NCBI GenBank assembly: GCA_035498035.1
Contig: DATKAN010000022.1
Coordinates: 1-40,748 of the forward strand
DNA length: 40,748 bases
Direction: 5' to 3'
Source: Nitrospiria bacterium
Lineage (GTDB): Bacteria > Nitrospirota > Nitrospiria > JACQBZ01
The position numbers and the translations under genes were made by a program. Below the pieces are notes generated by a model that saw nothing but the letters and a program-made list of their open reading frames with translations, was not told the origin of the DNA and did no database searches. Below, in pieces: positions 1 through 40,748 of this stretch (position 1 is the first letter of the stretch; each line of letters starts with the position of its first letter).

Positions 1-2
1 CG

Positions 3-1859
3 ACCCCGAAGTCGAAATCGAACGCCGCCGTCCCCAAGACCGCGCCCCCGCCGGCCGTGAAAGTCCCGAAGCCGGCCCCGACCGTCTCCGCGGTCGAGAT
101 GGGCGCCCGCCAGCGGGAAATCTCCGTCTCGGAATTTTTCACAAAGAACCGCCATCTGCTGGGTTTCGACAGTCCGAGGAAGTCCCTCCTCACCTGCGTG
201 AAGGAGGCGGTGGACAATTCGCTCGACGCCTCCGAGGAGGCCGGAATCCTTCCGGAGGTGACCGTGAAACTGGAGACGGTTCCCGTCAACGGGGAGACCC
301 CCGCCCCGAGCCAGGCCACGCGCTTCCGCGTTACAGTGGTGGATTACGGCCCCGGGATCGTCCGCGAGCAGATCCCGCCGATCTTTGCGAAGCTGTTGTA
401 CGGCTCCAAATTCCACCGGCTCCGGATGAGCCGCGGGCAACAGGGGATCGGCATTTCCGCGGCCGGCATGTACGCGCAACTGACAACGGGCAAGCCCGTG
501 CGGATCATCTCCAGGACGGGACCGAAGAAGCCGGCCCATTACTTCGAAGTTCAAATCGATACGAAGAAGAACGAGCCGCGCATTCTGGAGAAAAAACAGG
601 TCGAGTGGGAACCCCACCGCGGTACGCAGGTGACGCTCGAGATCGAGGGGCGCTACCAAAAAGGGCGCGCCTCGGTGGACGAATATCTCGAGCTGACCTC
701 GATCGCCAACCCGCACGTTCATCTGGTCTACCAGACGCCGGAAGGGGAGACGAAGGACTATCCGAGGACCTATCCCCAGCTTCCCACGCCTCCGCGCGAA
801 ATCAAACCGCATCCCTACGGCATTGAATTCGGCATGTTCCTCAAGATGCTCCACGACACACGGAGCCACTGGATGTCGGGCTTTCTGGCGGGGGATTTCA
901 GCCGGATTTCTTCGACGCTGGCCGAGGAGATCTGCCGGAACGCGAAGATCCCCCCGCACACGCGGCCACGGGATCTGCGCGGGGATCGGGCCGAGGCCTT
1001 GTACAAGGTGCTGCAATCCACCAAGATCATGGCGCCGCCGAGCAACTGCCTTTCGCCCATCGGGGAGAAAGCGATACTGACCGGGCTCTACAGACAGATC
1101 AAGGGCGAATTCTACACCGCCGTCAGCCGTCCCACGGCGGTCTATCGCGGCAATCCCTTCGCGATCGAGGCCGGGCTGGCCTACGGCCGCGGGCCGGAAG
1201 AGGCCGCGAAGAAAACCGAGGAGGCGGAGGCCCCGCGGGCCCCCCTGGCGGAAGGCGAGGAGCGGGAAGGGGATGAGGAACTGGCCCGCGTGATCCGCTA
1301 CGCCAACCGCGTCCCGCTGCTCTATCAGCAATCGGCCTGCGCGACGTTCAAGGCCGTCCTGGACACCAACTGGCGAAACTACGGCGTCGCCCAGTCCAAG
1401 GGCGCGCTGCCGGCCGGGCCGATGGCGATCTTCGTCCACATGGCCTCCGTATGGGTGCCGTTTACGAGCGAATCGAAGGAGGCCATCGCCGATTACGACG
1501 AAATCCGGAAGGAGATCCGCCTGGCCCTTCAGGAATGCGGCCGGCGGCTGGGGGTTTTTCTCCGGAGGCGGGAGCGCGCGAAGAGCGAGTTCCGCCGGCG
1601 GAATATCTTCGAACTGTATATCGAAGAGGTCGCGGAGGCCTGCGGCCGCCTCAAGGGAGGCAAGCTCCAGGTGAACAAATTAAAAGACCAGCTCCAGAAC
1701 ATCGCGACGAAGCGAACGGGAGGCGAGCGGACCGATCAGGCGCTGGGCAGGACGGAGAGCGGCCCGGAAGGGCTGCCCCACTCGATCATCGTGACTCCCG
1801 AGGGGGTTGAAGGAGTACCCTATGGCGAAGACCAAGCCGAAAAATCAGAGCCCGGTTGA
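3..1859 (+). CDS. top6B: DNA topoisomerase VI subunit B (5' end cut off)
   Basis: ATPase subunit of the type IIB topoisomerase, which with subunit A passes one duplex through another. GHKL ATPase motifs are visible in order: the N box (EAVDNSLDA, about 201-245), DYGPGI (about 345) and the glycine lid GQQGIGISAAG from 435. These are followed by the H2TH region (DTRSHWMSGF) and the transducer domain (SACATFKAVLDTNW, then ALPAGPMAIFVHMASVW). The frame is open to the window edge and its first residues are a Lys/Pro/Ala-rich stretch; GTG at 57 and ATG at 99 have no good ribosome binding site, so the true start is probably upstream. A charged Glu/Ala/Arg insert lies near 1200-1275, between the H2TH and transducer regions. 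The 3' end overlaps the subunit A gene by 38 bases. The family call is firm; only the start is unknown. Confidence 0.93.
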   Translation, partial: TPKSKSNAAVPKTAPPPAVKVPKPAPTVSAVEMGARQREISVSEFFTKNRHLLGFDSPRKSLLTCVKEAVDNSLDASEEAGILPEVTVKLETVPVNGETPAPSQATRFRVTVVDYGPGIVREQIPPIFAKLLYGSKFHRLRMSRGQQGIGISAAGMYAQLTTGKPVRIISRTGPKKPAHYFEVQIDTKKNEPRILEKKQVEWEPHRGTQVTLEIEGRYQKGRASVDEYLELTSIANPHVHLVYQTPEGETKDYPRTYPQLPTPPREIKPHPYGIEFGMFLKMLHDTRSHWMSGFLAGDFSRISSTLAEEICRNAKIPPHTRPRDLRGDRAEALYKVLQSTKIMAPPSNCLSPIGEKAILTGLYRQIKGEFYTAVSRPTAVYRGNPFAIEAGLAYGRGPEEAAKKTEEAEAPRAPLAEGEEREGDEELARVIRYANRVPLLYQQSACATFKAVLDTNWRNYGVAQSKGALPAGPMAIFVHMASVWVPFTSESKEAIADYDEIRKEIRLALQECGRRLGVFLRRRERAKSEFRRRNIFELYIEEVAEACGRLKGGKLQVNKLKDQLQNIATKRTGGERTDQALGRTESGPEGLPHSIIVTPEGVEGVPYGEDQAEKSEPG

Positions 1860-2928
1860 AAAGAAATTGATCGGGGTGGCGGATGCGGTGATCACCGCCG
1901 CCGGGCGGCGACAGGACCCGACGCTGTCGATCCCCATCCGTTCCCTGTCGAACGTGAAGTTCAATCCCCGGAAGGGGATGATCGAGATGGGCCGGAAAAG
2001 GCAGGCCCGCACGTTCTTCAACGTCGGCATGGCGAAGAAATTCATGCAGACGGTCCTGGTGGCCGACGCGCTCGCGGAGCTGCAGCGCGCGAACCTCACC
2101 ACCTCGTTGAGGGAGGTCTATTACCGGACCAAGCACACGATCAAGGATTCGAACGAGAATACCTTCGACGCCCAGACCGAGTCGGATCCCCTGATCGAGG
2201 ATTTGGAGGTGGCGCTGGAGGCCCTTCGCGAGGAGCTTCACGTGCGCGCCGAAAACGCCGGGAGCATCGTGGGGCCGGTCGTCTTCGGGGACGACGGCGA
2301 CCGGGTCGACTGCACCCGGCTGGGGAAGGGCGGTTACTCGGTGCCCTCGATCGTCGAGCCGGAATATCTTGAAATCAAAAAATGCACGGCCGATTTCGTG
2401 TTGCTGGTTGAAAAGGGGACGCAGTGGAACCGCCTGTCGGAGGACAAGTTCTGGCGGCGTTACAACTGCGTGCTTCTGACCGGCAACGGCCAGCCGCCCC
2501 GGGGGGTGAGGCGCCTGACCCGCCGGCTCCACGAAGAGAGGCGGCTGCCGGTCTACGTGCTGGTGGACAACGATCCCTGGGGCTATTACATCTACTCGGT
2601 GATCAAGCAGGGATCGATCAACCTCGCTTTCGAAAGCAACCGCATGGCGATTCCGAAGGCGAAGTTTATTGGATTGTCCAGCTCGGACCCGGATCGCTAC
2701 GGACTGCCGCGAAACGTCGGGATCAAGCTCAATGATAAGGATATCGGTCGGGCCAAGGAACTCCTCGCCTATCCGTGGTTCCAGAAGGAGCCGTGGCAAA
2801 AAGAGATCAAGCGGATGCTCTCGATCGGCCTCAAGTACGAACTGGACGCGCTCGCCAACAAGGATTTTCAATTCCTGACGAAGCGGTATCTGCCACGGAA
2901 GTTGAAGGAACGGGACTGGCTGGATTAA
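1822..2928 (+). CDS. top6A: DNA topoisomerase VI subunit A
   Basis: Spo11-like DNA cleavage subunit, 368 residues, near the usual family size. The winged-helix (5Y-CAP) domain carries REVYYRTKH, whose Tyr100/Tyr101 pair contains the expected catalytic tyrosine. The Toprim domain follows, with LLVEKGTQWNRL for the acidic Glu and VDNDPWGYY giving the DxD pair Asp249 and Asp251. ATG at 1822 was chosen because AAGGAG (1810-1815) sits six bases ahead of it; an in-frame TTG at 1807 would lack that spacing. The start lies inside the end of subunit B, so the two are probably translationally coupled and made in equal amounts. Both active-site regions look intact. Confidence 0.94.
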   Translation: MAKTKPKNQSPVEKKLIGVADAVITAAGRRQDPTLSIPIRSLSNVKFNPRKGMIEMGRKRQARTFFNVGMAKKFMQTVLVADALAELQRANLTTSLREVYYRTKHTIKDSNENTFDAQTESDPLIEDLEVALEALREELHVRAENAGSIVGPVVFGDDGDRVDCTRLGKGGYSVPSIVEPEYLEIKKCTADFVLLVEKGTQWNRLSEDKFWRRYNCVLLTGNGQPPRGVRRLTRRLHEERRLPVYVLVDNDPWGYYIYSVIKQGSINLAFESNRMAIPKAKFIGLSSSDPDRYGLPRNVGIKLNDKDIGRAKELLAYPWFQKEPWQKEIKRMLSIGLKYELDALANKDFQFLTKRYLPRKLKERDWLD

Positions 2929-2935
2929 GGGCTGG

Positions 2936-3104
2936 CAGGCTGCTGAAAAAGTCCATCTGCGTCGTTCTCGGTCCCTCGGAGTCCTCACGTACCTACCTTA
3001 GTACGCTCCGGGCTCCTCGGTCCCTGCGGCCCCGCGACCCACTTCCAGTCATAAAAATGCTGGAAGTCCCCGGAGGGGGCATCTGGAACTTTTTGAGCAG
3101 CCTG
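2936..3104. repeat. Palindromic MITE-like element, 169 bp
   Basis: Ends are inverted: the left 17 bases (2936-2952) match the reverse complement of the right end (to 3104) at 16 positions. Inside are a direct repeat CTCGGTCCCT (2967-2976 and 3016-3025), a small CGTAC/GTACG hairpin, and a second hairpin of ACTTCCAG (3041-3048) with CTGGAAGT (3060-3067). No gene is credible here. It begins eight bases after the topoisomerase stop and may double as a transcription end. No clear target-site duplication is seen. Confidence 0.6.
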
Positions 3105-3169
3105 GATAGATTGGAGTTTTTCAACAACTTGTTAGATGGAAAATGTCGGGTTAGGGAGGAGATGAACCC

Positions 3170-3586
3170 TTGGGAAATTCGATCGCCCTTGCGGCATTTT
3201 CCCTGGTGATGCTTTCATTCTCTTCGGCGGCCGGGCAGGGTACCGGGCCGCTGATTTCGGACCTCCGGGTCGAACCCTCCTCCGGCGCTCCCGGTTCGTC
3301 GTACACCGTCTCGCTTCGCATCGATCGCCCGCGCGACCCGAAAGAGATCGTTCCGACCCTGAATGAGATCCGGGAAAACATGGAGAAGATCGAGGTGGCG
3401 ATTCATGACGACGGTCTGGACGGCGACGCGGTGAAAGGAGACGGCCGTTATACGGGTCGAATCACCGTCCCCCAGACGGCCTCGCAGCAAACCCATCGCT
3501 TCAGGGTCTACATCCACGATGCGGCCGGTCGAACCAGCAACGTCCTGGAATACGAGTTCACCGTCCTGAAGGATGCGTCCGCTTGA
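3170..3586 (+). CDS. Small secreted Ig-like domain protein, function unknown
   Basis: A 138-residue protein with a hydrophobic N-terminus (IALAAFSLVMLSFSSAAG) that looks like a signal peptide, though it lacks basic residues before the core. The rest is beta-rich and contains the pattern DDGLDGDAVKGDGRYT, a DGxxGDxxxGDGxY motif I know from extracellular beta-sandwich domains in secreted bacterial proteins. TTG at 3170 is the only usable in-frame start after the stop at 3152, and GGGAGGAG (3154-3161) precedes it by eight bases. An ATG at 3162 is in another frame and closes after 15 codons. It stands alone between the palindromic element and the next small exported gene. No function can be given. 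Confidence 0.65.
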   Translation: MGNSIALAAFSLVMLSFSSAAGQGTGPLISDLRVEPSSGAPGSSYTVSLRIDRPRDPKEIVPTLNEIRENMEKIEVAIHDDGLDGDAVKGDGRYTGRITVPQTASQQTHRFRVYIHDAAGRTSNVLEYEFTVLKDASA

Positions 3587-3612
3587 ACAAGGAGGCCGGG
3601 TCGGCAGGGGGG

Positions 3613-3642
3613 TTGACTTGGGAGGGGCATAAAAGGTAAAAA
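3613..3642 (+). promoter_or_regulatory. Possible sigma70 promoter for the small exported protein
   Basis: TTGACT (3613-3618) and TAAAAA (3637-3642) are 18 bases apart, about 115 bases before the start at 3756. The -10 match is only moderate. Confidence 0.3.
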
Positions 3643-3755
3643 AGAGCCAATGGAGTCGGGGAAAAAACGGCATTCGAGGAGGGGCGATGGACAATCGTCG
3701 TTCCTTGGAACAGGATTCTACATTCCAAAACCGTTTCAACCATAGGAGGTTGAGA

Positions 3756-4091
3756 ATGAAGAGAGGCGTGATGATCGCAGTGTTGTTCGCGGCATTCGTG
3801 TCGTTGTCGGGCGTGGGGCTGGCCGATATGACCGTAAAGGGGAAGGTGATCCTGATCAGCGGAATCAGCAGCGACATGTACACGGTCAAGACCGAAAACA
3901 ACCAGGGGTTCGGGGGCAGCGAGGAGACGTTCTACGTCGATCCCAAGATGACCCAGAAGACCGGCGAGATCAAGGTGGGGACGGAGGTCGAGGCCGAGGT
4001 GAACCCCAACGGCACGGCGTACTGGATCAAGGCGGTCGGCGAGACGAAGAATGAATCGAAAACCGAGGCGAAGAAGCCCGGGGGGAAATGA
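3756..4091 (+). CDS. Small periplasmic protein, function unknown
   Basis: A 111-residue protein with a clear signal peptide (MKRGVMIAVLFAAFVSLSGV, then GLA before DM). The mature part is a compact beta-rich domain (VKGKVILISG, YTVKTENNQG, TFYVDPKM, VGTEVEAEVNPNG) followed by a Lys/Glu-rich tail. The pattern of two strands, a charged turn and a Val-Glu-Ala-Glu-Val strand recalls small DUF5666-like or OB-like periplasmic proteins; this is resemblance, not identification. ATG at 3756 was chosen over an in-frame ATG at 3687 because AGGAGG (3744-3749) lies six bases before it and the signal peptide begins exactly there. It is convergent with rlmD, whose stop is 13 bases away. Confidence 0.75.
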   Translation: MKRGVMIAVLFAAFVSLSGVGLADMTVKGKVILISGISSDMYTVKTENNQGFGGSEETFYVDPKMTQKTGEIKVGTEVEAEVNPNGTAYWIKAVGETKNESKTEAKKPGGK

Positions 4092-4104
4092 TCGCGTTAA
4101 GATC

Positions 4105-5412
4105 CTACCGGGGCCTGATCAGCTCCGCGACCGTTTCGAGATGCGCGGTCTGCGGGAAAAGGTCGATCGGCTGGATGCGGCCGGGGCGGTAGCCGCCGTC
4201 GGTCAGGATTTTCAAGTCACGGGCCAGGGTCGCCGGATCGCACGAGACGTAGACGATCCGCGACGGATTGAGGCGGGTCAGCGACTCCAGCGTTTCCCGG
4301 CCGACGCCCTCGCGCGGGGGATCGAGGATAATCCGCTCGAACATTTTCCCTTCCCCGATCAGATCCAGCACGGCCTGTTCAATCGGCTTGGCGATGAATA
4401 GGGCGTTCGGCAATCCCTGTTGCCGCGCGTTGTAGTTGGCGTCCTCGACCGCGATCACGTTCTCGTCAAACCCGGCCAGGGCCGAGGCCTCCCGCGCCAG
4501 AAAAATTCCAAAGGTGCCGATCCCGCAGTACAGCTCCAGGACCGATTCCCTTCCGGTCAGTGCGGCGAAGGTCTCGACCGTCTCGATCAAGGCGGGGATC
4601 TGCTCCCAATGGACCTGCGAAAAGGAACGATCGCTGATCCGAAACGGGACATCCTTAAACCGATCGATTAAGTAATCCCGGCCGCGGACCCGGCGGCGGC
4701 CCGTGCGGCTGTAATACACCTGGCTGACCACGTTCGGGGCGCCCTCTTCGAACGCCGTGAACAGCCTTTCCAGACGATCCGGAAGCTCGTCTTCCGCGAA
4801 ATAACAGGCCTGCAATTCCCCGGTCCCGCCCGCGAAATGGAGATGGACGTCGGACAAAGACGAGAGACGGCCGGCCGGATCGGAGAAGACGGAACTCAAG
4901 ACGGCCAGGGCCCGGTTCAGGGGCGGGGCCGCGATGCGACAGGATTCGATCGGCACGATCCGGTGCGAACGCTCTTCGTAGAACCCCAGGACGGACCGGC
5001 TTCGCGAGAAATCCGTCTTGAGCTGGATACGCGTCCGGTATTCAAACGGGCCGGGCGCGGGCCGGGGCGGGAGGATATCCGGGTCCGGGAGTTTTCCGAT
5101 CCGTCGCAGATCTTCACGGAGGATCTCGACCTTGGCCCCCGCTTGGGCCGGGTAGGCGAGGTGCTGCCACTGACAGCCGCCGCATTTTCCGAACACCGGG
5201 CAGGGCGGCGGGACGCGGTCGGGGGAGGGCTTGAGGATCGTTTCCAGGCGGGCCTCGGCGTAGCCTTTCTTCACCGAGGCGATCCGGACCCGGACCGTTT
5301 CGCCGGGACAGACCCCCGGCACGAAGACCGCGCGCCCTTCCCAGCGGCCCAGTCCGGCGCCTCCGTCCACCAGCTTTTCGATCGTGAGCGTGATGAAATT
5401 GCCGGAGTTCAA
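4105..5412 (-). CDS. rlmD: 23S rRNA (uracil-C5)-methyltransferase, RlmD/TrmA family
   Basis: SAM-dependent methylation of a uracil C5 in RNA, most likely U1939 of 23S rRNA. The N-terminal TRAM domain is followed by an iron-sulfur site, Cys71-x5-Cys77-x2-Cys80, with the fourth ligand probably in IESCRIAAP. The SAM motif is VLELYCGIGTFG, then DPPREGVG and the nucleophile motif IVYVSCDPATLARDL. The call RlmD rather than TrmA rests on the TRAM domain and iron-sulfur site; RlmC or a broader RumA-type enzyme is possible. TTG at 5410-5412 gives 435 residues and has AAGGAA six bases ahead; the in-frame ATG at 5538 adds 42 Arg/Gly-rich residues lying in what looks like an inserted element. It is the last gene of the minus-strand block. 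Confidence 0.88.
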   Translation of the reverse strand: MNSGNFITLTIEKLVDGGAGLGRWEGRAVFVPGVCPGETVRVRIASVKKGYAEARLETILKPSPDRVPPPCPVFGKCGGCQWQHLAYPAQAGAKVEILREDLRRIGKLPDPDILPPRPAPGPFEYRTRIQLKTDFSRSRSVLGFYEERSHRIVPIESCRIAAPPLNRALAVLSSVFSDPAGRLSSLSDVHLHFAGGTGELQACYFAEDELPDRLERLFTAFEEGAPNVVSQVYYSRTGRRRVRGRDYLIDRFKDVPFRISDRSFSQVHWEQIPALIETVETFAALTGRESVLELYCGIGTFGIFLAREASALAGFDENVIAVEDANYNARQQGLPNALFIAKPIEQAVLDLIGEGKMFERIILDPPREGVGRETLESLTRLNPSRIVYVSCDPATLARDLKILTDGGYRPGRIQPIDLFPQTAHLETVAELIRPR

Positions 5413-5414
5413 GA

Positions 5415-5536
5415 CGGATTCCTTATGGGCGGGTCCTGTCCTTCGGCAGCCCCGCCGTGCTCGCCACCCCGCCCGGTGTAAGGACCCCGGCTGCGCTCGG
5501 TGGGGCGCCCCGCCTGCGGTCACCCGCTCGGATTCC
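5415..5536. repeat. GC-rich insert flanked by 8-bp direct repeats
   Basis: CGGATTCC occurs at 5415-5422 and again at 5529-5536, bracketing 106 GC-rich bases. The inner edges carry a short inverted GCGGGT. The left copy overlaps the ribosome binding site of rlmD. This looks like a small insertion with a target duplication, but an eight-base repeat can occur by chance. Confidence 0.35.
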
Positions 5537-5547
5537 ATGGAAGGCGA

Positions 5548-6951
5548 TCAATCCCGGCCGTCTTCCTGAATGCCCAGAAGCTTGATCTTTCGATGGAGGT
5601 GGGTCCGCTCGATCTTGAGATCCTCGGCTGTCTTGGAGATGTTCCACTGGTTCTCCCGGAGCCGTTGCAGGATCAATCGCTTTTCGAAATCGGCCCGGGC
5701 CTCGCGCAGCGAACGGGGGCCGGAGTCGCCCGGCGTTTTGAGGGCGTCGACCGGAATGTGATCGGCGAGCGCATTGGCCGCCTCGTCTTCCGTAATCCGG
5801 GAATCGGGCGACAGAATCACCAGCCGTTCCACTAGATTCTTCAGCTCGCGGACGTTTCCGGGCCAGTCGTATCGCGTGAGCAGGGTCATCGCCTCGTCCG
5901 TCATGGCCTTGGGCCTCAGTCCCTGCTCGGCGGAAAGCTCCCGGAGGAAATGGTCCACCAGCAGGGGGATGTCCTCCTTCCGCTCGCGAAGCGGGGGCAC
6001 GTGCAACGGGATGACGTTCAGTCGGTAATAGAGATCGTCCCGGAACGCGCCTTTTTTAATTTCCTCCTGGAGGTTTTTGTTCGAGGCCGCGATCACGCGG
6101 ACGTCCACCTCGATGACCCGCGTGCCGCCCACGCGGGTGAACCGTTGCTCCTGAAGCACGCGAAGCAGCTTGGCCTGCGTGGGCAGGCCCATGTCCCCGA
6201 TCTCGTCCAGGAACAGCGTGGCGCCGTGGGCCAGCTCGAAGCGGCCCTGTTTCATCGCCAAAGCCCCGGTGAAGGCGCCCTTCTCGTGGCCGAAAAGCTC
6301 GGATTCGATCAGCGGTTCGGGGATGGCGGCGCAATTAATCTCGACGAACGGCTGGTTGGCCCGGCTGCTGTGGAAATGGATCGCACGGGCCACCAGCTCC
6401 TTTCCGGTGCCGTTCTCCCCGGAGATCAGGACGCGGCTGTTCGAGGCGCCGGCCACTTTGATCGTCTCCCGGAGCTTCCGGATCGACGGGCTCTCGCCCA
6501 CCATCACAAAGCGCCGTTCGACGGTCCGTTTGAGATTGAGGTTCTCGGCCTCCAGGTGCTGCTGGTAGAGGGCGTGATGAACCAGCAGGGTGACCTTGTC
6601 CAGCGAAAGGGGCTTTTCGATAAAGTCGTAGGCCCCCAGCTTGGTGGCCTTCACCGCCGTCTCGATCGAGCCGTGGCCGGACATGATCACGACCAGGATA
6701 AGGGGGGAAACCTTTTTAATCTGGGTGAGCGTCTCGATCCCGTCCATGTCCGGCATCCAGATGTCCAAAAGGACCAGCGACGGGGGATCGTCCTTGATCA
6801 GCCTCAGGGCCTCCGTTCCGCTCTGCGCCGTCAGGACCCGATAGCCCTCGTCCTTCAAGACCCCCGCGAGGGTGGTCAGGATGCTCGTTTCATCGTCGAC
6901 GATCAGGATGGTTTTGGCCATGGGGTTGTTTTCGCGAGGCGCGCTCGACAT
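5548..6951 (-). CDS. ntrX: Sigma54-dependent response regulator, NtrX type
   Basis: Transcription activator that opens sigma54 promoters after phosphorylation. Three domains in order: a receiver with the phosphoacceptor in LVLLDIWMPDMDG (Asp63, or Asp53 from the second Met); an AAA+ domain with Walker A GENGTGKE, the sigma54 contact loop GAFTGA, and Walker B TLFLDEIGD; and a C-terminal Fis-type helix-turn-helix (NISKTAEDLKIERTHLHRKI). ATG at 6949-6951 directly follows the TAG of the kinase gene; a second ATG at 6919-6921 begins MAKTILIVDDE, the commoner form for the family. Neither has a strong ribosome site, so coupling to the kinase gene is likely. Its targets cannot be read from the window. 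Confidence 0.92.
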   Translation of the reverse strand: MSSAPRENNPMAKTILIVDDETSILTTLAGVLKDEGYRVLTAQSGTEALRLIKDDPPSLVLLDIWMPDMDGIETLTQIKKVSPLILVVIMSGHGSIETAVKATKLGAYDFIEKPLSLDKVTLLVHHALYQQHLEAENLNLKRTVERRFVMVGESPSIRKLRETIKVAGASNSRVLISGENGTGKELVARAIHFHSSRANQPFVEINCAAIPEPLIESELFGHEKGAFTGALAMKQGRFELAHGATLFLDEIGDMGLPTQAKLLRVLQEQRFTRVGGTRVIEVDVRVIAASNKNLQEEIKKGAFRDDLYYRLNVIPLHVPPLRERKEDIPLLVDHFLRELSAEQGLRPKAMTDEAMTLLTRYDWPGNVRELKNLVERLVILSPDSRITEDEAANALADHIPVDALKTPGDSGPRSLREARADFEKRLILQRLRENQWNISKTAEDLKIERTHLHRKIKLLGIQEDGRD

Positions 6952-9210
6952 CTAAGCCGCCGCCGGTTCGCCGGTGGGAAGTTCGATGACAACGCTGGTC
7001 CCCTTCGGCTCGCGGGGGGCGACCCGGATCTGGCCGTTGTGGTCGTTGATGATCCGGTGAACGATGGCCAGTCCCAGTCCGCTTCCGGTTTTCTTCCGCG
7101 AGAAGTGAGGGAGAAACAGTTTGTCGATGTCCTCCGCCTGGATGCCGACCCCCTCGTCCTCGATGATCACGGAGGCCTTGCGGCGGGGACGGTCGAAGTG
7201 GGTCGTGATCCAGATCCGTCCGCGGTTGGACATCGCCTCCACCGCGTTTTCGAAAAGGTTGACGAAGACCCGTTTGAGCTGTTCCCGGTCGATGTTCAAG
7301 ACGGGCAGCGCGGAGTCGTAGGAAACCACGAATTCCAGATCCCGGTGCGCGGAACGGTATAGGAGGATCACCTCCTGGAGAATCGAATGGAGGTCGTTCG
7401 GCGAGGGCATCGGGGCCGGCAGCCTCGCGAAGTTGGAGAATTCATCGACCAGATGTTTGAGACCGGCCACCTCGTTGATGATCGTGGCGGTCGATTCGTC
7501 CACGATGGCCTTGAAATCGGGGGACTGCTCGAAATATTTTTTGCGCAGCCGCTGGGCCGAAAGCTGGATCGGGGTGAGGGGGTTCTTGATCTCGTGGGCG
7601 ATTCGCTGGGCCACCTCTTGCCAGGCCGCCGCTTTCTGCCCCTTGATCAGCTCGGAAAGATCTTCCGTCACGATCACAAGACCGACGTTCAGGTCCTGAT
7701 CGTCTTTCATTCGGGCCATGCTCACGCCGAGCGTGAGCGGTTTTCCCGCCACCACGATGTGCAGTTCCCGTTCGATCCCGTCCATCTGTCGGTTTTCCAA
7801 CTCCTCCAACAGGTGAAGGAGCGGGGTCAGATTCAGGGCCTGGAAGGCATCGCGCGCCAGTTTCCCGGTGATCTCTTGTCCGCCGGTTAGGAAGATCTTT
7901 TGGGCGGCAGGGTTGATCGTGGTGATCCGACCGTTCCGGTCGAGAGAGATCACGCCCGTCGAGATGTTTTCGAGGACGGTTTCGATGTAGGCCCGGCGCC
8001 GGTCCAGCTCGGTGTTGGATTGACGCAGGGATTGATTGGCCTCCTCCAACTGTGTCTTGCTGATCCGGAGGTCTTTCGTCATCTTGTTGAACGATTGAAC
8101 GACGAGGCCCAGCTCGTCCCGCGCGCGGACGTTGATTTTGAAATCGAGGTTCCCCTTGGCGATGGCCTCGGTTCCCTCGGCCAGCTTTTGCAGGGGGACG
8201 GTAATGCTTTTGGCCAGGTAGAACCCGAACCAGGTGGCCGAGAACAGGATGACAAGGGCGATCACGGCGAAGGAAAGGATGTAACTCTCCTTGATCGGGT
8301 TCTTGAAGGCCTTGAGCTGTTTATAGTCCTCGAATGATTTTGTGATCTCGTCCATCTTGGTGGCCATACCCCGCGGGATCAGGGTGTCGACCACCAGAAC
8401 GCCGGCGATCTCGTCCGGGTCCGGGGAGTTCGGGGAGGCCCGGAGGGGAACCATCGCCCGGATCAGGTTGCCGAGGTCGGTGGTCGGTTTTTCGATCGTC
8501 TCCTCGCCTCCCATCGCTTTCCTGAGCACGTCTTTCGAGGGCGGAAGGAAAATCCTCTCCGGTATCGTGGAATCAAAGATCCGTAGGGGTCGGACGTCGG
8601 ACCGGGCGGGGTAGAACTCCACGCCCTGAAGCCGATATTCCGACCGGCGGGTCTTGAGCATCTCCATGAGTGCGGAATGCCTTTCCGGATCCAGAAACGA
8701 TCCCTCTTCGATCTGCCGGCCGATGATTCGGGAATAGTATCGTGCCGTTTCCTCCTGCTCCTGGTAATAAAGCCGCGCGGTTTGAAGGGCGCTGTCCAGG
8801 GGCCGCTCGACCTGGATCGAAAACCAGTTCTCGACGGTGCTGAACACCTGTCCGATGGAGACGATCAGAAAAAGTATCGTCGGAATCAGCGCAAATCCGA
8901 CGAAGGCGGCGATGAGCTTCCCCCGAAAGCCCGCACCGAGAGTTTTCCGACGGCGTTCAAAATAATGTTTGATCAGGTTCCGCGACGACAACAGTCCCAG
9001 CAGGACGAGGAGGATCAGGTTCAGCTCGAGCAGGGTCAGGACCAGCACGTTGCCCGGAAAGAAGGACGGTGTCTCGATCTCGCGGAAGTAGAGCACCGTC
9101 AGGGTCACGGTCAGACTCAAAAACCCGAGAGTGATCCAAACCGGTCGCGCATGACTGCGCTTTCGCTGTTCGTCCGAGGACGTGTCTGAAGCCTGTGATT
9201 CGGGTGTCAC
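6952..9210 (-). CDS. ntrY: Membrane sensor histidine kinase, NtrY type
   Basis: Partner kinase of the adjacent regulator, 752 residues. N-terminal transmembrane helices (about residues 22-115, including VLVLTLLELNLILLVLLGLL) are followed by an extracytoplasmic region of some 190 residues and another helix (SYILSFAVIALVILFSATW). Then come HAMP (SITVPLQKLAEGTEAI), PAS (YIETVLENISTGVISL), the HisKA motif HEIKNPLTP with phosphoacceptor His539, and the ATPase (NLFENAVEAM, EDEGVGI, GSGLGLAIVHRI). The start is GTG at 9208-9210, with AAAGGA about seven bases ahead. The large periplasmic part suggests it senses an envelope signal; that is inference from architecture and neighbours. Confidence 0.92.
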   Translation of the reverse strand: MTPESQASDTSSDEQRKRSHARPVWITLGFLSLTVTLTVLYFREIETPSFFPGNVLVLTLLELNLILLVLLGLLSSRNLIKHYFERRRKTLGAGFRGKLIAAFVGFALIPTILFLIVSIGQVFSTVENWFSIQVERPLDSALQTARLYYQEQEETARYYSRIIGRQIEEGSFLDPERHSALMEMLKTRRSEYRLQGVEFYPARSDVRPLRIFDSTIPERIFLPPSKDVLRKAMGGEETIEKPTTDLGNLIRAMVPLRASPNSPDPDEIAGVLVVDTLIPRGMATKMDEITKSFEDYKQLKAFKNPIKESYILSFAVIALVILFSATWFGFYLAKSITVPLQKLAEGTEAIAKGNLDFKINVRARDELGLVVQSFNKMTKDLRISKTQLEEANQSLRQSNTELDRRRAYIETVLENISTGVISLDRNGRITTINPAAQKIFLTGGQEITGKLARDAFQALNLTPLLHLLEELENRQMDGIERELHIVVAGKPLTLGVSMARMKDDQDLNVGLVIVTEDLSELIKGQKAAAWQEVAQRIAHEIKNPLTPIQLSAQRLRKKYFEQSPDFKAIVDESTATIINEVAGLKHLVDEFSNFARLPAPMPSPNDLHSILQEVILLYRSAHRDLEFVVSYDSALPVLNIDREQLKRVFVNLFENAVEAMSNRGRIWITTHFDRPRRKASVIIEDEGVGIQAEDIDKLFLPHFSRKKTGSGLGLAIVHRIINDHNGQIRVAPREPKGTSVVIELPTGEPAAA

Positions 9211-9230
9211 AAAGTTTTCCTTTGACTATT

Positions 9231-9303
9231 GCGAGGGGCTTGCGTCGCCCCCTCCCCCGGCCAAGCCGGATGGAGCCTCCCCCTCTCTCTCGCCTTGCTC
9301 GCT
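9231..9303 (+). repeat. Dispersed TAGGGGCT repeat, short form (copy A1)
   Basis: Head GCGAGGGGCTTGCGTCGCCC, then a CCGGC-CAA-GCCGG hairpin, a CCTCCCCCTC tract and GCTCGC. It lies upstream of the NtrY start on the opposite strand. Copies at 17034-17104 and 40083-40152 have the same form. With copy A2 it fills the 292-base gap between the NtrY and DUF4390 genes. Confidence 0.7.
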
Positions 9304-9319
9304 AAGAAAACATCTAAAT

Positions 9320-9477
9320 GCGAGGGGCTTGCGTCGCCGCCATTATCAGTGGGGGCCCGTGCGGGCTTTGCTCCTCCGATGCCCCCACACCCCGCGCTCG
9401 GACAGGCGAAGCCTGATCCTCGCTTTCGCCGGCCGAGCCGGATAAAGCCCCCCTTCTCGCTCGCCGTGCTCGCCGGA
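9320..9477 (+). repeat. Dispersed TAGGGGCT repeat, long form (copy A2)
   Basis: Same head as copy A1, 89 bases downstream in the same orientation, but with a longer middle. Bases 9394-9422 match 33831-33859 (reverse strand) at 28 of 29 positions, which ties this copy to the long form upstream of gcvH. Confidence 0.7.
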
Positions 9478-9502
9478 AATCTTCCCCATAGATCCGGTAC
9501 GG

Positions 9503-10117
9503 CTACGGCGTTCTCCCCAGCGAGTAGAAGGGCGCCGAGTCCGCCCACGGAGTATCCAGTTCCAACGCTGGGATGAAAAAGAGGATGTATTCGAGGTAGA
9601 ACGGGACATTCGTCGCGCGCATCTCGGCTTTGACGCTGACGTAGTAGGTATGTCGCGTTTTCAGTTGTCCGGGCGTTATAATTTTAACATGATCGATCCG
9701 GGAGATCAATGGGGCCATTTCCTCAAAGGATTGGACGGTTTTCTGGGTGATTTCCCCGTCCGTCCGGGTCGTGATCGAATACTGCTTTTTTAGAACATCG
9801 TATTTGATGGTGTGCTTGATCGTCTTGGAGAAGACTTCCTCGTCAAACCAGCCAGGCTGGCGCTTTTTCAGGAGGATGTAGTAATACAGATCCTTCGGAA
9901 TTCCGTTGTTGAGGTCCTCCTGAAGGTTTCGGTTGTACCAACGGATCAGATCGGCCGTCACGGTCAAGGTTCCGTTGTCGATCACGGAGGCGGTCAACCC
10001 GGCGATGCGCTCCTCGCCGGCGACGGCAGGGCGGGGGGTCCCGGCCAGGGTAATAAGGACGACGGCCAGGACGCCGGCGCAATAATGAAGCGCCTTTCGA
10101 TTCCGACCGCCGGTCAT
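9503..10117 (-). CDS. DUF4390 family exported protein
   Basis: A 204-residue protein with an N-terminal signal or anchor segment (ALHYCAGVLAVVLITLAG, then TPRPAVAG). The body fits the DUF4390 family as I know it: TASVIDNGTLTVTADLIRWY, YYYILLKKRQPGWFDE, then a C-terminal VSVKAEMRATNVPFYLEY. The family has no known biochemical role and is usually found beside NtrY-type kinases, as here. Its ATG overlaps the stop of the TPR-peptidase gene as ATGA (10114-10117), so the two are almost certainly co-translated. The remaining 292 bases to the kinase gene are filled by repeats, so the kinase may also have its own promoter. A periplasmic accessory of the sensor is a reasonable guess without direct evidence. 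Confidence 0.8.
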   Translation of the reverse strand: MTGGRNRKALHYCAGVLAVVLITLAGTPRPAVAGEERIAGLTASVIDNGTLTVTADLIRWYNRNLQEDLNNGIPKDLYYYILLKKRQPGWFDEEVFSKTIKHTIKYDVLKKQYSITTRTDGEITQKTVQSFEEMAPLISRIDHVKIITPGQLKTRHTYYVSVKAEMRATNVPFYLEYILFFIPALELDTPWADSAPFYSLGRTP

Positions 10118-11538
10118 GGGGTCGCTCCCGCGACGGTTTCCTGCCAGTCCGACTGAAACGCTTCATAGGAAATCATGAACCGGTCCGAAAAGGCCTCCGC
10201 GAAATTTTTCTGCCGTCCGAGGTCTTCCAAAAGCTGTCCGACACGGAACAGGCCGTATCGGTCCACCAGCGCCTTGACGGCCGCGTAGCTTTCGGCGTAG
10301 GCAAGCGAGGCCTGGGCGTCGGTCAGCCTCTGGAAGCTCCCGTGCAGGGCCGAGAGCGGAACGAGCGGCGTTCCGGACCGGACTTGCCGGGCCAGGAGCT
10401 GCTCGCGGGGGGAAGCGCCCCCGCTCTCGAAATAAACCGCCAGGCCCTCGTTGAGCCATGTCGGAATGTCCAGGCCGCGGCTGATTCCGTGGACGACGGC
10501 ATGCGTATACTCATGATACAGGACCTTCCTGAGCAAATCCGGATTTTGCTCGGCGCCGTCCATCGGGACGCGGATCTTTCCATCGTAGATCCCTTTGGTC
10601 CAGGAAGCGCTGCGGGTCACATCCTGAAACTGCTGGTCGGTATAGAGGATCACCGTGATGGGCTCCTCGGGATAATACGACAAGGCCTGTCCGAGATCGC
10701 GATAGGCTCCTTCCAGATCGCTGAGAACCTGCCGGGCCGCCTCCTCCCTCTCCCGTCCCTCGAATTTGACCGTAAAGGCCAGGGAGGCCTGTTGTTGGAA
10801 ACTGCCCTGAACCCTGGCTTCCCGGCGGACCTGGGACAGGTGCTGACGGAGGGCCTGATCGGACGGGTCCAGATCGAGCCCCTTTTCATAATAGCCGATC
10901 GCCATTTCGATTTCATCCCGTTGATCGTAGATGTCACCGATGATCTTATACGCATTGGGCACCTTCGGATCCAAGCGGATCGCTTGTTTCAAGGTTTCCA
11001 CGGCCCGATCGGGATCGTTCAGTCGGTAATAGGCCAGCCCCTCGCCCACGAAGAAGTCCGGCTCATCGGCGTCGAGCCGGATGGCGGCCTGGAAATTCTG
11101 CAGGGCGTCCGGATACCGCCGGCCGTCGAGCTGCTTCCAGGCCATGTTCCCTTTGGCTAGGGCGAGATTCCGCTGGATCGCCCGGTTTTCGGGCGCCCGT
11201 TCGTAAGCCTTGGCGAAAAGGTCGGCGGCCTCGGAATATTCCTCGCGGTTGTAATGGGCCAGACCTTCGTTGTTGAGCTGGACGGTCAGGATATCGGGAT
11301 CCGAGATCGCCCCCGCTTTCGGGGATTCCGGTTTGGTCGAGGCGTAAAGCGGCGGTTCGTCCCCCGGGGGAAGGGGCCCGGGGTTCGAAAGAGCCCCCTT
11401 TCGAAGGGATCCGGTTGATCGGGCCTCCGGAGTCGGGAAGAGGAGCGACCAGGCAATCATCCCCGTAAAAAGGACGACGGCCAGCCCGAGTGCCGCGATC
11501 AGAAGGAGGCCGGTCCTGTTGGCTGCAGGTTCGCTCAT
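10114..11538 (-). CDS. Membrane-anchored TPR protein with gluzincin peptidase domain
   Basis: A 474-residue protein. An N-terminal helix (LLLIAALGLAVVLFTGMIAW) anchors it; TPR repeats follow (about residues 80-240, e.g. NEGLAHYNREEYSEAADLF and AIGYYEKGLDLDPSDQAL). The C-terminal half is a peptidase MA-like zinc domain: the ligands HEYTH are His342, Glu343 and His346, and Glu364 in WLNEGLAVYFE is the third ligand of a gluzincin. All ligands are present, so it should be active outside the cytoplasm. It starts nine bases after the BamA-like gene and shares ATGA with the DUF4390 gene. TPR plus periplasmic metalloprotease beside outer-membrane assembly genes recalls BepA-like quality control, although BepA is an M48 enzyme with the opposite domain order. 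The substrate is unknown. Confidence 0.85.
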   Translation of the reverse strand: MSEPAANRTGLLLIAALGLAVVLFTGMIAWSLLFPTPEARSTGSLRKGALSNPGPLPPGDEPPLYASTKPESPKAGAISDPDILTVQLNNEGLAHYNREEYSEAADLFAKAYERAPENRAIQRNLALAKGNMAWKQLDGRRYPDALQNFQAAIRLDADEPDFFVGEGLAYYRLNDPDRAVETLKQAIRLDPKVPNAYKIIGDIYDQRDEIEMAIGYYEKGLDLDPSDQALRQHLSQVRREARVQGSFQQQASLAFTVKFEGREREEAARQVLSDLEGAYRDLGQALSYYPEEPITVILYTDQQFQDVTRSASWTKGIYDGKIRVPMDGAEQNPDLLRKVLYHEYTHAVVHGISRGLDIPTWLNEGLAVYFESGGASPREQLLARQVRSGTPLVPLSALHGSFQRLTDAQASLAYAESYAAVKALVDRYGLFRVGQLLEDLGRQKNFAEAFSDRFMISYEAFQSDWQETVAGATP

Positions 11539-11547
11539 GCGCGCAGA

Positions 11548-14469
11548 CTAAAATGCGAATCCCAGTGTAAAGTGAAACTCACCCGGGCTCTCCTTGACCA
11601 CGACGGGGCAGGCCGGGCAGAGGTTTTTTTCACGGTTCAGTTTATATCCGTAATCGAGCCGCAAGGGCCCCGCCGGGGTCCCGTACCATAGGCCCGCCCC
11701 GATGGTCGACTTGATCAGGTTGATGTCGACCTGGCTCGACAGACGGAAGACATTCCCCCGGTCGTTGAAGATCACGAGGCCCAAGTTGCCCGGCAAAAAA
11801 ATCCGGATTTCGCCGTTGAACAGCAGCATGGCGTTTCCGCCGCTGAAGTCGACCCCGGAATTGGTGTCGTTGGGAATGATCGTCGCGCAGTTTTCTCCGT
11901 TGTGACACCGTGTCGGAATGATGCCCAGCTCGTCTTGTTGATAGCCGCGAACGCTGGTCCGTCCGCCGAGGAAAAACCGTTCGTTGGGGGGCAGCAGACC
12001 GGTGGACTGGGAATCCCCCGATGTGGACTCCGTTTTTGTCACCCCGAAACGATTCGAGACCCCCGCGCGGGCCGAAACCGCGACCACCATCCAACGCATG
12101 AGGGGATAGTACCAGCTGGACTGGACGGTCGCTTTGATAAACTGGACCTCGGACCCCAGACTCGTGGCGGCGTCCTGAAAAGCCACCCCGTTGATGAATC
12201 CCGTGGTCGGACTGAAGGGGTTGTCGCGGGTATCCCAGTACAAGGCCGGGGTCAGACTGCCGATGGTGGTATGCTGATCCTCCGGTAGTAATTCAACGCC
12301 ATTCGTGTAAGTATCGACATCAAATTGGTATTGAAGGCTGCCTTTGACCGTGGGAGTCAGATTTTTTCCCAGCCCTGCGGTCGCTCCGGTCGTCGTCAGG
12401 GTGTAAGAGAGGCGTTCCTGGGTCTGTTCATAGCCGACCAGACGACCCTCCAGCTGATATCCGAGAAGCCAGGGCTCCAGATAGGTGGCGGAAGCCGAGC
12501 GAGAGATGGAACTGCCCTCGGCCCGTAGACTGAGTGATTGGCCCGTGCCCCAAAGGTTCCGGTGGGTCCACTGGGCAAACCCTCGAAGATGTTCCACATC
12601 GGCATAGCCCACTCCAAGATCCAGCGTCCTCGTGGGATTTTCCCGGACGGTCAGCCGCATGTCCTTCACCGTATCCTTGGTTTCGGGATTGAGGGGCGTG
12701 ACGGGTTCGAAACGAACGTTGCCGAGGTAGCCCAGTTGTATAATCCGCCGGCGAGTAATCTGGATGCGGCTTTCGTCATACGGGTCGCCCGGTTTCACAT
12801 CGAGTTCCCGGAGGATAACCTTGTCTTTGGTATAGGTGTTTCCGCTCAAAAATATCCGCCCGATCCGAACCTGCGGATTTTCCGAAATCCGGAACCGGAT
12901 CCCGACCTGCGTGCGATCCTTGGAAAAATCCAGTTCGGGATCCACACGGGCATAGACGTAGCCGCTTTTGTGATAGAGCGCCAGAATTTCTTCCAGATCT
13001 TTCCGGACCGGAATCTCATTGTAGGGCTGCCCCGGACGAAGGTGGATCGTTTTCCGCAGTTGGGCCGGGGCCAAGGCTTGTTGGCCCTCGAATTGGATGT
13101 CGGTGATGAGCGTTCGCGGACCCTCGGCGATGGCGAAAATGAGATAGGCGACTGTCCTGGCCTCGTTATATTCCACCCGGGGTTCGACCTTAATTTCCTG
13201 GAAACCCTGTTCGTGATACCCCGCCAGGAGGATTTTGGCGTCGGAGTCCAGGCGGTCGGGAACCACGGTTCCGCAAAAGAGGGTGTTGCCGGGGCGTGTC
13301 TGGATGAGGTTCTGGAGCTGAAGGGGCGTAAAAAAGGTGTTTCCGAAGAAAAGGACGGTTCGGAGGCAGGCGAAATTTCCCGGGTCGATTTCAAAGACCG
13401 CCTCGATCGTTCCTTCGTTCGGAAGCTCCCGTTGCGTGTAGTCCACCTTGACAAAGGGAAAACCCTTGGATCGATAAAAATCCTCCAGGCGGTCCGCGCT
13501 CGCGCGAAAGACCTGATCGTCGTAACTGTGTTCCTCTTCGAAAAGCAGCAGGGGCGTCAGCTGGTTATCCGGGAAGGGACCGTTTCCCTCGAACCGCACC
13601 CTCAGTCTTGTTCCGGCTTCGATAGGGACCGTGATGGTCACCTCGTCGGTGGCCTCCTTGTATTGGATTTCGGGGGGACCGACGGAGGATTTTAAATAGC
13701 CGTTGGCATGATAGAAGCTCTGCAAACGCGCCAAATCTTCTTCCAGAATATCGGCCTGGTAAAATTCACCGCCGGTGGATCGGATGGTCTTTAACCAGAG
13801 TTGGAAATTGGAATACGCGGTGTCGCCGACGAATTTTGTCTCGCGAATTTTCGCGCGGGTTCCCTCGTTGACCCGCACCGTCACCTGGGCCTTGTTCGTT
13901 CCCGGTGTCTGAGAAACGTCGCTGTCGATTTTGGCCCGAAAATATCCCTTGCGCTGGAGAAAATTCAGGAGATTGGCGATGGCGGCCCGCCATCGTTCTT
14001 GCGTGAATTCCTCGCCGATTTGAAGGCCCATCGCCTCCTTGAGGGTTCGGGTCCAAAAGACACGATTTCCCTTGATTTGAAGATCGGACAGGAAGGTCTT
14101 CTCCGTGAACTGATATACGACGGCCACGCCCCCCTCGATGGGGTTGACTTCCACCGCGACATCGGTGAACAGCCCGGTTGAGTACAGGGAATTCAAACTC
14201 TGTCGGATCATCCGGCTGGAGTAGGGAATCCCGGTATGGATTCCCGTCAGCCGGCTGAGGGCCTCAAGCGTCATGCCCACTCTGGAATTGACCTCCAGGG
14301 ATAGAATCGTCTGGCCCTCGAAGGATTGGGCGGTGGCGGGCGCGGGGCGGACGACCGAAAGCCATGCTCCGACGGCCCCGATCAAAAGACACCAATGCCA
14401 AAATCTAAAGCCATCTCGTTGTCCCCGCCCGGTTTGTCCCGTCCGTGTCCGCAATCGTCCTCGAATCAT
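11548..14469 (-). CDS. bamA: Outer-membrane assembly protein, BamA/TamA (Omp85) family
   Basis: An outer-membrane insertase of 973 residues. The signal sequence (CLLIGAVGAWLSVVRPAPATA) precedes a long series of POTRA domains (about residues 50-570), recognisable by recurring forms such as RIGRIFLSGNTYTKDKVILR and SDLQIKGNRVFWTRTLKEAM. The Omp85 barrel occupies the rest, with the conserved loop-6 motif in GGRTSVRGYQQDELG (about residue 841) and a terminal Phe for recognition by the assembly machinery. It is longer than typical BamA (about 800) and has more POTRAs than TamA (three). TamB-like gene adjacency favours a TamA role, POTRA number favours BamA; without the rest of the genome both remain open. 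Its ATG abuts a dispersed repeat. Confidence 0.88.
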   Translation of the reverse strand: MIRGRLRTRTGQTGRGQRDGFRFWHWCLLIGAVGAWLSVVRPAPATAQSFEGQTILSLEVNSRVGMTLEALSRLTGIHTGIPYSSRMIRQSLNSLYSTGLFTDVAVEVNPIEGGVAVVYQFTEKTFLSDLQIKGNRVFWTRTLKEAMGLQIGEEFTQERWRAAIANLLNFLQRKGYFRAKIDSDVSQTPGTNKAQVTVRVNEGTRAKIRETKFVGDTAYSNFQLWLKTIRSTGGEFYQADILEEDLARLQSFYHANGYLKSSVGPPEIQYKEATDEVTITVPIEAGTRLRVRFEGNGPFPDNQLTPLLLFEEEHSYDDQVFRASADRLEDFYRSKGFPFVKVDYTQRELPNEGTIEAVFEIDPGNFACLRTVLFFGNTFFTPLQLQNLIQTRPGNTLFCGTVVPDRLDSDAKILLAGYHEQGFQEIKVEPRVEYNEARTVAYLIFAIAEGPRTLITDIQFEGQQALAPAQLRKTIHLRPGQPYNEIPVRKDLEEILALYHKSGYVYARVDPELDFSKDRTQVGIRFRISENPQVRIGRIFLSGNTYTKDKVILRELDVKPGDPYDESRIQITRRRIIQLGYLGNVRFEPVTPLNPETKDTVKDMRLTVRENPTRTLDLGVGYADVEHLRGFAQWTHRNLWGTGQSLSLRAEGSSISRSASATYLEPWLLGYQLEGRLVGYEQTQERLSYTLTTTGATAGLGKNLTPTVKGSLQYQFDVDTYTNGVELLPEDQHTTIGSLTPALYWDTRDNPFSPTTGFINGVAFQDAATSLGSEVQFIKATVQSSWYYPLMRWMVVAVSARAGVSNRFGVTKTESTSGDSQSTGLLPPNERFFLGGRTSVRGYQQDELGIIPTRCHNGENCATIIPNDTNSGVDFSGGNAMLLFNGEIRIFLPGNLGLVIFNDRGNVFRLSSQVDINLIKSTIGAGLWYGTPAGPLRLDYGYKLNREKNLCPACPVVVKESPGEFHFTLGFAF

Positions 14470-14555
14470 AGGGGCTCAGGTCGCCCCCTCCACCCGTCAA
14501 GCGGCTCGATCGAAGTCGCCGAAGTCCGGATGGACCCTCCCCCTCTTTCGAGCAT
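14469..14555 (+). repeat. Dispersed TAGGGGCT repeat (copy B)
   Basis: TAGGGGCTCAGGTCGCCCCC begins at 14469 and is followed by CAAGCGGCTCGATCGAAGTC and a CCTCCCCCTC tract. It occupies the 100-base gap between the TamB-like and BamA-like genes. The T at 14469 is the complement of the A of the bamA-like start codon, so repeat and gene share a base. Confidence 0.7.
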
Positions 14556-14569
14556 TTCTTGTTGAGGAT

Positions 14570-17500
14570 TTACCGGAACTCGAAATGTAATTTTAAATCT
14601 CCTCCCGTATGGCCGAGTTCGTCCCGTTGACCGAGAATCGAGACCGTCTTACTCAGGGTATATTCCAACTGAATGATCTGTCCCTGGGAGGGGTCCATCG
14701 GGATGGCGTACGTCATAATCAGTTTGTCCTCCAGCAATTGTTGGGAGACCGAGACCATGGGCACGCTTCCCGATTTATTCGAAGAGTAATACGGGTTTAC
14801 CACGATGCGATCGATTCCCGTCAACGATTCGACCTGCTCCGAGATGATACTTTCGATCGCGGCCGTGGCTGCGATCGAGGATGCCTCGGAAGGGCCCTTC
14901 CCTTTTGAAGCGGCCTCGACGTCCCTGCAAAGCCGACGGTAAGATAACAAACAGAGGATGTCGTTTTGATCCGATACCGATGGGTTGGAGGTTAGCGTGA
15001 GGTCGAGTTTGTCGGCCGGCCCGACCAGGCTCAGCTCGATGTCGTAGGTCGTCACCCGTGTGGTGGCCCGCACGTCCACAACGGGTCGGATCTGTTCCGG
15101 GTTGATGAAATCGACCGTGCCTGAAACGATCTTGAATTCATTTTGTTGGAACGAAAACGATCCGCCCTTGGCCTCCACTCGACCCAGAAGGCTCGGGCGG
15201 TCGACGGTACCCTTGAGCACCAGATCGATCTCCAGCGGCAGGTTGGCCAGATTGTTCTTGACCCAAATATTGTTCTTCCCCTGGATTTGAATGTTCAGGG
15301 CCGTCTCTTTGAGCCACCACGGCAGCGGCGTGGATTCCTTCGTATTGGGCCTGACCAGGGCCAGGACCCAGGTCTGCCAGTCCAAGCGCCTTTCGTAATT
15401 GGCCCGGCGGATTTCAACCTCTCCGGAAAGCGACTGGACCCTTGTGTCGCTTTGGAAGAACACGGATGCGTCGACCACCGACGAGAATCCCTTGAAGGGA
15501 CTGATCTGGCTGCCCGTCATCTCCAGGTTCAGGGAGTAGCGCGAGGGAACGAAACGGACCAGATCAATCCGGCCGGCTGCCTGAAGTTTTCCGCCGCCAA
15601 ACTCCGCATCAAATGATTCGAGGAGCACCTGGCGCTCGTTGAATGCAAAATTCACGGAGGTCATGTCGAGGGCCTGCCCCAGCGAGGCGCTCTTCACCAC
15701 CCCGTCATGGATGGTCAACCCGCCCCGGATTTTGGGATCCTCCCACTGATCGGTGATCTGAAGCGCCAGATAGGCGAATCCTTTCGCATAGGTGATTTCC
15801 TTCGTGAAAATCCGGAACAGATCCAGGTCGGCTTCCCCGTTGATAAAAAAGTTGTAGCTTTTGAACAGCGCCAGATCGCCGGATACCGCCAAGGAGGTCC
15901 CGGGGCCTTTGAGCTTGAACGATTGGATCGATACGTTCCCCTGGCGGAGTTCGAGCTGGATGTCGCCCTCGTTTGTGACGACGTAATTCGACACATCGAC
16001 CGTCAGCGCGGTCAAATGGATTGTAGCCTCCGCCGCGTTCAACGTTTCCGGTCCCGCGCCTCCGGGCGGATCGATCTGGCCGCTGGCCATCAGGGTTCCG
16101 CTGGTCGTGAAACGGTTCAAGGCCGTCAGATTGGGAACGTCGGATCCGAACCACGGCTTCAGGTCCGCATCGTCGAGGGAAATATTGATCCGGTAGGGAT
16201 GGCCGGGCGCCCATTCCATTTCCGCGGAACCCTTGACCCCCCTGGACAATTGAAAGTCGGCCGATAACCGATGGTCCTTTATTTCGGCCGAAAGATTTCC
16301 GGGGCCCAGGGACTGATTCTGATAGACGACGTCCAAAAAAGAAATTTGGGTTTCAATCCGGGGATTGAGGAAGGGACCGGAGCCGGCGATCCGGCCGGTC
16401 AGCGGCCCCCGGAAAACCGCGAGGGTTTTCACCTCCGGCTGGAAATCCTCCAGTCGGGCGTGCGCGGTTTCGGCCGAAAATTCAAATTCGCCATTAAATC
16501 CGATCGAACCGTTTCCGGTCAGCTCGGTTTCGCCCCGACGGGCGCGGACCTCCTTGAAGACGATCCGGTCGCGGTTGAGAATCAGCGTGACGGTTCCATT
16601 GTCAATCGGCCGACCGTAGATCGAGCCGGAACCGGCCTGAAACCGGGCCTCGAGCCGGAATTGCGACGGGGTCCCCTTGACGGTGAGATCGCCCGTCGCG
16701 GGAACATCGATCGGCATTTCCTTTGTAAAAAGGGAGACGACTTCGCGAGGATTGCCTTGACGAATTTTAGCCGACAGGTCGAAGAAGGGGTGCGACGGGC
16801 CCTCCGCCGGCCGGTCCAATGAAACGAGCCCCTTGATCTCGTAGCGGGCCTGATTCTCTTGAACGACGGCGCGTTTGAATCGGATCGTCCGGTTCCGATA
16901 GATCAGATCCGAATCGGCCGCTTCAAAATGCCGTCCTCGTAAGCGCACGTTGCGCAGGTGGCCGTCCCCTTTGAAGACAGGATCTTTCAGTGTTCCCGTC
17001 AAACTTCCGGAAAGTTTGAGGCTTCCTTCTATCATAGGGGCTTGCGTCGCCCCCTCCGCCGGCAAAGCCGGATGGGGTCCTTCCCTTTCCCTCGCCTGGC
17101 CCGCGGCGACGGTGGTAGGGGAGGCGGCCAGGATGGCCAGCTCGGACAGGTCGGCGCTTTCCAACGTCGCCTCAAGCGCGATCGACCCATCGGCGCGAAT
17201 CGATCCTTCGACCGTCAGGGAGGACCGACCCGTGCGAAGGGTCGTTTTATCGAGAGACAGGTCCCCGGAACCGATCCGAAATTCGGTCGAAGCTTCGCGG
17301 AGCTGGGCCAGCAGTCCCATCATTCCGGTCTCCCGGCCGGACGGGGTTGTTCCCGGAGGCGGGACGGACGGGCCTTCTTCCGATTTGGTCAGGCGGAGCC
17401 GGCCCTTTCCGGAAATGTCTTTCGGATCGAAATGCATCTCTTTGATCCGTCCCTCCAGATCGACGGCCCCTTCAAGCCGTTGCGCGGCCGGATAGGATTC

Positions 17501-18616
17501 GAGGCCCAGAATGGGAAGAAATCCGGATGGAGTTAACCCGGTGAATTGAAGCGACACCCTGTACGGGAGGGGACCGCCGTCCCCCGAGAGCCCGGCCACG
17601 GACAAGCGGGCCTCCCCGGATATATTTCCGCCGAAGACGTCGGCCGAGAGATCGGACAATGTGAAGACGCGATCCTGATAAAGGATGACGGTTTTCGCGT
17701 TGCCAACGGATCTTGAAGAAACGGCCCAGTTTGAGATCGAGATGTTGCCCCGGACCGCGGGATCGGATCCGGGCCCGACCAGATGCCCGGTGAATCGAGC
17801 CGCGCCGGTCATCGGGAAGCGCCCGGGAAGAAGGGGATTGAGGTCGCTCAACGGGAAGGCGGCATCCACGGAGAGCGCGAGCCGCGGTTGGGCCGGATTT
17901 TGGACCGTTCCGCTGACGGTGTAGTGGGACGTGGGGTCGGCCAGCTCCAGGGTTTGGATATCCAAAGAATTCGACCGGATGTTGAGTCGGGCCGACATGG
18001 AATCCAGTTTCTTATGGAAGGTGTTGCGGTCCACCGACACGCCCTTTGCGGAAAGGATCACCTGAAAGTTTTCCATCAGGAGGTCCGGGGTGACGGTCCC
18101 TTCCCATTGTGCCAGTTTCAGAAACGGTTCGCCGGAGGGCCCTTGCAATTCAAGGCGGCCGTCCTGAACTTCAATCTGGCGGATGACGAGGGTTAATTTT
18201 TGGGACCCGCCTCCGGGAGAATCCGGGGATCCCTTCGGAAGATTGGGATGGATCGGAAGGACGGAATCGCGTCCGACTCGGAGGACGATTTCCGGGCCGA
18301 TCAGGCGGATTTTTTTAATAAAGGTCACTTGAGTCAAAAGAGACCAGGGAGAAATCCAAACCCGGATTCGCTGGACGGCGATGGGGGGACGGCCCGTTTC
18401 AGGAGCGGGCAGCACGACCCCGTCTAAAACCACGGCGACGGGGAGGAGGCCCAGTGTGACGCGGCGCACCGTGACGGGCGTTCCGGTCAGACGCTGAATC
18501 TGCGACTCCGCAAAACGCGTCAGCGGCTCCGAGAATAATCCGCCGCGCAAAAGAAGATGGAGCGACAGGACCAGCAGGATGACGACCACCAGGGCGGCGA
18601 TGGACTTTTTATACAA
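14570..18616 (-). CDS. tamB: Translocation and assembly module protein TamB-like (AsmA/DUF490)
   Basis: A 1348-residue envelope protein anchored by one N-terminal helix (SIAALVVVILLVLSLHLLLR), with a very long beta-rich periplasmic body. The C-terminal region carries the TamB/DUF490 signature (SQISPFKGFSSVVDASVFF, FINPEQIRPVVDVRATTRV, ILCLLSYRRLCRD, LDKLIMTYAIPMDPSQGQII shape). TamB-type proteins bridge inner and outer membranes and take part in phospholipid transport and outer-membrane protein insertion. TTG at 18614-18616 is the start, with AAGGAG seven bases ahead. An AT-poor stretch at residues about 505-528 is encoded by a dispersed repeat that keeps the frame open. It is the promoter-proximal gene of the minus-strand block. 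Confidence 0.88.
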   Translation of the reverse strand: MYKKSIAALVVVILLVLSLHLLLRGGLFSEPLTRFAESQIQRLTGTPVTVRRVTLGLLPVAVVLDGVVLPAPETGRPPIAVQRIRVWISPWSLLTQVTFIKKIRLIGPEIVLRVGRDSVLPIHPNLPKGSPDSPGGGSQKLTLVIRQIEVQDGRLELQGPSGEPFLKLAQWEGTVTPDLLMENFQVILSAKGVSVDRNTFHKKLDSMSARLNIRSNSLDIQTLELADPTSHYTVSGTVQNPAQPRLALSVDAAFPLSDLNPLLPGRFPMTGAARFTGHLVGPGSDPAVRGNISISNWAVSSRSVGNAKTVILYQDRVFTLSDLSADVFGGNISGEARLSVAGLSGDGGPLPYRVSLQFTGLTPSGFLPILGLESYPAAQRLEGAVDLEGRIKEMHFDPKDISGKGRLRLTKSEEGPSVPPPGTTPSGRETGMMGLLAQLREASTEFRIGSGDLSLDKTTLRTGRSSLTVEGSIRADGSIALEATLESADLSELAILAASPTTVAAGQAREREGPHPALPAEGATQAPMIEGSLKLSGSLTGTLKDPVFKGDGHLRNVRLRGRHFEAADSDLIYRNRTIRFKRAVVQENQARYEIKGLVSLDRPAEGPSHPFFDLSAKIRQGNPREVVSLFTKEMPIDVPATGDLTVKGTPSQFRLEARFQAGSGSIYGRPIDNGTVTLILNRDRIVFKEVRARRGETELTGNGSIGFNGEFEFSAETAHARLEDFQPEVKTLAVFRGPLTGRIAGSGPFLNPRIETQISFLDVVYQNQSLGPGNLSAEIKDHRLSADFQLSRGVKGSAEMEWAPGHPYRINISLDDADLKPWFGSDVPNLTALNRFTTSGTLMASGQIDPPGGAGPETLNAAEATIHLTALTVDVSNYVVTNEGDIQLELRQGNVSIQSFKLKGPGTSLAVSGDLALFKSYNFFINGEADLDLFRIFTKEITYAKGFAYLALQITDQWEDPKIRGGLTIHDGVVKSASLGQALDMTSVNFAFNERQVLLESFDAEFGGGKLQAAGRIDLVRFVPSRYSLNLEMTGSQISPFKGFSSVVDASVFFQSDTRVQSLSGEVEIRRANYERRLDWQTWVLALVRPNTKESTPLPWWLKETALNIQIQGKNNIWVKNNLANLPLEIDLVLKGTVDRPSLLGRVEAKGGSFSFQQNEFKIVSGTVDFINPEQIRPVVDVRATTRVTTYDIELSLVGPADKLDLTLTSNPSVSDQNDILCLLSYRRLCRDVEAASKGKGPSEASSIAATAAIESIISEQVESLTGIDRIVVNPYYSSNKSGSVPMVSVSQQLLEDKLIMTYAIPMDPSQGQIIQLEYTLSKTVSILGQRDELGHTGGDLKLHFEFR
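17034..17104 (+). repeat. Dispersed TAGGGGCT repeat inside the tamB-like gene (copy C)
   Basis: TAGGGGCTTGCGTCGCCCCC, then a CCGGC-AAA-GCCGG hairpin and a CTCGCCTGGCCCGC tail, clearly matching copies A1 and G. On the minus strand it is translated in frame as part of residues about 505-528 (REREGPHPALPAEGATQAP). Confidence 0.75.
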
Positions 18617-18663
18617 TCCACTACTCCTTTACGGCCAGAAAAAGCGTAAATTCCGACGAGAAT

Positions 18664-18692
18664 ACCGTAACATAAAGCCGGTTTGTTTGCAA
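18664..18692 (-). promoter_or_regulatory. Possible promoter of the tamB-to-rlmD block
   Basis: On the minus strand TTGCAA (18692-18687) is followed 17 bases later by TACGGT (18669-18664), about 48 bases before the tamB-like start. The -10 matches only at its three most conserved positions. Confidence 0.35.
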
Positions 18693-18716
18693 GGCGCGGA
18701 CGCGAAAACAACGGGT

Positions 18717-18744
18717 TTGCATCTGTACGAAAAGCCGGTATAAT
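18717..18744 (+). promoter_or_regulatory. Promoter of mazG-moaC-moaDE
   Basis: TTGCAT (18717-18722), a 16-base spacer and a perfect TATAAT (18739-18744). Transcription would start near 18751. The in-frame ATG at 18743 overlaps the -10 box, which rules it out as the mazG start. It is divergent from the presumed tamB promoter. Confidence 0.6.
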
Positions 18745-18778
18745 GAACCCTGGATTCGGTGGGGGGGAAGGGTTTAAA

Positions 18779-19621
18779 GTGTCGAAGCGGTTCTACGAGT
18801 TGGTCGCCGTGATGGAAAGGCTCCGGGGGAAGAAAGGCTGCCCGTGGGACCGGGAGCAGACGAGGGACAGCCTAAAGCCCTTTCTTCTCGAGGAGGCCTA
18901 CGAAGTCCTGGAGGCGATCGACGAAGAGAATCCTGAATTGTTGAAGGAGGAATTGGGGGATCTCCTGTTTCAGATCCTGTTTCATTCCGAGATCGCCAGG
19001 GAACGGGGCGAGTTTGGGATCGAGGATGTCCTCTCTTACACGATCGACAAGATGACCCGGCGTCATCCGCACGTCTTCGGCTCGGCCCCTTCCGACCGTC
19101 GAGGAAGTCGGCGGGTGACCGCCAAGGATGTGCTGGCCCGATGGGAGGAGCTCAAACAGAAGGAAAAGCGGCACCGCAAAAGAAAGTCGGTATTGGACGG
19201 GGTTCCAAAGCCCCTGCCGGCGCTGATGAGGGCCTATCAGCTTCAGACACGCGCCTCCCGGGTCGGGTTTGATTGGAAGGAGTTGAGACCGGTCTGGAAT
19301 AAAGTGCGCGAGGAGTTGAAGGAACTGGAACAGGCCGTTGAAGAGGGACAGGTCCGGCCGATTCGACACGAATTCGGAGACCTCTTCTTTGCCCTGGTGA
19401 ATCTGGCCCGTTTTTTAAAGCTCGACCCGGAAGAATCGTTGCGCAAGGCCAACCGTCGGTTTATGAATCGATTCCGTTATATCGAAAGGAAGGCCGGGAT
19501 ATCCCGGACGCCGTTATCCGAAATGCCGTTGGCCGAGATGGACCGGCTCTGGGAGGAGGCCAAGGCGGCCGAGAAAAAATCCGGGAAGAAAACCGCGAAA
19601 GGAAGGGCCGGATGGCTTTGA
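18779..19621 (+). CDS. mazG: Nucleoside triphosphate pyrophosphohydrolase MazG
   Basis: Hydrolyses NTPs and dNTPs to the monophosphate and pyrophosphate, a house-cleaning role. At 280 residues it is the long, two-domain form. The N-terminal MazG domain has GCPWDREQT, then the metal-binding EExxE (Glu38, Glu39, Glu42) and ELGDLLFQILFH; the second domain repeats the pattern in WNKVREELKELEQAVEEG and HEFGDLFFALVNLARFL. GTG at 18779 was chosen: GGAAGGG precedes it by about six bases, and upstream starts fall within the promoter. It overlaps moaC by ten bases, which implies co-translation; the link with molybdopterin genes is probably only one of shared transcription. Confidence 0.93.
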   Translation: MSKRFYELVAVMERLRGKKGCPWDREQTRDSLKPFLLEEAYEVLEAIDEENPELLKEELGDLLFQILFHSEIARERGEFGIEDVLSYTIDKMTRRHPHVFGSAPSDRRGSRRVTAKDVLARWEELKQKEKRHRKRKSVLDGVPKPLPALMRAYQLQTRASRVGFDWKELRPVWNKVREELKELEQAVEEGQVRPIRHEFGDLFFALVNLARFLKLDPEESLRKANRRFMNRFRYIERKAGISRTPLSEMPLAEMDRLWEEAKAAEKKSGKKTAKGRAGWL

Positions 19622-20115
19622 GTCATTTGGACGAGAGCGGCCGCGCCCGGATGGTGGACGTCGGGGGCAAGCCCCGGACCGCGCGGACCGCCACGGCGGT
19701 CGGCAAGGTTTATTTAAAACCGGAAACCTTGAGACTGGTTCGGAAGGGAGGCATCGCCAAGGGCGACGTCCTGGCCGTTGCCCAGGTGGCCGGCGTGATG
19801 GCGGCCAAGCAGGTTCCGAGCCTTATCCCGCTTTGTCATCCCTTGCTTCTTTCCGGCGTGGAGATGCGTTTCAAGGAAGAACCGAATCCGGATTCCGAAA
19901 ATCGCTGCAGCATCGGAATCGAGGCCGTCGTGAAGGCCTTCGGTCCCACCGGGGTGGAGATGGAAGCGATGACGGCGGTGTGCGCGGCGGCCCTGACGAT
20001 CTACGACATGTGCAAGGCGGTCGACCGGGAAATGAGTTTCGGACAGATCATGCTGGTTGAAAAAGCCGGGGGGAAATCGGGAACCTACCGACGGCCATCG
20101 CAGGGCGGAAAGTAG
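19612..20115 (+). CDS. moaC: Cyclic pyranopterin monophosphate synthase MoaC
   Basis: Second step of molybdopterin synthesis: it converts the MoaA product to cyclic pyranopterin monophosphate. All family landmarks are visible: LSHLDESGRARMVDVG, RTARTATAVGKV, SLIPLCHPLLLSGVEM with the active-site Cys-His, TGVEMEAMTAVCAAALTIYD and MCKAVDREM. The length of 167 residues is normal. The start overlaps the end of mazG, and the fused moaDE gene begins ten bases after its stop, so product and next enzyme are made together. No moaA lies in the window. Confidence 0.96.
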   Translation: MALSHLDESGRARMVDVGGKPRTARTATAVGKVYLKPETLRLVRKGGIAKGDVLAVAQVAGVMAAKQVPSLIPLCHPLLLSGVEMRFKEEPNPDSENRCSIGIEAVVKAFGPTGVEMEAMTAVCAAALTIYDMCKAVDREMSFGQIMLVEKAGGKSGTYRRPSQGGK

Positions 20116-20125
20116 GGGGTCGGGG

Positions 20126-20872
20126 ATGGTGAGGATCCGTTTGTTTGCGAAACTCAAAGACCTGGCGGGTCGTCCGGAAATCGAATTGACGCTGAGCCGC
20201 CCGGTGTCCTTGAAGGGGCTGCGGAGTCTTTTGGAGTCCGAAATTCCCGGATTGAAGGAATGGATCGGGCGGGAAAAGGTGCTCGTGGCCGTGAACCGGG
20301 AGATGGCGACCGAGGAAACCGTGATCCGGGACGGAGACGAGGTCGGCCTGATGCCGCCCTTCTCCGGCGGAAGCCCGGTCAAGGCGGGTCATCGGGGTCT
20401 CGTTAAAAAAAAAGCGCCGGCGATCGTCAAGGCCGCGGACACCGACGAAAATCGTTGGACGCGGATCCAGCCGGGGGATTTTTCCTTGGACGAGGAACTG
20501 CGCCGACTCAAGGCCGTCTCGACAAGAATCGGGGGGGTTGCGGTATTCGTCGGCACGGCCCGTGATTTTTCCAAGGGCCGCCCGGTCACCCGCTTGAGCT
20601 ATGAGCATTATGCCGGTCTGGCCGAGAAAACGTTGGCCGAGATCCGGGGGCGGGCCTTGAAAAAATTTGCGATCATCGAGGTCTGCATGATCCACCGGAC
20701 CGGGGAAATTCCCATCGGCGGAAATATCGTTTTAATCATGACGGCCGCTGAGCACCGGGCCGAGGCCTTCCGGGCCTGCCGGTGGTGCATCGATGAGTTG
20801 AAGGCGATCGTCCCCCTCTGGAAAAAAGAGACCACTCCCCGGGGGGAGATCTGGGTCGAACCCCGGCCCTGA
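20126..20872 (+). CDS. moaDE: Molybdopterin synthase, MoaD-MoaE fusion
   Basis: Both subunits of molybdopterin synthase in one 248-residue chain. Residues 1-82 are a complete MoaD (VRIRLFAKLKDLAG to GLMPPFSGG) ending in the sulfur-carrier Gly81-Gly82. A Lys/Ala-rich linker of about 30 residues follows, then a full MoaE (from RIQPGDFSLDEELRRL; GGVAVFVGTARDF; LSYEHYAGLAEKTL; HRTGEIPIGG). The catalytic lysine motif LWKKE gives Lys233 and Lys234. A free Gly82 carboxylate is needed for thiocarboxylation, so the chain should be cleaved after Gly82, as reported for mycobacterial MoaX. ATG at 20126 follows a G-rich stretch, and an upstream in-frame ATG at 20057 would lie within moaC. A terminator follows. 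Confidence 0.93.
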   Translation: MVRIRLFAKLKDLAGRPEIELTLSRPVSLKGLRSLLESEIPGLKEWIGREKVLVAVNREMATEETVIRDGDEVGLMPPFSGGSPVKAGHRGLVKKKAPAIVKAADTDENRWTRIQPGDFSLDEELRRLKAVSTRIGGVAVFVGTARDFSKGRPVTRLSYEHYAGLAEKTLAEIRGRALKKFAIIEVCMIHRTGEIPIGGNIVLIMTAAEHRAEAFRACRWCIDELKAIVPLWKKETTPRGEIWVEPRP

Positions 20873-20892
20873 AGGGAAGCGGCTTGCGATCG

Positions 20893-20930
20893 CGTCCATC
20901 TTGTCGCGCCGCAGGGTGGACGTTTTTTTT
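20893..20930 (+). terminator. Intrinsic terminator after moaDE
   Basis: An 11-bp stem, CGTCCATCTTG (20893-20903) with CAGGGTGGACG (20912-20922), has an eight-base loop and two G-U pairs, and is followed by eight T residues (20923-20930). It ends the mazG-moaC-moaDE unit. Confidence 0.85.
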
Positions 20931-20976
20931 CGCAAGGAAGGCGGATGTCCATCGGCGGGAGGAGGAGCGCAATACC

Positions 20977-23274
20977 TTGCGAGCGTTGATTGTGTGGGTC
21001 GTTTTGATTTTCTCGGCCGCTTCCGCGGCCGCTTCGCCCGCGTATACCCCGGGCGAGATCCTTGTGAAATTCAAACCCGGAACCCCGCCGGAGACGATCG
21101 AGAGCGTCGGCGCCCGGTTGAAGACCTTTGTGAAAAGAAAATCGGAGCTCACGGGGGTCCGGCTCCTTTCCCTCCCGTCCGGCCTCTCGGTGGAAGAGGC
21201 CCTCAAGGCCTACCGCGGCCAGCCGGACGTGCTCTACGCCGAACCGAACTACATCCGGCGGGCCTCGGACACCCTTCCCAACGATGTCCAGTTGGATGAG
21301 CAGTGGGGTCTTCATAACACCGGCCAGGCCATCCATGCCACCCCCAATTTCCACGGCAGCCCGGGCGCCGACATCGATGCGCCGTTGGCCTGGGACATCA
21401 CCACCGGCTCCCCTTCGATGGTGATCGCGGTGATCGACAGCGGGGTGGATTATACCCATACGGATTTCAGGACCAGTACCGCGTCCAATATCTGGGCCAA
21501 TGCCGGGGATACCTGGACAAACCCCATCACCCCATCCACCGGAAACGGAAAGGACGACGACGGGAACGGCTATACGGATGATTTCCACGGTTGGAATTTC
21601 GTCGGAAATCAGACCTGTACAGTGGATGCGAGCGGCGCCTGCAACTGCACGCAGGACGACCCGGTCGGGAACAACGATCCGATGGATGATTTCGGACACG
21701 GTACCCATGTGGCCGGGATTATTGCAGCCCGGGGGAACAATGGCACGGGAATTACGGGTGTTCTGTGGAACGCGCAGATCATGCCGTTGAAGATTCTCGA
21801 TGCGAACGGCTGCGGTTCGGTGGGGGATGAAATTCAGGCCATCGATTACGCGATCAACAACGGCGCGAGCATCATCAATGCCAGTTTCGGAGGTCCCGGT
21901 TTGTCCTCGACCGAAGAGGACGCGATCCGCGCCGCCGGCACCGCCGGGATCCTTTTCGTGGCCGCGGCCGGGAACGACGGAACGAACAACGACGACTTTC
22001 CGATCTACCCGGCCAGCTTCAATCTCCCCAACGTGATCTCGGTGGCGGCCACCGACGCCAATGATCGCCTGTCCCCCATTTCCAATTACGGCAAAAACCG
22101 TGTCGATATCGGCGCGCCCGGGGAATGCGTATATTCCACCACGCCGGTGACCGTCGTTAAACTGACGAACGTCATCAGCTGTTTAAATACGCCGATCACG
22201 ACGGTCCACGCCTACATGACCGGAACCTCCATGGCCGCGCCGCACGTCGCGGGCGCGGCCGGGCTGCTCCTGTCCCAGGATCCATCGCTCACGCCGGAGG
22301 AGGTTCGGGCCGCGATCCTCCTGACCGCCGATCCCCTCGACGGCCTGAAGGGCCGCGTGGCCTCGTCCGGAAGGCTGAACGCCTCCAGCGCGTTGCGCCG
22401 GGTGAAGGGATCGGGTCTCATCGGGGGACACGGAGGATGCGGCTCTCCGATCGGTGCCATCCGCGCATCCGATTCCGATACGGTATCGCCCGTTCAGGGT
22501 CTCCTGTTTCTTCTTGTCCTGTTCTGGCCGCTCGTCCTTCCGATTCTGAGGAGGAAACTCGGAAAACATCCGGCCTTGGGCCGGACGATCATCGGACGCG
22601 GTTCCGGAATGACCTCTGCGACGGGACTGCTGGCCCTGATCGTTCTGTGGCCCCAAACGGCGGCGGCCGCCGGGGTGGACGCCCCGTTCCAGCCGGTGCA
22701 TTCCTTGGCCTTAAAGGTGGGTTACCATCGGTATAATTCAAGCGACTATTTCGACAGCAATTCCGGCCTTGTCTCCCCCGGCGACCTGGCCGGCTTGAGC
22801 GGGGAATTGGAATACGATTGGCGATGGGAAAGAGAAAAAAGTCTGACCGTCACGGCCGGCCAGTACCGAAGCGAAACGGATTTCAAGAATGTTTGTTGCG
22901 GCAGCCTCCAATTTTCAACGCAATACCTCCTCCTGACCCCGAAATACCATTTCGCAATCCGCCTCCGACCCCAAAAAAATCCGGCCGAGGAACCCTTGGA
23001 GGGGTACCTGGGGGGCGGAATCGGTTTTTACCATTTTACCCGCGAGGTCAGCGGGACCGTTCAAGATCATCTTTCCTCGAACGTGTTGGGTCTGCACGCC
23101 CTCGCCGGCATCGAGGCGCCCTTGATTAAACGGTTTTCGGTGTTCCTGGAGGCCCGGTATGCCGTGGCCAAGGTGAAAAGCGCCGATCCCTTCGACGATT
23201 CGCTGGATGTGGGCGGCATGAACTATTCCCTGGGCATCCGTTGGCAGTTCCTGCCGGCCCATAAACCGTCCTAA
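20977..23274 (+). CDS. Subtilase (S8) fused to an outer-membrane beta-barrel
   Basis: A 765-residue exported protein. The signal peptide (LRALIVWVVLIFSAASAAA) is followed by an inhibitor-like propeptide (GEILVKFKPGTPPE to VLYAEPNYI) and a subtilisin domain with the full triad: Asp154 in VIDSGVDY, His241 in GHGTHVAG, Ser418 in GTSMAAPHVAG, and oxyanion Asn333 in AAAGNDG. Near residues 485-530 come GGHGGCGSPIG, a hydrophobic helix and LRRK, like a C-terminal sorting signal. The frame then runs through a second signal-peptide-like segment (Met545, GLLALIVLWPQTAAAA) into about 200 residues of barrel-like strands. TTG at 20977 has GGAGGAG nine bases ahead; an in-frame TTG at 20884 precedes the terminator and is rejected. 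Substrate unknown. Confidence 0.82.
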   Translation: MRALIVWVVLIFSAASAAASPAYTPGEILVKFKPGTPPETIESVGARLKTFVKRKSELTGVRLLSLPSGLSVEEALKAYRGQPDVLYAEPNYIRRASDTLPNDVQLDEQWGLHNTGQAIHATPNFHGSPGADIDAPLAWDITTGSPSMVIAVIDSGVDYTHTDFRTSTASNIWANAGDTWTNPITPSTGNGKDDDGNGYTDDFHGWNFVGNQTCTVDASGACNCTQDDPVGNNDPMDDFGHGTHVAGIIAARGNNGTGITGVLWNAQIMPLKILDANGCGSVGDEIQAIDYAINNGASIINASFGGPGLSSTEEDAIRAAGTAGILFVAAAGNDGTNNDDFPIYPASFNLPNVISVAATDANDRLSPISNYGKNRVDIGAPGECVYSTTPVTVVKLTNVISCLNTPITTVHAYMTGTSMAAPHVAGAAGLLLSQDPSLTPEEVRAAILLTADPLDGLKGRVASSGRLNASSALRRVKGSGLIGGHGGCGSPIGAIRASDSDTVSPVQGLLFLLVLFWPLVLPILRRKLGKHPALGRTIIGRGSGMTSATGLLALIVLWPQTAAAAGVDAPFQPVHSLALKVGYHRYNSSDYFDSNSGLVSPGDLAGLSGELEYDWRWEREKSLTVTAGQYRSETDFKNVCCGSLQFSTQYLLLTPKYHFAIRLRPQKNPAEEPLEGYLGGGIGFYHFTREVSGTVQDHLSSNVLGLHALAGIEAPLIKRFSVFLEARYAVAKVKSADPFDDSLDVGGMNYSLGIRWQFLPAHKPS

Positions 23275-23332
23275 AGCTTCGCGGAATCCTCGGATCGATG
23301 AAGCGGCGCGTCCTTCCGGGTTCGGACCTTTC

Positions 23333-23361
23333 TTGATCGTCTTTTAAGAATATGCTATTCT
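23333..23361 (+). promoter_or_regulatory. Promoter of accD-folC-lptD
   Basis: TTGATC (23333-23338) and TATTCT (23356-23361) with a 17-base spacer, ending 23 bases before the accD start. The next genes follow with gaps of 27 and 1 bases, so it probably serves all three. Confidence 0.55.
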
Positions 23362-23384
23362 GGCGTCGGTTTTGAGGAGGGGCG

Positions 23385-24218
23385 ATGGCCTGGTTTAAAA
23401 AAGACAAGTCGGCCGAAGGGAAACGGTTGAAGATTCCGGAAGGGCTTTGGCTCAAGTGCGACAGTTGCAAAGAGGTGGTCTACCGGAAGGAAATCGAGAA
23501 GAACGCCAAGGTCTGTCCGAAATGCAATTATCATTTTCCCATTTCCATCGGCGAGCGGATCTCCCTGATGCTGGACGAGGGGAGTTTCAAGGAATGGGAC
23601 ACCGGCCTTTCGCCGCTGGATCCCCTGAATTTCAAGGATTCGGTTCGCTACCGGGAGCGGATTAAAACGGCCCAGGACAAGACGCGTCAACGGGATGCGA
23701 TGGTGATCGGCGAGGGGACGATCAATCATCTGCCGGTGGTTCTGGGGCTGTTCAACTTTTCCTACATGGGCGGCAGCATGGGCTCGGTTGTGGGGGAAAA
23801 AATTCTGCGCGCGGCGGAAAAAGCGGTCTCCCGCCGCTGGCCGCTGATCATCGTCAGTTCTTCCGGCGGCGCGCGGATGCAGGAAGGCATTCTATCGCTC
23901 ATGCAGATGGCCAAGACCTCCGCCGCGGTGGCCCGACTGGCTGAAGCCAGGGTTCCCTTTTTTTCCATTCTGGCCGACCCGACCTTCGGCGGCGTCACGG
24001 CCAGCTTCGCGATGCTGGGCGACATTATCATCGCGGAGCCCAAGGCCCTGATCGGATTTGCCGGCGCCCGCGTGATCGAACAGACGATCAAACAACAGCT
24101 GCCCGAGGGATTCCAGCGATCCGAATTTCTACTGGATCACGGGATGATCGATCTGATTCTGGAACGGAAAAAGCTGAAGCAAACTCTGGCCAAGCTTCTG
24201 ACCTTTTACAGTGCGTGA
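23385..24218 (+). CDS. accD: Acetyl-CoA carboxylase carboxyltransferase subunit beta
   Basis: Transfers the carboxyl group from biotin to acetyl-CoA, giving malonyl-CoA for fatty acids, with AccA. The N-terminal zinc ribbon has Cys25, Cys28, Cys44 and Cys47. The crotonase-fold carboxyltransferase domain follows ([54 protein letters not shown]). At 277 residues it is full length. A GAGGAGGGG ribosome site lies just before the ATG. AccD next to FolC is a common bacterial arrangement. Confidence 0.96.
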
Positions 24219-24245
24219 CAGCGACGCCCGGATCGACCACAGGCC

Positions 24246-25553
24246 ATGACGCTTTCCTATCCAAAGGCCATCGAATATCTCTACAGTCTTCAATGGCACG
24301 GCATCAAATTGGGGCTTGATAATATTCGGCGCCTGATGACCGCGCTGGGGGAGCCCCACGAGCGTTTTCGGTCCGTCCATGTCGCCGGGACCAACGGTAA
24401 GGGATCGACCGCGGCCGCGATCGCGACCGTCCTTCAGACGGCCGGTTACCGGACGGGGCTCTACACGTCGCCCCATCTTATCGATTTCACGGAGCGGATA
24501 CGGGTCAACGGCGAGCCGATCTCCCCGGAACGGGTGGCCCGGTTGACGGAACGGGTTCGCGCCGCGGCGGGGGATATCCCGGCGACCTTCTTTGAATTCA
24601 CGACGGCCATGGCGTTTCTCTATTTTGCGGAGTCCTCGGTCGATCTGGTGGCGGCGGAGGTCGGAATGGGGGGGCGGTATGATGCCACCAATGTGTTGAG
24701 CCCGCTGGTTACCGTCATCACCAATGTCGACTTCGATCATCAGGCGTTTTTGGGAAACACGCTTGAACAGATCGCGTTCGAGAAGGCCGGAATCGTCAAG
24801 CCCGGCGTTCCGGTGGTGACCGCGGCGGATCGTCCGGAAGCCTTGGAGGTCATCCGCACCGTTTCCCGGGAACAGGGGGCTCCGCTTTATCGGGTGGGCC
24901 ATGAGATCCGCACGGAGGGATCATCGCCGCGGCGGTTTCTGTATCGGGGCCTCCGGGGGTCGTATCCCGATCTGAGCTTTGGGCTGATGGGGAAGCATCA
25001 ATTATCGAACGCCGCCTGCGCCTTGGGCGCCCTGGAATTGCTGGAGTCCCACGGCCTCTCGGCGGGTGAAGCCGCGATTCGCCGGGGTCTTTCGACGGTT
25101 CGTTGGGACGGGCGCTTGGAAATGATTCGCCCGAGTCCCTCCGGCGCGCCCGTGCTTCTGGACGGGGCGCACAATCCCGCCGGGGCGCGGGTCCTTCGGG
25201 TGTTCTTGGAAGAGACCCGTCCCCCGCGGCCGGGGCGGTTGGTCCTGGTAGTGGGGATCATGCGCGATAAGGATATCGACGGCATCCTGGCCGAACTGGT
25301 GCCGTTGGCCGATGAGGTGGTGTTGACCCGGCCCGGTTATGATCGGGCCGAACCAACGGCCGATCTGAAGCGGCGGGTCGATTCCTTTTCGGTCCGTTCG
25401 ACGGCCCGGGAGCCCGTGGAGGAGGCCTTGCGATATGCGCAGTCCGTGGCCACGCCGGCCGATCTGATCTGCGTCACCGGGTCTCTTTATACGATGGGCG
25501 AGGCGCGATCGTATCTGAAGGGGTTGCCGCAACCGACGGCACTGAGGGGGTAG
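24246..25553 (+). CDS. folC: Folylpolyglutamate synthase / dihydrofolate synthase
   Basis: Adds glutamate to dihydropteroate or to folates, using ATP; in most bacteria one protein does both. The Mur-ligase P-loop is GTNGKGS (residues 48-54), followed by YTSPHLIDFTERIRVNG, the DHQAFLGNTLEQIAFEKAGI region and DGAHNPAGARVL in the C-terminal domain. The length of 435 residues is usual. It starts 27 bases after accD and its stop is one base from the lptD start. Whether it has both activities cannot be read from sequence alone. Confidence 0.94.
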   Translation: MTLSYPKAIEYLYSLQWHGIKLGLDNIRRLMTALGEPHERFRSVHVAGTNGKGSTAAAIATVLQTAGYRTGLYTSPHLIDFTERIRVNGEPISPERVARLTERVRAAAGDIPATFFEFTTAMAFLYFAESSVDLVAAEVGMGGRYDATNVLSPLVTVITNVDFDHQAFLGNTLEQIAFEKAGIVKPGVPVVTAADRPEALEVIRTVSREQGAPLYRVGHEIRTEGSSPRRFLYRGLRGSYPDLSFGLMGKHQLSNAACALGALELLESHGLSAGEAAIRRGLSTVRWDGRLEMIRPSPSGAPVLLDGAHNPAGARVLRVFLEETRPPRPGRLVLVVGIMRDKDIDGILAELVPLADEVVLTRPGYDRAEPTADLKRRVDSFSVRSTAREPVEEALRYAQSVATPADLICVTGSLYTMGEARSYLKGLPQPTALRG

Positions 25554-25554
25554 A

Positions 25555-27768
25555 TTGTTGGGGCCTCGGCCTTGCGACCCGCATCGGTATTTTCAAAGGA
25601 TCGGCGCGGCCTCCGCGCTGTGGATTGCCCTCCTGATAGCCTCCTCAACCTTTGGGGAATCCCCCCAGACGGTTCCCCCTTCCTCCGATCCTATCCTAAA
25701 GAGCAAGGAACCGATCGAGATCACGGCCGACCAGATCCAGTATTTGAAGGATTCCGATTTCTACATCGCGGACGGCTCGGTCAACGTGGTACGGGGGGGC
25801 GTCCATCTTCAAGCCGATCATGTCACGCTGGACCACGGAACCGGGCAGGTCAAGGCCGCCGGACATGCCGTCCTGCGCGACGGGGATGACGTCGTTTCCG
25901 GGGAGGAGCTCGATTACAATTTCAATACCAAAAAGGGCACGGTCCTTCCCGGGAAATTGTTTATCGAGAAGGATAATTATCATGTCGATGCCGACCAAAT
26001 GGATAAAACGGGAGAGAATCATTATGATTTGAAGGCCTGGTCCCTGACCTCCTGCGACACGCAAGACCGAGAGGCCCCTCTCTGGCGATTCCGCGGACAG
26101 ACCGCCCGTCTGGATGTGGGGCATACGCTGGTGGCTCATAATGTGATCCTCTACGTCAAAGACGTCCCGGTCCTGTACACGCCCTATCTGATGTTTCCGG
26201 CCGGCACGGAGCGGCAGAGCGGTTTCCTTCCGACACGGTTCGGCTACAACACCACGGACGGATTGATCGTCGATCAGGATCTCTACTGGGCGATCAGTCC
26301 CAGCCAGGATATGACACTTACGCTGGACTACCGAAGCATCCGGGGAACCGGGTTGGGCCTGGAGTATCGTTATCGGCTCAGCCGGACTTCCGAGGGAGAG
26401 TTGCACTACGCCGTGTTTAACGATCATATCACCGGCGACCTCCGGACCGAGACGGAATTTCAGCACACCCAGCGGTTCACCCCCGATTTCCAGGCCCGGT
26501 TGAATGTTCACCTGGTCAGCGACATCAATCAATTTCGGGACCTCAGCACTTCGACATCGGAACGGACCCAGCCAACCATTCAGTCGAACTTTGTAATCTT
26601 TAGGCGGTGGGACAATCAAGAGCTTTATCTCAAGGCCCTGGTGACGAAGGACCTCGTCACGGAAAGCAATACCACCCTCCAGGTTCTTCCCGAACTGGGT
26701 TATTCATTACAGGAATACAGGCTGGGGGATTCGCCCTTGTATCTGGGCTTGGATGCGAAGGCCGACAATTTCTGGCGGGAACATGAAGATCCTGCGGCCG
26801 GATTGATTCGGGCCCAACGCCTCGACGTTTTTCCGCGTGTATGGACGCGGCTCGATCTCGGCGGCCTGGTCCTGACCCCGCGCGCCGGTTACCGGGAAAC
26901 CTGGTACAGCCGCGACCTCGTATCGGATTCCCCGACGCAGCGGGGGGTCGAGGTCCTCGATCTGGGAGCCAACACCCGGGTCTACAAGGCTTTTGAGTCC
27001 TCGGGGCCCCGTCAGCTCGTTCATTACATCGAGCCGGCCGCCGTCTACGACTACGTCCCCTTTGTGGATCAAACCCGCTTGCCCCACTTCGATGATATCG
27101 ATCAGTTGCCCCGAAAAAACGATGTGACCTATTCCCTGACGAACCGGTTGGTCTTGGAGGACCATTCCGATCCCGGAAAAACCTCCGCGCGCGAACTGAT
27201 TTTCTGGAAGCTCACGCAGACCTACGATATCCACGCCCGACGGCTTGAGAATGATCCCGGCCCGTCGCGGCCGCTGTCCAATTTGAGATCGGAGTCCATT
27301 ATCCGGCCGTGGACCGGAGCGAGTCTGGACGTGGACACCTTTTATGACCTCTATCAGCGGAAAACGGTCTCATTCAACACCGATCTCCAACTCAAGGGTC
27401 TTCATCCCTGGACGATCGACCTCGGACAGCGTTATACGCGCGAGGGCGCGGTCGCGCCCAACGGGGACCCTTTCAATGCCCTGGCTCCCGGGGATCCGGC
27501 CTTCTGGTACAGCCAGGCGTCCCCGCTCATCCGTTATCTCACAGGGGAAATCCGGATCGATCTGCCCGGGAAAGTCATCCTGTCCGCCAAGACGTACTAC
27601 GACATCCAGGACCGGGTCTTCGCGGAAAACGATTACGGGATGGAATATGTCGGCCAATGTCTGGGTATCGGGGTTTCTTATCAGCGTCTGCCCGATCGAA
27701 CGCAGTTCAATTGGATGATTACGCTCCGCCCGTCCGAGATGTCGCGTGCGAAGTCCTTTATCTTTTAG
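25555..27768 (+). CDS. lptD: LPS-assembly outer-membrane protein LptD
   Basis: Outer-membrane translocon that inserts lipopolysaccharide into the outer leaflet, working with LptE. A hydrophobic leader (ASALWIALLIASSTFG) precedes an OstA/LptA-like jelly roll (EPIEITADQIQYLKDSDFYI, VQADHVT-type strands, GTVLPGKLFIEKDNYHVDAD), then the barrel (PYLMFPAGTERQSGFLPTRF, GLGLEYRYRLS and so on), ending in Phe. Cys residues occur in LTSCDTQD and VGQCLGIG, one before and one late in the barrel, as needed for a bridge between the domains. TTG at 25555 (or the next codon, 25558) follows GAGGGGG. At 737 residues it is a typical size. No lptE is visible nearby. Confidence 0.92.
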   Translation: MLGPRPCDPHRYFQRIGAASALWIALLIASSTFGESPQTVPPSSDPILKSKEPIEITADQIQYLKDSDFYIADGSVNVVRGGVHLQADHVTLDHGTGQVKAAGHAVLRDGDDVVSGEELDYNFNTKKGTVLPGKLFIEKDNYHVDADQMDKTGENHYDLKAWSLTSCDTQDREAPLWRFRGQTARLDVGHTLVAHNVILYVKDVPVLYTPYLMFPAGTERQSGFLPTRFGYNTTDGLIVDQDLYWAISPSQDMTLTLDYRSIRGTGLGLEYRYRLSRTSEGELHYAVFNDHITGDLRTETEFQHTQRFTPDFQARLNVHLVSDINQFRDLSTSTSERTQPTIQSNFVIFRRWDNQELYLKALVTKDLVTESNTTLQVLPELGYSLQEYRLGDSPLYLGLDAKADNFWREHEDPAAGLIRAQRLDVFPRVWTRLDLGGLVLTPRAGYRETWYSRDLVSDSPTQRGVEVLDLGANTRVYKAFESSGPRQLVHYIEPAAVYDYVPFVDQTRLPHFDDIDQLPRKNDVTYSLTNRLVLEDHSDPGKTSARELIFWKLTQTYDIHARRLENDPGPSRPLSNLRSESIIRPWTGASLDVDTFYDLYQRKTVSFNTDLQLKGLHPWTIDLGQRYTREGAVAPNGDPFNALAPGDPAFWYSQASPLIRYLTGEIRIDLPGKVILSAKTYYDIQDRVFAENDYGMEYVGQCLGIGVSYQRLPDRTQFNWMITLRPSEMSRAKSFIF

Positions 27769-27823
27769 GGTCGGGATGTCGTTCCCCCGACCGGGGACAG
27801 TCGGATTGCGGCCCATTCGTTCC

Positions 27824-27853
27824 TTGACACGTTGGGGCGCGGTTGAGTATCGT
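27824..27853 (+). promoter_or_regulatory. Promoter of the SDR oxidoreductase gene
   Basis: A perfect TTGACA (27824-27829) and TATCGT (27848-27853) with an 18-base spacer, 47 bases before the GTG start. It makes the gene independent of accD-folC-lptD. Confidence 0.5.
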
Positions 27854-27900
27854 TGCAATGCTGGAAGGCATAGGGATCGTTCTAGGGGAGGACATCTTAG

Positions 27901-28638
27901 GTGGATCCGGAAGGTAAAGCCGCATTGATCACAGGGGGGGCGAGGATCGGTCAGGCCGTCGCCATCGCGCTGGCCCGCCGCGGGGCCGATGTGGCCATGA
28001 CCTTTCGTTCCTCGAAGTCCAGCGCCGAGGAGACCGCGAAGAAAGTTCAGGCCCTGGGGGTCCGCGGGGTGACGGTGCGGGCCGATCTGACGAAGGCGGC
28101 CGATCTCGCCGCTGCGGTCAAAAGGGTGGCCGCGACGTTCGGCCGGCTGGATATCCTGGTCAACCTGGCCTCGATCTATGAAAGGGCGGCGCTTGCGTCG
28201 CTCGATGCCAACGTCTTGGAAAAGAACATGGCGGCGAACCTGGAAAGCGCCTATCTTCTTTCACTTCAGTGCGCGCCGTGGATGAAGCGGCGGGGTCAGG
28301 GGCGCATCATTCATTTTTCGGATTGGATCGCGGCCAGCGGCCGGCCTCGGTATAAGGCGTATCTTCCGTACTACGTTTCGAAAGCGGGCGTCATCGGTCT
28401 GACTCAGGCGCTGGCCCTGGAATTGGCGCCGGAGATCCTGGTCAATGCGGTCGCGCCGGGACCGATCCTGCCGCCCCCTGATCTGTCGGCCCGGGAGAGC
28501 CGTGCGGTCAAACGGGCCACCCCCTTGGGTCGGTGGGGAGGGCCCGAAGAGATCGCGAAGGCGGTTGTCTTTTTGATCGAGACCGACTTCGTCACGGGCG
28601 AGTGCATCCGCGTGGACGGGGGACGGCATCTATTGTAG
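27901..28638 (+). CDS. Short-chain dehydrogenase/reductase
   Basis: NAD(P)H-dependent oxidoreductase of 245 residues with a classical SDR layout. The nucleotide-binding motif is LITGGARIGQAVA; it is followed by RADLTKAADL, VNLASIYERA (in place of NNAG), Ser140/Ser146, the catalytic Tyr157-x3-Lys161 in YYVSKAG, and the C-terminal FVTGECIRVDGG. The form of the glycine motif and the MTFRSS turn recall FabG- and pteridine-reductase-like members; the substrate is not identifiable. The GTG start has GGGGAGGA about eight bases ahead. The TAG stop is also the first three bases of a dispersed repeat. Confidence 0.85.
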   Translation: MDPEGKAALITGGARIGQAVAIALARRGADVAMTFRSSKSSAEETAKKVQALGVRGVTVRADLTKAADLAAAVKRVAATFGRLDILVNLASIYERAALASLDANVLEKNMAANLESAYLLSLQCAPWMKRRGQGRIIHFSDWIAASGRPRYKAYLPYYVSKAGVIGLTQALALELAPEILVNAVAPGPILPPPDLSARESRAVKRATPLGRWGGPEEIAKAVVFLIETDFVTGECIRVDGGRHLL

Positions 28639-28752
28639 GGGCTCACGTCGCCCCCTCCACACGTCGGCTGCAAACCGCCGAGTGCAGGCCGGCCGAGCGG
28701 CTCGACTGAGCTCGCCGAAGTCCTCCCCCTCTCGCTCGCGTGGCACGCTGGC
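28636..28752 (+). repeat. Dispersed TAGGGGCT repeat (copy D)
   Basis: TAGGGGCTCACGTCGCCCCC starts at the SDR stop codon. A right-hand module (28695-28739) with GCGGCTCGACTGAGCTCGCC and a CCTCCCCCTCTCGCTCGC tail matches copy E at 44 of 45 positions. It fills the gap between convergent genes. Confidence 0.75.
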
Positions 28753-28782
28753 AGTATCATTCTTTAAGGGCTTGAATCGCCG

Positions 28783-29301
28783 TCAGGGACGTTTACGGGC
28801 CTCGTTGAAGAACGAGATGTACTCGTCCGACCGGAAGTCCGGATAGGTGTGGGGGAGGGGTGTGAAACTCTTTCCCTGAAAGACGAGCGTGACTTCTGCG
28901 TAAATCCCGTCCCGGAGATAGATCCGGTGGGCATAATCTTTGGTCGTCGCCAGGACGATCTTCGACGGGGCGAGATACCCCGGATCGAGATTGATCCGCC
29001 GGAAGCTTCCTTCGGACGTTGTCCGGAGCCACCGTTGCTCGAGCTCGTTTGTAAACCGTTTGATGTCCGGAAGCGTATCGGGCGGGATGGACGGCTTGAA
29101 AAAAAAGAATTGGCGTTTCAGGTTCTCCCCCAACTCTTTTTCGTAATAGGCCGTATGGGTCCAGGGATAAACGGGGCTTTCCAGATCGACCGGTCCGAAA
29201 CGGGCTGTAAGAAAGGGGCGGACTTCTTCAAACAAGGTCGGCCTTCCGGCGATCATTCCGACCAGCAGCTTGACCGGCTCGGCCGGCCTCAGGATTCCCA
29301 T
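28783..29301 (-). CDS. DUF4416 family protein
   Basis: A 172-residue soluble protein of the DUF4416 family, recognised by its opening (PVKLLVGMIAGRPTLFEEV), the SPVYPWTHTAYYEKELGENL region, INLDPGYLAPSKIVLATTKD and the DGIYAEVTLVFQGKSFTPLP to TYPDFRSDEYI end. There is no signal peptide or membrane helix. The family has no established function. Its ATG lies within the last codons of the M14 gene (13-base overlap), so the two are co-translated, which suggests a shared process. Confidence 0.85.
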   Translation of the reverse strand: MGILRPAEPVKLLVGMIAGRPTLFEEVRPFLTARFGPVDLESPVYPWTHTAYYEKELGENLKRQFFFFKPSIPPDTLPDIKRFTNELEQRWLRTTSEGSFRRINLDPGYLAPSKIVLATTKDYAHRIYLRDGIYAEVTLVFQGKSFTPLPHTYPDFRSDEYISFFNEARKRP

Positions 29302-30107
29302 AATTTTTGGAGGGCCGAATCGAGCGCCGTGAGATGGATCTCGGCGCGCTCCCCGGGCGTCAGATGGACCGGCGTCTCGGTGGTGTAGCAGCGCCGGGTG
29401 CTGTTGGCGAAATGGTAGAAGGCCTGGGGCCAGTCCGGCCGCCGCTCCAGCATCGTCCGGAAATCGTCATCCGCAAGCTCCCGGTGGATCAGACCTTCGT
29501 CGGCCGGCAGTCCCTCGATCTCTTCGCCGCGGTTGATCGGGAAATTCGAGCCGATCCGTGCGATCATCTCCCGACCCCACGAGGGGTGGCCGTCCTGCGT
29601 CAATTCGTAGAGATAGAACCCCGGCGTATCGACGTCTTCGTGGAATTCCATGGCGAGAAGGAAGGGTCGGTCGCCGACCGCATTTTTCACATACCGAACT
29701 TCCGACGGGGGGGAAGGATTCTTGAACTGCCGGTTCAGATCGATCCCCGCGGCGTTTTCCCGGGTGCCGTGTTCATACCCGAACGGGTTCGTACACGGCA
29801 GGACGGTGAACTCGAAACGTTGGTACAGGACCGGAAGGGATTTGTAACGTTTCAGAAATTCCAGAACGGCCCAGACGCCTCCGGGCTCATCCCCGTGAAT
29901 CCCTCCCCCGATATAGACCGGCCGCGACGTGGGATTGCCCGTCTTTGCGCCTTTCAGCGAGAGATGATAAACAGGGTATTGTTCCGTTCCCGCCCGTACC
30001 GAGCCCAAGGCGACCGCACGCAGCGTCGGGATCTCACGAATCGCCCGGTCGACGGCCTGAACCACTTCCCGGTAGTCCCGGATTTTCTTGGTGACGGTCC
30101 GTTTCAT
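29289..30107 (-). CDS. M14-family zinc carboxypeptidase
   Basis: A 272-residue metallopeptidase or amidase of the M14/AstE-like superfamily. Zinc ligands are His71 and Glu74 in GGIHGDEPGG and His156 in AMEFHEDVDTPG; the substrate-binding Asn-Arg pair is in GIDLNRQF, and the catalytic Glu244 is in CYTTETP. All needed residues are present. There is no signal peptide, so it probably acts in the cytoplasm. The ATG is preceded by no ribosome site, and a possible -10 box ends only eight bases upstream, so the message may be leaderless. Peptidoglycan peptides, aminoacyl conjugates or small amides are all possible substrates. Confidence 0.85.
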   Translation of the reverse strand: MKRTVTKKIRDYREVVQAVDRAIREIPTLRAVALGSVRAGTEQYPVYHLSLKGAKTGNPTSRPVYIGGGIHGDEPGGVWAVLEFLKRYKSLPVLYQRFEFTVLPCTNPFGYEHGTRENAAGIDLNRQFKNPSPPSEVRYVKNAVGDRPFLLAMEFHEDVDTPGFYLYELTQDGHPSWGREMIARIGSNFPINRGEEIEGLPADEGLIHRELADDDFRTMLERRPDWPQAFYHFANSTRRCYTTETPVHLTPGERAEIHLTALDSALQKLWES

Positions 30108-30115
30108 GTTTTAAA

Positions 30116-30142
30116 ATTATCACAGCCTTCGGCTCAAATCAA
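30116..30142 (-). promoter_or_regulatory. Possible promoter of the M14-DUF4416 pair
   Basis: On the minus strand TTGATT (30142-30137) and GATAAT (30121-30116) are 15 bases apart. Transcription would start within a few bases of the ATG at 30107. The short spacer lowers confidence. Confidence 0.35.
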
Positions 30143-30168
30143 CTGCCGGGTCCGGACGGCAATAGCCG

Positions 30169-30197
30169 TTGCAATTCCGTGGCCGTTTTATTACAAT
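30169..30197 (+). promoter_or_regulatory. Promoter of ndk
   Basis: TTGCAA (30169-30174), a 17-base spacer and TACAAT (30192-30197), 52 bases before the GTG start at 30250. Confidence 0.6.
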
Positions 30198-30249
30198 AGG
30201 GCGGTTTTTAGTCATCGTTGAAACGGTATCGGCGGAGAGGGGAAAAGGC

Positions 30250-30669
30250 GTGCTTGAGCGAACATTGGCCATTATCAAGCCGGATGCGGTTTCGCGCCGG
30301 CTGACCGGGGAAATCATAAAACGGTACGAGGCCCAGGGATTCCAGATCGTGGCGATGAAAAAGATCCGCATCGCGAAGTCCCAGGCGGAAGGTTTTTATT
30401 ACGTCCACCGGAAGCGTCCGTTCTTCGATAGTCTGGCGACCTTCATGGCCGGCGGACCGATGGTGGTTCTGGTCCTCGAAGGGGAGGACGTCATTAAACG
30501 CCATCGCGACCTCATGGGCGCGACCGATCCGAAGGAGGCGGGCCAGGGAACGATTCGCGGGGAATTCGGCACCGACATCGAGCATAATGTGGTTCACGGC
30601 TCGGATTCCCGCGAGTCGGCGCAATTCGAGATCGGATATTTCTTCCCCGGCCTCGAACTTCAATTATAG
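30250..30669 (+). CDS. ndk: Nucleoside diphosphate kinase
   Basis: Exchanges gamma-phosphates between NTPs and NDPs through a phosphohistidine. The chain opens [12 protein letters not shown], contains the catalytic His116 in NVVHGSDS and the [17 protein letters not shown] segment, and ends [10 protein letters not shown]. From GTG at 30250 it has 139 residues, the usual size; a longer frame back to 30169 would begin inside the -35 box. A purine-rich GAGAGGGG lies ahead of the start. The TAG stop is shared with a dispersed repeat. Confidence 0.96.
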
Positions 30670-30753
30670 GGGCTCGCGTCGCCCCCTCCGCCTGGGGAGC
30701 GGCTCGACTGAGCTCGCCGAAATCCTCCCCCTCTCGCTCGCTTCACCGGCTGG
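30667..30753 (+). repeat. Dispersed TAGGGGCT repeat (copy E)
   Basis: TAGGGGCTCGCGTCGCCCCC starts at the ndk stop codon; the right module is at 30697-30741. Just beyond, GTGAGCGAGAGGA (near 30771-30783) is an inverted match to the CTCTCGCTCGC end, so a larger hairpin can form. Confidence 0.75.
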
Positions 30754-30828
30754 GGAGATCTGCACAGGAGCGTGAGCGAGAGGACCACGCCAAAAAAAGT
30801 GATGAATGCATCCGCGACCTGAAGGATC

Positions 30829-32274
30829 ATGCTGAACACCTCCAGACGCTACGACGTGATCGTCATCGGCGCTGGCCTGGAAGGGCTCCTCTGCGCCGCC
30901 CTGCTGGCGAAACGGGGCAAGCAGGTCATTGTCCTTGAGGAAGCGCCGACGGCCGGCGGGGCCTCCTTTCGACTCTCCAAAGACGGATACACCTTTGTCA
31001 AGGGACCGACTCTATTCCTGGGATTTGAGCGGGACGGCCTGTATGACCGTCTCCTGACCGAATTGGGTCTCTCGCTCTCCTTGCTCAAGCGCGAGAACGA
31101 TCTGTTTCGCAAGACCCAGCCGCAACTGCAGATCGTCCTACCGGATCACCGTATCGATTGCTACACGGAGCCGGGCGAGATGGCCGGGGAACTCCGCCGG
31201 GAGTTCCCGGACCAGGGCCAGGAACTCAAGTCGCTCTGGTCCGAGATGGAACGATGCGAGGAGATCATCCGTCCGAGGATGCACCAGGCCCAACGGACGA
31301 ATCCGTCCATGGGAAGGGACTGGATCAACGAATTCCGGGAACGGATGCGGTACACCTCCACGGTCCGGACCCTCCGCCGGCAGCGCGCCGATGATTTTCT
31401 GCGTCCGCACCGTCTGGCGCCGGAAATCCGGCGCGGACTGGAGCTGCTCCTTCTCATTTTTAACGGGAGGACGGTGGAGGAGGCCAGCGGCCTGGATCTG
31501 GTCCACCTGCTGGGTCTTCTCCAACGCGATATGATCACGATCAGCGGCGGAATTCCCCGTTTGGCCGAACAGCTCGTCAAGGTGATTCAGGAACATCACG
31601 GGGACGTCGTCTATCGGAAGCAGGCCGCCGAAATCGTTCTTCGCCATCGGGCCACGGATGGAATTCGGACCGTCGACGGCCAGACCGTTCAAGGAAGCTG
31701 CGTGATCCTGAACCTTCCTTGGCCGTCGGCTTCCGATCCGTCGGCCTTTCAGAGGGAATTTAAACTGTACTTCGGTTTGGCCGGAAAGGCCGTCCCCTTG
31801 CCCATGAAGGAACATCTTCTCTTCCTTCGATCGTACCAGCGGCCTTCACTGTCCGATAATTTTTTATACCTTCAATTGAATTCGCCTCAGGAAGATTGGG
31901 CCGCGCCCAAGGGTCAGCGGGCGCTTCAGGTCGTCGGGTATCTTCCGGAGACCGATCGACCGCGGCAGGAGGTTCTGCAGACCCTGGTGTCTGCAGTCAC
32001 CGCTCATTTGACCTGGCTGATGCCGTTTTCCGAGGGGGTCCTGTCCTTTTTGGGGGACGACCTCGGCGAGACGGAGGCCGTAACCCGGATTCCCCTCAAG
32101 CTGGCGGAGCAAATCCGAACCCCCCGGAAGGTGTCGCGGGATGGGGCTTGCTACTACCTGACCTCACTCAAAAACTTCTATTTGATTCCGGACTTGGGGC
32201 GTCGCCCCGTCGCCGCCCTGGAATCGGCCCGCTCGGTGGTGGAGTTGGCCAATCGGGTGGAAAAAAATACCTGA
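30829..32274 (+). CDS. FAD-dependent oxidoreductase, phytoene-desaturase-like
   Basis: A 481-residue flavoprotein of the amine-oxidase/phytoene-desaturase superfamily. The dinucleotide motif VIVIGAGLEGLLCAALLAKR is followed by VIVLEEAPTAGGAS and KDGYTFVKGPTLFLGF. The C-terminal end has YYLTSLKNFYLIPDL in place of the usual GGLxxAWSSG closing form. Family members desaturate or isomerise carotenoids and related lipids, but no crt genes surround it, so the substrate is unknown. ATG at 30829 has GAAGGA just ahead. The next gene begins three bases after its stop, so the two form an operon. Confidence 0.8.
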   Translation: MLNTSRRYDVIVIGAGLEGLLCAALLAKRGKQVIVLEEAPTAGGASFRLSKDGYTFVKGPTLFLGFERDGLYDRLLTELGLSLSLLKRENDLFRKTQPQLQIVLPDHRIDCYTEPGEMAGELRREFPDQGQELKSLWSEMERCEEIIRPRMHQAQRTNPSMGRDWINEFRERMRYTSTVRTLRRQRADDFLRPHRLAPEIRRGLELLLLIFNGRTVEEASGLDLVHLLGLLQRDMITISGGIPRLAEQLVKVIQEHHGDVVYRKQAAEIVLRHRATDGIRTVDGQTVQGSCVILNLPWPSASDPSAFQREFKLYFGLAGKAVPLPMKEHLLFLRSYQRPSLSDNFLYLQLNSPQEDWAAPKGQRALQVVGYLPETDRPRQEVLQTLVSAVTAHLTWLMPFSEGVLSFLGDDLGETEAVTRIPLKLAEQIRTPRKVSRDGACYYLTSLKNFYLIPDLGRRPVAALESARSVVELANRVEKNT

Positions 32275-32277
32275 TCG

Positions 32278-33681
32278 GTGAAGAAATTCGTGGCGAGAAT
32301 TGGTCTCGTTCGGATGGGCTTCTGTCTTACCGTTTGTCTGGCCGTCGCGGACTGCGCGGCGCCACGGCCGCCGGCCGTTATCCCGCCCCCCATCCCGTCC
32401 GTTCAGCTCGAGGCGTTCGAGGAGGGAATGAAGGCCTACGAGCAGGAGGACTATGGTAAAGCTGTCCGACAGTTTCAGGCCGTGATCCTCCGCTTTCCAG
32501 GATCCCCGTTGCTGGCGGAAGCTCAGTGGATGATCGGGAAGTCCTACGAATCCGCCAATGAGTTTGAACGCGCGGCCAGGGAGTACCGGGCCTTCATCGA
32601 CAATTTCCCAAAATCCGCCCACCGGTACGAAGCCGGGTTGCGCCTCGACTTTCTGGATGAGGTTCTGCAACGGCAAAGGGGGAAAAAACCCTTCCGACGG
32701 TATGTGGGCGTGGCCCTGCCCGGCGATCCGGAAAAGACGGGCGGCCGATGGGAAAAAGTCCTTGCCGACGTCCCGATCGAAGGGGCCCGCGTGGTTGTGA
32801 TTCAGGGGTTTGGGGCCGGCGGGGTGTATTTCAAAACGAATCAAGCCGCCGTGGTCCGTGAGACGGTGGCGGATGCGGTGCGGGCGGCTCATCAGCGCGG
32901 ATTCAAGGTCTGGGTTCGTATTCCCGTGCGGCATCTTCCTTGGTTCAAGGTTCCGGATCAGGAACGCGACCTCCGCTATGACCCCGTCCGAAAACGGCTG
33001 ACTCCGACGGATGCACTGGATTTCTTCAATCCCTCGACGCTGGAGCGTCTGGAACAATTCGATTTGGATCTGGCGGCCACGGGCATGGACGGCTTCGTGA
33101 TGGATGAGGATCCGCTGATCGGCCCTTGGGAGGGTCTCAGTCCGAAGGCCCGGGCTGCTTTTGATCTGGATTTTGGCGAAGGCCTGGAGCCCGAACGGCT
33201 TATCGCGCCGGCGGGGCCGTCCGGCCGAAAAATTTCCGCGCCGGAGATATCCGGAACCCCGTTGTTCTGGAAATGGACCGGTTGGAAAAACCGCCAAATC
33301 GTCGGCCACCTGGCCGAGGTGATCAAGACGGTGCGGGACCGCTATCCCCTGGTGGATTGGGTCCGCGTTGTGCCGGTTTCGGCCCTCACGCAGCCTCAGG
33401 TGGCCTTGGCCCGATCGGGCATCGATGTTCTGGAAGAAAAAATGCACGGGATCGACTATTTCGCGATCCCGGTATCCACCGACTCCGGGACCGACAATCC
33501 GTTGCTTGTCCTGGATCGGATGGTGGACCTGATCGGCGATCCCAAGCGGGTGATCGCCCTGATTCCCATGACGCAAGCGCCATGGGCCGTGTCGCATATT
33601 GGCGAGTTCCAGGGGGCGGGGCTCCTGTTTTCCGAAGCCGCTGAAGCGCCGAAGACTCCCTTGACAAGACGGCGTCACTAA
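32278..33681 (+). CDS. TPR plus PgaB-hydrolase-like exported protein
   Basis: A 467-residue exported protein. The N-terminus (RMGFCLTVCLAV) reads as a signal peptide with a possible but poor lipobox, VADC (Cys26). Residues about 40-115 hold TPR-like repeats of the YbgF/BamD kind (YEQEDYGKAVRQFQAVILRF, SYESANEFERAAREYRAF). From about residue 140 the chain resembles the C-terminal glycoside-hydrolase-like domain of PgaB: GARVVVIQGFG, AHQRGFKVWVRIPVR, and GMDGFVMDEDP with acidic Asp276 and Asp278. GTG at 32278 is used; no strong ribosome site is visible, consistent with coupling to the flavoprotein gene. Polysaccharide cleavage at the envelope is a reasonable but untested guess. Confidence 0.7.
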   Translation: MKKFVARIGLVRMGFCLTVCLAVADCAAPRPPAVIPPPIPSVQLEAFEEGMKAYEQEDYGKAVRQFQAVILRFPGSPLLAEAQWMIGKSYESANEFERAAREYRAFIDNFPKSAHRYEAGLRLDFLDEVLQRQRGKKPFRRYVGVALPGDPEKTGGRWEKVLADVPIEGARVVVIQGFGAGGVYFKTNQAAVVRETVADAVRAAHQRGFKVWVRIPVRHLPWFKVPDQERDLRYDPVRKRLTPTDALDFFNPSTLERLEQFDLDLAATGMDGFVMDEDPLIGPWEGLSPKARAAFDLDFGEGLEPERLIAPAGPSGRKISAPEISGTPLFWKWTGWKNRQIVGHLAEVIKTVRDRYPLVDWVRVVPVSALTQPQVALARSGIDVLEEKMHGIDYFAIPVSTDSGTDNPLLVLDRMVDLIGDPKRVIALIPMTQAPWAVSHIGEFQGAGLLFSEAAEAPKTPLTRRRH

Positions 33682-33689
33682 TTTAGTAT
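33661..33689 (+). promoter_or_regulatory. Promoter of gcvH-lpdA-tyrS
   Basis: A perfect TTGACA (33661-33666), a 17-base spacer and TAGTAT (33684-33689), overlapping the end of the upstream gene. It implies a leader of about 250 bases that includes a long repeat copy. Confidence 0.6.
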
Positions 33690-33759
33690 TTGGTTTTTTG
33701 TTGCGGGGGCCCCGGATAAGATGGGCGATGACCTCAAGGCGGGTTAACGAATTATTCAC

Positions 33760-33931
33760 CAGCGGGCCCCGTGAGCGAGAAGGGGAGGACTTCGGCGAGC
33801 TCAGTCGAGCCGCTCCGCCGGCGGAGGAAACGAGGATCAGGCCTCGCCTGTCCGAGCGCGGGGCGTGGGAGGATCCGCCGGAGGCGGACCGCCCGGAGCC
33901 CCACGGACCATGGCGACGACGAGAGCCCCTA
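33760..33931 (-). repeat. Dispersed TAGGGGCT repeat, long form (copy F)
   Basis: Reverse orientation: the head AGCCCCTA is at 33924-33931, the middle module at 33831-33859 and the CTCGACTGAGCTCG module at 33771-33816. It occupies most of the 265 bases before gcvH and would be transcribed in its leader. The frame is open through it, but the gcvH start is well marked downstream. Confidence 0.7.
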
Positions 33932-33946
33932 TCAAACGGAGGACAC

Positions 33947-34333
33947 ATGATACCCGAAGAATTACGTTATCACACCGAGCATGAATGGCTTCGCCTGGAA
34001 AATCAGTCGGCGGTATTGGGGATCACGCATTTTGCACAGGACGCCTTGGGGGACGTCGTTTATCTGGAACTCCCAAAGGTCGGCGCCACGGTTCAATCCG
34101 GACAGGAAATCGGCGAGGTGGAATCCACCAAGACCACGTCTCCGATTTACACCCCGGTCAGCGGAAAGATTCTGGTCGTGAACGAGGAACTCCGGGAAAA
34201 ACCCGAGTTGGTGAACAAGGATCCTTACGGCCGGGGGTGGATCGCCAAGATCCAGATGTCGGATCCGTCGGAAGCCAAGCGGCTCATGGACGCCCGGCAA
34301 TACGGCGACTACCTCAAATCGAAGGCGGAATGA
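33947..34333 (+). CDS. gcvH: Glycine cleavage system H protein (lipoyl carrier)
   Basis: Lipoyl-bearing shuttle protein, 128 residues. It opens IPEELRYHTEHEWLRLE and carries the lipoylation site Lys62 in EVESTKTTSPIYTPVSG; the end (DPYGRGWIAKIQMSD) is also typical. ATG at 33947 is preceded by GGAGGA four to five bases away. The dehydrogenase gene follows after six bases, so carrier and its reoxidising enzyme are made together. GcvT and GcvP are not in the window. Confidence 0.95.
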   Translation: MIPEELRYHTEHEWLRLENQSAVLGITHFAQDALGDVVYLELPKVGATVQSGQEIGEVESTKTTSPIYTPVSGKILVVNEELREKPELVNKDPYGRGWIAKIQMSDPSEAKRLMDARQYGDYLKSKAE

Positions 34334-34339
34334 ACCGCG

Positions 34340-35776
34340 ATGGGAGTCAACCCACGGATTGCTGTGATCGGGGCGGGCCCGGGCGGCTATGTCGCCGCCA
34401 TCCGCGCGGCCCAACTCGGGGCGCGGGTGAGTCTCGTTGAAGAACAGGAGGTGGGGGGCACCTGCCTTAACAAGGGCTGCATCCCCAGCAAGGCGTTGAT
34501 CTTCAACGCCGAGGTGGTGGAACGGCTCAGGCGCGCCGAGGAATTCGGCGTGCGCGTCATCAGCGAGCCGACGTACGACGTCACGCGCATGCTGGAACGC
34601 AAACAGCGGATTGTCCAGTCCCAGGTCCGCGGGATTCATGCCCTGCTGAAGAGCTGGGGCGTGGCCCTGATCAAAGGCCGCGGTCGAATGATCGGTCCGC
34701 GGGCGATCGAGGTGATCGAGGCGGGCGGGACGGCCCGACGGATGGAAGCGGACCGCGTGATTCTGGCGACCGGTTCCAAACCCATCATGCCCCCGATCTT
34801 TCCGTTTGACGGCGAACGCGTCATCACCAGCGAGGAGGCGCTGGAGCCCCGTGTCCTTCCTTCGCACCTTCTGATCGTCGGGGCCGGCGTCGAAGGGTGC
34901 GAATTCGGATTCCTGTACCGGGCGCTGGGGGTTTCCGTGACGATGGTGGAGATGAAAAACCGGCCCCTGGCTACCGAGGACGAGGAAATTTCATCCCTCG
35001 TCCAGCGGGAGATGAACAAGCGCGGGATCAAGCTTCGTCTCGGCGTGCGGGTGGACAAGGCGGTGATCGAGTCCACGCAGGTCGTCCTGACCCTAAGCGA
35101 CGGACAGACGATCGCGGGGGATCGGGCCCTGGTTTCGATCGGACGAAGGATGAACACGGAGGGCCTCGGACTGGAGGAGGCCGGGGTCGTCCTCGGAAAA
35201 CGCGGGGAGATCCTCGTCGACCCGCGAATGGAAACCCGAGCGCCCGGCGTGTTCGCCATCGGCGATGCGGTCGGGAGGATCATGCTGGCCCATGTGGCGT
35301 CGGCGGAGGGGAAGGTGGCCGCGGCCAACGCCGCCGCCGAGTCGGGAAGTCATTTCATGGACTACGCCGTGGTCCCGGCGGGGATCTTCACGCTGCCCGA
35401 GATCGGGACGGTGGGTCTCAAGGAGTGGGAGGCGGTTGAACTGGGACTGGAGATCGGGGTCGGACGATATCCCTTCCGGGCTCTGGGAAGGGCCCACACC
35501 ATGGATGAGATTGTCGGCGTCGTGAAGGTGATCACGGAACGGGAGACCGACCGGATCCTGGGCGTCCACATCCTGGGTCCCCATGCCTCGGACCTGGTTC
35601 ACGAAGCCGCGATCGCGATGCGGCTGGGCGGCAAGGCGACGGACATCGCGGGGATGATCCACGCCCATCCCACCCTGGCGGAGGCGATGATGGAAGCGGC
35701 CGAGGATGTTCACGAAGCCGCGATCCACCTCCCCCGTCGAAAAAGCCCGCCCGCCGGCGGGCCGGCCTCCGCATGA
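34340..35776 (+). CDS. lpdA: Dihydrolipoyl dehydrogenase
   Basis: FAD enzyme that reoxidises dihydrolipoyl groups with NAD+, 478 residues. The FAD motif is [15 protein letters not shown], the redox-active pair is Cys42 and Cys47 in [15 protein letters not shown], the NAD-binding motif is [15 protein letters not shown], and the C-terminal His-Glu dyad is in [14 protein letters not shown]. The partner is most obviously the adjacent H protein, though 2-oxoacid dehydrogenases elsewhere could share it. Its stop overlaps the tyrS ATG. Confidence 0.95.
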
Positions 35777-36945
35777 AACCGGCCGAGCAGCAGACGAAGC
35801 TTCTTCTCCGCGGGGTCGTCGAAGTGATCCAGGAGAAAGAGCTGATAAATAAACTCGATCTCAAGCGGCCGCTGAGGGTCAAGGCCGGGTTTGATCCGAC
35901 CGCCCCGGATCTGCATTTAGGCCATACGGTTCTCCTGCACAAACTCCGACAGTTTCAGGATCTCGGACACGAAGTCACTTTCCTGATCGGAGACTTTACA
36001 GGCATGATCGGCGATCCTTCCGGTGTGACCGAGACCCGAAGGCCGCTGACCGAGGAGGACGTCCGGGAGAATGCCAAAACTTACGAACGGCAGGTCTTCA
36101 AGATCCTGGATCGGGGACGAACGCGGGTGCGGTTCAACAGCGAATGGTTGGGCCGGATGAGCGCCATTGAGTTCGCGCGGCTGGGATCCAAAGTTACGGT
36201 CGCCCGAATGCTGGAGCGGGACGATTTCACCAAGCGGTTTCAGGAAAAAAAGGACATCAGCATTCTGGAATTCTACTATCCGCTCCTTCAAGGATACGAC
36301 TCGGTCGAATTGCGGGCCGATGTCGAGCTCGGCGGGACGGATCAGAAATTCAATCTGTTGATGGGCCGGACCCTGCAGCGACGGTACGGGCAGGAGGAGC
36401 AGGTCGTCATGACGCTGCCCCTCCTCGAAGGAACCGACGGCGTCCGGAAGATGAGCAAGAGCTACGGGAATTACATCGCACTCGAAGACACGCCGTCCGA
36501 GATGTTCGGGAAGATTATGTCGATCAGCGATGTCCTCATGCTTCGCTATTATGAGCTGTTAACAGACCACGACCTGGACGCGATTCGGGCGATGCATCCG
36601 ATGGAGGCCAAAAAGCGCTTGGCCGGAGAATTGGTGACGCGATACCACTCGCAGGACGCGGCAAAAAACGCGGCGGAAGCCTTCGAGAAAAAGCATTCAA
36701 GGGGCGAATTTCCGGAAGATGCCCCCCTTCTCGAGACGGAACTTGGCACGGTCGCCACGGCGATGGCCAGCGAGGGGCTGGCTAAGAGTCGGGGGGAGGC
36801 CCGAAGATTGATCGCGATGGGGGCAGTCGAACTGGAGGGAGAGGTTTTATCGGAAGACAGGGAATTGGTGGAGGGTCGTATTTATAAAACCCGCGTTGGA
36901 AAGACGCGTTTCGTCCGTCTTCGACGCAAGGGAAAACCGGGTTGA
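35773..36945 (+). CDS. tyrS: Tyrosyl-tRNA synthetase
   Basis: Charges tRNA-Tyr with tyrosine. Class I signatures are the HIGH motif HLGH (48-51) and KMSKS (226-230); a C-terminal S4 RNA-binding domain follows ([18 protein letters not shown]). The 390-residue form with [17 protein letters not shown] belongs to the bacterial TyrZ-like group. ATG at 35773 overlaps the lpdA stop. The TGA stop (36943-36945) lies inside the -35 box of the tRNA-Gly promoter. Confidence 0.96.
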
Positions 36946-36970
36946 CAGTGAGGGTGGTTTGTAGCATACT
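36942..36970 (+). promoter_or_regulatory. Promoter of tRNA-Gly
   Basis: A perfect TTGACA (36942-36947), a 17-base spacer and CATACT (36965-36970), ending nine bases before the tRNA. The -35 box contains the tyrS stop codon. Confidence 0.65.
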
Positions 36971-36979
36971 GTCGTTAAT

Positions 36980-37054
36980 GCGGGCGTAGCGCAGCGGTAG
37001 CGTAGGAGCTTCCCAAGCTCTTGGTCGCGGGTTCAAATCCCGTCGCCCGCTCCA
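36980..37054 (+). tRNA. tRNA-Gly, anticodon CCC
   Basis: A full cloverleaf: acceptor GCGGGCG with CGCCCGC, D stem GCGC/GCGT, anticodon stem GGAGC/GCTCT around TTCCCAA (anticodon CCC at 37012-37014), T stem GCGGG/CCCGT with loop TTCAAAT, discriminator T and an encoded CCA. U73 fits bacterial glycine tRNAs. Confidence 0.96.
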
Positions 37055-37064
37055 GTAATCATAC

Positions 37065-37114
37065 TATAAGGTCCCCATAATCCGGGGCACGGCCTGCCGT
37101 GCCCCTACCTTATA
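37065..37114 (+). repeat. Nested palindrome downstream of the tRNA
   Basis: An outer TATAAGGT/ACCTTATA (37065-37072, 37107-37114) encloses a 9-bp stem GGGGCACGG/CCGTGCCCC (37084-37105). It has no T tract but could help end the tRNA transcript. Its TAGGGGCAC reverse strand start recalls the dispersed repeat head. Confidence 0.5.
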
Positions 37115-37190
37115 TATAGAGGAGGCGTTCCGTCTGCCGGCTATATTCCAAAACCCGTCGATAAAGACCCTTTCTCTCCTCCTTGTATCC

Positions 37191-38051
37191 ATGCTGGTTT
37201 TTACCGTCCCCGTTTGTTCCCAGGACACCGGGCCGTCGGTTTCATCGTTGTTCGAGGAAGGGGACCGTCACTGGGACCTTCGGGGCGAGACCGCGCAGGG
37301 TTCGAAGGCGGATTCCAAGGAGGTCGATCTCGCGATTGCGGCTTATCGGCAGGCCTTGGCATCCTCCCCGGATTCCCTGGCCGTTCGGTGGCGGTTGATG
37401 CGGGCTTTTTTCTTTAAGGGGGAGTACACAACGGAAGACATCGAAGTGAAGAAGAAGATTTTTGACGAAGGCAAGGCCGTCGGGGAAAAGGCGCTCCAGC
37501 TGATCCGCACGGAAGCTTTCCGGAAAACCGGCCAGTCTCTCGACAAAGCCGGCCCGGTTGAGTTGGCGCATCATTTTGAGAAGGCCCCCGATGTCGTCGG
37601 CTGTTTTTTCTGGTCCTCCGCCAACTGGGGAATGTGGGCCCTGGCTTACGGAAAGTTTCAGGCCGTCCGACAAGGGGCCGCGGGAAAAATCCGCGACCTG
37701 GCGACGGCGGTGACGATCCTGGATCCGGAATACGCCCAGGGCGGAGGCTATCGCGTCCTGGGACGTCTTCATCATCAAACGCCCTATGTTCCTTTCATTA
37801 CCGGTTGGGCCTCCACAAAAAAAGGCGTCGAGTTCCTTCGGAAGGCCTATCAGATCGAGCCTCGGAATTCCGCCAATCGGCTTTACCTGGCCGAGGCGCT
37901 CTGGGATTGGAACAAGGACTCCAGGACCGAGGCGCGGAAACTGGCCGAGGACCTTGTGCATGACACGCCCCGGGCGGAATTTCGTGTGGAGGATCTTGCC
38001 GCCCAGGAAAAAGCTTCGGAGCTTTTGGAAAAATGGCGAGGGAAAAACTGA
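37191..38051 (+). CDS. Exported TPR protein, TatT-like
   Basis: A protein of 286 residues from ATG 37191, alpha-helical with TPR features: LFEEGDRHWDLRG, AIAAYRQALASSPDSLAVRW, FLRKAYQIEPRNSANRLYLA. The central FWSSANWGMWALAYGKFQA and YAQGGGYRVLGRLHHQTPY resemble the TatT (T-component) proteins of some TRAP transport systems; no TRAP permease is nearby, so the match is of fold. From ATG 37191 the signal peptide would be too short. The frame is open further up, and CTG at 37134, eight bases after AGGAGG (37120-37125), would restore a full one (KTLSLLLVSMLVFTVPVC). The true start is therefore probably 37134. Confidence 0.7.
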   Translation: MLVFTVPVCSQDTGPSVSSLFEEGDRHWDLRGETAQGSKADSKEVDLAIAAYRQALASSPDSLAVRWRLMRAFFFKGEYTTEDIEVKKKIFDEGKAVGEKALQLIRTEAFRKTGQSLDKAGPVELAHHFEKAPDVVGCFFWSSANWGMWALAYGKFQAVRQGAAGKIRDLATAVTILDPEYAQGGGYRVLGRLHHQTPYVPFITGWASTKKGVEFLRKAYQIEPRNSANRLYLAEALWDWNKDSRTEARKLAEDLVHDTPRAEFRVEDLAAQEKASELLEKWRGKN

Positions 38052-38081
38052 CGGTTTCGGTCCCGAGCGCCCCCAAGCTCC

Positions 38082-38111
38082 TTGACATTGTGACGCGGCA
38101 CCCAGTAGAAT
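38082..38111 (+). promoter_or_regulatory. Promoter of the barrel protein gene
   Basis: A perfect TTGACA (38082-38087), an 18-base spacer and TAGAAT (38106-38111). An in-frame ATG at 38110 overlaps the -10, which favours the start at 38158. Confidence 0.6.
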
Positions 38112-38157
38112 GCGGCAAGTTTTTATTCGGATCGATCCGATCGACGAAAGGGGCAGG

Positions 38158-38985
38158 ATGACCTGGCGTGTCTTTCTTTTCGGACTGATGACATTGCTGG
38201 CTCTTCTGCCATCCCGTCCGGCTTTGGCCCTTCTGCCCTACCTCGATACCGAGACCGCCGTTCCGGTGGACCGGGGTAAATCGAGGCTGGACGTCAGCCT
38301 GCAACTCGATCGCTGGAAAAGCAATCTCTCCACTTATGACCTGAAGGCGGAACTGACCTACGGACTGATCAACAACCTCGATTTCTCGGTGGATGTCCCG
38401 TATCTGATTCGCAAGGTGAAAGGCTCGGGGGATGTAGACGGCGTGGGGGACGAGGACGGCGTGGGGGATGTCACGCTCAAAGTGAAGGTTCGATTCATCA
38501 AAGGGCGGGAAGCGAATCCGGTTTCGATCGCCGGACAATTATCCGTGAAGTTTCCGAGTTGCAACAAGGACAAGGCCCTCTCTCCGGAATGCACCGGCGA
38601 GCCCGACGTCAGTCTGCGCGCGATCGCATCAAAAGAATTTTTTCCGGTGACCGTTCATGTGAACCTGGGATATATTTTCGTCGGTAACCCACCCAATACC
38701 AATCTGAACGACGTCCTGACCTACAGCCTCGCCATCGACTATTTGACGACGGCCGAATATTTTCACGTGGTGGGCGAATTGGCGGGCCAGTCCAACCCGT
38801 ATCCCAAATCATCGGACCTGCCTTCACGGCTTTCGGCCAAGACCTCGGCGGATCCTTTGTCGGCTCTCATCGGTTTATTGTATGACTTGGATACCAACAA
38901 GGCACTGACTGCGGCATGGAGCATGGGGTTGACCCAGGCTAGTCCGGATTACACGCTGTCGGTGGGTTTCCGTTATTTATTTTAG
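38158..38985 (+). CDS. Outer-membrane beta-barrel protein
   Basis: A 275-residue exported protein. The signal peptide is MTWRVFLFGLMTLLALLPSR, with cleavage near ALA. The mature part is a run of amphipathic strands (RLDVSLQLDRW, LKAELTYGLINNLDFSVDVP, DVSLRAIASKEFF, YTLSVGFRYLF), ending in Phe as outer-membrane barrels do. It resembles the transporter-like barrels grouped with MetA/phenol-degradation porins; the role is unknown. A loop with GDVDGVGDEDGVGD may bind a metal. ATG at 38158 has a purine-rich GAAAGGGGCAGG ahead. Confidence 0.75.
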   Translation: MTWRVFLFGLMTLLALLPSRPALALLPYLDTETAVPVDRGKSRLDVSLQLDRWKSNLSTYDLKAELTYGLINNLDFSVDVPYLIRKVKGSGDVDGVGDEDGVGDVTLKVKVRFIKGREANPVSIAGQLSVKFPSCNKDKALSPECTGEPDVSLRAIASKEFFPVTVHVNLGYIFVGNPPNTNLNDVLTYSLAIDYLTTAEYFHVVGELAGQSNPYPKSSDLPSRLSAKTSADPLSALIGLLYDLDTNKALTAAWSMGLTQASPDYTLSVGFRYLF

Positions 38986-39041
38986 GGATGCCTTTTGCCC
39001 GCTGAATAGATACCCGGGGACTCTGTCCACGATAACCTATT

Positions 39042-40010
39042 CTAAATCCACTTTTTCCTGCGGAAGAACCACAGCATCACGACGACAATGCCCACCATCA
39101 CCCCGATCGTCGCGGGGTATCCGTAGCGCCATTCCAATTCGGGCATGTACTTAAAGTTCATGCCGTAGATGCTGGGGATGACCATGAGCGGCATAAAGAC
39201 GACGGTAAGCGCGGTGAGCACCTTTATGACCTCGTTCAAACGGTTCGACACCATGGAGATGTAGGCCTCCAGGAGCCCGGTCGTAAGGTCTTTGTACGAT
39301 TCAGCCAGGTCGTTAATCCGCACGAGGTGGTCATAAACATCTCGGAAATAAATGGCCGTCCGTTTGTTGACCACCGCGAACGAATCGCGGCTCAACCGGT
39401 TGAGAATTTCCCGTTGCGGACTGGTCACCCGCCGAAGGGACATCCCATCCCGTTTCAGCGAGAATATCCGGTTCAGGGTTTCCTTGCTGGGAAATCCAGT
39501 GACCTCGCGTTCGAGCTCATCCACCACTTCGTCGAAGTCATCTAAGATGGGAAAGTAATTGTCAACCGTACCGTCCAGAATCTCGTAAAGCAGGAAATCC
39601 GTTCCCCGGGACATGGAGAGAGAATTTTTCAGGCACCGTTCTTTGGTGCGGTTGATGCTGCGGGACAATTGCTGATGGTAGGTGACCAGGTAGCGTTTGC
39701 CCAGAAAAAAATTAAGCTCGACCGTTTTGAACGTTCCGGAGACGTCTCCACGACGGGCTCCGTGGAGCACGAGGAAGAGATAGTCGCCGAAATCATCCAG
39801 TTTGGGAAGGTGGGATTCCGCGATGCAATCTTCTATGGCGAGGGGATGAAAATTGAAGATGGAAGAAAGGATCTGGTTTTCTTCCTCGGTCGGGGCTTCC
39901 AGATCCACCCAGACCGATTCGGTCTCGTCCTTCAGCAGGCTGGGTAAAGACTCGGATTCCGTAATCCTCCGTAGTCCGTTTTGCTTTGACAGGGCAAAAA
40001 TCTCGATCAT
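39042..40010 (-). CDS. corA: CorA-family magnesium/cobalt transporter
   Basis: A divalent cation channel of the inner membrane, 322 residues. The N-terminal cytoplasmic domain leads to two C-terminal helices (TALTVVFMPLMVIPSIY and TIGVMVGIVVVMLWFF), the first ending in the selectivity motif GMN (residues 283-285), and a basic tail RRKKW. ATG at 40008-40010 has GGTGA just ahead; the longer frame to 40145 would run through a dispersed repeat and is rejected. Mg2+ versus Co2+ preference cannot be told. Confidence 0.94.
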   Translation of the reverse strand: MIEIFALSKQNGLRRITESESLPSLLKDETESVWVDLEAPTEEENQILSSIFNFHPLAIEDCIAESHLPKLDDFGDYLFLVLHGARRGDVSGTFKTVELNFFLGKRYLVTYHQQLSRSINRTKERCLKNSLSMSRGTDFLLYEILDGTVDNYFPILDDFDEVVDELEREVTGFPSKETLNRIFSLKRDGMSLRRVTSPQREILNRLSRDSFAVVNKRTAIYFRDVYDHLVRINDLAESYKDLTTGLLEAYISMVSNRLNEVIKVLTALTVVFMPLMVIPSIYGMNFKYMPELEWRYGYPATIGVMVGIVVVMLWFFRRKKWI

Positions 40011-40082
40011 CGTTTCACCAAAATAGATTCTTAACCTGACCGGTGCGGTCCTTTCACTCGCGTTGCCTGTGGTATCGACCCA

Positions 40083-40152
40083 GCGAGCAAGGCGAGCGGG
40101 AGGGGGAGGCTCCATCTGGCTTGGCCAGTGGAGGGGGCGACGCAAGCCCCTA
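40083..40152 (-). repeat. Dispersed TAGGGGCT repeat, short form (copy G)
   Basis: Reverse orientation, with AGCCCCTA at 40145-40152. The hairpin is CTGGC-CAA-GCCAG where copy A1 has CCGGC-CAA-GCCGG, so one base pair changed on both sides. It lies between rpmB and corA. Confidence 0.75.
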
Positions 40153-40155
40153 CAA

Positions 40156-40347
40156 TCAGACGGCCTTCTTCACCCAGCCGGAACGAATGCAACGGGTGCA
40201 GACTTTGAGCCGTCGGGTCGTGTCGTTCACGACAGCCTTGACGGATTTCAGGTTCGGGTAAAAGGGGTGCTTGGTTTTATTATGGGCATGACTGACCTTA
40301 AAACCGATCGTTTTTCCTTTCCCGCAGATTGCACAAACGTACGCCAC
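40156..40347 (-). CDS. rpmB: 50S ribosomal protein L28
   Basis: A large-subunit protein of 63 residues. CAICGKG and CTRCIRSG supply two CxxC pairs, so this is the zinc-binding (C+) form, with SHAHNKTKHPFYPNL between them. The GTG start (40345-40347) has AAGGAG seven bases ahead; a longer frame to 40368 is less well supported. A short leader separates it from its promoter. Confidence 0.95.
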   Translation of the reverse strand: MAYVCAICGKGKTIGFKVSHAHNKTKHPFYPNLKSVKAVVNDTTRRLKVCTRCIRSGWVKKAV

Positions 40348-40375
40348 GGAGATTCTCCTTTTCCTCAATCATACT

Positions 40376-40404
40376 TGTTAACGATGCTTGTTCCTCGTTG
40401 TCAA
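40376..40404 (-). promoter_or_regulatory. Promoter of rpmB
   Basis: On the minus strand a perfect TTGACA (40404-40399), a 17-base spacer and TAACAA (40381-40376). It ends 28 bases before the GTG start. Confidence 0.55.
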
Positions 40405-40406
40405 GG

Positions 40407-40435
40407 TTGCAGAAACCAATTGGGTATGTTACCAT
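40407..40435 (+). promoter_or_regulatory. Promoter of the recG-like gene
   Basis: TTGCAG (40407-40412), a 17-base spacer and TACCAT (40430-40435). It is back to back with the rpmB promoter, with only two bases between the -35 boxes. Confidence 0.45.
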
Positions 40436-40524
40436 AATGTCCGTCGTGTGACAAGGAATTTTCTGATGTTCATCCGGAGGCGCAACCGGACGCGCCTCTT
40501 CTAACCTTGACCTTCGTGTCAACC

Positions 40525-40748
40525 ATGGACAGCGTCGAATCGCGCGAGATAATCCTCGACCGCATTCAGAAGCCCGTTCGATACGCCCTTCAAAAAAACT
40601 TCGCTCATCTCATGAAAGTCCGGGGACTGGCCGCGTTTGTGACGCAACAGGTACGGGCGGCCCTCGAACAGAACCCGCCCGAAGAGGAGGCCCCTGACTG
40701 GGTTCGCTTAAAAGATCTTTTTGCCGATTACGACGAACTTCTCGAAAG
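40525..40748 (+). CDS. recG: Start of a probable RecG helicase (3' end cut off)
   Basis: The first 74 codons of a gene running off the window. The sequence (ILDRIQKPVRYALQKNFAHL, VRGLAAFVTQQVRAALEQ, then WVRLKDLFADYDELLE) fits, from memory, the helical N-terminal extension seen before the wedge domain in RecG of several diderm phyla. No helicase motif is inside the window, so the call is tentative. ATG at 40525 is preceded by in-frame GTG 40516 and TTG 40507, and none has a clear ribosome site. Confidence 0.5.
   Translation, partial: MDSVESREIILDRIQKPVRYALQKNFAHLMKVRGLAAFVTQQVRAALEQNPPEEEAPDWVRLKDLFADYDELLE

Follow-up and report, generated by a model that had tools for sequence, protein, structure and literature searches.

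A single gene in the window (the whole 40 748 nt stretch of DNA analysed) joins a subtilase to an outer-membrane beta-barrel in one uninterrupted open reading frame of 765 residues (positions 20977–23274, forward strand), and is probably a natural precursor that is cut into two exported proteins, the subtilase and the barrel. The order of its parts is signal peptide, prodomain, S8 domain, GG-x-GGCG linker, hydrophobic helix (helix 1), basic loop, a second hydrophobic segment (segment 2) and barrel (Table 1). The evidence read directly from the DNA is one frame at one locus in seven genomes, two export signals, and a hydrophobic tail and basic loop between the halves. The first-pass annotation had described two exported proteins merged in one frame with a second signal peptide, and this is borne out by sequence and conservation.

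Table 1. Features of the fusion gene, and exported proteins of the class in which a tail is followed by a second exported unit
Feature	Position	Strand	Basis or remark
Terminator-like stem-loop with T run, between moaE and fusion gene	20892–20923	+	Consensus scan only
First signal peptide, residues 1–20	20977–21036	+	Sequence; TTG start, GGAGGAGGAG upstream
Fervidolysin-type N-terminal prodomain, residues 14–91	21016–21249	+	Pfam PF22148, 3.3e-16
S8 subtilase domain, residues 148–454	21418–22338	+	Pfam PF00082 (Peptidase_S8), 1.7e-61
GG-x-GGCG linker with Cys488 (22438–22440)	22402–22488	+	Conserved in all fusions and class-wide tails
Hydrophobic helix 1, residues 505–523 (predicted stop-transfer/tail helix)	22489–22545	+	Best 15-mer mean hydropathy 2.73
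Basic loop, residues 525–545 (RRKLGKHPALGRTIIGRGSGM)	22549–22611	+	Six K/R, no D/E; predicted cytoplasmic
Predicted internal signal peptide (segment 2), residues 546–565	22612–22671	+	A-x-A type site
Outer-membrane beta-barrel, eight predicted strands, residues 567–765	22675–23271	+	Pfam, AlphaFold2 model m15070695182d, Foldseek
S8 + barrel; S8 + barrel-OmpA			Fusion family and its paralogue
Fn3 + family-39 glycosidase	L128:6528–8906		Cut AEA|Q
Fn3 + metallophosphoesterase	L187		Cut AGA|A
Kelch-Fn3 + second domain lacking a Pfam name	L188		Cut ALA|A
Fn3 + Fn3-like lipoprotein	L127:5964–7580		Internal signal ends lipobox-like, SISGC
Tandem G8-domain units, each ending in a tail (f9)	L182, L184–L186; L180		L180 incomplete at contig end

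The stem-loop upstream of the gene favours the start at 20977, and a longer frame from 20884 is therefore unlikely. By domain match and Asp/His/Ser triad (D154, H241 and S418), the N-terminal half is classed as an S8 subtilase. The motifs DSG (154), HGTH (241) and GTSMA (418) are all present, and with the PF00082 match they confirm the complete S8 protease reported at first pass; the domain also matches Deseasin MCP-01 (1.4e-62). Full-length AlphaFold2 prediction, run on three sequences, was uninformative (pLDDT 27.9).

The C-terminal half (residues 545–765) matched Pfam OMP_b-brl (PF13505) at 3.6e-5, just under the cut-off. A barrel-only AlphaFold2 model, of modest confidence (pLDDT 65, pTM 0.60), has eight antiparallel strands, in agreement with the barrel that had been noted after the second signal-like segment. 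Foldseek with this modest-confidence model found NspA (4.0e-7) and also OmpA, OmpX and OmpW, while the barrel profile matched no sequence in the PDB. Elsewhere in the window, BamA (five POTRA matches) adjoins a 1348-residue TamB-like protein at 11548–18616 on the reverse strand, and LptD is found at 25555–27768 on the strand opposite to BamA; together these make up an outer-membrane biogenesis neighbourhood. The presence of BamA and LptD indicates that barrel-insertion machinery exists.

When 58 related genomes were searched at the protein level, the same fusion layout was recovered in all seven genomes of the family, namely the genome of the window and six others, all of them assemblies and separately assembled. 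Identities to the fusion are 57–71 % for five of the six. In G004, segment 2 and the greater part of the barrel are masked by a run of N, but tail, loop and the end of the barrel are kept. The locus is also shared: tblastn with the neighbouring genes placed the fusion downstream of mazG, moaC and moaD/E in 6/6 other genomes, with accD downstream in the four whose examined stretch shows a match. The fusion is confined to this one family in a phylum-wide scan of 396 genomes. A paralogue of 974 residues in the genome of the window (L002:820–3744, contig C4) has the same parts plus a Pal/OmpA peptidoglycan-binding domain; it sits downstream of a LuxR-type regulator. The pN/pS values are 0.36 for the S8 core, 0.44 for helix 1, 0.42 for segment 2 and 0.35 for the barrel, and 0.86 for the loop. 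These values point to purifying selection on helix 1, segment 2 and barrel, and to a loop that is nearly unconstrained in sequence.

More distant relatives have the corresponding parts in separate genes. In family f36 (L100–L102), the barrel has a gene and a signal peptide of its own, about 50 nt downstream of two subtilases, the first of which bears a prodomain; both have C-terminal helices, and their tails are of the CFI-box-CTERM type. In family f6, the barrel gene follows a gene for a propeller lipoprotein, with a 28 nt overlap in the one case read in detail. This gene order indicates that the barrel habitually adjoins exported proteins held at a membrane, and that the fusion joins such a pair. 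The separate genes could be taken to mean that the joint is an assembly artefact, or that a lost stop codon or a frameshift has merged two genes. However, the same in-frame joint in seven genomes and in the paralogue, under purifying selection, already refutes this explanation, which we regard as virtually certain to be wrong. The first-pass annotation had proposed looking for the same fusion in relatives, and it was found in every other genome of the family at the same locus. Of the two observations it had named as speaking together against its reading, separate neighbouring genes do occur in distant relatives, but the other, a missed stop or frameshift, was not found and the frame is conserved.

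The GG-C motif, hydrophobic helix, RRK, Met545 and AAAA segment all lie where they had been placed at first pass. Signal-peptide and membrane calls were made from hydropathy, charge and the –3/–1 rule rather than with a trained predictor. The best 15-mer hydropathy of helix 1 ranges from 2.1 to 2.75 across the fusion family (f1), and by this measure helix 1 is predicted to be a good to strong stop-transfer segment. The loop that follows contains between six and nine basic residues and no more than two acidic ones in f1, and its net charge is +4 to +9 in every complete copy. For comparison, the mean net charge of 22-residue windows in the exported parts is –0.5, and +6 is reached by 2 % of them. 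The loop thus obeys the positive-inside rule and, as it varies in sequence yet is always basic, it looks more like a topology signal than like a folded domain. An independent line of evidence is provided by a Bdellovibrio-group homologue (L008:4929–6851), in which S8 domain, helix and RRK are followed by a C-terminal cytosolic PilZ domain, placing the RRK side in the cytoplasm. This homologue is also a possible transmembrane link from protease to c-di-GMP.

Segment 2 has a core of about 10 hydrophobic residues. A helix breaker comes next, in most copies WPQ or WPS, and then an A-x-A type site. In the window, the cut is predicted after Ala564 or Ala565, within AAAA at residues 562–565. A site of this type and a basic n-region are found in every complete orthologue and in the paralogue. 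The predicted cut sites are AAA|A, VTA|T, AAA|V and VSA|Q in f1 and VYA|Q in the paralogue, and the mature ends predicted after the cut are acidic or neutral.

As Met545 precedes a good signal peptide, the barrel might also, or mainly, be made from an internal start, the fusion then being incidental. A perfect Shine–Dalgarno sequence with ATG (AGGAGG-ATG) occurs by chance in the loop of G006, upstream of segment 2, and separate initiation in addition to the long frame is possible there. However, Met545 has no ribosome-binding site upstream in the window, nor is this start conserved. G001 lacks any in-frame ATG, GTG or TTG in the stretch from helix 1 to the barrel, which should come from the long frame only there, and the first in-frame start in the paralogue lies inside segment 2, with none before its middle. 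We consider this explanation unlikely; on the distribution of start codons, the barrel appears to be made from the long frame in at least some members and probably in all.

From these features we infer the processing and localization steps of a precursor as follows. The first signal peptide would take the subtilase through Sec, helix 1 would halt transfer and leave the basic loop in the cytoplasm, and segment 2, acting as an internal signal peptide, would re-open translocation. Signal peptidase I would cut the A-x-A site, and the freed barrel would reach the outer membrane by BAM insertion. The subtilase would either stay on the periplasmic side, held by helix 1, or be cut at GGCG by a sorting protease and pass to the surface. 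One chain would yield equal amounts of both partners.

Cutting appears to be needed on geometric grounds. The periplasm is about 200 angstrom wide, and only about nine residues separate segment 2, or its predicted cut, from the first barrel strand in the model. This is too short to cross the periplasm, so the barrel could not remain linked to an inner-membrane segment. The alternative is that the chain stays whole and that the barrel displays the subtilase at the outer membrane, as in an autotransporter. That protease and barrel always share a frame in the fusion family would suit this arrangement, but helix 1 is a strong stop-transfer segment by prediction, an uncut segment 2 would be in the inner membrane those few residues before the first strand, and the A-x-A type site is conserved in every complete copy. 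Classical (type Va) autotransporters have a C-terminal translocator barrel of 12 strands and no internal hydrophobic segments, whereas the fusion has eight strands, two internal hydrophobic segments and no match to a Pfam autotransporter barrel; the first-pass annotation was right to separate it from this class. We judge display by an uncut chain very unlikely, and this applies equally to the first-pass suggestion of a protease held at the outer membrane by its barrel. The two-protein precursor, offered at first pass as the other outcome, is the better-supported branch, given the A-x-A site and basic n-region in the complete copies and the lack of an alternative start in G001, and its processing remains as predicted above.

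The tail of the subtilase half is not restricted to the fusion. A search with the fusion tail and then with a broadened profile gave 56 tail matches in 25 of the 197 genomes of the class, nearly all in families f1, f6, f7, f8 and f9. Most of the tails inspected are C-terminal and are carried by unrelated exported proteins, often of fibronectin type. They share the pattern GGCG-[MIV]-[IV]-x-P...P-x-P...A-[DAEG]-[ML], followed by a helix and KK or RR; in the hand-listed set, GC and the basic pair are 35–37 residues apart. By its parts (Cys, helix and basic end, on unrelated exported proteins), this is a tail of the general tripartite Cys sorting type. The NCBIfam CTERM models did not match the fusion tail or the class tails even at E ≤ 10, and any overlap of the GGCG tail with previously described Cys-type sorting signals was judged through these models only.

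Known sorting enzymes were searched for in the seven fusion genomes. MrtJ was over the cut-off in 0/7, rhombosortase in 2/7, exosortase in 1/7 and any CPBP protease in 5/7, and neither MrtJ, exosortase nor the CPBP proteases track the fusion or the tail. The CTERM-like character ascribed to the tail at first pass therefore holds in that the same tail ends many unrelated exported proteins, but not in terms of a catalogued model or of a known sorting enzyme in 7/7. A search for CTERM-processing proteases, also proposed at first pass, did reveal rhombosortase, but over the cut-off in only two of the seven family genomes. Rhombosortase/GlyGly-CTERM was rejected as the processing system because the tail has no CTERM match and five of the seven fusion genomes have no rhombosortase over the cut-off. 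JDVT-CTERM/MrtJ was rejected for the fusion tail as neither the model nor the enzyme was found, and MYXO-CTERM because its NCBIfam model was unmatched. In the genome of the window, a rhombosortase over the cut-off (L067, contig C11) is directly 3' of the gene for a rhombotarget lipoprotein that ends in GGGG-helix-RKNHN. One GGCG tail (L189, G031:C61) is about 160 nt away from an exosortase gene in the opposite orientation, which may be chance.

It is quite possible, though somewhat short of probable, that the subtilase is a true sorting substrate, with a protease recognizing GGCG, cutting at or near Cys488 and passing the enzyme to the surface while the barrel is freed separately. This is compatible with the precursor model and adds a second cut. 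In its favour, the tail recurs as a C-terminal cassette in several families of the class, with the distance from Cys to basic pair nearly fixed. Sister subtilases in the Nitrospira-like family f2 end in a JDVT-CTERM tail (31.3 bits against an NCBIfam cut-off of 27), and in these (L032–L035) MrtJ is encoded at most about 2 kb away on the same contig, which makes the two a likely enzyme–substrate pair as judged from gene proximity. Against this, none of the known sorting enzymes searched for is shared by all the fusion genomes, and Cys488 could have another purpose.

In at least 17 of the 56 matches, the tail is internal to the protein and is followed by another signal peptide and another exported domain (hidden by N in G004). 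The joined proteins (Table 1) are independent domain pairings with the same topology. The internal signal of L127:5964–7580 suggests that its second product is a lipoprotein. The G8-domain proteins (L182, L184, L185, L186 and L180) are very long, with two signal peptide–G8–GFGCG-tail units per frame. We tentatively suggest that secretory polyproteins may occur in several families of the class, with whole exported units, each made up of a signal peptide, a domain and a GGCG tail, lying in one frame and being parted by signal peptidase at the internal signals and by a GGCG-directed sorting protease. If so, they would give fixed stoichiometry and co-export, for example of a protease with an outer-membrane barrel.

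A chain that is targeted to the membrane and cut into two mature proteins is known from FbcH, the cytochrome b/c1 precursor of Bradyrhizobium; however, FbcH belongs to a respiratory complex and has neither a sorting tail nor a barrel. Among the papers searched, none matched bacterial internal-signal polyproteins. The f2 JDVT-CTERM subtilases resemble the fusion in their homologous S8 domain and prodomain and their GGGC-helix-RRR end, but their tail is at the very C-terminus and is scored by NCBIfam, MrtJ is nearby and there is no barrel. The f36 cluster has a homologous barrel beside subtilases, but in separate genes and with CFI-box-CTERM tails. In myxobacteria, TraA, a surface protein with a Cys tail, is paired with TraB, an envelope protein with an OmpA domain, and their ORFs overlap (PMC3325183). 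Unlike the fusion, these are two ORFs and serve cell–cell recognition, not proteolysis.

The closest precedent is MXAN_5598 of Myxococcus xanthus, which has an internal MYXO-CTERM followed by a beta-barrel and an OmpA domain, for which its authors proposed that two genes had fused and that the N-terminal part is processed, and which was described as a single atypical case (PMC11980579). It shares with the fusion an exported N-terminal protein, an internal tripartite Cys tail and an outer-membrane barrel, and its OmpA domain is also present in the paralogue found here. It differs in its N-terminal part, an adhesin rather than a subtilase, in having MYXO-CTERM with a known myxosortase and in belonging to a different phylum, and the likeness noted here is one of architecture. 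The same logic has thus been published once and is not categorically new. However, the precedent is a single oddity, whereas the design reported here is conserved throughout one family and, in several families, also links exported domains that are unrelated to each other. It reveals a widespread C-terminal tail with a Cys that is not caught by current CTERM models, and the recurrence of the design makes co-export of partners from one message testable as a general route.
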